Both the position numbers and the translations under genes were made by a program. From Oscillatoria salina IIICB1 (GTDB lineage Bacteria > Cyanobacteriota > Cyanobacteriia > Cyanobacteriales > SIO1D9), in assembly GCF_020144665.1 (NCBI RefSeq), contig NZ_JAAHBQ010000046.1:1-49371 (forward strand): a stretch of 49,371 bases of DNA. Reading direction: 5' to 3'. Below the pieces are notes generated by a model. That model saw only the letters and a list, made by a program, of their open reading frames with translations. It was not told the origin of the DNA and searched no databases. This document shows, in pieces, positions 1 to 49,371 of this stretch; position 1 is the stretch's first letter; each line of letters begins with the position of its first letter.

Positions 1-20
1 GTTATTGAGATTAACTGAAA

Positions 21-36
21 GAGGACTAAAGTCCTC
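21..36. repeat. small hairpin, terminator-like or dispersed repeat
   Basis: Arms GAGGACT and AGTCCTC are separated by two bases, 40 bases downstream of the sugar transferase stop codon (that gene reads leftward). It could end that transcript, but there is no clear T-run. Nothing else is recognisable in bases 1-75. Confidence 0.4.
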
Positions 37-75
37 ACTACGAACTGGAATAACTTAACTGATAACTCATAACTT

Positions 76-768
76 TTAATAAGCACCTTTGCGAGTCAAA
101 ACAACAGCGATTGTTTTAAGAATTAATTTTATGTCATAAAGGGGAGACCATTTATTTTGGTAATCAATATCCATGCGGACGATATCTTCAAAATTATTTA
201 TCTGAGAGCGTCCATTAACTTGCCATTCTCCAGTAATTCCCGGTTTTACTTGCAAACGTTTGTAGTGATAACTGCAATAATTTTTAACTTCATCTGGAGT
301 TGGTGGACGGGTTCCAACTAAACTCATTTCTCCCCGGAGTACGTTCCAAAATTGCGGAAATTCGTCTATACTCGTACGTCTTAAAAATCGACCGATGCGA
401 GTAATACGGGGATCGTTTTCGTTTTTAAAGATGTGACCTTTAGCTTGATTTTTAACTAAATGTTTTTGACGCTCTGCTCCGACAATCATTGAGCGAAATT
501 TCCAGATCCAGAAGGGTTTTCCATTGAGTCCACAGCGAATTTGTTTGTAAAAAAGTGGACCCGGATCGTCTAATTGCATGATCAGATAAAGGGGAATGGC
601 AATAATACCAGTAATTGTCAAACCTACTATAGCGCCAGAAATATCGATCAGACGTTTTGTTTTGCTGCGAACGCAATAGTGAACGAATTGGTCGATTTCC
701 AAGGAAAGATCGTCGAGATTATCTAATTCGATTGTTGAAGATGGCGGAAGTTTTGATGCAGTAATCAC
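76..768 (-). CDS. sugar transferase (polyprenyl-phosphate glycosyl-1-phosphate transferase)
   Basis: Membrane enzyme of the bacterial sugar transferase family (WcaJ/WbaP-like catalytic half). It would transfer a sugar-1-phosphate to undecaprenyl phosphate, starting exopolysaccharide repeat-unit synthesis. Visible features are one hydrophobic re-entrant or membrane segment at residues 44-65, the following DDPGP (67-71), KFRSM (90-94), the catalytic-type DE pair in TSIDEFPQ (about 132-139), and GTRPP near 152. At 230 residues it is the short form without the multi-span N-terminal CoA-binding-like domain. No other polysaccharide genes lie within the window. The family call is secure; the sugar substrate is unknown. 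Confidence 0.93.
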   Translation of the reverse strand: MITASKLPPSSTIELDNLDDLSLEIDQFVHYCVRSKTKRLIDISGAIVGLTITGIIAIPLYLIMQLDDPGPLFYKQIRCGLNGKPFWIWKFRSMIVGAERQKHLVKNQAKGHIFKNENDPRITRIGRFLRRTSIDEFPQFWNVLRGEMSLVGTRPPTPDEVKNYCSYHYKRLQVKPGITGEWQVNGRSQINNFEDIVRMDIDYQNKWSPLYDIKLILKTIAVVLTRKGAY

Positions 769-919
769 AGTTAATAGATGCTTTTTGAAATTTGAGTTAA
801 ACTATTCTCAATCTGCCTACATGATACAGGACTATTTTTCCAGAAAATTAAGTCGATCGGGCAGAATGTTATTTAGACTAGCAGTGATATTTATTTTGGT
901 GCCGGATCGGAAGTATTCT

Positions 920-2626
920 TTAGTGAAGAGAAGGTAGATTGAGGCTGAGTGGTTCGACTAGCTCTTGCTTTTTTCGGGAGAGGAGAGAGGAGAAATATGC
1001 TCTGAGAAGTTGACATTGTTGGAGGTTAGGAAGATAGGAAAATTCGTTTTCTCGCTCAAACAGAGGTGCGGCGGCGATCGCTTGATATTCTGGATTGGGG
1101 TGTAGGCTTACTGCTAGTTTACTACGATCGACTTTTTGGGGTATTAATCCCGGAGGTAGTTCGCCGTTCAGTATAGCTATTAAGCGCTGTCTGCAAATGT
1201 TGGTATTTATACCACGACGTTCTAATTGTTGGATTATTTGTTCGATGGTGAAGGATTCTTCATCCACAATGCGCAAAAGTTCGCAGAGCAAAAAGAGATC
1301 GCTATATTGCTGAGAGGTTCGCTCTAAAACTTGTGGATACAAGGGTAGGTTAGCTAATCCTGTGGCTACTCGCGTTTCTCTGACTTCTTGGGTATCTTTA
1401 ATTACCGTCGCTTCTGGAAATTTAGTTGAAAGTAATTGAGTTAGCGATCGCTCTAAAGTGGCGATCGCTCCACCACTACAAATTACTGTCTCAATCAGTT
1501 CGTTGGAAATACCAGTTTGACTCAAGAGGAGGTTGAGTCGTTGGTTAATTCGTTCTAAAAAGGGATAAATTACGCGAACTTCTAAGTCTCGTCGTTTGAC
1601 TCCCCAAGTGCGATTTCCGAGTTGCGAGGTGAATTGTTCGCGATGTTGCAAAATTAGTTTGACTAACCGCGCTGCTTTTCTTTCTTGTCGTGCAAGATCG
1701 GTAGGTTGGTTGATTTCTGCGCTCAATTGTGCTTGATTTCGCGACCATTGAGGATAAATTAACTGAAGGAAAATTTCGCGATCGAGGTCGTTTCCTCCTG
1801 CGGAGATGCTAGCTAAGTAAAAATCTGAGTAAGTTAGATTTTCTGGGTTTGTAGGTAAATTTACTAGGGCTAATTCTGTGGTTGTCGCACCTGCATTAAT
1901 TATGAGGGTATAACCTGTTACGGTATTGATGCTGGGAGATTCGTCTTTTCCTGGTAAATAAGCGAGTAAGGTAGCGATCGCGTCTTCCAAAAAAAAGATT
2001 TGCTCTACTCGCTGACACAGTTTCAGCTTTAAAATTGCTTCTCTGAGGTTAAAACGATAAATTTCACCCCATCCTATCGGTGCGCTGAAAATCACTCCTT
2101 CTAGGCTCTCTAAAGCGGCTTCTAGGGCTTTTTTATCGAGTCCTACAGCCTTAACTAAAGGTCTCAAATTGAATTTGAGGTATTCTGGAGTTAAGGTTGC
2201 TAGTAAGGCTTCTAGGGCTTCCTGTATCCAATAAAGAGAAACTATTTGTTCTCCTAGTTTTAATTTCGGTAGCCACTGTTGGATCTCGCGACTGTAGTAA
2301 GGTATTCCTAATTTTAAGTAAGTTTTTAAGTTCTCGAAAAAAATTCCGCCACGGGTTTGAGTGAAGGATAATGCTTCCCAGGCGATCGTTAAGGGTGAGT
2401 TTATCTGATTTTTCTCTGACTGAGGATGGCAGTATACCGCAGTGGGTAAGCGAAAGCTAGATTTGTCACACTCGCGATCGTTGTTTGACAACCAATAAAG
2501 GGGATATTGCTTACCGTTACTCACATTTAGTAGTACCGCAGCAATACCAGTCGTACCAAAATCTATTCCTAAGTACCAGTGAGGTTCGTTTTTCTCCTCC
2601 TGGTTGAGTTTTACCGAATGAGGCAT
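920..2626 (-). CDS. Hsp70-family (DnaK-like) ATPase
   Basis: Actin-fold ATPase related to DnaK. The phosphate-1 loop GIDFGTTG is at residues 20-27, a connect-1-like EDAIATLLAYL follows mid-protein, a phosphate-2-like INAGATTTELALV comes after it, and the adenosine motif VICSGGAIATLE is near residue 390. At 568 residues it has the ATPase domain but no recognisable canonical substrate-binding domain; the last ~150 residues are helical and unassigned. It lies 64 bases downstream of the large coiled-coil gene on the same strand, so the two are probably co-transcribed. The client is unknown. A specialised chaperone-like ATPase acting with its neighbour is an inference. Confidence 0.85.
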   Translation of the reverse strand: MPHSVKLNQEEKNEPHWYLGIDFGTTGIAAVLLNVSNGKQYPLYWLSNNDRECDKSSFRLPTAVYCHPQSEKNQINSPLTIAWEALSFTQTRGGIFFENLKTYLKLGIPYYSREIQQWLPKLKLGEQIVSLYWIQEALEALLATLTPEYLKFNLRPLVKAVGLDKKALEAALESLEGVIFSAPIGWGEIYRFNLREAILKLKLCQRVEQIFFLEDAIATLLAYLPGKDESPSINTVTGYTLIINAGATTTELALVNLPTNPENLTYSDFYLASISAGGNDLDREIFLQLIYPQWSRNQAQLSAEINQPTDLARQERKAARLVKLILQHREQFTSQLGNRTWGVKRRDLEVRVIYPFLERINQRLNLLLSQTGISNELIETVICSGGAIATLERSLTQLLSTKFPEATVIKDTQEVRETRVATGLANLPLYPQVLERTSQQYSDLFLLCELLRIVDEESFTIEQIIQQLERRGINTNICRQRLIAILNGELPPGLIPQKVDRSKLAVSLHPNPEYQAIAAAPLFERENEFSYLPNLQQCQLLRAYFSSLLSRKKQELVEPLSLNLPSLH

Positions 2627-2690
2627 TTTTCCGGCTAATTTGTGTTTGGTTGTGAAATCGAGATTAGATGTATTATTCTACGTTTCTAGA

Positions 2691-5174
2691 TTAAGTTTGT
2701 AAGCGATTGCTGTTTTCGCTCGCATCGCTATTTGCTTCTAATTCTGGCGCAATTTCTTCGTTAGCGATCGCTGTTTCTTCTTCGCTGGCTACAGTTTCAG
2801 CGCTATTTGCTTCTAATTCTGGCGCAATTTCTTCGTTAGCGAGCGCTGTTTCTTCTTCGCTGGCTACAGTTTCAGCGCTATTTGCTTCTAATTCTGGCGC
2901 AATCTCTTCATTAGCGAGCGCTGTTTCTTCTTCGCTGGCTACAGTTTCAGCGCTATTTGCTTCTAATTCTGGCGCAATCTCTTCATTAGCGAGCGCTGTT
3001 TCTTCTTCGCTGGCTACAGTTTCAGCGTTATTTGCTTCTAATTCTGGCGCAATCTCTTCATTAGCGAGCGCTGTTTCTTCTTCGCTGACTACAGTTTCAG
3101 CGTTATTTGCTTCTAATTCTGGCGCAATCTCTTCATTAGCGAGCGCTGTTTCTTCTTGAATTACTGCGATATTTTCCTCTAGATGTGAGGTTGTCTGTTC
3201 CCTTGGGCGATCGCTATTATCAAATTGTTCTTCAAAAACCGATTCCGTATTTTCTTCTCCTGGTAGATTTGTCACTTCTTGCGTCGATTCTTCATCCCAA
3301 GGAGATACAATAGTAAACTCTTGAGCAAACATAAAATTTTCCGACGACTTATTCAATTCCTGATTTTGCTCAGTGTCTACTTCTTCAGACAAGCGATCCA
3401 AAGGAAAGTTCTCCAAATCTTCCTCAGCTAACAATTCTTCTGGTAATGCAAATGAATCTACCGCAGAATTTTCTTCAAATAACGAACTTTCATTGTTAAA
3501 TGAGTAATCTAAAGATTGAGATTCACTTTCAAAACGCTGTAAATCTTCACTTAGCTGCTGAAGTTTATTTTCGTCTAATACGTTTTCTAAATCTTCTCTA
3601 TCAGATTCCTGCTTATTTGTCAAGAGCAAATTTTCTTCTGGAGAAGCAGGAAGATAATCATCTTCATTGGGATCGGGTATAAACTCAAAATTAACTGGTG
3701 CGACATCGGAAGAATTTTGAGTAGGAAGTTCAATTAGCTCTGTCAAAGCATTAATTGTCTCAACCGCGTCAGAATCCTCAATCATAGCGACAGTAATGGG
3801 ATTAGTGTCGTTAGGTAAAGTAGAAACATCATCTGCATCCTCACCAAACAAAAATTCTTGAGCAGTGCGAGGTGTGGGAGCCGAAGTAAAATCTACTAAA
3901 GGAGTTAAACCACTTCCTGAAGCTGGATCTGGCAATCCTGCAAACAGAATCGCTTCCCCCCCAGGAGTTTCTAGTCGAGAAGAATGACTTGGCGATCGCC
4001 AATCAGCAAAAGATTCATCAACCGCTTCCGTAATCCGAACGAAAAGAGACTCAGATGTGCCAGTTTGTTCATTATCGGGCGATCCCAAGCGATCGGCAAT
4101 CGAAGCCAAATCTGGATTAATTTGCTCCGGGGGTAAATCCAGTTGAAAAATTGCTTCAATCGCGAGATCGCCGCTTAGGTTGCTAGACTTTTTCTCATCA
4201 CTTCTCGAAAATTCGTTATCTTCCTCACGATCTCCATCCGAGCTAATTTCTAAAAATTGCTCTTCATTTCCTAGCGCCGAATCCGCGCGAATTTCTATAC
4301 CCGCAAAAGGATAAACTTGTGGAGATAATCTTTTCCGTGCAGAAGCCAAAGATTCGCGATCGGAGGAACTTATTTGCTCTCGACTCAGCTTATTTACTTC
4401 TGGAGTAATTACTGGAGAAGAAGACAGCAAACTCACATTCAGCAATTCGCCTTTTTTGCCTAAATCGTAGAGATTTGCCAATCCTTCAGACAAAGACTGC
4501 TCGTAACTTTGTAAATCTCGTTGTAGCGTTTCCAACACCGCCCGAAAAGTCACATCCAAATTCAGCAACAAACCATCTGTTTCCTGTTGCAACCGGCGTA
4601 ACTGTTCGACCTGTTGCAATTGCTTTAAAATTAACGGAGTTTGTTCTGGATCAACTAAATCTGGTGGTTGAGACTGCAAAAACTCAGCTTCCAAATTCGA
4701 CCAAGTTTGCACCATTTGTTGCCGCAAACTAGCCTGCAAGCGAGTTGTCAGCACCTGTAAAAACTCTGCCAGTTGCTGTTGTCGCTCTTGACGTAGCTGA
4801 GTAACCTCTTGTTGCAGCAACTCTCTTTCTTGACGCAAAGCCGCCAATTCATCCCGCCAAGTTTGAACAGGATTAACCCCCACACTGTTCATTTGTTCTA
4901 CTATAGCTTCAGCGATCGCCCGATAGGGCGCGGGGTTTTGCCCAATCGCCGCAGTCATTTCTTGTTCGATCGAACTTAACTCTTCTGGAGGTGCAGTCGG
5001 AGTTACCAACTTACTATCCAGAGAAACCAAATAGCGACGAAGATTTTCGAGAACCAGCTTTTGCTCTTCAGCAACCTGATACCAATCAGCATCCGATTGA
5101 TTAGAGTCAGTCAGCAAAACGCGATCGATATCAGCGATAAGAGATTCGAGGTTTTGATCGTGTGGAAAAGTCAC
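2691..5174 (-). CDS. large acidic coiled-coil protein with C-terminal 25-residue tandem repeats
   Basis: An 827-residue protein I do not recognise. The first ~270 residues are rich in Q, L, E and R with heptad-like coiled-coil character (for example LRQERELLQQEVTQLRQER). The middle ~400 residues are acidic, S/E/D-rich and probably disordered. The C terminus carries about six near-identical 25-residue repeats of the type EEETALANEEIAPELEAN + AETVAS. There is no signal peptide or membrane segment. It sits just upstream of the Hsp70-like gene on the same strand, suggesting a partner or scaffold role (inference only). The near-identity of the repeats at DNA level points to recent expansion. Confidence 0.8.
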   Translation of the reverse strand: MTFPHDQNLESLIADIDRVLLTDSNQSDADWYQVAEEQKLVLENLRRYLVSLDSKLVTPTAPPEELSSIEQEMTAAIGQNPAPYRAIAEAIVEQMNSVGVNPVQTWRDELAALRQERELLQQEVTQLRQERQQQLAEFLQVLTTRLQASLRQQMVQTWSNLEAEFLQSQPPDLVDPEQTPLILKQLQQVEQLRRLQQETDGLLLNLDVTFRAVLETLQRDLQSYEQSLSEGLANLYDLGKKGELLNVSLLSSSPVITPEVNKLSREQISSSDRESLASARKRLSPQVYPFAGIEIRADSALGNEEQFLEISSDGDREEDNEFSRSDEKKSSNLSGDLAIEAIFQLDLPPEQINPDLASIADRLGSPDNEQTGTSESLFVRITEAVDESFADWRSPSHSSRLETPGGEAILFAGLPDPASGSGLTPLVDFTSAPTPRTAQEFLFGEDADDVSTLPNDTNPITVAMIEDSDAVETINALTELIELPTQNSSDVAPVNFEFIPDPNEDDYLPASPEENLLLTNKQESDREDLENVLDENKLQQLSEDLQRFESESQSLDYSFNNESSLFEENSAVDSFALPEELLAEEDLENFPLDRLSEEVDTEQNQELNKSSENFMFAQEFTIVSPWDEESTQEVTNLPGEENTESVFEEQFDNSDRPREQTTSHLEENIAVIQEETALANEEIAPELEANNAETVVSEEETALANEEIAPELEANNAETVASEEETALANEEIAPELEANSAETVASEEETALANEEIAPELEANSAETVASEEETALANEEIAPELEANSAETVASEEETAIANEEIAPELEANSDASENSNRLQT
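2727..3157 (-). repeat. 75-bp tandem repeat inside a coding region (about six copies)
   Basis: Near-perfect 75-bp direct repeats lie in frame with the 827-residue protein, each encoding 25 residues. The copy nearest the stop codon carries the HIP1 octamer GCGATCGC, while the others read GCGAGCGC at the same place. Differences between copies are mostly single bases (N/S, V/A, L/I). Copy number is likely to vary between strains. Confidence 0.95.
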
Positions 5175-5671
5175 AGTGACACCCTATCAGGAGAACAAAC
5201 TCCGCTTGCGGTGCAGAGAGATTTATCAGGAAAGGTTTCCAGAATATCCCCATTATAGTTACAGGTTTTCATCAACATTTTGTAAGATGTTACTTTTACC
5301 GAACGTACTATCACGCCCTGTATTTTCGGAAGACCTGCACTTTGGGAAATACTTTCTAATCATCTTACCATTGTCATTGACATCCGCATCGATCGAGTGT
5401 GTAGTTCGCCAGATCGAATCAACCTCACTTAAATTTTCGTAAGCTATGTAGATGTCGCACAACAGAGGCTCACTCAAATTCTGGATATAGAGCATAATAA
5501 CTGTGGATGCGAACGATTGGCATTTGCCGCGTCCGTTTCTGCTACAAAAGTAACTATTGCGGAAAAATACTTCTGGCTTAAGGAAAGGACGCATTAATTC
5601 TTTTTGCCCTGACAGTCCGCGATACAATTGCTACTTATCAAAAAACAGCGTTGAAATTCTGCTCATGTCTC
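5175..5671. other. intergenic region between divergent genes, no gene seen
   Basis: About 500 bases between the coiled-coil gene (leftward) and the Crp/Fnr gene (rightward). Open frames exist on both strands but lack a ribosome-binding site and show no recognisable protein features. It must hold the promoters of both flanking operons, but I could not place them. Confidence 0.5.
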
Positions 5672-6379
5672 ATGGAAGACCGACTCAACTCTCGCGAACT
5701 AAATCCCGACTTAGATAGATTAATGAACTCTGCTCCTGTTTTTGCGGGCTTACCCCCAGAAACGGTAGAGAAAGCTTTGTGCCACGTCGTTACTCGCAGT
5801 CATCCCTCCAATCAGGTAATTTTACTGGAAAACGACTGGGGTGGCTCAGTTTATTTTATTTTGGAGGGTTGGGTAAAAATCCGTACCTATAACCTTGATG
5901 GCAAAGAGGTAACTCTCAATATTATCGGTAAAGGAGAAGTTTTTGGTGAAATGGCGGCAATGGATGAAGTGCCGCGATCGACCGATGTAATTACGCTCAC
6001 ACCGACGAAAATTAGCAGCATCCCGGCTCAAGATTTTACTGAGTTGATTCGTTCGGAACCTTTGGCTGGTTTGCGTTTGGCACAATTAATGGCAAAGCGT
6101 TTGCGTCAAGTAAATCGCCGACTGCGATTGCGGGAGGCGGATAGTATGTCTCGTGTAGCGGACACGATTTTATTTTTAGCTGAGGGACAAGGAAAAGAAG
6201 TTGATGGAGTGACGGAAATTCCTAATTTACCTCACCGAGAATTAAGTAGCCTGAGCGGTTTAGCGCGGGAGACAGTAACGCGAGTGCTGACTAAGCTAGA
6301 AAAGAAGGGGCTGATTGTCAGGGAAAATAATGTGCTTCGCATTCCCGATACCTCAGCTTTGGAAAGAATTATTACTTAG
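5672..6379 (+). CDS. Crp/Fnr-family transcriptional regulator
   Basis: An N-terminal cyclic-nucleotide-binding-like beta-barrel (roughly residues 20-140; GKGEVFGEMAAMDEVPRSTDVITL resembles the phosphate-binding cassette) is followed by a C-terminal winged helix with LSGLARETVTRVLTKLEKKGLI as recognition helix and wing. The ATG at 5672 is preferred over an upstream in-frame TTG at 5651; neither has a convincing Shine-Dalgarno. PRSTD differs from the RTA consensus of true cAMP binders, so the ligand is uncertain. It is the first gene of an operon: only five bases separate it from the DUF2232 gene. The regulon is unknown. Confidence 0.9.
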   Translation: MEDRLNSRELNPDLDRLMNSAPVFAGLPPETVEKALCHVVTRSHPSNQVILLENDWGGSVYFILEGWVKIRTYNLDGKEVTLNIIGKGEVFGEMAAMDEVPRSTDVITLTPTKISSIPAQDFTELIRSEPLAGLRLAQLMAKRLRQVNRRLRLREADSMSRVADTILFLAEGQGKEVDGVTEIPNLPHRELSSLSGLARETVTRVLTKLEKKGLIVRENNVLRIPDTSALERIIT

Positions 6380-6384
6380 GATTA

Positions 6385-7134
6385 ATGAGCGAATCACCAC
6401 CAGGATCGAGCGATCCGTTAATTGATGAAAGTAACTGGGTTGACAATGATGATTCTCCCTCGGAATCTTTAACACCGAAAGCTAACTCTCAACAGTCACC
6501 AACCCGTATGTTTAGCCCTCATGCACCGATCGCGATGGTGGAAACGGCTTTTTTAGCAAGTACGGCAAGTTTGATCTGGCTGATTAATTATTATTTTCCG
6601 CCGGGACCTTTGCTGAAAATTTTTTTTCCCATCCCGATCGCTTTGGTTTATTTGCGACGAGGTTCCCGCGCTGGTTGGATGGCGGCATTGGTTTCTTTTC
6701 TGTTACTGTCTGTGTTGATGGGTCCGACTCGTAGTATTGTCTTTCTGATGCCTTATGGTTTGATGGGCGTGCAGTTGGGGGCGATGTGGCAGCGTGGTAG
6801 TGGTTGGCTCTGGACGATTTTTTTGGGTACGCCGCTCGGGGCGATTGGTTTCTTTTTCCGTTTTTGGCTGTTTTCGATTCTCTTGGGTGAAGACCTTTGG
6901 GTTTATGTGATTACCCAAGTTACGGAACTACTGGAATGGATTTTTATCAAGTTAGGTTTGCTGGCAACTCCCAGTGTGTTTTTGATTCAGATCATTGCCA
7001 TTGTGACAATTTTTATTAATAATCTCATTTATCTGTTTGTGGTTCATCTGGTGGCTTTGGCTGTTCTCGATCGCCTGGGAAATCCAATTCCACGACCTCC
7101 TCAATGGGTGCAAGTGATTCTCGATTACGAATGA
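6385..7134 (+). CDS. DUF2232 integral membrane protein
   Basis: A 249-residue protein with a ~45-residue acidic, S/P-rich cytoplasmic N terminus followed by about six hydrophobic segments (near residues 50-70, 75-92, 95-115, 118-135, 140-165 and 195-225). It matches the cyanobacterial DUF2232 family in hydropathy and overall pattern. The family has no firm function; some members resemble small-molecule transporter membrane components. It lies in an operon between a Crp/Fnr regulator and a cobT-like gene and overlaps the latter by ATGA. That context makes a link to cobamide or nucleotide uptake conceivable, as inference. Confidence 0.82.
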   Translation: MSESPPGSSDPLIDESNWVDNDDSPSESLTPKANSQQSPTRMFSPHAPIAMVETAFLASTASLIWLINYYFPPGPLLKIFFPIPIALVYLRRGSRAGWMAALVSFLLLSVLMGPTRSIVFLMPYGLMGVQLGAMWQRGSGWLWTIFLGTPLGAIGFFFRFWLFSILLGEDLWVYVITQVTELLEWIFIKLGLLATPSVFLIQIIAIVTIFINNLIYLFVVHLVALAVLDRLGNPIPRPPQWVQVILDYE

Positions 7135-8273
7135 CGGTTCAAGTTTATACTCGCTCTGAACAAGGAAATTGGTGGTTGCAGCGCTATCAAGGGAAACTAC
7201 CAATTTTTGCTTGTATTTTGGGTTTTACGGCAACGGGCTTGATTGAGGGGATTTCGGCGGCGGGGGCAACTCCGGCGGCGCGACGCTATACGGCGATCGC
7301 TGATGCTGAGTTTTTGGTTAATGGGGTTCGCCCTCGTCCTCGCTTTCCTTTACCTCCTTTGGATTTGGGCATTTCTCCGGTTTTTATCTCTCGTGCTGTG
7401 CTTGAGGGTTGCCAAATTCCGGTTTTTGTGCTAAATGCCGGTTTACCTCGATCGCCAGCAATTGAGGCGATCGCGCTCGGTGGTAGTCCTGCTAGATGTC
7501 TGACTTCTGGTCGCTCTTTACCTTTGGCTACGGTTAAACATTTGTTTGCTCAAGGTTTACGTTGGGGAGAGCAATTTGCGGCTCAAGTTGGAGACGGTTA
7601 TTTAATTGTTTCTGAATGCGTTGTGGGCGGTACGACTACGGCTTTAAGCGTTCTGACTGCTTTGGGTGTTGATGCTGCTGGGAAGGTGAATAGCTCTCAT
7701 TCTCGCTGCAATCACGAGCAAAAATGGGAGGTAGTTCAAGCAGGTTTACGTGCGGCTGGGTTATTACCAGAAATAATTGCGAAAAATTGTGATTTTGTCG
7801 ATCCCCTAGAGATTATTGCTGCTGTTGGCGATCCCATGCAGGTTGTGGCTGCGGGAATGGCGATCGCTGCTTCGCGTAGCTGCGGCGTTCTTTTGGCTGG
7901 CGGTACACAAATGCTGGCAGTTTCTGCTTTAGCTAAAAAAATAGCTCGCGATCGCCAGCTTGAATGGCAACCAAAACAAGTCGTAGTCGGTACTACTTCT
8001 TGGGTAGTTCTCGATTCTACTGGAGATACTATCGGGTTAGCAAAAGAGCTGGGAGATTTGTCGTTGTTAGCAACTAAACTCAGTTTTGCTCGCTCTCGCT
8101 ATGCTCAACTACAAGTTTACGAACAAGGCTATGTCAAGGAAGGTGTAGGTGCAGGTGGAGCAGCGATCGCTGCTTCTCTCTACCAAGGTTGGACTTCTAG
8201 ACAATTACTTAATTCAATTGAAGCACTTGTGGAGCGCTATCAAAGCTGTCTTGCTGAGCTTGAAAGTTCTTGA
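7131..8273 (+). CDS. cobT: CobT-like nicotinate-nucleotide phosphoribosyltransferase (TIGR00303 type)
   Basis: Resembles the cyanobacterial/archaeal branch of nicotinate-nucleotide:dimethylbenzimidazole phosphoribosyltransferase, which would activate the lower-ligand base for cobamide synthesis. Recognisable stretches are GFTATGLIEGISAAGATP at the N terminus, GGTTTALSVLTALGVDAAGKV mid-protein and GGTQMLAV. The ATG at 7131 overlaps the DUF2232 stop (ATGA); an earlier in-frame ATG at 7104 would force a longer overlap and adds an unrelated leader. Many cyanobacteria make pseudocobalamin with adenine as lower ligand, so the true base substrate may not be dimethylbenzimidazole. Last gene of the three-gene operon. 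Confidence 0.87.
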   Translation: MTVQVYTRSEQGNWWLQRYQGKLPIFACILGFTATGLIEGISAAGATPAARRYTAIADAEFLVNGVRPRPRFPLPPLDLGISPVFISRAVLEGCQIPVFVLNAGLPRSPAIEAIALGGSPARCLTSGRSLPLATVKHLFAQGLRWGEQFAAQVGDGYLIVSECVVGGTTTALSVLTALGVDAAGKVNSSHSRCNHEQKWEVVQAGLRAAGLLPEIIAKNCDFVDPLEIIAAVGDPMQVVAAGMAIAASRSCGVLLAGGTQMLAVSALAKKIARDRQLEWQPKQVVVGTTSWVVLDSTGDTIGLAKELGDLSLLATKLSFARSRYAQLQVYEQGYVKEGVGAGGAAIAASLYQGWTSRQLLNSIEALVERYQSCLAELESS

Positions 8274-8388
8274 CGGTCAGTTTCCCAATTTTGTATAAAT
8301 ATTCAACTTAGAGTTTTTCCTATCCAAGCCTGGAAAGCTATCAACCTCTTTCTCTTTTCCTCCCGAACAATTATTGATTTTTACCACT

Positions 8389-8787
8389 CTAGACGTGAAT
8401 TCTCCGAGCCAATAATTGCTCTTCCAAAGCAGCAATTCGATTATAAGCTGCTGTCAGTTGCACGGTTAGCCGTCGAATTTGAATTTCTGGTGGTAAATTC
8501 TTCTCGCTATCGTATTCGGTATGACTGTCCCAACTACTATCGTCATTGAGAATATCTTTGTGGCTCATTAACAATTCGTTACTGTCTTGATTTCGCCGCT
8601 CTACTCGTCTAAATTCTACTGTATCGGAAAAATTTTCCTTGAGCTGGGCAGATTGCTCTTGCTTGTCCGTTACAAATGTTGATATTTGATTGCTCAAATG
8701 CTCAACTATCTGGTACAGTCCATCTACTTTTTGATTGAGGTCGATAATTTGATTTTGAAGTCGATCCATAACATCACCAATTGTCAC
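8389..8787 (-). CDS. coiled-coil protein of unknown function
   Basis: A 132-residue soluble protein with two helical stretches: residues 5-50 (LQNQIIDLNQKVDGLYQIVEHL, heptad-like) and 100-130 (RRLTVQLTAAYNRIAALEEQLL), joined by a charged, probably disordered linker. No catalytic motif or signal sequence. It stands alone, convergent with the cobT-like gene. Coding is supported by a consistent open frame, cyanobacterial codon use and coiled-coil periodicity. No function is proposed. Confidence 0.7.
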   Translation of the reverse strand: MTIGDVMDRLQNQIIDLNQKVDGLYQIVEHLSNQISTFVTDKQEQSAQLKENFSDTVEFRRVERRNQDSNELLMSHKDILNDDSSWDSHTEYDSEKNLPPEIQIRRLTVQLTAAYNRIAALEEQLLARRIHV

Positions 8788-9454
8788 AGTTATATTCTAT
8801 TTCATCTTAAGTGCTTTAGCCGAATTTCCTGACTGATTTCTACTTTATTTAATCTTTGAAGCCGAGCGCAATTTGCCAAGTAAATTACTGTAAATACCGA
8901 TACAGTCTCTTTGGTCATTCTCACGTTCATCAGTCTCAAATTCAGTTACTTTCGCTGCTAATTCAGCTTCACTTGCTGACGAGAGCGCAACTAAATTTTT
9001 TCCTGGAACAAGTTAAGCAAATATACTTAAGTCTCTCGGCAAGATAAAAAACGCTCAAAACTTTGACAGCTAAGAGGTACAAAGTTGGGTTTCTCGAAAA
9101 ATTCTGGGAAAAATGCTCGCCTGTACTTTAGTCTTCACCAGAAAAACTGTGAAAATTTTCTGACTAAAATGAGCAAGCTTAACCTAGTGAAACTAATCGA
9201 TCGCTGAAAAGCTAATTAAGAATATTAATTATTGGCTTGATGAAGAAAATATTCTTAAATTAGCCCTAGACACAAATCCCAGTGTAATTTCAGCTACTTT
9301 GGCAAAAAAGGCATAATTTTAAGTCTTCGATCGCTGAGAGCGAAGATTTGAGTATACACCGAAAATTTACTAATTTTCTCAAAAGAAACAAATTAACTAA
9401 AGTTGGCGATCGCCAAAACAATACTAGAGGCTACGAGTTTGATAAAGTAGAGTT
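8788..9454. other. 667-base intergenic region, no gene recognised
   Basis: A/T-rich stretch between divergent genes. A 63-codon frame at 8856-9047 has no ATG-plus-ribosome-site and no protein-like composition. It contains HIP1-like GATCGCTGA pieces and a weak inverted repeat around 9322-9347. The promoter of the solute-binding protein gene should be near its right end. Confidence 0.5.
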
Positions 9455-10618
9455 ATGTTAAATCGTCGTGCCTTTTTACTCAGTGCCACAGCTACAGCAA
9501 TTTTGCCGTTGCTTTCCAGTTGCAGCAACACCTCACCGAATTTGTCGGTAAGATTGCTGAAAAATTCTCTTCCTCCTCAACTTGTCGGCGAATTTCGCGA
9601 TTCTTTACCTCGACGCACGTCGCTAAATTTTCAAGCTGAAGAATTATTACAGGATATCTTCCGCCAATTGGAAAGATGGCAAAATCAAGATGAAACTCTA
9701 ACTAGCCGAAAGTGGTGGCAATTGCCAAACCAGGGAAAATCTTCTCCGCCAGAGTTAGTTACTTTAGGAAATTATTGGCTAACCCAAGCAATTCAAGAAA
9801 ATCTCATTCAACCTCTAGATAATCTAGAAAAACTTTCTGGTTGGCGAAATCTAGATCCTCGCTGGCAGCAGTTGGTAAAACGTAACGAACGAGGTTTACT
9901 CGATAGCGAAGGTAAAATTTGGGGCGCACCTTATCGTTGGGGTACGACAATGCTCGCATATCGCCAAGATAAACTCAAGTCTATTGGTTTTGTTCCCCAA
10001 GATTGGAGCGATTTATGGCGAGAAGAGTTACACGATCGCATTTCTTTACTCAACCAACCACGAGAAGTTATTGGCTTAACTCTCAAAAAACTTGGTTACT
10101 CCTACAATACTTTAAATCTTACTCGGATACCGAACCTAAAATCAGAATTACTTACCTTACACCAACAAGTTAAATTATATAGTTCGGAAAATTATTTGCA
10201 ACCTTTAGTTCTTGGCGATACTTGGCTAGCAGTTGGTTGGTCGGCAGACATTTTAGCTCTCCAAGCGCGTTACCCTAGCATCGTAGCGGTGATTCCTCGT
10301 TCCGGAACCTCTCTTTGGGCAGATTTATGGGTAAAACCGAAAAAATCTCCTGCGGAAGTTAGCGATTTTGAAAATCTATCTTACCAATGGATTAATTTTT
10401 GTTGGCAACTCAAAGCCGCAATTCAAATTTCCTTATTCACTCGTGCAGCTTCTCCCTACATTATCAGTTCGCAACGGGAAGATTTACCCAAAGATATTCT
10501 GGAAAATCCTCTCTTGCTTCCTGCGGAAGAGATTTTAACTCAAAGCGAGTTTATTTATCCTCTCCCGAAAGCATCTCAGCAGCAATATCTCGATTTGTGG
10601 AGGGAAATTCGTTTGTAA
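9455..10618 (+). CDS. extracellular solute-binding lipoprotein (PotD-like), Tat-type signal
   Basis: A 387-residue periplasmic binding protein. The N terminus NRRAFLLSATATAILPLL is Tat-like (RR-x-F-L), followed by the lipobox LLSSC with the lipidated Cys near residue 22. The body has features of the PotD/PotF spermidine/putrescine-binding class: WGAPYRWGTTMLAYRQDKL, DWSDLWRE and the ends of two lobes. No ABC permease or ATPase gene is adjacent, so its transporter partner is elsewhere or it is an orphan. The stop codon TAA is immediately followed by a GGGGACT heptamer array. Confidence 0.83.
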   Translation: MLNRRAFLLSATATAILPLLSSCSNTSPNLSVRLLKNSLPPQLVGEFRDSLPRRTSLNFQAEELLQDIFRQLERWQNQDETLTSRKWWQLPNQGKSSPPELVTLGNYWLTQAIQENLIQPLDNLEKLSGWRNLDPRWQQLVKRNERGLLDSEGKIWGAPYRWGTTMLAYRQDKLKSIGFVPQDWSDLWREELHDRISLLNQPREVIGLTLKKLGYSYNTLNLTRIPNLKSELLTLHQQVKLYSSENYLQPLVLGDTWLAVGWSADILALQARYPSIVAVIPRSGTSLWADLWVKPKKSPAEVSDFENLSYQWINFCWQLKAAIQISLFTRAASPYIISSQREDLPKDILENPLLLPAEEILTQSEFIYPLPKASQQQYLDLWREIRL

Positions 10619-10800
10619 TTGGGGACTGGTGATTGGGGACTGGTGATTGGGGACTGGTGATTGGGGATTGGGGATTGGGGATTGGGAAATTGGGGATTGG
10701 GAAATTGGGAGACAAGGAAGAGGGGGAAGAGTAAGAGGAGAAGGAGGATAAACTAATAACTGATAACTGTTAACTGATAAGTGTTAATCCCCAGTCCCCT
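10619..10800. repeat. composite heptamer array (STRR-like) between convergent genes
   Basis: Tandem GGGGACT/GGTGATT/GGGGATT heptamers start right at the stop codon of the solute-binding gene. A GGGAGACAAGG module follows, then CTGATAACTGTTAACTGATAA units, then CCCCAGTCCCC just before the xisI stop. The same modules recur in at least five other spacers of this window. Confidence 0.9.
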
Positions 10801-10803
10801 CAT

Positions 10804-11151
10804 TTAGCCCACTGCATAGTCACTCATTTCTCGCATGAAAGGAGGATGAAAACCTAGTACAATATCTTGTTTTGGCACACCCAAATCGACTAAATCTGCT
10901 GCAATATCATGCTCAGTTGAATTGTAAAAAATCCAGATTTTCTCATTGCGAATATCAAGATGGATTACACAATGATGCACCCAGCGTTTATGCTGCCAAC
11001 CCAGATGCACAATTTGATAGCGATCTCGCTGTGTATCAAAAATAGTCTCAACCTCAAGATCGCCATAAGCTGGCTTAACTTCTGCGTAACCAGTCAACAA
11101 TTGCTGCACAATTTGCTGATAGTTGATTAGTTTATCCGTCACTCCTTCCAT
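10804..11151 (-). CDS. xisI: XisI-family protein (fdxN element excision controlling factor-like)
   Basis: A 115-residue protein with hallmarks of the XisI family: DKLINYQQIVQQLL at the N terminus, DTQRDRYQIVHLGW, the HHCVIHLDIRNEKIWI core, and the C-terminal DIVLGFHPPFMREMSDYAVG. In Anabaena XisI and XisH are needed, with the recombinase XisF, for excision of the fdxN element. Such pairs are widespread in cyanobacteria without that element, so the role here is open. The start overlaps the xisH end by 13 bases, so the pair is translationally coupled. Confidence 0.92.
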   Translation of the reverse strand: MEGVTDKLINYQQIVQQLLTGYAEVKPAYGDLEVETIFDTQRDRYQIVHLGWQHKRWVHHCVIHLDIRNEKIWIFYNSTEHDIAADLVDLGVPKQDIVLGFHPPFMREMSDYAVG

Positions 11152-11555
11152 AGTGAAATTTGCTCCAATTCAATGTCGTAAACAATCAGTTTTACGGAAT
11201 TTTCTTGCAGCATTGAGGCGGGAAAATCTTTTTGAAAGAAACTGTTATAGACTAGATCGGGGACGGCTAAATAGAGAACGCGATCGGGTTCTTCACGACG
11301 CAATGCAGCCCGATAATTAATAAACTGCCCCAGCGCTGTATGAAATTCTGAAATTGCCGAGGCACTAGCCAAAAAACTTTTGACTTCAACCGCAATTTTC
11401 TCATCTCCTCGCTCCGCAGCCAGTAATCTTTCTGCACCCAAGTCAATTTCCATATCTACACCACCTACTTTAATCTGAAGTGGATCGTGAGTGACGTTCC
11501 ACCCATCTTTAGTAAGAGCCGTCTTAACAACTTGATGAAAACGATCCTTAGCCAC
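11139..11555 (-). CDS. xisH: XisH-family protein, nuclease-like fold
   Basis: A 138-residue partner of XisI. The GTG start at 11555 gives the family-typical N terminus (M)AKDRFHQVVKTALTKDGW; a further in-frame GTG at 11597 adds 14 residues and cannot be excluded. The segment with EIDLGAERLLAAERGDEKIAVEVKSF contains a D (about 38) and an E-x-K (57-59) arranged as in PD-(D/E)XK nuclease folds, and the family is known to be related to these. Biochemical activity has not been shown by anything in this sequence. No fdxN-type element or recombinase is visible nearby. Confidence 0.9.
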   Translation of the reverse strand: MAKDRFHQVVKTALTKDGWNVTHDPLQIKVGGVDMEIDLGAERLLAAERGDEKIAVEVKSFLASASAISEFHTALGQFINYRAALRREEPDRVLYLAVPDLVYNSFFQKDFPASMLQENSVKLIVYDIELEQISLWKE

Positions 11556-11697
11556 AACAGATGATTCGATAAGCGAGGTGCAATTCAAATCTATCACACT
11601 AAATAAAAGAGCGATCGCTCCGCCGACCTGACGGTACGCGCAGAGTTTTGAATCTCAAAAAGATAACTATTTTAGCTTTCTACATTAATGCTCGTTG

Positions 11698-11743
11698 TTT
11701 TCCTCCTCTTCCAAGTCTCCCAATACCTAATCCCCAATCCCTA
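11698..11743. repeat. short composite heptamer array overlapping a stop codon
   Basis: Contains CCTCTTCCAAGTCTCCCAAT and then CCTAATCCCCAATCCCTAA. The TAG stop of the downstream secreted-protein gene (minus strand) lies inside the last unit. Confidence 0.75.
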
Positions 11744-12280
11744 AGATTGAGGTGAAAGCTGGAAACCATCATCGTCGATTGGATCTAAATCGAGATTGCA
11801 TTGGGTAGGGTTAGCAGTGAAATTACAACCATAGGTAGCTAAACAATCTCCTTGTTGGTTGAAGATGCGAAGATTGTAACCGTAGTTACGAGCTACTGTC
11901 CCAAATTGATTGATAAAGCGATAGCGGTCTAAATAATTATAAAATGTCCAATATTGACGATTAACGATTAAATCGATGCGACGTTCGTTTGGGTAAGCGA
12001 GCCAGTTGTTGATTAGTTTACCATTGAAGGTGTCAAATTGTTCTTTTGCCCACCACAGGCTAGGTGTGGTTAATCCGGTAGGGGTGGTTGTGGAAGCGGT
12101 GACGACGTAGCCATCGCTAATTACTTGATTTTCCCCTAATAATTCTGTTTGTAATGGTATTTCACAAGATACTGCTGGGGAAATCGTTTGGGCTGTGGCT
12201 ATTTCCGCTACAAATAAAGGAACAATAGTTAGTAGTAAGATCGGTATTTGTCTAGGAGTCAATTGTCGTTTCGGGTACAT
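11741..12280 (-). CDS. secreted protein of unknown function
   Basis: A 179-residue protein with a signal peptide (hydrophobic IPILLLTIVPLFVAEIATA, cleavage likely after ATA-Q near residue 31). The mature part contains four cysteines (one in VSCEI, two in GDCLATYGC, one in TQCNL), suggesting disulfides in the periplasm or outside. The motif NRQYWTFYNYLDRYRFINQFG and the end LDLDPIDDDGFQLSP look like a conserved cyanobacterial family, but I cannot name a function. The final codons and the TAG stop merge with a heptamer repeat. Confidence 0.75.
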   Translation of the reverse strand: MYPKRQLTPRQIPILLLTIVPLFVAEIATAQTISPAVSCEIPLQTELLGENQVISDGYVVTASTTTPTGLTTPSLWWAKEQFDTFNGKLINNWLAYPNERRIDLIVNRQYWTFYNYLDRYRFINQFGTVARNYGYNLRIFNQQGDCLATYGCNFTANPTQCNLDLDPIDDDGFQLSPQS

Positions 12281-12347
12281 GGTTTTTTGCTAATTAATTT
12301 ATCTTTTTCTGACAAAGACTTGACAATTGCACGATAGTTCCTTTTTT

Positions 12348-13478
12348 TTATTCCCAAAGTCGCCGTCGTGGGGAACCGTTAAGGCGTTGATGTGTATCTC
12401 GGAGTAAAGTGGGAATATCGAGTTGTTCGGGACAGCGAGGAAGACATTCACCGCAGTCGGTACAGTGAGAACCTTTGCTTCCGGGAAACCAATGTCCGGC
12501 GTTACCAAACATTCGATAGCGATATTTTCCATATTCATTCATATTGTAGGCTACGGCTAAATTCCGCAGTCGCAAAACTTCAGGAATATTAATTTCTTCG
12601 GGACAGGGCAAACATTGATAACATTGGCTACAGCGATCGCTGGCTAAGATTTTTTGGCTATGATTTTCTAAACGAGCAAAAATTTCTTGTTCGCTACCCG
12701 TTAAAGGGTAATCAGAATCAGCCATTTGTAGCGGATCGTACAACTGTAGCGGGTTAGTTGCACCTAAACTAAGAGTAGTGATGCGGCGATCGCTTAACAA
12801 AAAGCGATAGTTTAATTCTAAAGGTGAGAAGGGCGCACATAATTTGCTGAGGGTTTCTGGTGGATTGTATAGCAAACCGCCTTTATCCGCAGGAGAGATA
12901 ATAAATACTCCTAAATCCTTTTCCCAAGCCAGTTGCACTGCGGGTTGATTGCGTTGAAAGAAATAATAGTAGTGAAGATTAACAAACTCAAACAGGTCAG
13001 TAGCGATCGCCGCGAGGATAATTTCTAAAGGAGCATGAGTCGAAAAACCGAGATGTCTAATTTTACCATCAGTCAAAGCTTCAGCGATCGCGGCAAAACA
13101 ACCATTTTTGTCTGTCACCCAACTCAGATGTTCCCAAGTATTAATCCCATGAATCGCTAAACAGTCGAGATAATTTAGTTGTAAACGGCTGAGAGATTCA
13201 TCAATCCAGAGACGCATTTGGTCAGCATCCGGCGTTGGGGGTAGCTTCGAGGTAATATACAATCGATCTCGCGTTACGCCTAATCCCTTTTGCAAAGCTA
13301 ATCCCAGATACTCCTCACTTTTACCGTAACCTCTAGCAGTTTCCAGATGATTTATGCCCAACCTCACAGCCTGAGAGACAGTTTCCCAAGTATTTTCCGC
13401 AGAAGCTAAACAACGCATAGTTCCCAAAGAAAATACTGAATAAAGCAAATTAGTTTTGCCAAAGCGCCTAGTTTGCAT
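12348..13478 (-). CDS. aldo/keto reductase with C-terminal 4Fe-4S ferredoxin-like domain
   Basis: Residues 1-~265 form an AKR-type TIM barrel (RRFGKTNLLYSVFSLGTM; tetrad-like ARGYGKSEEYLG; ITSKLP; IRHLGFSTH). The C-terminal ~100 residues contain two cysteine clusters, CSQCYQCLPCPEEINIP and CTDCGECLPRCPEQLDIP, each followed by CP as in 4Fe-4S ferredoxins. The protein therefore probably couples NAD(P)H-dependent oxidoreduction to iron-sulfur electron transfer. Substrate unknown. The classic AKR catalytic Tyr appears retained in RGYGKSE and the H in AIHG. Upstream of it lies the DUF151 gene on the same strand. Confidence 0.9.
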   Translation of the reverse strand: MQTRRFGKTNLLYSVFSLGTMRCLASAENTWETVSQAVRLGINHLETARGYGKSEEYLGLALQKGLGVTRDRLYITSKLPPTPDADQMRLWIDESLSRLQLNYLDCLAIHGINTWEHLSWVTDKNGCFAAIAEALTDGKIRHLGFSTHAPLEIILAAIATDLFEFVNLHYYYFFQRNQPAVQLAWEKDLGVFIISPADKGGLLYNPPETLSKLCAPFSPLELNYRFLLSDRRITTLSLGATNPLQLYDPLQMADSDYPLTGSEQEIFARLENHSQKILASDRCSQCYQCLPCPEEINIPEVLRLRNLAVAYNMNEYGKYRYRMFGNAGHWFPGSKGSHCTDCGECLPRCPEQLDIPTLLRDTHQRLNGSPRRRLWE

Positions 13479-13511
13479 TTTATCTGTCAGTGAAACAATT
13501 AATTTCTCGGA

Positions 13512-13534
13512 GAGGGGAAAAATTCCCTCCCCTC
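13512..13534 (-). terminator. hairpin downstream of the DUF151 gene
   Basis: Seven-base perfect arms GAGGGGA/TCCCCTC around a nine-base loop, 14 bases after the DUF151 stop codon. No long T-run follows. Confidence 0.5.
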
Positions 13535-13547
13535 AATAAGCTGATGT

Positions 13548-14048
13548 CTAAGACTCGCCACTAAAACGTCCCCGTTGAATAAAATCCTCTGGACGGATAT
13601 TAGAGACAAACTGCTTAAAAGCTTGGCGTTCTTCTTCATCAGCATCCCGGTCTACCGGGATTGAAGCATCGGCTACTACCTCTTCCATCACCCAAATCGG
13701 GCTATTCGTACGGAGGGCGATCGCGATCGCATCACTGGGACGACAATCAATTTCTTTTTTAGTTTCGCCCTGGCTCATACAAAGGACAGCATAGAAGGTA
13801 TTATCTTGGAGCGAGTGAATGATAACTCGTTCTAGGGTCATCTCCCATGCTTCCAACAGATTAGCCATCAAATCGTGGGTGAGAGGGCGAGGCATTTTTT
13901 GTTTTTCTAAAGCACTGATAATTGCTTTTGCCTGATCTTGCCCGATGAAAATGGGCAAGGCGCGTCTATCGGAACCGTCTTTGAGTAAAACTATCGGACT
14001 GCGGGTGATAGCATCTAGTGCAATTCCAGCAACTTTCATTTCAATCAT
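13548..14048 (-). CDS. bifunctional nuclease family protein (DUF151)
   Basis: A 166-residue DUF151 protein. The sequence runs MKVAGIALDAITRSPIVLLKDGSDRRALPIFIGQDQAKAI, then MPRPLTHDLMANLLEAWEM, and the signature DCRPSDAIAIALRTNSPIWV. Characterised plant and bacterial members have combined RNase/DNase activity. The extra N-terminal codons before MKVAG (MIE) make the start slightly uncertain. A C-terminal acidic region precedes a probable hairpin terminator. Usually a single-gene unit in cyanobacteria. Confidence 0.92.
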   Translation of the reverse strand: MIEMKVAGIALDAITRSPIVLLKDGSDRRALPIFIGQDQAKAIISALEKQKMPRPLTHDLMANLLEAWEMTLERVIIHSLQDNTFYAVLCMSQGETKKEIDCRPSDAIAIALRTNSPIWVMEEVVADASIPVDRDADEEERQAFKQFVSNIRPEDFIQRGRFSGES

Positions 14049-14422
14049 TGGCTTTGCCTCATTAACATAGTCATCATCAGGGATAGAAAAAGGAAACGTA
14101 AATTGTTACTCTACAAAAGTGCCATCGATGAAGTTGACAGGATCGACGAGAAAAAAGCGAGCGGTTTGATAGTTTCTCGGCTAAAGATAAGCCGATCGAG
14201 CCAAAGTTAGCCAATTAGAGCAAATACGATTAGTTTTGCAAAATTATTGTCACTCTTGAGCTTTCACCTTCATTTTTTTTTGATGCACTTTACTTTCTCA
14301 GTATGCCCCACTATGAGGGGGATTGAGCCTATACTTTATGAAAAAAACATACAACAGGTAGACTGAGAAGGTGTTGTTTCTGGCTTTTCTTGGTTGTTCG
14401 CCATTTTTTTTTTAGTTCAAAA
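14049..14422. other. divergent intergenic region upstream of DUF151 and ribE
   Basis: 374 bases between divergent genes. A TATACT hexamer at 14330-14335 could be a -10 element for ribE, without a good -35 at 17 bases. I looked for an FMN-riboswitch-like fold and saw none of its conserved segments. The stretch before the ribE start is T-rich. Confidence 0.4.
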
Positions 14423-15109
14423 ATGTTCACCGGATTAATTCAAGCCCTAGGTATCATTAAACCCCAAGGTAGCGATCGCTTCGCGATTGAAATTCGTCCT
14501 GATTGCGATCGCACGATCTTGTCGGATTTGGCGATCGGCGATAGTATTGCTGTTGATGGTGTTTGTTTAACGGCTGAAGAGGTTTTACCCAATGGCTTTG
14601 TCGCTACGGCTTCACCAGAAACTCTACAGCGTACTAGCCTCGGACAGCGCAGCCAAACTGGCAATTATGTTAATTTAGAAGCTTCGGTACGAGTTGGAAG
14701 TAAATTAGGCGGACATTTTGTTACAGGTCATGTCGATGCGGTTGGTTATTTAAGCGAATCGATTCAAACTGAAAGAGCCTGGGAAATGTCGTTTGTTTCT
14801 TCGGGTGATGGTAGTCAATGGCAGCAGCAAATTGCTCGTTATCTGGTTGCTAAAGGTAGTATAGCGGTTAATGGCATTAGCTTGACTGTAGCAGATTGTC
14901 ACGCTGATGGCAGTTGGTTCAAGGTGGCTGTAATTCCCCACACTTATGCGAATACGAATCTTTGTTACCTCGAATCGGGTAGTTTGGTCAACTTAGAAAG
15001 CGATATTTTAGGGAAATACGTCGATAAGTTGTTAAAATTTAGTTCGGGAAGCGAATCTCCTCAAGAAGATATCAGTATCTCGTTTTTGGCTGAACATGGT
15101 TATTGGTGA
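14423..15109 (+). CDS. ribE: riboflavin synthase alpha subunit
   Basis: Catalyses dismutation of two 6,7-dimethyl-8-ribityllumazine to riboflavin. The diagnostic start MFTGLIQALG fixes the ATG at 14423 rather than an upstream in-frame codon at 14390. Two homologous lumazine-binding halves are visible: IGDSIAVDGVCLTAEEV ... GGHFVTGHVDAVG in the first, and KGSIAVNGISLTVADC ... VNLESDILGKYVDKLL in the second. About 228 residues, slightly above the ~210-220 typical length because of a C-terminal tail. A heptamer array begins four bases after the stop codon. Confidence 0.97.
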   Translation: MFTGLIQALGIIKPQGSDRFAIEIRPDCDRTILSDLAIGDSIAVDGVCLTAEEVLPNGFVATASPETLQRTSLGQRSQTGNYVNLEASVRVGSKLGGHFVTGHVDAVGYLSESIQTERAWEMSFVSSGDGSQWQQQIARYLVAKGSIAVNGISLTVADCHADGSWFKVAVIPHTYANTNLCYLESGSLVNLESDILGKYVDKLLKFSSGSESPQEDISISFLAEHGYW

Positions 15110-15422
15110 TTTGTGACTGGGGACTGGGGACTAGGTTCAGTTATCAGTTATCAGTGAACAGTTATCAGTTAGCAGTTAGCAGTTACCAGTTAGCAGTTAG
15201 CAGTTAGCAGTTAGCAGTTACCAGTTACCAGTTAGCAGTTAGCAGTTACCAATTCCTCCTTGTCTCCCAGTTTCCACCACTAACTGTTCACTGTTCACTG
15301 TTCACTGAAGTCCCCCTTGTCTTCCCCCTCTCCCTTGTCTTCCCAGTCACCAGTCACCAGTCACCAGTCCCCAGTCCCCAGTCCCCAGTCCCCAGTCCCC
15401 AGTCCCCAGTCCCCAATCCCTA
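15110..15422. repeat. long composite heptamer array between convergent ribE and birA
   Basis: About 310 bases, almost entirely repetitive: GGGGACT units, then about twelve CAGTTAG/CAGTTAC/CAGTTAT heptamers, a TCCTTGTCTCCCA module, GTTCACT repeats, CCAGTCA repeats, and finally about eight CCCCAGT heptamers running into the birA stop codon (TAG). Confidence 0.95.
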
Positions 15423-16223
15423 ATTCCCACTAAAATCATAGCCAAGTTGAATTGTACCTGGCGATCGCGTAATTTCTGTACTTGCACCTTGAGAAGATAA
15501 GCGTATGCGAAGTTCACCTTTAGGGGTAACTCCAACTATAATTCCCGGAGAACCATCGATAACTACTTTCCTCCCCAAATTAATCAATAATTCTCGATAA
15601 TTAGCTAAAATTTTCTCTATTCCTAATGATGCGTAATCGCGAAACGCAGCTAAAATTCCCGTAACAATAATTGCTGCTAAATCTTCTAACGAATCAAGCA
15701 AAATTGTCTCTCGATCTTCCCGGAAAGATTGCAAACTTATCCCCGTATCAGGAACCAAATTTCCCCAATTAATTCCTACACCAATAACTGCACGATTTAT
15801 ATTTCCCTGTTGAACGCGAGTTTCGGTGAGAATTCCGCCCAGTTTCCGTCCTGCTAAAATCAAATCATTAGACCACTTTATTAATACCGGAATGTGATAA
15901 TTTCGTAAACTATTCGCCACTCCCCAAGCCGAAAAAATAGTCAAATGGGCGCTATTTGTTGCGGGAATATTCGGAGATAAAGCAAGCGAAATATATAATC
16001 CGCCAACTTCCGAAACCCACGATCGCCCCCACTGTCCTTTACCTGCGGTTTGCTGTTCGGCTATAACTATTCTAGGAGTAGTTGCACCTGTTTCTAATAA
16101 TTGCCAAAGTGTTTGGTTAGTGGAACTAACTTTGGCGAAGTTGTGAAGCGGAATTTCGTATTTTTGTCCTTCGGGAGACAATTTGTGTAACTGCGTGAGA
16201 AATTTTTGTCGATCGAATGCCAC
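15420..16223 (-). CDS. birA: biotin--[acetyl-CoA-carboxylase] ligase
   Basis: Attaches biotin to the carboxyl-carrier protein of acetyl-CoA carboxylase through biotinyl-AMP. Diagnostic motifs are SSTNQTLWQLL, the biotin-loop QQTAGKGQWGRSW with conserved GKGQ-GR, IKWSNDLILAGRKLGGILTE and AVIGVGINW. At 267 residues it lacks the N-terminal helix-turn-helix of E. coli BirA, so it is a monofunctional (group I) ligase and not a repressor. The last codons (GN-stop) overlap the edge of a CCCCAGT array. Confidence 0.95.
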   Translation of the reverse strand: MAFDRQKFLTQLHKLSPEGQKYEIPLHNFAKVSSTNQTLWQLLETGATTPRIVIAEQQTAGKGQWGRSWVSEVGGLYISLALSPNIPATNSAHLTIFSAWGVANSLRNYHIPVLIKWSNDLILAGRKLGGILTETRVQQGNINRAVIGVGINWGNLVPDTGISLQSFREDRETILLDSLEDLAAIIVTGILAAFRDYASLGIEKILANYRELLINLGRKVVIDGSPGIIVGVTPKGELRIRLSSQGASTEITRSPGTIQLGYDFSGN

Positions 16224-16363
16224 TGTTATTTAACTAAAATTTTCTTAAATAGGTTAGCATATATTTAATTTTTTGCTATCATTTTCACAGTTGAGAATTT
16301 GATAGTTTGTTTTGATTTTGCTTCGGCAAAAATGCTAGTTAAATTTATTTTGAGGTAAAATAT

Positions 16364-17185
16364 TTGGTTTCTACTTCTATTGCTAATCCCCAAATGTTAA
16401 CTCCTAGTTGGCAGTGGCAAAATTGGCGAGGTTTGCCTTATTTAACTTGTAGTCTTTTAGCTGATTGGCAACATGGCTTTTTTACCCAGCAATTTGACTC
16501 TCTTTCTCCCCAACAATTAACCGAGATTTTACAGCCAGAAGCAACAGCTTATCGACTCAAACAAGTTCACGGTAACGCCGTTTTAACTCCCACCGAAATT
16601 GAAACAGAAATTGCGTCCGAAACTGAGGAAATTTATGCTCCTGGCGATGGGATAATTACCACCAAACCCCTAGAGTCAGTTTGGGTAGCTTCTGCTGATT
16701 GTACCCCAGTTTTGATTGCCGATCGCGTAACTGGAAAAGTCGCCGCAGTTCATGCTGGTTGGCGCGGTACGGCGCAAAAAATCGTTCCCGTAGCGATCGC
16801 GCGTTTTCTGAGTTTGGGCAGTTCTCTGGACGATTTGCTCGTGGCAATGGGTCCCGCGATCGCCCCAGAAGTTTATCAAGTCTCCGAAACCGTCGCCGCC
16901 GAAGTTAGTGCGAGCATTATACCACAAACCGACGCAAATGACAAGGAAAAAATGCTGATTCAATTAGCCGAATTACCCAATTCTCCCTTATTTCCCGACC
17001 CTCAACCAGGGAAAGTCAAAATCGACGTGCGGAGGTTCAACCAAATCCAACTAGAGCAGTTAGGATTGAGAAACGAGCAAGTGGCGATCGCGCCATTTTG
17101 TACCTATCAGCAACCCGAACATTTCTTTTCCTATCGTCGCAGCAAACAAAAGAAAATTCAATGGTCAGGAATTATCAGCAAATAA
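16364..17185 (+). CDS. pgeF: peptidoglycan editing factor / purine nucleoside phosphorylase-like (PgeF, YfiH, DUF152)
   Basis: Laccase-fold DUF152 enzyme. Motifs are the metal/active-site segments VHGNAV, SADCTPVLIAD, VAAVHAGWRGT and the C-terminal CTYQQPEHFFSYRR. Family members act on purine nucleosides, and in E. coli PgeF removes wrongly incorporated amino acids from peptidoglycan precursors. The TTG at 16364 is preceded by GAGG eight bases upstream, which makes it a credible start; an ATG at 16394 is the alternative. 273 residues, close to normal. A hairpin follows 46 bases after the stop. Confidence 0.93.
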   Translation: MVSTSIANPQMLTPSWQWQNWRGLPYLTCSLLADWQHGFFTQQFDSLSPQQLTEILQPEATAYRLKQVHGNAVLTPTEIETEIASETEEIYAPGDGIITTKPLESVWVASADCTPVLIADRVTGKVAAVHAGWRGTAQKIVPVAIARFLSLGSSLDDLLVAMGPAIAPEVYQVSETVAAEVSASIIPQTDANDKEKMLIQLAELPNSPLFPDPQPGKVKIDVRRFNQIQLEQLGLRNEQVAIAPFCTYQQPEHFFSYRRSKQKKIQWSGIISK

Positions 17186-17231
17186 CACATTTCCTTGACA
17201 TTTTCCCCACCTTATTTCTGTAATTTCAACC

Positions 17232-17260
17232 TAGGGGCAATCCCCCCGTGGTTGCCCCTA
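17232..17260 (+). terminator. hairpin after pgeF, also a dispersed-repeat type
   Basis: Nine-base arms TAGGGGCAA and TTGCCCCTA flank an 11-base loop. The sequence resembles a common cyanobacterial dispersed palindrome, so it may be a repeat that doubles as a terminator. Confidence 0.5.
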
Positions 17261-17295
17261 ACAATTCTACATCATTCGGAGCCTCTGTCATGCAC

Positions 17296-17321
17296 GTCAT
17301 CCTGAGCGAAGCGAAGGATCT
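17296..17321. repeat. half-copy of the GTCATCCTGAGCGAAGC dispersed repeat
   Basis: Begins GTCATCCTGAGCGAAGCGAA and ends GGATCT. It matches the left arm of the full inverted repeat at 17796-17873 and relates to the hairpin at 47763-47789. Confidence 0.8.
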
Positions 17322-17361
17322 GGAGTAATCAATAGTTTTGAGAATCTAATCAGTAGCAATT

Positions 17362-17506
17362 ATTCTCCCCTCTCCTGGTAAGTTCGGCGAAAACCTCACC
17401 CCCCAACCCCCTTCCCTACGAGGGAAGGGGGAGTTAACCAGACTCAGGAATCATCTTTAATATTCTCCCCTCTCCTGGTAGGAGAGGGGCTGGGGGAGAG
17501 GTTCTA
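17362..17506. repeat. dispersed palindromic repeat element (CCCCTCTCC/GGAGAGGGG type)
   Basis: Contains two strong hairpins. One has 11-base arms at 17407-17417 and 17421-17431 (CCCCCTTCCCT and its complement); the other has 10-base arms at 17467-17476 and 17480-17489 (CCCCTCTCCT and its complement). TTCTCCCCTCTCCTGGTA occurs twice as a direct repeat, and a TTCTCCCCTCTCCTCGTAG variant ends the window at 49353-49371. Confidence 0.8.
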
Positions 17507-17518
17507 TATAACGAGGAA

Positions 17519-17590
17519 AGCCGATGATCGGATTTGAACCGACGACCATTCGATTACGAATCGAATGCTCTACCCCTGAGCTACATCGGC
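17519..17590 (-). tRNA. tRNA-Thr (anticodon CGU)
   Basis: A complete 72-nt cloverleaf is read on the minus strand. The acceptor stem is GCCGATG/CATCGGC. The D arm is GCTC-loop-GAGC. The anticodon stem is TTCGA/TCGAA with loop TTCGTAA, giving anticodon CGT (decodes ACG). The T arm is GTCGG-TTCAAAT-CCGAT with one G-U pair. Discriminator base U; CCA is not encoded. The gene sits between two dispersed repeats. Confidence 0.97.
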
Positions 17591-17795
17591 GTTGCAGTTA
17601 ACTATGATAGCGCAAATTTTGACGATTGACTGGGCAGCTTCAGGTCGGGAAGCCATCGGACGACTAAAATAAAGCTATACACCAAAAATTTACTGGTCAA
17701 TACTAAGTTGTACTTAAATATAGTAGGGGTTTAGAGACTAAAATATTTAAATGAATGAAATATCTAGATACAACTTCTTTTTCATTCGATCTTAC

Positions 17796-17873
17796 GTCAT
17801 CCTGAGCGAAGCGTTCGCGAAGCGTTCTCGAACAGTAGGATCTCCCCAGATCTTTCGCTTTGCTCAGGATGAC
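17796..17873. repeat. imperfect inverted repeat, MITE-like
   Basis: Arms of about 18 bases (GTCATCCTGAGCGAAGCG on the left, complement on the right with one mismatch) enclose a centre containing AGATC/GATCT. A GTTCGCGAAGCGTTCTCGAA segment appears inserted in the left half. No transposase gene is present. It spuriously creates open frames on both strands. Confidence 0.85.
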
Positions 17874-17929
17874 ATTTTTCCGCATTATCGTCTGACAAGG
17901 ACACTATCTCTGGACGCAACTTGGTATAA

Positions 17930-18208
17930 ATGATGGCAGAAAAGCGCAAACCACCAGGAAGTAAACTCGATCCCGAAAAATACGCTAGGCTGAAGGCAGA
18001 AGCGAAAGCACCTTATCGAGGTTTACGGAAATTTATCTATTTCACTTTCGGGGCTTCGGGCTTGATTGGTGCAGTAGTTTTTCTGGCGCAGTTAGCCGCA
18101 GGTAGAGATGTGGCTACGGCTTTACCTAATTTTGCTTTGCAAGTTGGTGTGGTGGCGCTGATGATTTTTCTGTTTCGTTGGGAAAATGAGGTGGAACGCA
18201 AGGGGTAA
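17930..18208 (+). CDS. DUF3493 membrane protein (LPA3-like)
   Basis: A 92-residue protein with the DUF3493 pattern: LDPEKYARLKAEAKAPYRGLRKFIY, a first membrane helix (GASGLIGAVVFLAQLAAG), and a second (NFALQVGVVALMIFLFRWE). The related plant protein LPA3 helps photosystem II assembly in chloroplasts, so a thylakoid role is plausible. The start is one of two adjacent ATGs (17930 or 17933). The gene lies alone, downstream of an inverted-repeat element. Confidence 0.88.
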   Translation: MMAEKRKPPGSKLDPEKYARLKAEAKAPYRGLRKFIYFTFGASGLIGAVVFLAQLAAGRDVATALPNFALQVGVVALMIFLFRWENEVERKG

Positions 18209-18403
18209 TTTTACTTAATTCTTTTTTAAGTTACTTGGTTTACCCGTATTTCCACGGTTATTTCTTTCAGACATTAAATTTAAGCTAGAAACAGATTATC
18301 TCTTATTTGTTATCAACAAAAGTAGTTAAAGTCGCTACTATGCAAGTTATCTGGCGCTATTGCTAATAATAGTTGTTAATGTCACCCTTGTTCGTCCTTG
18401 CTT

Positions 18404-19102
18404 ATGGAAATAGAACATCGTTTGGGTTTATATCAAGTCTTTTTGAAACTTTACGAGCATAATCGCAGTTTGCTCGATGAAATTCTTCAGTTAGAAAATA
18501 CTAGAAACCGAAATCTTACTCGTTTTTCGCCACAATATGTGGTTGGTGTGGTGGAAAAAGAGCAAGTTTATTTAGTTACTAATTTATTAAAAGGTAAAAC
18601 ACAAAAAATTCTGCAACCGGAAAAAATTTGGACAATTGGACGGGCGAAAAATCTGGCTTTCTCAATTTTTGACGAACGTTTGTCTCGACATCATGCTGTT
18701 ATTAAATATCTGGATAACCAAGGTTTTTACCTGGTAGATTTAGATAGCACAAATGGGACTTATGTCAACCACGAACCCGTCCACGAACCTATTTTACTCA
18801 AAGAAGGCGATCGCGTGCGTCTCGGTACGATTACTTTCTCGTTTTTCCTCTGCGAAGAGGTACAAAGCTTAAATCCTGTTCCCCAGGAGGTTTTAGCGAA
18901 ATTGAGTCACACCACTTCCTCCAAATCACCTGGGAAAAAAGCTCAAGCTGCGGTTGCAATTGAAGATAAGGATACCGATTTATTTCTCAAAAACAGATCG
19001 CGTCATCCCTCATCTGTTGCGGGAAAAGCCGAGCTAGAATTAAGTCAGAAACAGCGATCGCAAATGTTGGATCGTTTCTTTGAGCGACAAAAAAGTAACT
19101 AA
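18404..19102 (+). CDS. FHA-domain protein
   Basis: The central FHA phosphopeptide-binding domain (roughly residues 60-150) has the conserved residues in WTIGRAKNLAFSIFDERLSRHHAVI and DLDSTNGTYVN (GR, S-R-H, and N-G). A helical N terminus of about 50 residues precedes it, and a basic, S/K-rich tail follows. The ATG at 18404 is chosen over an in-frame TTG at 18398. FHA proteins read phosphothreonine signals from Ser/Thr kinases; the partner here is unknown. Convergent with recA and sharing a palindromic terminator with it. Confidence 0.92.
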   Translation: MEIEHRLGLYQVFLKLYEHNRSLLDEILQLENTRNRNLTRFSPQYVVGVVEKEQVYLVTNLLKGKTQKILQPEKIWTIGRAKNLAFSIFDERLSRHHAVIKYLDNQGFYLVDLDSTNGTYVNHEPVHEPILLKEGDRVRLGTITFSFFLCEEVQSLNPVPQEVLAKLSHTTSSKSPGKKAQAAVAIEDKDTDLFLKNRSRHPSSVAGKAELELSQKQRSQMLDRFFERQKSN

Positions 19103-19119
19103 TTCAAGATTTTACCAGT

Positions 19120-19141
19120 AAAGGTGGCGATCGCCACCTTT
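19120..19141. terminator. bidirectional terminator centred on a HIP1 octamer
   Basis: A perfect 22-base palindrome (AAAGGTGG, then GCGATCGC, then its complement) between the convergent FHA and recA genes. A TTTT run ends the right arm on the plus strand. It is a HIP1 site extended into a strong hairpin. Confidence 0.6.
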
Positions 19142-19146
19142 TGATG

Positions 19147-20220
19147 TTACTCTTCTTCTTGAGAGTCTTCATCCCCACGAGTCACTGAATTAGCGGGAAC
19201 AATAGCACCCAAATCTAATTGTTCGCGTACTTTTTGCTCAATTTCTACGGCAACTTCGGGATTTTCGTCTAAATACTTAACCGCATTATCCCGACCTTGA
19301 GAAATATTATCACCTTCGTAGCTATACCAAGCTCCTTTGCGATTAACTACGCCAGTTTGTTCAGCCAAATCTAGCATACATCCCATCCGGGAAATTCCTT
19401 GACCGAAAATAATGTCAAATTCAGCAATGCGGAAAGGAGGAGCAATCTTATTCTTAGCTACTTTAACTTTCGCACGAATACCATACTCGCCCTCACTACC
19501 TTTTTTCAAGGTTTGAATGCGACGAATATCTAAACGTACCGAAGCATAGAATTTCAGCGCATTACCACCAGTAGTTACTTCTGGACTACCATAGGTGATC
19601 CCAATTTTTTGCCGTAACTGGTTCAGGAAAATCACGGTACAGCCAGACTTACCAATATTACCAGCAATTTTCCGCAAAGCTTTACTCATCAAACGAGCTT
19701 GTAAACCCACTTGAGTATCGCCCATTTCCCCTTCAATTTCCGCGCGAGGTGTAAGCGCTGCTACCGAGTCTACAACTACAATATCAACGGCTGCCGATCG
19801 CACTAACTGATCGACAATTTCTAACGCTGACTCACCTGTATCTGGTTGCGAAACCAGCAAATTTTCGATATCAACACCTAACACTGAAGAGTAAGCTGGA
19901 TCTAAAGCGTGTTCCGCATCAACGAAAGCTGCAACACCGCCAGCTTTTTGTACCTCTGCAACGGCATGAAGCGCTAAAGTAGTTTTACCTGCACTTTCAG
20001 GACCATAAATTTCGACGATCCGACCTTTGGGAATACCGCCACCTAATGCTAAATCTAAAGTTAGCGCTCCACTGGGGATGGTTTCTACTCGCATCCGAGT
20101 AGCATCTCCCAGACGCATAATCGAACCTTTACCGAAACTGCGTTCGATTTGATTGAGAACTAAGTTAAGTGCTTTTTCCTTTTCGGGACTGGTAGTAATG
20201 GTAGTGATATTTGTAGCCAT
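19147..20220 (-). CDS. recA: RecA recombinase
   Basis: DNA-strand-exchange ATPase of homologous recombination. Full length at 357 residues. The start of the core is [24 protein letters not shown]. Walker A is [10 protein letters not shown], Walker B is [12 protein letters not shown], and the L1/L2 region includes [10 protein letters not shown] and [10 protein letters not shown]...[17 protein letters not shown]. The tail ends in a typical acidic stretch (DEDSQEEE). No intein or interruption. An upstream LexA-like box may place it under SOS-type control. Confidence 0.99.
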
Positions 20221-20346
20221 TAACGCCTCAAATTTTTACTAAATATCGATTGGTGGTTGGATTTTTCTGGAGCAATCCGCTTCTATTCTAGACGCTCAAT
20301 CTGCAAATGTTGAAGTTTGAGTCAATCTTTTTGAGAAATTAGCAAT

Positions 20347-20368
20347 TTTATAGTACAAACGTATACCG
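20347..20368 (-). promoter_or_regulatory. putative recA promoter with overlapping LexA-like box
   Basis: On the minus strand GGTATACGTTTGTACT runs directly into TATAAA, about 130 bases before the recA start. The half-site TTTGTACT fits the cyanobacterial LexA consensus RGTAC-N3-DGTWCB; the other half (GTATAC) is degenerate. This is an inference from motif position. Confidence 0.3.
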
Positions 20369-20474
20369 ATCCATTTTAGCCTGTTTCTAATTTTGGAGGT
20401 ATTTACTTTACAGAAATGTTATTTTTCGGCGATCGCGCCCCTCGTTTGCAGAATTCAATCTTATCATAACTTTC

Positions 20475-20614
20475 AGGGGATTGGAAGGGGTTGGGGAGAG
20501 GGGGAGGATAAACGGATAACTGTTCACTGGTAACTGTTCACTGATAACTGTTCACTGATAACTGATAACTGTTCACTGATAACTGAACCCAGTCCCCAAT
20601 ACCTAATCCCCAAT
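20475..20614. repeat. composite heptamer array downstream of the aldo/keto reductase
   Basis: GGGGATTGGAAGGGGTTGGGG, then repeated CTGATAACTGTTCACTGATAA units, then CCCAGTCCCCAATACCTAATCCCCAAT. The last 12 bases code for the C terminus and stop of the aldo/keto reductase. The remainder of the 20221-20474 spacer is A/T-rich and holds the recA promoter region. Confidence 0.9.
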
Positions 20615-21538
20615 CGCTAATTCTGCCACTTCCGCATCGGTGAGACTCCAACCTAAAGCCCCAGCATTTTGCGCTGCTTGCTGGGCATTTTTTGCGCCTG
20701 GAATCGGGATAACATTACCTTGGGCGATTAACCAATTCAACGCAACTTGGGCGGGGGTTTTGTCGTATTTTTCGCCAAACTGACGCAATAAATTCAGTAC
20801 GGGCGCAATTTTTTCTAAGCCACTTTTACTAAAACGAGGGTCAAAGTTACGCGCCCCACCGGGTTTGTTAACATTTTCTGCGGAATACTTGCCAGTTAGC
20901 AATCCTTGTGCTAAAGGACTATAAGCCAAAATTGTCACATCTAACTCACGAGCCGCAGCGAGGATACCATTAGTTTCGATATTTCGATGCAATAGAGAAT
21001 ATTGTACTTGATTGACTGCTAAAGGTACTCCCCTAGCTGCTAGCAGTTGATGGGCTTCGCGCATTTGCTGGGCTGAGTAATTACTTACACCCACACTGGC
21101 TATTCTGCCTCGCTTGACTTCATCTGCCAAGGCATTCATCAAGGTTTCTTGACTCATGAAGAAGGTGAAAGACCAATGGACTTGGTAAAGTGTAATTTGT
21201 TCGATTTGTAAGCGTTGGAGACTGGCAGTAATCGCATCAGAAACAGCACTTCCTGTAAAACGCCAGGGTACGGGACCGTATTTAGTGGCGATATCTACAG
21301 GCTGTCCTAATTCTTGCATAAATTTGCCAAGCAGAGATTCTGACTTTCCTAAACCGTAGACTTCAGCCGTGTCAAAGAAGGTAACACCTGCGTCTATAGC
21401 TGCTTTGAAGGCTTGACGCACGTCATCAACCCCGTAGTCTTGACCATAAGCCCAAAATAACTTGTCGCCCCATGCCCAAGTACCGATACCGAGAGGGTTG
21501 ACAGTGGGACCGTTTTGTCCTAATTGGATCTTTTGCAT
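20603..21538 (-). CDS. aldo/keto reductase
   Basis: A 311-residue NAD(P)H-dependent AKR of the YajO/Tas-like class. GIGTWAWGD is at the N terminus, and the catalytic tetrad is in VTFFDTAEVYGLGKSESLLG (D, Y), IATKYGPV (K) and QVHWSF (H). NADP-binding segments are IAYSPLAQGLLTGKY and IPIPGAKNAQQAAQNAGAL. The natural substrate is unknown. The last residues (AIGD-stop) are encoded by a CCTAATCCCCAAT heptamer unit, so the repeat has supplied the stop codon. Confidence 0.93.
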   Translation of the reverse strand: MQKIQLGQNGPTVNPLGIGTWAWGDKLFWAYGQDYGVDDVRQAFKAAIDAGVTFFDTAEVYGLGKSESLLGKFMQELGQPVDIATKYGPVPWRFTGSAVSDAITASLQRLQIEQITLYQVHWSFTFFMSQETLMNALADEVKRGRIASVGVSNYSAQQMREAHQLLAARGVPLAVNQVQYSLLHRNIETNGILAAARELDVTILAYSPLAQGLLTGKYSAENVNKPGGARNFDPRFSKSGLEKIAPVLNLLRQFGEKYDKTPAQVALNWLIAQGNVIPIPGAKNAQQAAQNAGALGWSLTDAEVAELAIGD

Positions 21539-21618
21539 AAGTTTTCTCTGGTTCGTTTACATTTCTTTATACTTCTCAGTTTAGGAGGTCTGAACAAAGT
21601 AAGCTGTAGTCTAAATTG

Positions 21619-21700
21619 AGGATTGGGTTCAGTTAGCAGTGACCAGTTATCAGTTATCAGTAGAGATTGGAGATTGGGAGACAAGGGAGAGGAGAAGATA
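21619..21700. repeat. composite heptamer array in a divergent promoter region
   Basis: GGATTGGGTTCAGTTAGCAG, CAGTTATCAGTTATCAG, GATTGGAGATTGGGAGACAAGGGAGAGG. It uses the same modules as the other arrays but lies between divergent genes, 40 bases before the transporter start. Confidence 0.85.
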
Positions 21701-21740
21701 AAAAGATAAGAGAGGAAAGTTAATTGAGCTTTTAGTAATT

Positions 21741-23225
21741 ATGGAAACTGAGAATTTGAATAATTCTGAATTTGATAAATATTCGTCGAAAAAACCACTA
21801 CCGAAAATCAATTTATGGACGATGTTTCGGTTGGGTTTATTTCAGATGGGACTGGGGATTATGTCACTCCTGACTTTAGGGGTGCTAAACCGAGTAATGA
21901 TTGACGAATTAACAGTGTTACCGTTACTTGCGGCTGGTGCGATCGCGATGCACCAATTTGTTAGTCCGGCGCGAATTTGGTTTGGTCAAATGTCTGATGG
22001 AAAACCGATTTTTGGTTATCATCGTAGTGTTTATGTTTGGTTTGGGGCAGCAGGATTTACGATTACTTCTTTCTTGGCTTTACAAGTAATTTGGCAGTTG
22101 GGAATTAGTTTGCAAAATTCTGGTTGGAGTGGACAAACTTATGTTTGGGTGGCAATTTTAGCGGTAGCTTTTGCTATTTATGGGTTGGCTTTGAGTGCGA
22201 GTTCGACTCCTTTTGCGGCGTTGTTGGTAGATGTTTCTGATGATGATAATCGAGGTAAATTAATCGGTATTGTTTGGTCGATGCTGATGGTGGGGATTGT
22301 GGTTGGAGCAATTGTTGGCTCAAGGTTATTAGAAACTCCGGAAGTTTGTGGCGCAGCAATTTTAAATTATAATCCGGGAGCGACGGCAGAGGTAGCTAAT
22401 ATTCCGAGGTTACAAGCAACAATTAATCCAGTTTTTATAATTATGCCTGCAATTGTTTTCGGCTTGTGTTTGCTGGCAACTTTGGGTGTGGAAAAAAAGT
22501 ATTCTCGTTATAGTTCTCGTGCGACAATTACTGAACGAGAAGACCAAGTTACTTTGAAAAGGGCGTTGCGAGTTTTAACTTCTAGTCGCCAAACTGGGAT
22601 ATTTTTTACTTTTTTACTAATTCTGACAATTAGTTTATTTATGCAGGATGCGGTATTAGAACCTTATGGTGGTGAAGTTTTTGGAATGTGTATTTCGGAA
22701 ACTACAAAATTAAATGTACCTTTTGGGGTGGGAACGCTGATTGGAATTGGTTCGACGGGTTTTTTATTGTTACCTCGTCTTGGTAAGAAAAATACTACCA
22801 AATTTGGTTGTATGGGCGCAGCAGTAAGTTTTGGTTTAATTATTTTGTCGGGTTTTACTGCGAATGCGGGACTTTTGAAGGGTAGTTTGCTGTTTTTTGG
22901 TTTATCATCAGGGGTATTAACCGCAGGTGCGACGAGTTTGATGTTAGATTTGACCGCAGCAGAAACCGCAGGTACATTTATTGGTGCGTGGGGTTTAGCC
23001 CAAGCGATCGCGCGAGGATTAGCGACGGTACTCGGTGGGGCGGTGTTGAATTTAGGTAAACTAATCTTTACTGTACCAGTTTTAGCTTATGGAACTGTAT
23101 TTGCAATGCAAGCAATTGGGATGATTGTCGCAATTTGGTTTCTGCGACGAGTAAATATTCGCGAATTTCAAGCTAATGCAAAAGCAGCGATCGCAACAGT
23201 TATGGAAGGGGATCTCGATGGATAA
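21741..23225 (+). CDS. PucC/BCD-family MFS transporter
   Basis: A 494-residue major-facilitator protein with about 12 hydrophobic helices. It resembles the bacteriochlorophyll-delivery (BCD, PucC/LhaA) family of phototrophs: WTMFRLGLFQMGLGIMSLLTLGVLNRVMIDEL at the start, QFVSPARIWFGQMSDGKPIFGYHRSVYVWFG in the first loop, and late AGTFIGAWGLAQAIARGLATVLGG. Cyanobacterial members are thought to act in chlorophyll handling or photosystem assembly. The stop codon overlaps the start of the inositol-phosphatase gene (eight bases), so the two are translationally coupled. Confidence 0.9.
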   Translation: METENLNNSEFDKYSSKKPLPKINLWTMFRLGLFQMGLGIMSLLTLGVLNRVMIDELTVLPLLAAGAIAMHQFVSPARIWFGQMSDGKPIFGYHRSVYVWFGAAGFTITSFLALQVIWQLGISLQNSGWSGQTYVWVAILAVAFAIYGLALSASSTPFAALLVDVSDDDNRGKLIGIVWSMLMVGIVVGAIVGSRLLETPEVCGAAILNYNPGATAEVANIPRLQATINPVFIIMPAIVFGLCLLATLGVEKKYSRYSSRATITEREDQVTLKRALRVLTSSRQTGIFFTFLLILTISLFMQDAVLEPYGGEVFGMCISETTKLNVPFGVGTLIGIGSTGFLLLPRLGKKNTTKFGCMGAAVSFGLIILSGFTANAGLLKGSLLFFGLSSGVLTAGATSLMLDLTAAETAGTFIGAWGLAQAIARGLATVLGGAVLNLGKLIFTVPVLAYGTVFAMQAIGMIVAIWFLRRVNIREFQANAKAAIATVMEGDLDG

Positions 23226-24060
23226 GACAGAGTTTTGGGACGAGGTTTTAGATTTTGCGGAGAAAATTACCGCCCGCGTTGGATCTCAATTAGTAACAGA
23301 ATTTGGTCAAATACGAGCAACGACAAAAGAAGATGGATCTTTAGTCACCCAAGCGGATAAATGGGCAGATCGAGAAATTACTGCGGCGATCGCGAATACT
23401 TTTCCTACCCACGGAGTTATCAGCGAAGAAACTCAACATATTCTCCCCGATACTGACTGGTGTTGGGTAATTGACCCCATCGACGGTACAACTAATTTTA
23501 CGCGGGGAATCCCAGTTTGGGGCATTTCTCTAGGTTTACTTTATCAAGGAACCCCTGTATTCGGTGCAGTCCGTTTACCTCCCCTCGGACAATTTTTTCA
23601 CGGTTATTGGTATGGTGATTCTGGTTTAACAGGTCCGACTGGCGCATATTTAAACGGTAATCCCATCCATACCAGCCCTGACTCGCCTACTAGCAACCAT
23701 TTATTTAACCTTTGCGCCCGCAGCACATCTGTCCTGAGAAATACTTTTCCCTGTAAAATTCGGGCGATCGGAGTTGCGACTTACAGCGTCATTCTCGTAG
23801 CTACTGGCGCTTCCCTCGGCGCAGTAGAAGCAACCCCGAAAATTTGGGATATTGCCGCAGTTTGGGCGATTTTAAAGGCTGCGGGTGGAGTTTTTGCCCA
23901 CATCGAACCAGAACCAGTTTTCCCCTTGACAATTGGCGAAAATTATGGTAAGCGTCCTTTTCCGAGTTTAGCTGCTAGTCGGGAAGAATTAGTACCTGTA
24001 TTTATGCCTTTGGTAGAATTTCTGGGAGAGAAGACACTGGGATCTCAATCTAAAAGCTAA
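23218..24060 (+). CDS. inositol monophosphatase family phosphatase
   Basis: Mg2+-dependent sugar-phosphate phosphatase fold. Motif 1 is GVISEETQHILPDTDWCWVIDPIDGTTNF (metal-binding E and D-P-I-D-G-T), and motif 2 is IWDIAAVWAILKAAGG. The ATG at 23218 overlaps the MFS stop codon; an earlier in-frame ATG (23176) would run deep into the transporter gene and is not favoured. 280 residues, normal for the family. Substrate could be inositol phosphate, histidinol phosphate or a related sugar phosphate; sequence alone does not decide. Confidence 0.93.
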   Translation: MDKTEFWDEVLDFAEKITARVGSQLVTEFGQIRATTKEDGSLVTQADKWADREITAAIANTFPTHGVISEETQHILPDTDWCWVIDPIDGTTNFTRGIPVWGISLGLLYQGTPVFGAVRLPPLGQFFHGYWYGDSGLTGPTGAYLNGNPIHTSPDSPTSNHLFNLCARSTSVLRNTFPCKIRAIGVATYSVILVATGASLGAVEATPKIWDIAAVWAILKAAGGVFAHIEPEPVFPLTIGENYGKRPFPSLAASREELVPVFMPLVEFLGEKTLGSQSKS

Positions 24061-24083
24061 GAATACTTTTCTAGTAAATTGAG

Positions 24084-24293
24084 TTAGAAATGTTGCCGAA
24101 TTATATCTAAGTTTAGTTCCAAAAATTCGGCTATCTCTTCAGCATTCCAATCTAGTTTTCGCAGCTTAGGTATCATGTCTAACTTTGTTTGTATCCGAGC
24201 TGCTCGAAATCCTTCTCGAAATCCCTCTTTAAAACCTTTTTTATACGCTTCTTGATAAGCTTTAGTTTGCTTTAATTCACCTATTTGAAGCAT
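24084..24293 (-). CDS. stand-alone Rpn C-terminal tail protein, copy A
   Basis: 69 residues, homologous end to end only to the C-terminal ~65 residues of the full Rpn protein at 24735-25532: same MLxxxELKQTxxYQEA start, a K/E-G-F/R charged repeat linker (here longer, with KEGFREGF), then TKLxMIPKLRxLDxxAEEIAEFLEL and QH at the end. The last 30 residues look like a helix-turn-helix. The start codon aligns with an internal Met of the full protein. Preceded on its own strand by GAGAGAC about 10 bases before ATG. Could be a decayed duplicate or a free-standing inhibitor or regulator. Confidence 0.7.
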   Translation of the reverse strand: MLQIGELKQTKAYQEAYKKGFKEGFREGFRAARIQTKLDMIPKLRKLDWNAEEIAEFLELNLDIIRQHF

Positions 24294-24427
24294 AATTACT
24301 CTTGTCTCTCAAATAAATTTACAGCAGTTATTAATTCTAGATAGAGGGGCAATTATCTCTAAATTACCCATTTTGAACTTGTGATAAAAAGCTACAAAAA
24401 TTAGAGATAACTTTGTAATCTAGCAAA
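24294..24427. repeat. duplicated spacer, copy 1
   Basis: Shares long identical blocks with 24602-24734: GTCTCTCAAATAAATTTACAG, AGAGGGGCAATT, ACTTGTGATAAAAAGCTACA, and AAAAATTAGAGATAA. It precedes tail copy A and follows tail copy B when read on the minus strand. Confidence 0.85.
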
Positions 24428-24601
24428 TTATAGATGTTGCTGAACTATCTCTAAATCAAGTTCCAAAACTTCCGCTATTTCTTCAGCAGTCCAATCTAAT
24501 TTTTGCAGCTTAGGTATCATTGCTAACTTCGTCTCTAGGGAACCTTCTTCTTTTGCTTCTTGATAAACTCTAGTTTGCTTTAATTCACTTAGCCAAAGCA
24601 T
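24428..24601 (-). CDS. stand-alone Rpn C-terminal tail protein, copy B (57 residues)
   Basis: An intact small gene: start MLWLSELKQTRVYQEAKEEG, then SLETKLAMIPKLQKLDWTAE and EIAEVLELDLEIVQQHL-stop. It is closer to the full-length Rpn tail than copy A, but the charged KEEG repeat is shortened to one unit. Its ATG corresponds to Met201 of the full protein. The frame is intact with conservative differences, which argues that it is not simply dead. Flanked on both sides by copies of the same ~134-base spacer. Function not established. Confidence 0.68.
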   Translation of the reverse strand: MLWLSELKQTRVYQEAKEEGSLETKLAMIPKLQKLDWTAEEIAEVLELDLEIVQQHL

Positions 24602-24734
24602 AATTTATCTCGTCTCTCAAATAAATTTACAGATGTTACAAACCTCAATAGAGGGGCAATTTAGGGATAACTGCCCCTTTTAAACTTGTGATAAAAAGCT
24701 ACAAAAATTAGAGATAAATTCGTAGTCTAGCAAA
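24602..24734. repeat. duplicated spacer, copy 2
   Basis: 133 bases matching 24294-24427 in long blocks. It contains an additional seven-base hairpin (AGGGGCA at 24652-24658 and TGCCCCT at 24672-24678) that could act as an attenuator or terminator between the full Rpn gene and tail copy B. Confidence 0.85.
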
Positions 24735-25532
24735 TTATAGATGTTGCTGAACTATCTCTAAATCGAGTTCCAAAAACTCAGCTATTTCTTCAGCAGTTAA
24801 ATCTAGTTGTCGCAGCTTAGGTATCATTGCTAACTTTGTCTTTAGTGTAGCTTCTTCTCGACCTTCTTCTCGACCTTCTTCTTTTGCTTCTTGATAGACT
24901 CTAGTTTGCTTTAATTCGCTTAATCCTAACATAGCTTCTATGTCCTCCCGGCTCAAATTAGGGAATTTGTAAAGAACAATCGTTTCTATTAATTCTAAGA
25001 CTTGTTGCTGGAGATTGACATCCGCCAAGTCGGTTGTAGTTTTAGCAATAAGCTGACGAGCAAAATCTCCAGCTTGGTTTGGCGACTCGACAACTAACTG
25101 AATAATACCAAAACCGAGAGATTGTTCGCCTAAATTGCCAATTTCATCGAGATAAATACGCTGTACATGATTCGACAATAAGTTTTGGTAGCGTGGGTGA
25201 CATTCTGCTTCGGTACTGCGGCGACGGTAGATAATTACAACATACCAATCTTCGCTCGGAGGTTCATACTGGTAAAAGTAAAGAAAAATTTCGGAAAATA
25301 GCCGCGAATAGAATTTTTTCTGTTTTTGAAATTGTACTTCGACAAAGTAAATGGGTTTGTCGGTAGCTTTATCTATGGGGAGAAATAACCCATCGAAGCG
25401 AAAAGCTTTTTGCTTGACTTCTGGAGAAGTAAATTGATAGCTGCTGACATCAGTATCAGGTTTACCAATTAGTTCAAAGAAAATACTAGGGAAATTCTTA
25501 AATAATTCGTAAAAAAGTGTATCTGTTTTCAT
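24735..25532 (-). CDS. Rpn-family (DUF2887-like) PD-(D/E)XK protein, full length
   Basis: A 265-residue member of the Rpn/transposase-like nuclease families abundant in cyanobacteria. The start MKTDTLFYELFKNFPSIFFELIG is typical. The nuclease-like core has D47 in FRFDGLF and E65-V-Q67 in YFVEVQFQK (a Q where K is common), then FYSRLFSEIFLYFYQYEP. The C-terminal tail from Met201 carries the charged EEGREEGREE linker and a helix-turn-helix-like end. Rpn proteins of E. coli are DNA nucleases that can be toxic. Two separate copies of the tail follow downstream on the same strand. Confidence 0.88.
   Translation of the reverse strand: MKTDTLFYELFKNFPSIFFELIGKPDTDVSSYQFTSPEVKQKAFRFDGLFLPIDKATDKPIYFVEVQFQKQKKFYSRLFSEIFLYFYQYEPPSEDWYVVIIYRRRSTEAECHPRYQNLLSNHVQRIYLDEIGNLGEQSLGFGIIQLVVESPNQAGDFARQLIAKTTTDLADVNLQQQVLELIETIVLYKFPNLSREDIEAMLGLSELKQTRVYQEAKEEGREEGREEATLKTKLAMIPKLRQLDLTAEEIAEFLELDLEIVQQHL
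24943..24949 (-). promoter_or_regulatory. possible internal ribosome-binding site in the rpn gene
   Basis: GGGAGGA (minus strand) lies about 10 bases upstream of the in-frame ATG at 24932, which would begin a 65-residue C-terminal product equivalent to the two stand-alone tail genes. The spacing is a little long. Internal initiation producing an inhibitory short form has been reported for E. coli rpn genes; here it is an inference. Confidence 0.4.
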
Positions 25533-25765
25533 CAGTTAAGTTTCTTTTTTCTTTAGATTTGCCGGAAGCTAGTCAAATTGAGTAAATTTGTCTCTGGTAA
25601 CTAGAGGGAATTCCCCCAACTTTTCTAACTTTTTATGTCGTTGCGTGAGGTTTTGTATCAATCGAGCCTCGGAATCAGAATTTTTTTTGCGCTTACGGCA
25701 TCCTATGAAAATAGCAGAAAAATTTACCATTCTCGAATTGAAGAGAATACCAAGGAGGTTAATAA

Positions 25766-27286
25766 ATGGTTGTCTCTGCACCTACTTCTTTAATTAATCA
25801 AAACATTTACAAAGCACGTTACGATAACTTTATTGGCGGTCAATGGGTGGCACCAACTAATCGCCAATATGTAGATAATCTTTCTCCGATCACAGGTAAG
25901 CCACTTTGTCAAGTGCCGCGTTCCAGTGCAGAAGACATCGAATTAGCCTTAGATGCAGCCCATGCAGCCAAAGAAAGCTGGGGAAATACATCCGTTGCGG
26001 AACGTGCGAGGATTCTGCAACAGATCGGCGATCGCATGGAAGAAAACCTGGAAATGCTCGCAACAGCAGAAACTTGGGACAATGGTAAACCAATTCGCGA
26101 AACCAAAATCGCAGATATTCCCCTAGCGATCGACCATTTCCGTTATTTTGCAGGTTGTATTCGCGCCCAAGAAGGTACAATCGGCGAAATTGACCAAGAT
26201 ACAATTGCTTATCACTTCCGCGAACCTTTGGGAGTAGTCGGTCAAATTATTCCTTGGAATTTCCCGATTTTAATGGCAGCTTGGAAACTCGCCCCCGCCT
26301 TAGCTGCTGGTAATTGTGTCGTCCTCAAACCCGCAGGTCCGACTCCAGCTTCTATTCTGGTTTTAATGGACTTAATCGGCGATTTACTACCCGATGGAGT
26401 CATTAATATTGTCAACGGAAATGGCGCAGAAATTGGCAAAGCTTTAGCCACAAATTCGCGTATTGCTAAAGTTGCTTTTACCGGAGAAACAACCACCGGG
26501 CGACTAATTATGCAGTACGCCTCGCAAAATATTATTCCGGTAACTTTAGAATTAGGTGGAAAATCACCTAACGTTTTCTTTGGTGATGTTTGCGCCGAAG
26601 ATGACGACTTTTTCGATAAAGCGATCGAAGGATTTGTCATGTTTGCGCTTAACCAAGGTGAAGTTTGTACTTGTCCTTCTCGCGCTTTAATTCAAGAATC
26701 AATTTACGATCGCTTCATGGAAAAAGCCTTAGCCAGAGTTGGTCAAATCAAACAAGGAAATCCTCTCGAAGCAGATACCGCGATCGGCGCACAGGTTTCT
26801 CTCAATCAATTAGAGAAAATTCAATCCTATGTTGATATCGGTCGTCAAGAAGGCGCAGAATGTTTGATTGGTGGCGATCGTAATATTTTAAACGGCGAAT
26901 TGCAAGACGGTTACTATTACCAACCTACTGTTTTTAAGGGTCACAATAAAATGCGCATCTTCCAAGAAGAAATTTTCGGTCCCGTCTTAGCAGTGACGAC
27001 GTTTAAAGATGAAGCAGAAGCTTTAGAAATTGCCAACGATACTTTGTATGGACTAGGTGCGGGAGTTTGGTCGCGAGATATGAATACCGCTTACCGGATG
27101 GGACGAGCAATTAAAGCAGGACGAGTTTGGACAAATTGTTATCATTTGTATCCTGCTCATGCTGCTTTTGGTGGTTATAAAGTTTCTGGTATCGGTCGTG
27201 AAACTCACAAGATGATGTTAGAACATTATCAACAAACTAAGAATTTGTTGGTAAGTTATAGTCCAAAAGCAATGGGATTTTTCTAA
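25766..27286 (+). CDS. NAD-dependent aldehyde dehydrogenase (AldB/ExaC-like)
   Basis: Oxidises aldehydes to carboxylates. Full length at 506 residues. Motifs are [44 protein letters not shown], the catalytic Glu in [14 protein letters not shown] and the catalytic Cys in [11 protein letters not shown], then [11 protein letters not shown] and [13 protein letters not shown] strong AAGGAGG lies seven bases before the ATG. Pairing with a DUF779 gene just downstream is typical of acetaldehyde/AldB-type dehydrogenases. Physiological substrate probably a short-chain aldehyde (inference). Confidence 0.96.
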
Positions 27287-27383
27287 ATTTTAACCACAGA
27301 TTAACGCGGATTAACGCGGATAATTTGAGGATGGTTAATGAGGTGGTGATTTAGTCGATTCCGTAGCGAGATTTTTTAGTAGT

Positions 27384-27400
27384 GGGAGCGTTTCGCTCCC
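27384..27400. repeat. GGGAGCG/CGCTCCC hairpin between aldehyde dehydrogenase and DUF779 genes
   Basis: Seven-base perfect arms with a TTT loop. Just upstream (27298-27320) a TTAACGCGGA direct repeat of common cyanobacterial type occurs. The hairpin could attenuate read-through into the DUF779 gene; there is no T-run. Confidence 0.5.
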
Positions 27401-27445
27401 GATTACTTCAGAGAAATTTAATTGAATTTATTTAGATTTATAACT

Positions 27446-27814
27446 ATGATTACACAGAAAATTGTCCCGAGAGTAGTAGCAACTGATGCAGCTTTAAAAT
27501 TGATTGCAGAATTAAAAACTAAGCATGGAAATTTGATGTTTCATCAGTCTGGTGGATGTTGTGATGGTAGCACACCAATGTGTTATCCTGATGGCGAATT
27601 TATGGTTGGTAATGCTGATGTTAAGTTGGGAGAAATTGGCGGTTGTGCGTTTTATATTGCTGCGTCTCAATATGAGTATTGGAAGCATACGCAGTTAATT
27701 ATTGATGTTGCTCCGGGTCCGGGAAATGATTTTTCTTTAGAAAGTGCAGATGGAATGCGTTTTTTAAGTCGTTCCCGGTTGTTTAATGAGGAAGAATTGG
27801 CGAGTTTAAAGTAA
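27446..27814 (+). CDS. DUF779 protein, aldehyde dehydrogenase-associated
   Basis: 122 residues from the ATG at 27446 (a TTG at 27422 is less likely). The family signature is present: ATDAALKLIAELKTKHGNLMFHQSGGCCDGSTPMCYPDGEF, with the paired CC-DGS-P-C cysteines. It continues to the CAFYIAASQYEYWKHTQLIIDVAPGPGNDFSLES region. DUF779 genes sit next to acetaldehyde dehydrogenase genes in many bacteria. The cysteines suggest metal binding, unproven. Same strand, 159 bases after the dehydrogenase. Confidence 0.92.
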   Translation: MITQKIVPRVVATDAALKLIAELKTKHGNLMFHQSGGCCDGSTPMCYPDGEFMVGNADVKLGEIGGCAFYIAASQYEYWKHTQLIIDVAPGPGNDFSLESADGMRFLSRSRLFNEEELASLK

Positions 27815-27851
27815 AATTCTTGTAGTCAAAAGTTGTTAATTTGAATTAAAA

Positions 27852-28613
27852 TTATTCGGGATTAATACCCATTTCTCTTAATTTTGCTTCTAAAGCTTGA
27901 CTGCGCTGTCTTTCCCTTTCTAATTCGGTTAATGCTTCATTTGCTCGTTGAGTTTCTTCTTCGATTCTAGCTAAAGCTTGTTCTTTTTCTTGACGCTCTT
28001 TTTCTCGTAATTGTGCTAGTTCCACAAAAGTGAAAAAACGTTCTCCATCGGGATGATAAATTTCGAGGGAGTTTGCTGTTAGTTGGAAGCGGATTTGTAG
28101 TTGAGGGCTAATCCAACCGTTCATTTGTTCAATGACATCTAAAAAATTTTGCGATCGCCCCGAAGGGCGCTGGGCTTCGCCCAATCGCACCCAACCAATT
28201 AACTCATTATCGTCCGGATCGTAAATATAATATTCTTGGACATTATAGCGATTATAAAAGCTAAATTTTCTCGCCATTTCTTGCAAACGATTACCAGGAG
28301 ATAAAATTTCAAAAACAACTTGAGGTGCAATATTATCTTCTTCCCATTGTTTATAAGAACCTCGATCGCCTTTTGGTCTACCAAAAACAACCATTGCATC
28401 TGGTGCAGTACGAATTTTATTATCTCCTTCCACTGGATACCAAAGCAAATCTCCAGCGACAAAAACATCAGGATTATCTGCAAATAAAAGTTCTAGGTTT
28501 TCTTTAATTACGACAATCCAGCGAAATTGTTTGGTATTATCTGCCATTGGTTGACCATCGCTATCGGGATAGATAATCTTTTTAGAAGTTTCCGTGGAGA
28601 GTTGGTTAATCAT
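27852..28613 (-). CDS. Uma2-family (DUF820) endonuclease-like protein
   Basis: A 253-residue member of the Uma2 family, a PD-(D/E)XK-fold group greatly expanded in cyanobacteria with unproven activity. Core motifs are VAGDLLWYPVEG, TAPDAMVVFGRPKGDRGSYKQW, PQVVFEILSPGNR and KFSFYNRYNVQEYYIYDPDDNELIGWVR. The C-terminal ~60 residues are a charged coiled coil (EKERQEKEQALARIEEETQRANEALTE). A GCGATCGC-containing palindromic segment (28151-28188) is inserted in frame and contributes RLGEAQRPSGRSQ. Stands alone; possibly toxin- or mobile-element-related. Confidence 0.88.
   Translation of the reverse strand: MINQLSTETSKKIIYPDSDGQPMADNTKQFRWIVVIKENLELLFADNPDVFVAGDLLWYPVEGDNKIRTAPDAMVVFGRPKGDRGSYKQWEEDNIAPQVVFEILSPGNRLQEMARKFSFYNRYNVQEYYIYDPDDNELIGWVRLGEAQRPSGRSQNFLDVIEQMNGWISPQLQIRFQLTANSLEIYHPDGERFFTFVELAQLREKERQEKEQALARIEEETQRANEALTELERERQRSQALEAKLREMGINPE
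28151..28188. repeat. palindromic HIP1-bearing insert within the Uma2 gene
   Basis: Outer GCGAT/ATCGC ends enclose a GGGCG...CGCCC hairpin. It is in frame and adds about 12 residues (GEAQRPSGRS) to a surface turn. Confidence 0.6.
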
Positions 28614-28794
28614 ACTCTGTCGCTAAAATGGGTGAGTTTGGGTTTGATAACTCAATCTTAGTTAATGTTTTACCACAACTGCGAGATTTATGCGATCGCA
28701 GACCTGCTTTAACTTTCTCTTAACTTGCTTCTGAGGCTTGACTACCTAGTATTTTACCTTTAAATTAGTGACATCCTAATTTGGTGAAGACTGA

Positions 28795-29625
28795 ATGATG
28801 TGGAAAAAATTATTAAGTAATAGACGAAATCAAATTACCCCAATAATTATTTCTTTGATGGGTATGTTTAGTACCGCAGAAGTTGCTTTTTCCTTTGGAA
28901 TTACTACTTTAGGTAGTCCGGAGACTATCAATTTTAATAGTTTTAATGGTTCTGGTTTTTCGCCTAACCCAACTGCGGGACAATTAGATTCTGATGATTG
29001 GGCAATTACTGGACTTTCCGATGGTAATTTAACTTATGGGGGAACCGGAACAACCGGAGATTTTGCTCGTGGAACATCAACTGGAGGAGTAACAACTGGA
29101 GGTATTTATGCTTTTGATGTTGGTGGAGGCAATATTGCTCTAGGTATTCAACCCGTTGGTGCTGATTTTACACCCGGTACAATTACTCTCCGTTTGGAAA
29201 ATAATACAGGCAATACTATTAATAATTTAGCTATCTCCTACGATATATTTGCTTATAACGATCAACCTCGTGCTAATTCATTAAATTTTTCCTATTCATC
29301 AGATGATAGCTCATACACAAATGTCCCTTTATTAGATTTTACCTCTACTGAAGCCGCAGGAACTCCCAGTTGGATTAGTAATCCTCGGTCTACAACTATT
29401 AACAGCTTAAGTTTAACTAGTGGGAATTTTTTCTATCTACGTTGGACGGGAGATGATGTTTCCGGTGCTGGTTCGCGAGATGAATTTGCTTTGGACAATA
29501 TTAGCATTACTGCTACAGGCGCAGCTACTCCGGTTCCTTTTGAGTTTTCTCCTGGTTTAGGTTTGTTAATTCTCGGAGTTTGGCTAACGGGTTTTCAGTT
29601 GAAAAAGTGCCAGCAAAGCAAATAG
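28795..29625 (+). CDS. cyanobacterial PEP-CTERM (PFE-type) secreted protein
   Basis: A 276-residue exported protein. The N terminus has a signal peptide (IIISLMGMFSTAEVAFS, cleavage near residue 34). The mature part is Gly/Ser/Thr/Asn-rich with beta-type repeats and no Cys. The C terminus has the sorting tripartite signal: ATPVPFEFSPGLGLLILGVW, a hydrophobic helix, then a basic end (KKCQQSK), as in proteins handled by cyanobacterial exosortases. No exosortase gene is in the window. The start is one of two adjacent ATGs. Its stop lies only two bases from the convergent purQ stop, with no room for a terminator. Confidence 0.87.
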   Translation: MMWKKLLSNRRNQITPIIISLMGMFSTAEVAFSFGITTLGSPETINFNSFNGSGFSPNPTAGQLDSDDWAITGLSDGNLTYGGTGTTGDFARGTSTGGVTTGGIYAFDVGGGNIALGIQPVGADFTPGTITLRLENNTGNTINNLAISYDIFAYNDQPRANSLNFSYSSDDSSYTNVPLLDFTSTEAAGTPSWISNPRSTTINSLSLTSGNFFYLRWTGDDVSGAGSRDEFALDNISITATGAATPVPFEFSPGLGLLILGVWLTGFQLKKCQQSK

Positions 29626-29627
29626 AA

Positions 29628-30341
29628 TTAAACGTTTAAAGTCATTGATTTCTCTGATTTTGCTTGAATTAAACCTTCAAAGAGTTTTCTGCCGTCTGTG
29701 GCTTTTAAAATGGGGTCTGAGGCTCTTTCTGGATGGGGCATCATCCCTAAAACATTGCCTTCTTTGTTGGTAATTCCGGCGATGTTGTTGAGGGAACCAT
29801 TTAAGTTACCTGTTTCGTTAATTTCGCCTGTTTCTGTACAGTAACGAAAGAGGATTTGCTGGTTATCTTCTAGTTCTTTTAAAGTATCAGCATCGGCGTA
29901 ATAACGACCTTCGCCGTGGGCGATAGGTAATGTTATAATTTCGCCTAGGGAATAAGCTTGTGTCCAAGGTAGATTAGTATTTTCTACTTTAATCGGGACG
30001 CGATCGCAAATAAAGTGCAAGTCGCGATTGCGGGTTAAGGCTCCCGGTAGTAGCCCAACTTCGGTTAAAATTTGAAAGCCGTTACAAATGCCGAGAACGT
30101 ATTTACCTTGTTTCGCGTGATTGATTACACTTTGCATTACCGGGGAAAAACGCGCGATCGCACCACATCTGAGATAATCTCCGTAGCTAAACCCACCTGG
30201 TATAACTACTACATCAAGATCCGCAATCTCGGTTTCTTCGTGCCAAACCATCCGAGTTGGCATTTCTAACAACTGTGATGTTACCATAGCTACATCGCGA
30301 TCGCAGTTTGACCCTGGAAAAACAAGAATCCCAAATTTCAC
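29628..30341 (-). CDS. purQ: phosphoribosylformylglycinamidine synthase subunit PurQ
   Basis: Glutaminase subunit of FGAM synthase in purine biosynthesis, supplying ammonia to PurL. Class-I glutamine amidotransferase features: [16 protein letters not shown] at the start, the nucleophile in [12 protein letters not shown], and catalytic His/Glu in [12 protein letters not shown] and [11 protein letters not shown]. 237 residues, standard. It is downstream of purS on the same strand (140-base gap), so the two form a pur operon without purL in this window. Confidence 0.97.
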
Positions 30342-30481
30342 GTTTATCTTTCCTATTTAACGATTAATTTCTCTTGCATTTGAACACCAACTTAACTAAA
30401 TTTTTCCTTAATTTGTGTCCAAAATTTGATATTTTCTAGTCGAGAAAAATCTGCATAACTGAAACTCAATTCTTACCTAAT

Positions 30482-30748
30482 TTAAGCAACAGCAGACAAT
30501 TCCACAACTTCAAAACGGTAATTTTCAATTACTGGATTTGCCAACATTCGATCGCACATTAAATCAAGTTGTGCTTTGGCTTCATCTTCACTAACCGCAT
30601 TCAGCGTCATTTCAATATACTTACCAATTCTAACTTGTTCTACCTCTTCATAGCCTAACTGTTTCAATCCCGATTGTACTGCTACACCAGCAGGATCGAG
30701 AACTGATGGTCGGAGGGTAATATAAACACGAGCATGATATTTGTTCAT
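30482..30748 (-). CDS. purS: phosphoribosylformylglycinamidine synthase subunit PurS
   Basis: Small FGAM-synthase subunit that bridges PurL and PurQ. 88 residues: RVYITLRPSVLDPAGVAVQSGLKQLGYEEVEQVRIGKYIEM and LDLMCDRMLANPVIENYRFEV match the family throughout. Divergent from the Fur-family gene with a 141-base gap; presumably transcribed with purQ. Confidence 0.97.
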   Translation of the reverse strand: MNKYHARVYITLRPSVLDPAGVAVQSGLKQLGYEEVEQVRIGKYIEMTLNAVSEDEAKAQLDLMCDRMLANPVIENYRFEVVELSAVA

Positions 30749-30889
30749 TGTTAATTTTATTGGTAATAGGTAGTATTGCTATCTTCCTCTAAACTATTTT
30801 AAGGCGAAATCTACCGATAGATGGCTTTACTCAGTTACTTTAGTTAAATAAAAGGCAAAAAACAGCGATCGCGCTAAAACATTAAACCT

Positions 30890-31288
30890 ATGAAAGTCCA
30901 ACGCACTCGTTCTCAACAGCGAATTTTCCAACTGCTTCAGTCTCTCAAGCGGTCAATTTCAGCACAAGACTTGTATTTGGAATTACGGAAGCGCAATCAA
31001 AGCATGGGATTAGCAACAGTTTATCGTGCCTTGGAAGCCCTGAAACTAGAAGGGGCAGTACAGGTACGGACTTTACCTAGTGGTGAGTCAGTTTACGCTT
31101 CCGTACAGCAAGACCAACATCATCTTACCTGTCTCAATTGCGGGGAATCAATCCCCATCGAGCAATGCCCCGTCCACGAGTTAGAAAATCAACTAGAAAA
31201 ATCCCACTCATTTAAGGTTTTTTACCACACTTTAGAGTTTTTTGGGATCTGCGATCGCTGTCAGCTTACTTCAGCTAACCATAGTTAA
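30890..31288 (+). CDS. Fur-family metalloregulator (Zur-like)
   Basis: A 132-residue ferric-uptake-regulator-type repressor. The winged helix is in [49 protein letters not shown] (residues ~8-56), with recognition helix GLATVYRAL. Structural zinc cysteine pairs are CLNCG (about 81-84) and CDRCQ (near 123). Sensor histidines are in DQHHL and the HTLEF region. The short, CxxC-bearing form fits a zinc regulator better than an iron one, but the metal is not decided. Its TAA and the stomatin-like gene's stop overlap on opposite strands at TTAA. Confidence 0.92.
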
Positions 31289-32298
31289 CCTGCTTGATGA
31301 CGATCGATTTTATCTAAATCGAGATTCAGTGAAGTAGTTTCGCCGTTTTGGTTACTACTGACAACCGAACGCATTCCTTCTAAAGTTGAAACAATGCTGC
31401 GAGGGTCCATAAACATCACTTTACTGCTGCCGCTACTGCCGATAGTTTTGCCCATTTCGAGATAGTTTTGTGCTAGTAAAAACTGTAAAGCTTCTTTGGC
31501 ATTCGGCTCAGATTTTAGCTTTTCAGTTACGATTTGCATTGCTTCCGCAGTAGCTTGCGCCCTCAGCACTTGTTCTTGTCTTTCTGCTTCTGCTTTCAAA
31601 ACGATCGCTTGTCTTTGGGCTTCCGCTTCTAAAATTGCCGCTTCTTTTCTCGCTTTTGCTTCTAAAACTCTCGCTTTTGCTTGACCTTCGGCGGAGTTAA
31701 CTGAAGAATCTCTTTCTCCTTCAGAAGTTAAAATTGCCGCCCGTTTTCTTCTCTCGGCTGCCATTTGTAACTCCATTGAGTCTTGCACAGCTTTCGAGGG
31801 AATGATATCTCTTAGTTCTACTCTAGTAACTTTTACGCCCCAAGGATCGGTAGCAATATCGAGTTCCCGCAAGAGAATTTCGTTAATTTCAGTACGGGCG
31901 GTAAAGGTTTGGTCTAGTTCTAATTTACCCATTTCTGAGCGAATTTGAGTTAAGACCAAATTAACCATTGCAGATTGGAGATTTTCAACTTTGTAATAAG
32001 CTTTCTCCATATCCATAATTCGCCAATAAACAACCGCATCAACGCTGATCGAAACGTTATCGCAAGTAATACAAGTTTGGGGCGGAATGTCAATTACTTT
32101 TTCGCGAGTTGTTTCTTTATAGACAACTTTATCGATGAAAGGAACGACAAAATTAAGTCCCGGTGTCAGTTTCTTTTTATATTGTCCGAGACTTTCAACC
32201 AATGCCTCATTTTGTTCGTTAATGATTTTGACTGAACCTGCAAGGGCAGAACCGCCAAAAACTGTTAAAAAGATGATAAAAGAAAAGAATTCTCCCAT
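31285..32298 (-). CDS. stomatin-like SPFH/band-7 protein (QmcA/paraslipin type)
   Basis: 337 residues with one N-terminal membrane helix ([18 protein letters not shown]), then an SPFH domain: [61 protein letters not shown], and [17 protein letters not shown] long A/E/K/R-rich coiled coil follows (residues ~185-265), then a C-terminal [19 protein letters not shown] segment. Scaffold of membrane microdomains, forming large oligomers. It sits upstream of an NfeD gene on the same strand, the classic pairing, separated by a repeat array. Confidence 0.95.
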
Positions 32299-32322
32299 TG
32301 TTAAATGTCCTCTTTTTTGTTG

Positions 32323-32500
32323 GTGATTAGGGATTAGGGACTGGGGACTGGGGATTGGGGATTAGGGACTGGGGACTGGGGATTGGGGACCCTTGGATTG
32401 GGGACCCTTGGATTCGGGACCCTTGGATTGGGGATTAGGAATTAACAGTTCTCAGTTTGTCCAACAATTCTCCTTGTCTCCTTTGTCTCCCTTGTCCTCA
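32323..32500. repeat. composite heptamer array between the stomatin-like and NfeD genes
   Basis: GATTAGG/GGGACTG/GGGATTG heptamers, then three copies of GGGACCCTTGGATT, then CAGTTCTCAGTTTG, and a TCCTTGTCTCC-type module ending at the NfeD stop codon (TGA). Confidence 0.9.
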
Positions 32501-33004
32501 ATAATGGAGGATATTGTGCGGCATGACGATGAGGGTGTTTCCTTCGCGACGTAAGACATAAACTCTTTGGTTAGCAGCGATCGCCGTTTCTTCGTCTTCA
32601 CATTTTGCTCGCCATGAGTTACCCTCATAAAGCACTCTCCCTGCTTGTCCCGGAGGAATTTCACTGAGAGTTTCGCCTTCTCTGGCGGCTTCGAGAGTGG
32701 TAGCTGGGCGTTTTGGGGCGAAAAAGCGTCGCGAAAGGAAAATTAGTAACGTGGAAAAAATTAACCATAGCGCCACCTGTAAACTAATCTGTGGTAAGAG
32801 TAATGACACTAAAGCGACTAATAAAGCTGCGATCCCCATCATAAAGGCGACAAAGGCGGTGGGGAAAAAGAACTCCATCAAGCACATAATTGAGCCAGCT
32901 AGCAACCAAAAGATAGTTGTACTTAACAGAGGAGTAGACGCAGCGATCGCTAGCAGATAGGGATCGACTGCCACAGCGAATCTTTCAATCATAGTTTGCT
33001 GCAT
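32498..33004 (-). CDS. NfeD-family membrane protein
   Basis: 168 residues from the ATG at 33004, which has GGAAG five bases upstream; a TTG four codons earlier is less likely. Two to three hydrophobic segments (about residues 20-80, including LSTTIFWLLAGSIMCLMEFFFPTAFVAFMMGIAALLVALVSLLL) precede a soluble OB-fold-like domain: GETLSEIPPGQAGRVLYEGNSWRAKCEDEETAIAANQRVYVLRREGNTLIV. NfeD proteins partner stomatin/slipin proteins. Reading direction makes this gene upstream of the stomatin-like gene's promoter only if transcribed separately; in map order it is next on the left strand. Confidence 0.93.
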   Translation of the reverse strand: MQQTMIERFAVAVDPYLLAIAASTPLLSTTIFWLLAGSIMCLMEFFFPTAFVAFMMGIAALLVALVSLLLPQISLQVALWLIFSTLLIFLSRRFFAPKRPATTLEAAREGETLSEIPPGQAGRVLYEGNSWRAKCEDEETAIAANQRVYVLRREGNTLIVMPHNILHY

Positions 33005-33265
33005 ATCAGCTTCCAACGTCGGGAAATTGTACGATATAGATACAAATTTCTTTAAGTTACCGAATCTCGGTCAGAAATACTTCGATTTATTGCCAGCTTA
33101 ACAATTTTTTCCCTGACACCAAAGAGCCATCGCTCAGAAAAAATAACGATCGAGAACCTCGCTAAAGTAAAGATACTCCCTTATTTATGATAGCTTGAGT
33201 CAGCAATGGCTTTGGTCGTAGCAAGATTCCTTCGTAGTTTTTGCAAGAAAATTTAATTTTTATTT

Positions 33266-35176
33266 ATGAGCAGTTCCCAGTCGCAATTTCATCCTCCTCA
33301 TCTTTGGGCAGCAGGTTCCTTAGCTGCCGAATTTGCTCCCGGAGAGTTAGTAGATAATCGCTATCAAGTGGTTGCACCGCAGATTTGGCGAGATACTAAT
33401 CCGAAAGAACCACCATCGCTACCCGATCCTACACCGACTCTGGCGATCGCTTATTTGGGACTGTTTGGACAAAGTTTGCATCTTCCTCGGCTTTATGGGG
33501 TTTGTCAGTTGGAGGAAGGGGAAGTCATGGTTTTGGAAAATGTTCCTCTCACGCCGGAAGGGGAGTTTTATCCTGCTCTCGAGCAAGCTTGGGCTGATGC
33601 TTCGCCTGTACGTCAAGTCTACTGGCTCTGGCAAATTCTTACACTTTACCAGCCTTTAACTCAAGAAGGTGTAGTTTCTAGTTTACTTGATTGGGATAAC
33701 ATTCGGGTTCAAGGTTGGCGAGTCCGACTGAAGCAATTGTTTCTCGATTCCGAGACTAACCCACCACCAGAGCTTTTGCAGTCTTCTCTTACTCCCCCAA
33801 GCGAAAGTGCTACTCTTGTTCAAGCACCGATCGATATTTACTTACAAAAATTAGGCGCAATTTGGGAACCTGTGGTACGTTCAGCCAAAGCAGCCGTCGC
33901 CCCTCAACTCGAAGCTATTGCTCGACAATTGCAAACTTCTGAGGTAAGTTTAGAAAAAGTTTCTGCAACTCTCAATCAGCTTTTGCTCGAACAAGCAGCC
34001 CAGCAACCGCTACGAATTCAAGTTGCTAGCGCTAGCGATACCGGACCGAAGCGATCGCATAATGAAGACAGTTATTATCCCACGGCGAAGGAAATTGACA
34101 ACAGATTTCTGCAATCTCCTCCGATTCTCGCCGAACATTTAGCGATCGTCTGCGATGGGATTGGCGGACATGAAGGCGGAGAAGTAGCTTCTCAATTAGC
34201 CGTACAATCACTCAAACTTCAAGTACAAGCGCTATTAAAAGAAATTTCCACCGATCCGGAGATAATGACTCCCGACTTGGTAGCGGAGCAATTAGCAGCA
34301 ATTGTGCGAATCGCAAATAACTTGATCGCAGCTCGTAATGACGAACAAGAGCGAGAATGGCGACAGCGCATGGGAACTACTTTAATCATGGCTGTACAGT
34401 TACCGCAACAAATCAAAAATCTTGAATTAGGAGTAGGTAATTCTCACGAACTTTATCTAGTTAATGTCGGCGATAGTAAAGCTTATTGGATTACCCCAGA
34501 AGCTTGCTATCCTTTGACTGTAGATGATGATTTAGCCAGTCGGGAAACTACACTAGCTCGCAGTCTTTATCGCGAAGCTTTACAGCATCAAGGTGCGGGA
34601 GCGCTTACCCAAGCTTTGGGAACCAAAGATGCTGAATCTTTGCGTCCTACTGTGCAACGATTGATCTTAGAAGAAGATGGTTTATTGTTACTTTGTTCCG
34701 ATGGTTTGAGCGACAATAATTTACTTGAGCAATATTGGGCTTATTTTTGTCCGAATGTTCTTAATGGCGAACAAACTTTGGAAGAAGCTGTTCGATCTTT
34801 AATCGATTTAGCTAATGAAAAAAACGGTCACGATAATACTTCGGTAGTATTGGTATCTTATGGCATTTCTCCTCAGTATCCAGTGCTAGTAAATTTGTCA
34901 GAATTGCCCCAGTTTAGTTTAGTTAGTTCTAAGTCGGGAGAGCCTAATTCTGCTGAAGCCTCAGAAGGAAGTGCAGAGGAAGCGGAATTAGAATTAGAAC
35001 CAGAAGACCAACCTCTGGTGGAAGTTAACCATCGCAGTCGCTTGAAGATTTTAGTTATTTTTCTCGGAGTATTGGCTTTAGTTGCTTCTGCTGCTTTGGG
35101 TGGTTTGATGTTATCAAAAGTTCTTTTAGATTCCGATTCGTCCATTCCTTCTTCACCTCCTGAAAATGCCGAATAA
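33266..35176 (+). CDS. PP2C-type protein phosphatase with degenerate kinase-like N terminus and C-terminal membrane helix
   Basis: 636 residues. The first ~240 start ELVDNRYQVV like a Ser/Thr kinase, but have no P-loop Gly motif, and the region EGVVSSLLDWDNIRVQGWRV replaces the HRDxKxxN loop, so it looks like a pseudokinase. Residues ~255-535 are a PP2C phosphatase: SASDTGPKRSHNEDSYY, AIVCDGIGGHEGGEVAS, GDSKAYWI, LTQALGT, LLLCSDGLSDN and GHDNTSVVLV (metal-binding Asp residues retained). A single membrane helix (LKILVIFLGVLALVASAALGGLML) near the end anchors it. Likely reverses Ser/Thr phosphorylation at the membrane. Confidence 0.93.
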   Translation: MSSSQSQFHPPHLWAAGSLAAEFAPGELVDNRYQVVAPQIWRDTNPKEPPSLPDPTPTLAIAYLGLFGQSLHLPRLYGVCQLEEGEVMVLENVPLTPEGEFYPALEQAWADASPVRQVYWLWQILTLYQPLTQEGVVSSLLDWDNIRVQGWRVRLKQLFLDSETNPPPELLQSSLTPPSESATLVQAPIDIYLQKLGAIWEPVVRSAKAAVAPQLEAIARQLQTSEVSLEKVSATLNQLLLEQAAQQPLRIQVASASDTGPKRSHNEDSYYPTAKEIDNRFLQSPPILAEHLAIVCDGIGGHEGGEVASQLAVQSLKLQVQALLKEISTDPEIMTPDLVAEQLAAIVRIANNLIAARNDEQEREWRQRMGTTLIMAVQLPQQIKNLELGVGNSHELYLVNVGDSKAYWITPEACYPLTVDDDLASRETTLARSLYREALQHQGAGALTQALGTKDAESLRPTVQRLILEEDGLLLLCSDGLSDNNLLEQYWAYFCPNVLNGEQTLEEAVRSLIDLANEKNGHDNTSVVLVSYGISPQYPVLVNLSELPQFSLVSSKSGEPNSAEASEGSAEEAELELEPEDQPLVEVNHRSRLKILVIFLGVLALVASAALGGLMLSKVLLDSDSSIPSSPPENAE

Positions 35177-35333
35177 CTCAGTTTAGTTTGTCAAAAAAAA
35201 TGCTCCTTGGGCTGGGGTTACTCGCTGGTTTTTCTTCTTTTTGTGGTCTATTTGACAGCAAGAGTGCTAAAAATCTCCTTGGATCGGGTAAAATCTAGCT
35301 TACCTCTTTTCTCTCTCGCCAAACCACGAACTC

Positions 35334-35507
35334 ATGACTACCGATCCTAACATTGACACTGTACAAGAACCGATCGCTAACGCACCTCCGGAAGTACGAG
35401 AAATTATTGAGCGAGTTTTACAATTAGAAAAAGATAAGCTTTATCAAAAAATTCCTCGTCACATTAACGATGATATCCTCAAAATTATTAAAGAAGTGGT
35501 GCAATGA
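35334..35507 (+). CDS. 57-residue protein coupled to the DndD-like ATPase
   Basis: A small gene starting ATG-ACT-ACC and ending TGA. Protein: MTTDPNIDTVQEPIANAPPE, then REIIERVLQLEKDKLYQKI and PRHINDDILKIIKEVVQ. Probably two amphipathic helices after a disordered N terminus. The stop overlaps the next start (ATGA), indicating translational coupling and suggesting a subunit of the same complex. I do not recognise a named family. It is not DndE-like in length or composition. Confidence in coding rests on the overlap, the clean frame and protein-like composition. Confidence 0.72.
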   Translation: MTTDPNIDTVQEPIANAPPEVREIIERVLQLEKDKLYQKIPRHINDDILKIIKEVVQ

Positions 35508-37567
35508 AGTTAATTTCGCTTAAACTTGCTAATTTTCGTCAATTTTATGGTAAAACCCCGGAAATATTTTTAGCTAACGATGAAGGAAATACTACTATCA
35601 TTCATGGTAATAACGGCGCAGGTAAAACAACTATTCTCAATGCTTTTACTTGGGTACTTTATGAAAAATTTACTGCGGCTTTTGCTTCTCCTCACCAATT
35701 AGTAAACAAACGTGCTATTACTGAAGCTGACTTTAATACTTCTGTAGAATGCTTTGTGGAAATTCTCTTCGAGCATGAAAATAAAAGTTACCAAATTAAG
35801 CGTCAGTGCTATGCCTATCGAGATAAAAATAACGTCATTCAGTACAGCCAAACTAAACTATTTATGTTAATTGCTGGAGATGATGGACTTTGGTGTCATC
35901 CCCTTCAACAACCCACAGATATTATTAACCGTATTTTACCAGAAAGTTTGCATCAATATTTCTTTTTTGACGGCGAACGTATCGACCATTTTTTCCGCTC
36001 TGACCAAAAAAGTAGTATTGCTGAAGATACTAAAGAATTATTAGGAGTTAAAGTCTTAGATCGTGCTATCGAACATCTCAAGAAAGCTAAGCGTACTTTG
36101 CAAGATGAATTAACTACCATTGGTGACACGAAAACTAAGCAATTGTTACGCGAACAAAAGCAAACGGAAAAAACTAGTGAAACCTTGCAAGAACGTCACC
36201 AAGAAATCAACCAAGAACTTGCCCATTTAAGTGAATTTAAACAAGCAATCAACCAACGTTTGCTCGAACTTAGTGGCGCGGAAGAATTGCAGCAACTCAA
36301 GGAAAAACTCCTCACTCAGGAAAAAACAATTCGCGAAAATATTATCCATGCTAATAATAGCATAAAAGAGTCACTTTCTCGGCGTGGCTTGACAATTTTT
36401 TTAGATGAAGCCAGAGCTAAATTTGCCAAAATTATCGCTGAATTGCGTTCCCAAGGCGAATTACCCACAGGTATTAAACAACAATTTGTTGACGATCTTC
36501 TCAGCCAGCAACGCTGCATTTGTGGCACAGAATTAACCCCAGGAACAAATTCCTATCAATTGGTACAATCCTGGCAAAAAAAAGCCGGCATTCCGGCAGT
36601 TGAAGAAGCAGCAATTCGCTTAGACATTCAAGTTAAAGAAATAGGCAACCAAGTCAATAAATTTTGGCAAGAAGTAGACGCACAGCAAGCAAATATTAAT
36701 CAATGGCGCAGCGAATTAGCCCAAATAGAAAATGAATTAGATGAAACTAAAGAAAAGTTACGTACCTATCCCGACGAAGATATTCAAAGGCTACAAAAAC
36801 GTTTAGATGAAACTGAAATCAAAATCCGAGAACTAACCTTAGAGCAAGGTGCAAATCAGCAAGAAATTACCCGATTGAACCAAGAAATTGCCGGTAAAAT
36901 TAAACAAATTGCCAAGCATAAACATAAAGAAGAAAAACAGGTATTAGCCCAAAAACGTATCGAAATAACCCAAGAGGCAATTAACCGAGTAATCGAAGTT
37001 AGAACGCGTTTAGAAAGACAATTTCGTTATTCCTTAGAAAAGCGAGTCCAGGAAATTTTTGCTTCTATTTCCTTTACCCCCTATCAACCGCGCATTAGTA
37101 CCGAATACGAACTAAAATTAATCGAAAATACTTCGGGAATTGCCATTTCCGTCGCTGCTTCTACTGGAGAAAATCAAATTCTCAGCTTATCTTTTATTGG
37201 CGGGATTATTGACAGAGTAAGAGAATGGAGTCAGAAAAACACGCTTATGGGTCCCGATAGCAGTACATTTCCAATTATTATGGACTCACCCTTTGGTAGC
37301 TTAGATGAAATCTATCGCCGTCAGGTAGCCAAAGCAATTCCTAAACTAGCAAATCAGTTAGTTGTTTTAGTAACTAAAACTCAGTGGCGCGGCGAAGTAG
37401 CAACAGAAATGGCTGATTGCATTGGCAAACAATATATTTTAGTTTATCACTCTCCCAAGCCAGATTGTGAAGAAGACTTTATTGAAATCAACCAAGTAAG
37501 TTATCCTTTAGTTAAACCTAGTTCAGATTCATTTGAATATACTGAAATTATTGAGGTGACAAAATAA
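35504..37567 (+). CDS. DndD-like SMC/Rad50-type ATPase
   Basis: 687 residues. The N-terminal ATPase half has KLANFRQFYGKTPEIFL and Walker A HGNNGAGKTTILNAF; YFFFDGERIDHFF follows, as in DndD. A long coiled coil (about residues 180-520) is broken by a hook-like CICGTEL (C-x-C-G). The C-terminal half carries a signature-like LSLSFIGGIIDR, Walker B FPIIMDSPFGSLDE and the LVVLVTKTQW segment. DndD belongs to phosphorothioate DNA modification, but dndA, B, C and E are absent here. It could be an orphan DNA-end or defence ATPase. Coupled to the 57-residue gene upstream; 22 bases before rsmB. Confidence 0.88.
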   Translation: MKLISLKLANFRQFYGKTPEIFLANDEGNTTIIHGNNGAGKTTILNAFTWVLYEKFTAAFASPHQLVNKRAITEADFNTSVECFVEILFEHENKSYQIKRQCYAYRDKNNVIQYSQTKLFMLIAGDDGLWCHPLQQPTDIINRILPESLHQYFFFDGERIDHFFRSDQKSSIAEDTKELLGVKVLDRAIEHLKKAKRTLQDELTTIGDTKTKQLLREQKQTEKTSETLQERHQEINQELAHLSEFKQAINQRLLELSGAEELQQLKEKLLTQEKTIRENIIHANNSIKESLSRRGLTIFLDEARAKFAKIIAELRSQGELPTGIKQQFVDDLLSQQRCICGTELTPGTNSYQLVQSWQKKAGIPAVEEAAIRLDIQVKEIGNQVNKFWQEVDAQQANINQWRSELAQIENELDETKEKLRTYPDEDIQRLQKRLDETEIKIRELTLEQGANQQEITRLNQEIAGKIKQIAKHKHKEEKQVLAQKRIEITQEAINRVIEVRTRLERQFRYSLEKRVQEIFASISFTPYQPRISTEYELKLIENTSGIAISVAASTGENQILSLSFIGGIIDRVREWSQKNTLMGPDSSTFPIIMDSPFGSLDEIYRRQVAKAIPKLANQLVVLVTKTQWRGEVATEMADCIGKQYILVYHSPKPDCEEDFIEINQVSYPLVKPSSDSFEYTEIIEVTK

Positions 37568-37589
37568 AAAGATCGAGTGTTTGGATTTG

Positions 37590-38933
37590 ATGAGTAATCC
37601 CCGTCAATTGGCTTTTGTGGCTCTCCGAGATATTTATCTGCGGGGGGCTTATAGTGAGATAGCGTTAAATAGGGTGTTGGCTAAGAGTAATTTGAGTGCG
37701 GCTGACCGAGGTTTGCTGACAGAATTGGTTTATGGGGTAGTGCGTCGGCAGCGATCGCTGGATGCTATTATCGACCAGTTAGGAAAAAAAAAGGCTCATC
37801 AACAACCTCCGGATTTACGGATTATTCTCCACATCGGTTTGTATCAGTTGCGTTATCTGGCTCAAATTCCCGATTCGGCGGCGGTTAATACGACGGTGGA
37901 GTTGGCGAAGGAAAATAAGTTTTCTCGGCTTGCAGGGGTGGTTAATGGCTTGCTGCGTCAATATTTACGGTTGGCTGCTCATGGTAAAGATCCTCTCAGG
38001 TTACCGGAAGCGATCGCGTCTCGTTTAGGAATTTTATACAGTTTTCCTGATTGGATCGTGGAAAATTGGTTAGAAGAATGGGGATTTGCGGAAACTGAAC
38101 AACTTTGTGCTTGGTTTAATCAACCACCGACGATTGATTTAAGAGTGAATATTTGGCGAACTTCGCTTGAGGAGGTTTCGTCTGCGTTAATGGCTGCGGG
38201 TGTAACTGTTGCTTCTGTACCTCATTTACCCCAGGCTTTGAGAATAACAGGTGGTGCGGGGAAAATTCAAGATTTACCTGGTTTTCGGGAAGGTTGGTGG
38301 ACTATCCAAGATAGTAGCGCACAATTGGTCAGTTATTTGCTTGACCCACAGCCAGAAGATGTGGTGATCGATGCTTGTGCTGCACCGGGAGGAAAAACGA
38401 CTCACATCGCTGAATTAATGGCAGATCGCGGTACAATTTGGGCGTGTGACGCAGGTGCGAAACGTCTGGCTAAGGTTGCAGAAAATGCACAACGCTTACA
38501 GTTACAGTCTCTACAGTGCAAAACTGGCGATAGTCGCGATTTTCCTGAATTTATTAATAGCGCAGATCGAGTCTTAGTGGATGCTCCTTGTTCGGGTTTG
38601 GGTACTCTTCACCGCAGAAGTGACTTACGCTGGAGACAAACGCCGTCGAAAATTCAAGAACTTGCTAAGTTACAAGGAGAACTGTTAGACTCTGCCGCTA
38701 GTTGGGTTAAACCAGAAGGTATTTTAGTTTACGCCACTTGTACGTTAAATAGGTTAGAAAATGAAGTAGCGATCGCGTCTTTTTGCGATCGTCACCCTGA
38801 CTGGAAAATTGACTTACCTGTAGCTAATTCTCCGGTTGTCAGTTTTGCGACTGATTCGGGCTGGATTAAAATTTTGCCTCACCAACAGCAAATGGATGGT
38901 TTCTTTATGGTAAAACTAAAACGGCAAAATTAA
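37590..38933 (+). CDS. rsmB: 16S rRNA (cytosine-967-C5)-methyltransferase RsmB
   Basis: 447 residues. An N-terminal NusB-like RNA-binding domain (PRQLAFVALRDIYLRGAYSEIALNRVL...) is followed by a RsmB/NOP methyltransferase. SAM motif I is VIDACAAPGGKTTHIAEL. The two catalytic cysteines are in VDAPCSGLGTLHRRSDLRW and VYATCTLNRLENE. The start at ATG 37590 (MSNPRQ) is preferred over in-frame TTGs just upstream. It follows the DndD-like gene closely, so read-through is likely, but the functions need not be linked. Confidence 0.96.
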   Translation: MSNPRQLAFVALRDIYLRGAYSEIALNRVLAKSNLSAADRGLLTELVYGVVRRQRSLDAIIDQLGKKKAHQQPPDLRIILHIGLYQLRYLAQIPDSAAVNTTVELAKENKFSRLAGVVNGLLRQYLRLAAHGKDPLRLPEAIASRLGILYSFPDWIVENWLEEWGFAETEQLCAWFNQPPTIDLRVNIWRTSLEEVSSALMAAGVTVASVPHLPQALRITGGAGKIQDLPGFREGWWTIQDSSAQLVSYLLDPQPEDVVIDACAAPGGKTTHIAELMADRGTIWACDAGAKRLAKVAENAQRLQLQSLQCKTGDSRDFPEFINSADRVLVDAPCSGLGTLHRRSDLRWRQTPSKIQELAKLQGELLDSAASWVKPEGILVYATCTLNRLENEVAIASFCDRHPDWKIDLPVANSPVVSFATDSGWIKILPHQQQMDGFFMVKLKRQN

Positions 38934-39006
38934 TTTTTCGGTAATCTGCAACTAGGCGAGCGAAATTCAATTTTTTGCAAAATAAATTAGGAAATCTCTA
39001 AATACA

Positions 39007-39429
39007 ATGCCAAAAACTACTAAAACCAAACAACTGTTAAAAATCTTGATTGGTGCTGCTTGGATTGATGGTACTATTCAAGCTGAAGAACGCGAACATT
39101 TAAAGAATATGGCACAAGAAAATAATCTGGCTAATGACCCAGAAATTAAATCTTTGTTGTCAGAAATTAAACAAGTTAAGCCCGCCGAATGTTACAATTG
39201 GCTTGAAGATTATTTGGGAGAAAATCCTAGTAAGGAAGACTATCAAGATTTGATAGAAGCAATTAGTGCGTTGATTTACAGCGATAATGAGGTTGCTATT
39301 GAGGAAAGTAAATTATTGACTCGTTTACAGTTACTAGATCCGGAAAACGAACCTCCTAAATCGGCTTTTGATAAGGCGATTAAAAAAATTCAAAAATTGT
39401 ACCGTCAAGCAGTTGATTCCCAAAATTAA
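39007..39429 (+). CDS. TerB-like helical protein
   Basis: 140 residues, all-helical. It resembles the TerB/DjlA-N family: LKILIGAAWIDGTIQAEEREHLKNMAQE, with a W-x-DG-x-I-x-x-E-E pattern, and IEAISALIYSDNEVAIEESKLLTRL forming the second metal-binding-like repeat. Members occur with stress and membrane-associated proteins; function here unknown. A clear Rho-independent terminator follows at 39470-39503. Confidence 0.85.
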   Translation: MPKTTKTKQLLKILIGAAWIDGTIQAEEREHLKNMAQENNLANDPEIKSLLSEIKQVKPAECYNWLEDYLGENPSKEDYQDLIEAISALIYSDNEVAIEESKLLTRLQLLDPENEPPKSAFDKAIKKIQKLYRQAVDSQN

Positions 39430-39469
39430 AATTGTTTTTCTTAGTTCGGTTTTAAGCTTTTTTTTGTCT

Positions 39470-39503
39470 GTAGGGTGTAGGAGCTGACTCACCCTACTCT
39501 TTT
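39470..39503 (+). terminator. Rho-independent terminator of the TerB-like gene
   Basis: Perfect eight-base arms GTAGGGTG/CACCCTAC, a 12-base loop, then TCTTTT. Confidence 0.75.
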
Positions 39504-39900
39504 GTGAGAAACTATTCGATCCTTATTGCCTTTATTAAACTCAATTTATCTCTATTTATCGGTAATAAAAAATAAAATGCTACACAGGAAAAGAATTAAA
39601 AATTTAAGTAAAACACTATCTGTCTCTACAAAATCATGATGCGTAGCAAACATTTTTCTATTAAAGACTAGATATCTTTTGCATCTCAAATTTCCTCCAG
39701 AGGTTTAAGAGGGTGTGACAGTTATAAATGTGGAAACAGGAATAACCCAAAATTTAGAAAATCAACTATCAGCCAATGATGCAACTAATTACCCCACCTG
39801 CTGACTAAAAAAGCAGTTTCCCTCAGCAAATTTCCTTTCTGGAACATCTAACTTAATTCTCTGTCTAATAATTTAAGGAGTTAGCCAGTTAGTCAAGAAA
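39504..39900. other. A/T-rich intergenic region, no gene seen
   Basis: About 400 bases with stops in all frames; only short frames without ribosome-binding sites. AAGGAG at 39873-39878 is too far from the next ATG (39901) to serve it well. Probably the upstream region of the frameshifted secreted protein. Confidence 0.5.
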
Positions 39901-40220
39901 ATGTTCTTGAATCGAGGATACAGCAAATACTGTTTAATTTTTAGTTTGGTGATGGCTGCACTGACCTTGCAGTACGTGGCTTTTAGCTATAGTTGTCAAG
40001 CTACTTTTTTTGGCGATACTCCCAAACAACGAGCTAGTTGTCAACAAGCTATTGCCCAATATTATACAGTTCCAGAAGCAAATATCAATCTCACTTTTGG
40101 TAGAGTTGACAAGGTGCTACAGCTTATGAATTTAGCTTAAGCAAAAGTCAACCAGAACAAAGTATTTGTCGAGTAAAATTTAACGGCGATCTTGAGCAAC
40201 TTCTCCTTTTTAGCAACTAG
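39901..40220 (+). pseudogene. small secreted or membrane-anchored protein, single-base frameshift
   Basis: The first frame gives 79 residues: a hydrophobic N-terminal signal or anchor (YCLIFSLVMAALTLQYVAFSY), then CQATFFGDTPKQRASCQQAIAQYYTVPEANINLTFGRVD, ending abruptly at 40140. In the -1 frame a convincing continuation starts at 40110 (QGATAYEFSLSKSQPEQSIC, then RVKFNGDLEQLLLFSN, stop 40218-40220). One missing base near 40110 would give a 106-residue protein with three or more cysteines. Either a recent pseudogene, a sequencing error, or (less likely) programmed frameshifting. Confidence 0.65.
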
Positions 40221-40453
40221 CTGAATTGGCTTTTAACTCAGCTAATTATTACCAGGCAAAGATTTCAACTTTTGTGGCAACTATTTTGTTAATAGCGCGT
40301 CTCAAAGAATAAGTTCAACCAATTCCTAGAGATGATCTTTCTCTATATTTCAACCATAACTTTCTTAACGGCATAATTCACTAATCTCTAGGAACATCCC
40401 AGTTAAACTGATGTCTAATAAATTAACAAAGCGGTTTTAAGTAAGGAAAAAAA
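40221..40453. other. upstream region of the SLH protein gene
   Basis: 233 bases without a gene. GTAAGGAAAAAA just before the ATG at 40454 supplies an AGGA-type ribosome-binding site. Nothing else recognisable. Confidence 0.5.
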
Positions 40454-41695
40454 ATGTCTAACTCAACTCAGATGAAAGCAACGGCGGCGGTACTTTTAAC
40501 ATTAGGAATGAATGGTGCAGCGATCGCGCCTTTTCTCACTCCTACTGCTGCATTCGCCCAAACAAGCGGATTTCGTGATGTTCCTTCCAGTTATTGGGCG
40601 AAAGATTTTATCGAAGAATTGGCAGATCGAGGTGTAATTGCTGGCTTTCCAGATGGTACTTTTAGACCAGAAGCTCCAGTAACTCGCGCTCAATTTGCTT
40701 CGATGGTTGCAGCTTTTAACGAACCACAAGAACGCAGTGCAATTACATTCCGTGATGTCGCTTCAAATTATTGGGCTACACCAGCAATCAGAAAAGCTTA
40801 TGAAACTGGTTTCTTGACAGGTTATCCGAATAATTATTTCCGACCCGATCTAAACATTCCTCGCGAACAAGTTTTAGTATCTTTAGCGGCTGGATTAGAT
40901 TACACCCTTCAAGGTTCGCAAAGCCAACTTTTGAGCAACTACTTGGATGCTTCTAATATTAGTAGTTATGCTACTGATGAAATTGCGGCGACGACAGAAC
41001 GTAAAGTTGTAGTTAACTATCCTAATGTGGAATATCTCAATCCAACTCGTAGTGCAACTCGTGCAGAAGTAGCTGCTTTTATTTATCAAGCTTTGGTAAA
41101 TGAAGGACAAGCGCCGACAATTTCTTCTCGTTTTATTGTCTCACCAACACCTGTTGCAACTGAATTTAGAATTCCTTCTGGAACTCAAATTCCGGTTGCT
41201 TACGAACGAGAAAAAATTCTCTTGACTGAAGATGAATCTGCGGAAATTACTTTGACTGTAGATGCGAATATTACTACCAGAGATGGTCAGTTATTAATTC
41301 CAGCTAATTCGGAAATTGTTGGGGATTTGACACCAGCCGATGGTGGAACTCAATTTGTTGCGAAAGAGATAATTTTCCCTGATGGTGAAACTTTAGCAAT
41401 CTCAGCAGTTTCGGACGTAATTTCCGATACAGAAATTATTCGTAAAGGTGGCAATATTACTACCTTAATTAAAAATGCGGCGATTGGCACAGGTGCAGCC
41501 GCAGCGATCGCGGGAGTAACTGGCGATCGCGCGATCGCTACCGAAGAATTACTGATTGGTGCTGGTGTGGGTGCGCTAGGAACTTTGATTCAACGTTTTA
41601 TCGGTCGCAATAGTGTAGAATTGATTGTCATTGACCCGGAAACGGATTTGGATTTAACTTTAACTAGAGACTTGGTAGTATCGGCTCAACGTTAA
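40454..41695 (+). CDS. S-layer homology (SLH) protein with VirB10/TrbI-like C terminus
   Basis: 413 residues. A signal peptide (VLLTLGMNGAAIAPFLTPTAAFA, cleavage near residue 35) is followed by two to three SLH motifs (FRDVPSSYWAKDFIEELADRGVIAGFPDGTFRPEAPVTRAQFA; FRDVASNYWATPAIRKAYETGFLTGYPNNYFRP). These bind cell-wall polysaccharide. Residues ~235-410 contain IPSGTQIPVAYEREKILLTEDESAEITL, LLIPANSEIVGDLTPADGGTQF and a glycine/alanine stretch (IGTGAAAAIAGVTG), reminiscent of the VirB10/TrbI beta-barrel. No other secretion genes are near. Cell-envelope structural role inferred. Confidence 0.88.
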   Translation: MSNSTQMKATAAVLLTLGMNGAAIAPFLTPTAAFAQTSGFRDVPSSYWAKDFIEELADRGVIAGFPDGTFRPEAPVTRAQFASMVAAFNEPQERSAITFRDVASNYWATPAIRKAYETGFLTGYPNNYFRPDLNIPREQVLVSLAAGLDYTLQGSQSQLLSNYLDASNISSYATDEIAATTERKVVVNYPNVEYLNPTRSATRAEVAAFIYQALVNEGQAPTISSRFIVSPTPVATEFRIPSGTQIPVAYEREKILLTEDESAEITLTVDANITTRDGQLLIPANSEIVGDLTPADGGTQFVAKEIIFPDGETLAISAVSDVISDTEIIRKGGNITTLIKNAAIGTGAAAAIAGVTGDRAIATEELLIGAGVGALGTLIQRFIGRNSVELIVIDPETDLDLTLTRDLVVSAQR

Positions 41696-41711
41696 TTCAG
41701 TTAACATTACT

Positions 41712-41766
41712 GACACGGCACTCAACAAATTGCAATTTTAGAGAGATAATTAAAGTATGCCGTGTC
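41712..41766. terminator. inverted repeat between convergent SLH and histidine kinase genes
   Basis: Nine-base arms GACACGGCA (41712-41720) and TGCCGTGTC (41758-41766), 37 bases apart. May serve as a bidirectional terminator, but the loop is long. Confidence 0.35.
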
Positions 41767-41822
41767 CTAAGCAACTACCAACTGCAACCAGAAACAACTG
41801 GTTTTCGGGCGGAGTGTGGAAC

Positions 41823-43121
41823 TTAATTAGCTACTGGTAGCCAAACAATAAATGTGGTTCCTGGTAACTCAGAAGAATTAGCCTTGCTGAATACAGCAGG
41901 GCTAATTAATTCTATATGTCCTTGCATTTGTTGGATGTATTCTTTGGCGATCGCTAATCCTAAACCGCTACCGGGAATCTCGCTTTCTGCTTGTACTCCT
42001 CGATAATGACGCTCAAAAATTCGTTCTCGATCTGCGGGTGGAATTCCCGTACCAGTGTCGCTAATGGCGATTCCTTGGTAAGTTTGCTTCGCTGTTTGTT
42101 TTTCTATGCCTACCTGAAGATAAATTTGTCCTTGGGGAGTGTATTTGATGGCGTTATCGATTAAATTACTCAAGACTTCTCGTAAAGCTTGAGGATTGGC
42201 TTTTATGGGTTGAATCGTCGCTGGAATTTCTGTCACCAAACGCAAACCTTTTTCTTGGGCGATCGCTTCGGCTGAGGCGAGTAATGGTTCTAAAATAGTG
42301 GTGATTTCTAGGGTTTCTAACTGAAACCCAACCTTAGTTTCTGTGCTACTTCCCGGTAATAATTTTGGTGTTGGTTTCGCAACTAAAGTCGGCGTCGAAT
42401 TTTCTGCAACCTCCAGCCAGGAACGAAATTGAGCGAGTAAATCTTGCAAGCGATCGCTCTCACGAACAATATTTTCCGCAATCTGGCGATCGCCTGGCGA
42501 TCCCACTAAACGTTTAATTAATAGTTTGCCAAAGGTTCGCAAAGCCGCGATCGGATTTTGTAGTTGGTGCAGCAAGTCGTGAAACTTATCAAATTGCTGT
42601 TCGGCAAAAATTTCTTGTTCTCGTAACTGCTGTTTATACCATTCTTGTCGTCGCTCAAACTTACAGGCGATCGCCACAGTTTTCGCTATTTTCTCAATTT
42701 GATTAACTTCTTTGGAGTTCCAGGCTCGATCTTGTCGTCCTGTCACCAGAATACCCATCATTACTTCTTCGTAAATTAACGGCAACACAATTTGACGCTC
42801 CCGCATCAACAAAATTTCTGCTTCTGCTGCTGTCACTCCTACCTCTTGCGGCATTTCCGCCCCTTGCAGACGAGGTGGTGAATTAAATTGATAGTTCCCT
42901 TCGTTCAATAAACGTACGCCTGATGCTTCTTGCCAAAATGTGGCTTTTTCCGGGTAAACTACGATTGGAACTAGCTTGGGAGTCTCTTCTACCAATTCTG
43001 CGGTTAAATAGATCGCTGTCCAACTCGCCCCTAACCCTTGAGTTAACAAATTTACCTGAGACTGACATAATGCAATTAATTCTGAACTGGCAGGAGCCAA
43101 CGTCGGGTTAGGATAAGACAT
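41823..43121 (-). CDS. GAF-domain sensor histidine kinase
   Basis: 432 residues from the ATG at 43121 (longer frame possible from an upstream TTG). An N-terminal GAF-like sensor domain (~residues 15-165, ending VAIACKFERRQEWYKQQ) is followed by a HisKA region with phospho-acceptor His in FHDLLHQLQNPIAALRTFGKLL. The HATPase domain has N-box NLIDNAIKYTP, G1 DTGTGIP, and G2 GSGLGLAIAKEYIQQM. No membrane helix, so cytoplasmic. No response regulator is adjacent: an orphan kinase, common in cyanobacteria. Ligand unknown. Confidence 0.94.
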   Translation of the reverse strand: MSYPNPTLAPASSELIALCQSQVNLLTQGLGASWTAIYLTAELVEETPKLVPIVVYPEKATFWQEASGVRLLNEGNYQFNSPPRLQGAEMPQEVGVTAAEAEILLMRERQIVLPLIYEEVMMGILVTGRQDRAWNSKEVNQIEKIAKTVAIACKFERRQEWYKQQLREQEIFAEQQFDKFHDLLHQLQNPIAALRTFGKLLIKRLVGSPGDRQIAENIVRESDRLQDLLAQFRSWLEVAENSTPTLVAKPTPKLLPGSSTETKVGFQLETLEITTILEPLLASAEAIAQEKGLRLVTEIPATIQPIKANPQALREVLSNLIDNAIKYTPQGQIYLQVGIEKQTAKQTYQGIAISDTGTGIPPADRERIFERHYRGVQAESEIPGSGLGLAIAKEYIQQMQGHIELISPAVFSKANSSELPGTTFIVWLPVAN

Positions 43122-43349
43122 ACAACCACCAAAAACGACCAATAAGCTTTTTCTCTAATTTAGTCTTCCATCTGAAGACCAATCCTCTACACTAGGGAAC
43201 GATTTTGAGCTTCACCTCAGTAAAGTTTAAGTTTAATTAAGGTTTTATTAACTTTTTTGACTCGACCAGATTGCCAACGAACTATCCCCAATTACGCTTG
43301 TCTATTGGCATTGAAAAGATTGGCTTTACTTATCTTCTTACCCATAAGC

Positions 43350-43378
43350 TTGTAATCTTGGTATAGAAGGGATATAAT
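43350..43378 (+). promoter_or_regulatory. sigma-70-type promoter for the DUF3155 gene
   Basis: -35 TTGTAA (43350-43355), a 17-base spacer, and a perfect -10 TATAAT (43373-43378), about 57 bases before the TTG start. Confidence 0.65.
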
Positions 43379-43435
43379 TGCGACGGCTTTTGTAACTAAC
43401 ATTACAGCTATTAGCCGGAAGAGGAGGTAAGCAGG

Positions 43436-43759
43436 TTGGCAAGAAAACGCAAGCGCAAAAGTCGTCGTCGGCAAGAGGGAAGAAAAATATTAGAGCTTGT
43501 ACCTCAGTTTAATATCGAAAGTGGCGAAGACAAACCCGTAACAGCAGCGAGAAAATACATAAAAGCGGAAAATATAGTCCCGCCAGCGTTACTGGTTGTG
43601 AAACGGAACGAACATACCACAGACCGTTATTTTTGGGCAGAGAAAGGTCTATTCGGAGCGCAATACGTTGAAGAAAACCATTTTCTCTTTCCTAGTTTAC
43701 GGTTTGTTAGCCCTCCCAGCAAGACTAAGTTAGTTACTGCTAATAGTAGCAGCAATTAA
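43436..43759 (+). CDS. DUF3155 protein
   Basis: 107 residues of a conserved cyanobacterial family. A very basic N terminus (RKRKRKSRRRQEGRK) is followed by ILELVPQFNIESGEDKPVTAARKYI and the highly conserved RNEHTTDRYFWAEKGLFGAQY. The start is TTG at 43436, supported by AGGAGG eight bases upstream and the family N terminus MARKRKRKSRRR. The basic head suggests nucleic-acid binding; role unknown. A good promoter precedes it and a hairpin follows. Confidence 0.93.
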   Translation: MARKRKRKSRRRQEGRKILELVPQFNIESGEDKPVTAARKYIKAENIVPPALLVVKRNEHTTDRYFWAEKGLFGAQYVEENHFLFPSLRFVSPPSKTKLVTANSSSN

Positions 43760-43796
43760 ACTCTAATCGACATCGAGGACGACAAAGCTGCAATTG

Positions 43797-43827
43797 CCCC
43801 ACTCAGAAGGTTTAGCTTTGAGTGGGG
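43797..43827 (+). terminator. hairpin after the DUF3155 gene
   Basis: Nine-base arms CCCCACTCA/TGAGTGGGG with a 13-base loop; no T-run follows. Confidence 0.5.
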
Positions 43828-43902
43828 TAGCAGCGATCTCTGTTAACTGAAGATCGCCGAACGTTGCGTCTTTATAGGTATTGACATTTGCTAGATTGTA
43901 TG

Positions 43903-44451
43903 CTAAGAAGATAGCTCGCTAGGAGCAGGTTGAAAAGGTAATGCTTGCTGAAGTTGAATCAATTCGTCACGATGAGCCGTGACAGTAAGTAAACTTTGAG
44001 GTAAGGAGTTGTCAGGCGATCGCTGCTGAATTTGCAAAGAAACCTCTTCAGTACGACCCGCTTTTTGCCAATAATAAATTCCAGCGATCGGAGCAAGTAA
44101 AATCAATCCCAGAAACCAATTACCAATTTGGGGAAATAAGAAAGATAAAACCAGCCCCAAACAAAGAAAGCCACAAGCCGCCAGGAAACTCAAAAAAATC
44201 GCTAGAAACCAGCTAGGTTGGACAAAACCAGTAAAAATAAGCTGATGTTGTTCTTCATCAACCGCAGCGACGCGGTAAGCTCTTTGAGTAAAATACTGCT
44301 GTAACTTATCCAGCACAGAAGCCTCTGATTCGGATGCAATCAATTGTACCTGGGTAGTACGGTCTTTAGCCGAAGCCCGGATAAAGAAAAACAGACCCAC
44401 CATTAACAACAAAGTCAAGAAAAAAGTCGAAGTAAGAATTGGCGTATCCAT
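43903..44451 (-). CDS. cofactor assembly of complex C subunit (CCB2/CCB4-like)
   Basis: 182 residues. An N-terminal membrane helix (TSTFFLTLLLMVGLFFFI), a soluble segment (QLIASESEASVLDKLQQYFTQRAYRVAAVDEEQHQLIFTGFVQPSW) and a pair of hydrophobic helices (FLAIFLSFLAACGFLCLGLVLSFLF; LGLILLAPIAGIYYW) precede a C-terminal soluble domain. This architecture matches the family needed to attach heme ci to cytochrome b6 in the cytochrome b6f complex, so it would act at the thylakoid membrane. The family call is by pattern recognition. Confidence 0.82.
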   Translation of the reverse strand: MDTPILTSTFFLTLLLMVGLFFFIRASAKDRTTQVQLIASESEASVLDKLQQYFTQRAYRVAAVDEEQHQLIFTGFVQPSWFLAIFLSFLAACGFLCLGLVLSFLFPQIGNWFLGLILLAPIAGIYYWQKAGRTEEVSLQIQQRSPDNSLPQSLLTVTAHRDELIQLQQALPFQPAPSELSS

Positions 44452-44535
44452 TAATTAAACTAAACTCAAAACAAAAGCATTTTCCCACCAGCAACAAAAC
44501 TTGTGGCGCAAGGATCTGCTCCCATCGCACCGACT

Positions 44536-44557
44536 AGGGTAGGTTGCCACCTACCCT
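44536..44557 (-). terminator. hairpin downstream of the padR gene
   Basis: Perfect nine-base arms AGGGTAGGT/ACCTACCCT with a four-base loop, 46 bases after the padR stop, between it and the CCB-like gene. Confidence 0.6.
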
Positions 44558-44603
44558 CATTGTTGCTCATCAGCAGCTTTTGCCGCAGACTTAAGCGTTC
44601 AAA

Positions 44604-44963
44604 TCACATCGCCTTCTCCTCGTTATTCACATACTGTTGCCAAAAATTAGCCAATTCTTCAGCTTTATGATGAGACTCCAGACAAATTTGATACATCCGC
44701 CTGGGTCTACCCCTTCCTTCCACTTTTTTCCAATAGCCACTAATAGTTTCTGACTCTTCCAGAAACTTCAGAGCGCTATAAAGAACAGTATCCGAAAGTC
44801 GATAAGTTGGATACTCTTTTTCCAATAGTTCAATCAGTTCAGTTCCGTATGACTCTCCCCGTACCAAAACAGACAGAACGTAACAAACAGCTACTTCCTT
44901 ATTCAGATATACCGGAGGAGGACTGTCGAAATACTGATAGATATCCTCAAATTTCATTTTCAT
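44604..44963 (-). CDS. PadR-family transcriptional regulator
   Basis: 119 residues with the PadR winged helix: VAVCYVLSVLVRGESYGTELIELLEKEYPTYRLSDTVLYSALKFLEESETISGYWKKVEGRGRPRRMYQI. The N-terminal FEDIYQYFDSPPPVYLNKE is shared by a cyanobacterial subgroup. It lacks the long C-terminal dimerisation helices of the larger PadR proteins. PadR members often repress their own and neighbouring genes; the target is unknown. A 736-base spacer lies upstream. Confidence 0.93.
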   Translation of the reverse strand: MKMKFEDIYQYFDSPPPVYLNKEVAVCYVLSVLVRGESYGTELIELLEKEYPTYRLSDTVLYSALKFLEESETISGYWKKVEGRGRPRRMYQICLESHHKAEELANFWQQYVNNEEKAM

Positions 44964-45699
44964 AACCCGTCAGGCTTCCCAGCCAACACTAGGAATGGAG
45001 ATATTCTTTTGGTGAACACAACACAAAGATGCACTCCTGCGGGAAGCAAACTGCTTAATTTCTAGTCCGCTGCTTCCAAACGGGTTGAAGATTATGCCCT
45101 GAATGGGAGTAAGAATTGACAATACGATTTAATTGGGACTTCGACCAAACTAGCTCGAAGTGAGATCCGAAAATTGCCAACTCCCGTGGTAGACACACTA
45201 TTCGATCTCAAAGATAATTCTACCAACGCAATGAAAATCCGTCAGGTAGAAAACTGACAAAAGTCGGAAAATCATCCAGATCGCATCAGTCATACTGGAG
45301 TTAGTAGCTCGCCACAGCACCCTATAAGTCAATTTTGTCGTAAATACCCAAAAAAGAACCCTTTCTTAGTTAAGTAAATTCGCTCACCCTAGTCTACTTG
45401 TTCGACGATACTGGGAAAGGATCTCAAGATTGCATCCCCAATATAACCGAGATCCGCTCATTGTAAAACGGTAAGGTCAGCTCATCATCCTCAACGACAT
45501 CCAACTCAGGTTACTGTCAAGTCAGCGTAGCGATCGCTACTAATCGCCACCGAACCTAAAATTATTGACTCTCAAAGTAGAAAAAAGTTCAATTCTACCC
45601 TGAAAAAATTTTCCTTGACCGTGACACTGCCATCTGACAATTTAATATAGAAACATAACTTTGGGCGACTCACCAACCTTCCCACAATCGAGAAAGACC
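44964..45699. other. 736-base spacer between divergent padR and DUF3611 genes, no gene recognised
   Basis: I found no credible protein. Stops are frequent, and the composition is mixed rather than low-complexity. A TTGACC at 45613 and TAATATAG near 45647 may belong to the DUF3611 promoter. A non-coding RNA cannot be excluded. Confidence 0.45.
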
Positions 45700-46272
45700 A
45701 TGAGAAATCAGCCTCAAATCAAATCTTCCATTCCCCAAGCCGTACAAAAAGTGTCTGTAAGTATGAGACGCGCAGGTCAAATTGGCTTATGGGTACAAAT
45801 CTTCTTAGGTGTCGTCTCAGGTCTAATTTTGGGAGGAGCGATCGTCTCTCAAAATGTAGGCGCAAATGAAGGGGGCGGTCAAGAAGGCTTTGGCATTTTC
45901 TTAGCCATTTGCGGACTCGTTACCTTGGGTGTCAGCATTTACTTTTGTTTGCGTTACCTCAATATCGGTAAACTCCTCATGAATGCTGACCCCGCTTTAC
46001 GTCCCAGTAAAGCCGATACTATCGAAGTCCTACGACTAGGACTAATCGTTAACCTCGTCGGAATGTTACTCACTCTTTTAGGTGCAGAAGCCACTGTAGG
46101 TATTATCCTCGGTAAAGCTTTATCCCAACCTCAAGGTTTAACCACCTACGACCCCGAACGCTTTGTTCGCGCTTTAGATATTTTCGTTGTTCAAGCGAAT
46201 ATCAACACGATCGCCGCTCATTTTGTCGGAATTGTCGTTTCTCTCTTGCTCATCAATCGCGTCACTCGCTAA
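45700..46272 (+). CDS. DUF3611 membrane protein
   Basis: 190 residues from the ATG at 45700 (MRNQPQ); an in-frame TTG at 45661 is less likely. About four membrane helices: IGLWVQIFLGVVSGLILGGAIV, GFGIFLAICGLVTLGVSIYFCLRYL, VLRLGLIVNLVGMLLTLLGAEATVGIILG and FVGIVVSLLLINRVT. The segment VFVVQANINTIAAHFVGI-type pattern (here IFVVQANINTIAAHF) and the N-terminal SMRRAGQIGLWVQ match the DUF3611 family found in cyanobacteria and plastids. Function unknown. Confidence 0.9.
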   Translation: MRNQPQIKSSIPQAVQKVSVSMRRAGQIGLWVQIFLGVVSGLILGGAIVSQNVGANEGGGQEGFGIFLAICGLVTLGVSIYFCLRYLNIGKLLMNADPALRPSKADTIEVLRLGLIVNLVGMLLTLLGAEATVGIILGKALSQPQGLTTYDPERFVRALDIFVVQANINTIAAHFVGIVVSLLLINRVTR

Positions 46273-46357
46273 GGTTATTAACTGATGTAGAGACTATCTC
46301 ACTTCTGTACAGACTGCACAAGCGGTCTTTCACATTTATCAAGGAATTCCCAAGTCC

Positions 46358-47644
46358 GTGCTAGACCTAAAGTTAATCCGAGAACAACCAGAACTCATTC
46401 AACAACAACTCAACCGCCGCAGCCCTAGCGGTGAATACGACCTCACGCCAATTTTAGAACTAGATCGCCAACAGCGCGAACTAGAATCTACTCGCACTAG
46501 CTTACAAGCTCGCAGTAACGAAATTGGCAAAACTATCGGTCAAAAAATGAAATCCGGTGCTGACCCCAAAGGTGCGGAAATCATCGCCTTCAAGGAAGAA
46601 GGAAACCAGATTAAGGTTAAATTAGCCGAACTCGAACCCCAAGAAAAAGACTTAAAAGCTCAAATTGAAACAGCTTTACTGCAAATTCCTAACCTTCCTA
46701 GCGAATCTACTCCAGAGGGAAAAAACGAAGACGAAAACGTCGAAATCCGTCGCTGGGGTGATGAATATATTCCCGATAATCCTGATATTTTGCCTCACGA
46801 AGAAATCGGCAAAAAATTAGGAATTCTTGACTTTGAACGCGCCGTAAAAATCGCCCAAAGTCGCTTTGTCGCCTTAGTTGGTGCAGGTGCAGCTTTAGAA
46901 AGAGCTTTAATTAGCTTTATGCTCGACAAACAAATTGCCGCAGGTTATACCGAAGTAATGCCTCCGGTATTAATTAATAGCCAAAGTTTAACTGGAACGG
47001 GACAATTACCAAAGTTTGCTGAAGATTCATTTAAATGCAAAGAAGACGATTTGTGGTTAAGTTCCACTGCGGAAGTCCCGGTTACTAATTTGTATTCCCG
47101 TGAAATTCTCGATGCTGCCCAATTGCCAATTTATCACTGCGCTTATACACCTTGTTTTCGTCGCGAAGCAGGTAGTTATGGGAAGGATACAAAAGGATTA
47201 ATTCGCTTACATCAGTTTAACAAAGTCGAATTAGTTAAAATAGTTGCTCCCGAAACTTCTTTCGATGAATTGGAAGCTTTAACTAAGAATGCTGAGGCAA
47301 TTTTACAAGCATTGAAACTACCTTATCGAGTCATTGAATTATGCACCGGAGACTTAGGTTTTAGTGCTACAAAAACTTACGATTTAGAAGTTTGGTTGCC
47401 TTCTGCGGGTAAATATCGGGAAATTTCTAGCTGTTCTAATTGTGCTGATTTTCAAGCCAGACGCGCCGATATTCGCTTTAAAGAAAGTGGCAAAAAAGGT
47501 ACGCAATACGTTCATACTCTTAACGGTTCGGGTTTGGCCGTTGGACGCACAATGTCGGCTGTTTTGGAGAATTATCAACAACCTGATGGAACTGTAAAAG
47601 TTCCTGATGTTTTGCAACCTTATTTGGGACGTGAGGTGTTGTAA
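46358..47644 (+). CDS. serS: seryl-tRNA synthetase
   Basis: Charges tRNA-Ser with serine (class II). 428 residues. The N-terminal tRNA-binding coiled coil (residues ~25-110) is followed by the catalytic core with motif 2 [35 protein letters not shown] and motif 3 [18 protein letters not shown]. The start is GTG at 46358, giving [14 protein letters not shown], the normal family N terminus; the AAGGAATT 13 bases upstream is only a weak ribosome site. A hairpin follows 32 bases after the stop. Confidence 0.98.
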
Positions 47645-47676
47645 AAAGATATTTCACAAATACTTACAACTATTAT

Positions 47677-47704
47677 GTAGAGACGTTACATGCAACGTCT
47701 CTAC
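47677..47704 (+). terminator. GTAGAGACGTT palindrome after serS
   Basis: 11-base perfect arms (GTAGAGACGTT and complement) with a six-base loop. It is of a type widely dispersed in cyanobacterial genomes and probably also ends the serS transcript. Confidence 0.6.
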
Positions 47705-47762
47705 TGTGCGTCTGTAGCATTAGTTTATGTAAATGGTATTAGAAAACATAATGTGGAAAAAT

Positions 47763-47789
47763 GTCATCCTTCGCTTCGCGAAGGATGAC
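47763..47789. repeat. GTCATCCTTCGC palindrome (dispersed repeat)
   Basis: 12-base perfect arms with a TTC loop. It relates to the 17296 and 17796 repeats. Confidence 0.75.
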
Positions 47790-47812
47790 GTAAGATTAAA
47801 TGAAAAAGTAAG

Positions 47813-48049
47813 CTAATTTGGCTGATGTTTTGTTTGTAAATAGCTATGAATATAATCTTCATTGAAAATAATTCTAGCTAATTGCAGTGCTTCTTTTCTT
47901 TCTGAATCGGTTAAATAATCATCACCTTTTAAACCTGATGGTGTATGTCGAGGATCTCCACCTGCATCGATATATCGCTGTTTAGAAATTGCCATTAATT
48001 CATCTAAACGACGTATTTGCTGTTGAAGAAGATTATTCTGTATTGTCAT
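47813..48049 (-). CDS. small protein of unknown function, second gene of an overlapping pair
   Basis: 78 residues from the ATG at 48049 (a TTG at 48067 would add six). The sequence includes LLQQQIRRLDELMAISKQRY, GGDPRHTPSGLKGDDYLTDSERKEALQLARIIF. Helical and charged, without membrane or metal motifs. It overlaps the end of the upstream 65-residue gene by 17 bases, suggesting translational coupling. Two small overlapping genes of this size resemble a toxin-antitoxin arrangement, but I recognise neither product. Confidence 0.68.
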   Translation of the reverse strand: MTIQNNLLQQQIRRLDELMAISKQRYIDAGGDPRHTPSGLKGDDYLTDSERKEALQLARIIFNEDYIHSYLQTKHQPN

Positions 48050-48230
48050 AGCCTTGCACAAACTCAATCAAAGCAACTTCTCCATTTTGGAAGATAACTG
48101 CTCTTGGTAAAATTCTACTAGGACTTGTAATATACCAAAAGCCCTTTTCTTCATCATAAAGCCTCCAAACTAACAAGCCTAGAGTTTCTAAAGCATTAAT
48201 GACTAAATATTGTGCTTCTGATGGTTCCAT
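48033..48230 (-). CDS. small protein of unknown function, first gene of an overlapping pair
   Basis: 65 residues: MEPSEAQYLVINALETLGLL, then VWRLYDEEKGFWYITSPSRI, and LPRAVIFQNGEVALIEFVQG. It looks like a compact alpha/beta fold rich in aromatic residues. The stop (TAA) lies inside the start region of the next gene. No family recognised. The pair is flanked by serS and the histone-deacetylase-family gene and preceded by a dispersed palindrome. Confidence 0.68.
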   Translation of the reverse strand: MEPSEAQYLVINALETLGLLVWRLYDEEKGFWYITSPSRILPRAVIFQNGEVALIEFVQGYDNTE

Positions 48231-48328
48231 AAGGTATTAAATTTTCTTCAGGCATTAGTTATCTTATCATTACAAGTAGAGTTACTAAATTAGTTAACTT
48301 TTAACTAAAAATCCTGTTGTTTCTTTGC

Positions 48329-49240
48329 ATGAATCTTCCGATCGCGTATCATCCAGACTATGTTACACCTCTACCCCCCGGACATCGCTTTCCGATGCCA
48401 AAATTTCAATATCTTTGCGAGTTACTCTTGAAAGATGGTATCGTACAACCAGAGCAAATCCACGCACCTTCCCCACCCCCCAAAGAATGGCTGGAATTAG
48501 TCCATACTCGCAAATACGTGCAAGCTTATTGCGAAGGTACGCTCGATTCTAAAGCACAGAGACGCATCGGTTTACCTTGGAGTCCCGGTTTAGTCACTCG
48601 TACTTGTACCGCAGTGGGTGGGACGATTTTAGCTGCAAAATTGGCTTTAGAATATGGTATCGCTTGTAATACTGCTGGCGGAACCCATCACGCCTTTCCT
48701 AGCTACGGTTCGGGATTTTGCATTTTCAATGATTTGGCGATCGCGTCCCGACTTCTCCTCCAACTCCAACTCGTCAAGAAAATCTTCATCATCGACCTCG
48801 ACGTACATCAAGGAGACGGAACCGCCTTCATCTTTCAAAACGACCCCCGCGTCTTCACCTTCTCCATGCACTGCGAAGCCAACTTTCCCAGTAAAAAGCA
48901 ACCCAGCGACCTTGATATCCCTTTACCAGTCGGTTTAGACGACGACGGCTATTTGCAAATCCTAGCAAAACATTTACCACATTTACTCGCAGAAGTCAAG
49001 CCCGACCTCGTACTTTATGACGCAGGAGTAGATACCCATGTGAGCGATCGCCTAGGTAAATTATGCCTCACCGACACAGGCATCTATCGCCGCGAAATGA
49101 TGGTTATCAGCACCTGCATCGCCGCCCGATACCCCATCGCCTGCGTCATCGGCGGCGGCTATTCTAACGACTTCCCCGCCCTAGTCTATCGCCATTCCCT
49201 CCTCCATCGAGCCGCCAGCCAAATTTACCAAAATTGCTAA
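48329..49240 (+). CDS. histone deacetylase-family (acetoin utilisation/APAH-like) hydrolase
   Basis: 303 residues from the ATG at 48329. Zinc-dependent deacetylase fold: HPDYVTPLPPGHRFPMPKF at the start, catalytic HH in GGTHHAFPSYGSGFCIFND, metal ligands in IIDLDVHQGDGTAF (D and H) and DAGVDTHVSDRLG, and late VIGGGYSND. Bacterial members deacetylate small amines or proteins; the true substrate is unknown. Single-gene unit on the plus strand. Confidence 0.94.
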   Translation: MNLPIAYHPDYVTPLPPGHRFPMPKFQYLCELLLKDGIVQPEQIHAPSPPPKEWLELVHTRKYVQAYCEGTLDSKAQRRIGLPWSPGLVTRTCTAVGGTILAAKLALEYGIACNTAGGTHHAFPSYGSGFCIFNDLAIASRLLLQLQLVKKIFIIDLDVHQGDGTAFIFQNDPRVFTFSMHCEANFPSKKQPSDLDIPLPVGLDDDGYLQILAKHLPHLLAEVKPDLVLYDAGVDTHVSDRLGKLCLTDTGIYRREMMVISTCIAARYPIACVIGGGYSNDFPALVYRHSLLHRAASQIYQNC

Positions 49241-49242
49241 TC

Positions 49243-49342
49243 CCTCGTTTCTTGACTCCAACCCTCCCCCAGAGGCTCCGCCTCACAGATAATGGAGGCT
49301 GAGCCTCCGTCGCTGCATTTCTAAAAGAGCCGAGAAACGAGG
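49243..49342. repeat. 100-bp inverted-repeat element at the right edge
   Basis: 10-base terminal inverted repeats (CCTCGTTTCT and AGAAACGAGG) enclose two inner hairpins (GAGGC-TCC-GCCTC; GGAGGCT-C/AGCCTCC type). It resembles a miniature element. No coding sequence. Followed by a partial TTCTCCCCTCTCC repeat at 49353-49371. Confidence 0.7.
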
Positions 49343-49371
49343 AAACGAGAAATTCTCCCCTCTCCTCGTAG

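Follow-up and report, generated by a model that had tools for sequence, protein, structure and literature searches.

Rpn genes occur in 34 bacterial phyla, and those of Escherichia coli encode both a full-length nuclease (RpnL) and a C-terminal inhibitor (RpnS) that is translated from an internal start, according to the available part of PMC10327210. The same text describes stand-alone RpnS genes located next to rpn genes in E. coli, and the legend of its Fig. 4D states that RpnCL is blocked only by RpnCS with an equal repeat number, a rule examined for a single protein of E. coli, RpnC. In the cyanobacterium Oscillatoria salina IIICB1, a contig of 49,371 nt that was analyzed over its whole length (hereafter, the window; contig C46 of the 5.96-Mb genome) carries on the minus strand a full-length gene of this type followed by two small genes, tail gene 1 and tail gene 2, that correspond only to its 3' end. 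The question raised by this locus is what two free copies of a putative inhibitor, which differ in length from each other and from the tail of the full-length protein, could be doing beside the complete gene. Here, we compare this locus with its relatives in cyanobacteria and E. coli, and favor, while stopping short of calling it probable, its interpretation as an Rpn-type toxin-antitoxin system of the DUF2887 family in which non-matching RpnS-type free tails serve as exchangeable tail cassettes.

Organization of the locus

The three open reading frames (ORFs) were found on the minus strand at the positions assigned to them in a preliminary description of this DNA, with both tail frames intact (Table 1). 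As that description had it, the small ORFs match only residues 201-265 of the full-length protein, each beginning at an ATG equivalent to Met201, with protein identity of 88% for tail 1 and 63% for tail 2; at the DNA level, 158 of 173 and 157 of 195 aligned bases, respectively, are identical to the tail of the full gene. When the complete genome of 5.96 Mb was searched, both tails were detected, with E-values of 2.3e-20 and 3.6e-18, far above chance. The copied spacer ahead of each tail gene was recovered as well, 111 of the 132 aligned bases being identical between its two versions, and the difference in linker length among the three copies proved to be regular, with 15 residues between the YQEA and TKL motifs in the full-length protein, 7 in tail 1 and 19 in tail 2, that is, differences of 8 and 4.

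A repeat finder placed the three copies in register, the repeated unit consisting of a tail and the spacer that follows it. This order of repeats implies that the unit of tail plus spacer was duplicated, with the new junction directly 5' of the Met201 ATG, so that the tail genes look like products of tandem duplication of the 3' end of the full gene. Near the Rpn locus, the window also contains, on the minus strand at 27852-28613, an ORF with a charged C-terminal stretch, which we take to be Uma2/DUF820-like.

Table 1. Features of the Rpn-type locus in the window (contig C46 of Oscillatoria salina IIICB1)
Feature	Position	Strand	Evidence
Full-length DUF2887/Rpn nuclease-like gene, 265 aa	24735..25532	-	ORF; PF11103 263.3 bits; TIGR01784 119 bits (cut-off 52.1)
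Codons of putative catalytic residues, D47 to E65-x-Q67	25332..25394	-	Invariant in 16/16 aligned homologues; catalytic role suggested by the PD-(D/E)XK pattern
Internal Shine-Dalgarno-like GGAGG, 11 nt 5' of the Met201 ATG	24944..24948	-	Sequence AGCCGGGAGGACATAGAAGCT ahead of ATG; family-wide excess
RpnS-like tail within the full gene (residues 201-265), its translation probably starting internally at 24930-24932	24735..24932	-	Alignment with tail genes; Shine-Dalgarno excess
Helix segment of variable length in the full gene (15 residues, 217-231)	24840..24884	-	Alignment; family lengths change in steps of four
Spacer 1 (133 nt), separating tail gene 1 from the full gene	24602..24734	-	84.1% identity with spacer 2
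Tail gene 1, free-standing, 57 aa, 7-residue segment	24428..24601	-	ORF; dN/dS 0.12 vs full tail; Shine-Dalgarno match of 3 nt only
Spacer 2, 134 nt, between tail gene 1 and tail gene 2	24294..24427	-	84.1% identity with spacer 1
Tail gene 2, free-standing, 69 aa, 19-residue segment	24084..24293	-	ORF; dN/dS 0.39 vs full tail, 0.54 vs tail 1; Shine-Dalgarno match of 3 nt only

Family and predicted fold of the full-length protein

The full-length protein is of the Rpn type, as had been proposed, scoring above the curated cut-off of TIGR01784 and matching PF11103 (DUF2887; cut-off 24.1) with an E-value of 2.2e-78. The free tails alone scored 24.5 and 27.8 bits against TIGR01784, under the cut-off of 52.1, as is expected of fragments. 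An AlphaFold2 model of the full-length protein, built from the alignment of 16 proteins in all of which D47, E65 and Q67 are conserved, reached a mean pLDDT of 81.7, with residues 209-224 below 50. Foldseek alone found no match to this model at an E-value of 0.001 or better. When 998 Foldseek-ranked chains were realigned, the best match was Pyrococcus EndoMS/NucS (rmsd 3.5 Å over 103 residues, with a Z-score of 8.1, although, as the tool warns, values near 8 can be common), followed by McrBC and, lower down, by R.BspD6I, SdaI and BamHI, interspersed with unrelated helical matches; we take these five to be PD-(D/E)XK-fold enzymes. Because such Z-scores can be common, the structural matches are taken together with the family model and the residue conservation; jointly, they lend moderate support to a nuclease fold of the PD-(D/E)XK type in which acidic residues are conserved.

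Several other searches were set aside. A model predicted from the single sequence had a poor N-domain and was left out of the fold assignment. Among solved structures searched by sequence, profile A2 retrieved 8vd6 (CAP repeat) with an E-value of 1.3e-18 that is a sum over five repeats matching short C-terminal helices, its other matches being weak; profile A4 gave the same result, and a 47-residue E. coli stretch retrieved designed helical proteins. The structure of RpnAS (7TH0 according to the available part of PMC10327210) was absent from these sequence searches. None of the three proteins of the locus matched a model of PADLOC-DB (library of 2023) at an E-value of 0.1.

A probable internal translation start at Met201

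The tail of the full-length protein corresponds to RpnS, and a free RpnS copy beside an rpn gene is itself an arrangement described in the available text of PMC10327210. The internal start at Met201, put forward earlier by analogy with E. coli, now has strong support from the sequences. In the O. salina gene, the stretch AGCCGGGAGGACATAGAAGCT, with GGAGG, lies ahead of the Met201 ATG. The 142 full genes located away from contig ends reduce to 137 distinct DUF2887 genes, and in 116 of these a Shine-Dalgarno (SD) match of at least 5 nt is present in the 21 nt 5' of the Met201 codon, against 24.8 expected when codons are replaced by synonymous ones drawn from the same genes (binomial p about 1e-63, uncorrected for relatedness) and a rate of about 4% at 142 other internal Met codons. 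The codon itself is ATG in 121 of the 137 genes, with Met one residue further on in 10 more. This excess makes the internal start very probably a conserved feature of the DUF2887 family.

Free-standing tails in other genomes

The tail profile was searched in 60 genomes, those of O. salina IIICB1 and of 59 members of the same order (none of the 59 from the same family), and matches were obtained in 52 of the 60, O. salina included. Two samples of loci were derived: set 1, the 100 best-scoring stretches among the matches listed in this search, 4 of them from O. salina, and set 2, 80 named loci selected by similarity to the full-length protein (best 80 of 90). Free tails recur beside full genes in these cyanobacterial genomes, mostly downstream: for set 2 genes with 1 kb on both sides, a free or short tail ORF was found within 1 kb downstream in 9 of 43 cases and upstream in 1 of 43 (best 80 of 90), and for set 1 in 7 of 58 and 1 of 58, respectively (among the matches listed). 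Short tail-bearing ORFs, a set that includes truncated full genes, have a start codon near the Met201 position in 73 of 78 cases, with an SD match of at least 5 nt in 56 of these 73. The duplication junctions vary between loci. On two other O. salina contigs, C38 and C3, a tail lies behind a DUF2887 gene, the one on C3 containing an in-frame stop.

The locus in the window is like a number of cyanobacterial DUF2887 loci (C38, C3, L083/L177, L179/L217/L186, L130, L152, L205 and L226) in which a same-strand tail ORF follows the full gene, includes the equivalent of Met201 and differs from that gene in repeat number; those loci, however, mostly have one free tail, and several retain codons 5' of Met201 together with the SD. 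It also resembles the E. coli rpnE-ypaA and rpnC-rpnCS loci (available part of PMC10327210), where an rpn gene with intragenic RpnS is accompanied just downstream by a separate RpnS copy and the four-residue repeats vary in number. Unlike these, it has a DUF2887 N-domain and two tandem free tails of two lengths and, whereas ypaA keeps an SD, the free tails of the window lack one. The annotation of E. coli records L258-L266 and L274-L282 places an incomplete pseudogene without the N-terminus at the ypaA position, yet the frame is open and has its own SD; the product of K-12 ypaA has been detected (available part of PMC10327210).

Other arrangements were observed as well. In Dolichospermum sp. 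ST_sed8 (L206, 2171-3926), two near-identical full Rpn genes stand in tandem, with the same linker and a C-terminal end that is different and longer. On O. salina contig C52 (L044, 22000-26500), a DUF2887 gene appears to be interrupted by an ORF of 413 residues, with matches to profile positions 1-40 on one side of it and 107-200 on the other; this ORF looks to us like TnpB/OrfB of an IS200/IS605-type element. Tail-bearing ORFs that stand in tandem at contig ends of genome G027 (L153 and L164) are distinguished mainly by how many REEG repeats they have, and are perhaps longer arrays broken by assembly.

Repeat number in full genes and free tails

The YQEA-to-TKL length changes in steps of four: among the matches listed, all but one of 147 full genes (146) and all but two of 50 free tails (48) fall into a single class modulo 4. 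The length between two anchor residues ranges from 25 to 65 across the family, these counts covering the 233 ORFs in which both anchor residues could be placed. Adjacent full/tail pairs in cyanobacteria were compared for this length in 27 cases from 23 loci, not all independent (L061/L218, L083/L177 and L179/L217), with the small ORF downstream in 22 and upstream in 5, and with a piece of the N-domain kept in 8, including both pairs of equal length. The length differs in 25 of the 27 pairs (among the matches listed) and in all 19 whose small ORF has no N-domain remnant; the two equal pairs are L089, where the small ORF is cut by the contig end, and L097. At L193 and L238, which have tail-bearing frames below 200 aa and stand outside the 27 pairs, the lengths also differ (33/29 and 29/25). 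In E. coli K-12, RpnE has one repeat fewer than YpaA. Among E. coli strains picked to include differing match lengths, and hence no random sample, the lengths at rpnE/ypaA differ in 19 of 19, representing 9 distinct combinations, and those at rpnC/rpnCS in 6 of 6, by 6, 10 or 14 residues, which are not multiples of four. No remark on this mismatch between full gene and free tail was found in the available part of PMC10327210 or in the titles and abstract openings of related literature.

Selection for mismatch was tested and found no support. In control comparisons, full genes paired with each other have equal length in 12-18% of cases across identity bins from 0.2 to 0.9, in 3 of 6 pairs with identical tails, and in 5 of 19 pairs whose N-domains share 95% identity or more. 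The 2 equal pairs among 27 are not clearly below these values, the difference being unconvincing, and the 9 combinations at E. coli rpnE are too few to show avoidance of equal length. Since control pairs themselves are seldom equal, the repeats change very fast, and selection for mismatch cannot be claimed. A partner for the free tails was also sought elsewhere in the O. salina genome, where other full genes carry other tail sequences; none stood out, equal lengths alone not being counted.

Selection on the free tails and alternative explanations

Outside the linker, dN/dS is 0.12 between the full tail and tail 1, 0.39 between the full tail and tail 2, and 0.54 between the two free tails, with few changes. 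The pN/pS ratio pooled over adjacent pairs is 0.38, single pairs ranging up to 0.67 (L173). For the orthologous free tails of L177 (Argonema antarcticum) and L083, which come from closely related genomes, dN/dS is 0.11 (7 silent and 3 replacement changes) despite lengths of 45 and 29. Judged by these ratios, some free tails are evidently under purifying selection. In the leader common to tails 1 and 2, the SD match extends over no more than 3 nt; the codons that form the SD were not carried along in the duplication, which makes translation of these tails less sure than the internal start. Promoter-like sites at the locus number 6 against 4.8 expected, and terminator-like sites 0 against 1.2. 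A TTTAGA-17-TATAAT match overlaps the ends of both the full gene and tail 1, but, as part of the sequence that was duplicated, it would recur in any case, and no weight is given to the repetition.

An alternative to function is that the free tails are by-products of frequent partial tandem duplications of 3' ends and are decaying, their intact frames reflecting youth or gene conversion, not use. The varying junctions, the stop in the tail on contig C3, the divergence of tail 2 with its higher dN/dS, the lack of an SD at both window tails and a repeat mismatch near what fast repeat change gives all fit this explanation. It is, however, at odds with the low dN/dS of tail 1 and of the L177/L083 tails, with the start codons near the Met201 position in the short tail-bearing ORFs (a set that includes truncated full genes), and with the expression of E. 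coli YpaA (available part of PMC10327210), and we consider it somewhat unlikely as an account of the locus. Decay is most plausible for tail 2, which, being the more diverged, may indeed be decaying.

The preliminary description had suggested that the duplicated tails provide dose-controlled or combinatorial regulation. In its direct form, this would mean that both free tails are translated, bind the neighboring nuclease and add dose or graded control despite the difference in length. E. coli YpaA, a gene product of the same kind, is made as a protein (available part of PMC10327210), tail 1 is close to the resident tail in sequence and constrained, and the sequence outside the variable segment is kept in register. 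A matched free RpnS, however, would have the same repeat number as the neighboring full-length protein, and the segments here comprise 15, 7 and 19 residues; under the equal-repeat rule, as given in the available text of PMC10327210, differences of 8 and 4 residues would make the free tails poor inhibitors of their neighbors, and the SD match of 3 nt adds to the case against direct inhibition, which we regard as unlikely. More dose of the same inhibitor is accordingly disfavored by the published rule, and this part of the earlier proposal is not upheld; combinatorial regulation by the free tails may still take place.

Finally, the helix-turn-helix-like appearance of the tail, also pointed out earlier, is in keeping with C-terminal helices at 247-254 and 258-264 in the AlphaFold2 model, with a weak match of residues 224-265 to a domain of a serine recombinase (Z-score of 4.5, 42 residues aligned) and with an HHPred remark on HTH motifs in the available part of PMC10327210, but transcriptional regulation of the locus by DNA-binding tails is very improbable, as no DNA-binding family exceeded its cut-off (MerR-DNA-bind, 12.4 bits against 25.4), inverted repeats of at least 20 nt were not found at 23700-26200, and the role described in that text is inhibition of a protein.

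Exchange of resident and free tails in related loci

The interpretation of free tails as exchangeable cassettes draws on a family of Nostoc loci (L179, L217 and L186) whose flanks are colinear on both sides. The N-domains of L186 and L179/L217 are 88-89% identical, and their resident tail ends 39%. The DNA of the L179 resident tail (3587-3814) matches the free tail of L186 (3825-4039) with 82.9% identity and, reciprocally, the L179 free tail (3825-4000) matches the resident tail of L186 (3594-3780) with 84.6% identity. In the tail tree, the free tail of L186 groups with the resident tails of L176, L178, L179, L217 and L238 (support 87/83, no branch starred). From these alignments, resident and free tails have evidently traded places in the syntenic Nostoc loci; the exchange was seen in this one locus family, not at the O. 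salina locus. Among the matches listed, 89 full-gene pairs have N-domains that share 75% identity or more; tails lag more than 30 points behind in 9 of them, and 8 of these pairs fall inside the same Nostoc family, the other being L079/L169. In E. coli C, RpnE ends in the C-terminal sequence of YpaA, which agrees with the fusion described in the available part of PMC10327210. Taken together, the Nostoc swaps and the E. coli C protein show that a free tail can become resident, either by direct exchange or by duplication followed by deletion.

Discussion

In the interpretation that we favor, the full gene would yield a PD-(D/E)XK-type nuclease and, from the internal ribosome-binding site and the Met201 ATG, a short tail acting as the matched inhibitor of the nuclease, by analogy with E. 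coli. Tandem duplication of the 3' end of the gene would have generated the two stand-alone tail genes, each differing from the resident tail in four-residue steps of the dimerization helix, and with a different repeat number neither would be expected to inhibit its neighbor well. The tails would instead persist as intact genes, a local stock from which recombination could supply a replacement for the resident tail; in the meantime, they may act as inhibitors of Rpn proteins that have a different number of repeats, or do little. Given that the toxin tail and the antitoxin are read from the same DNA, one recombination event would change both at once. For the window itself, we infer the translation of tails 1 and 2, their binding specificity and their upkeep for exchange. 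The fuller version of this scheme, a cassette system in which recombination between tail copies re-pairs the nuclease with a matching inhibitor and diversifies an anti-phage toxin-antitoxin without an unprotected intermediate, is possible but open to considerable doubt.

Spare modules that are located next to an active gene and brought in by recombination are familiar from the orphan immunity and toxin-tip modules of polymorphic toxin loci and from the switchable specificity subunits of type I restriction systems. Unlike those modules, the module proposed here would be the tail of the toxin and the antitoxin at once.

Relative to the available text of PMC10327210, our analysis adds a DUF2887 gene followed by tandem tails that differ in repeat length, an internal SD present across the family, a length mismatch that recurs, also in YpaA, and the exchange in Nostoc; the name DUF2887 was not found in the literature searched. 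The repeat rule described there leads to the prediction that K-12 YpaA does not neutralize RpnE well. The gene-within-gene design now takes in the DUF2887 family as well, by virtue of its conserved internal ribosome-binding site. If the free tails are indeed non-matching and exchangeable, this would explain both the upkeep of extra RpnS genes and the joint change of specificity of toxin and antitoxin.
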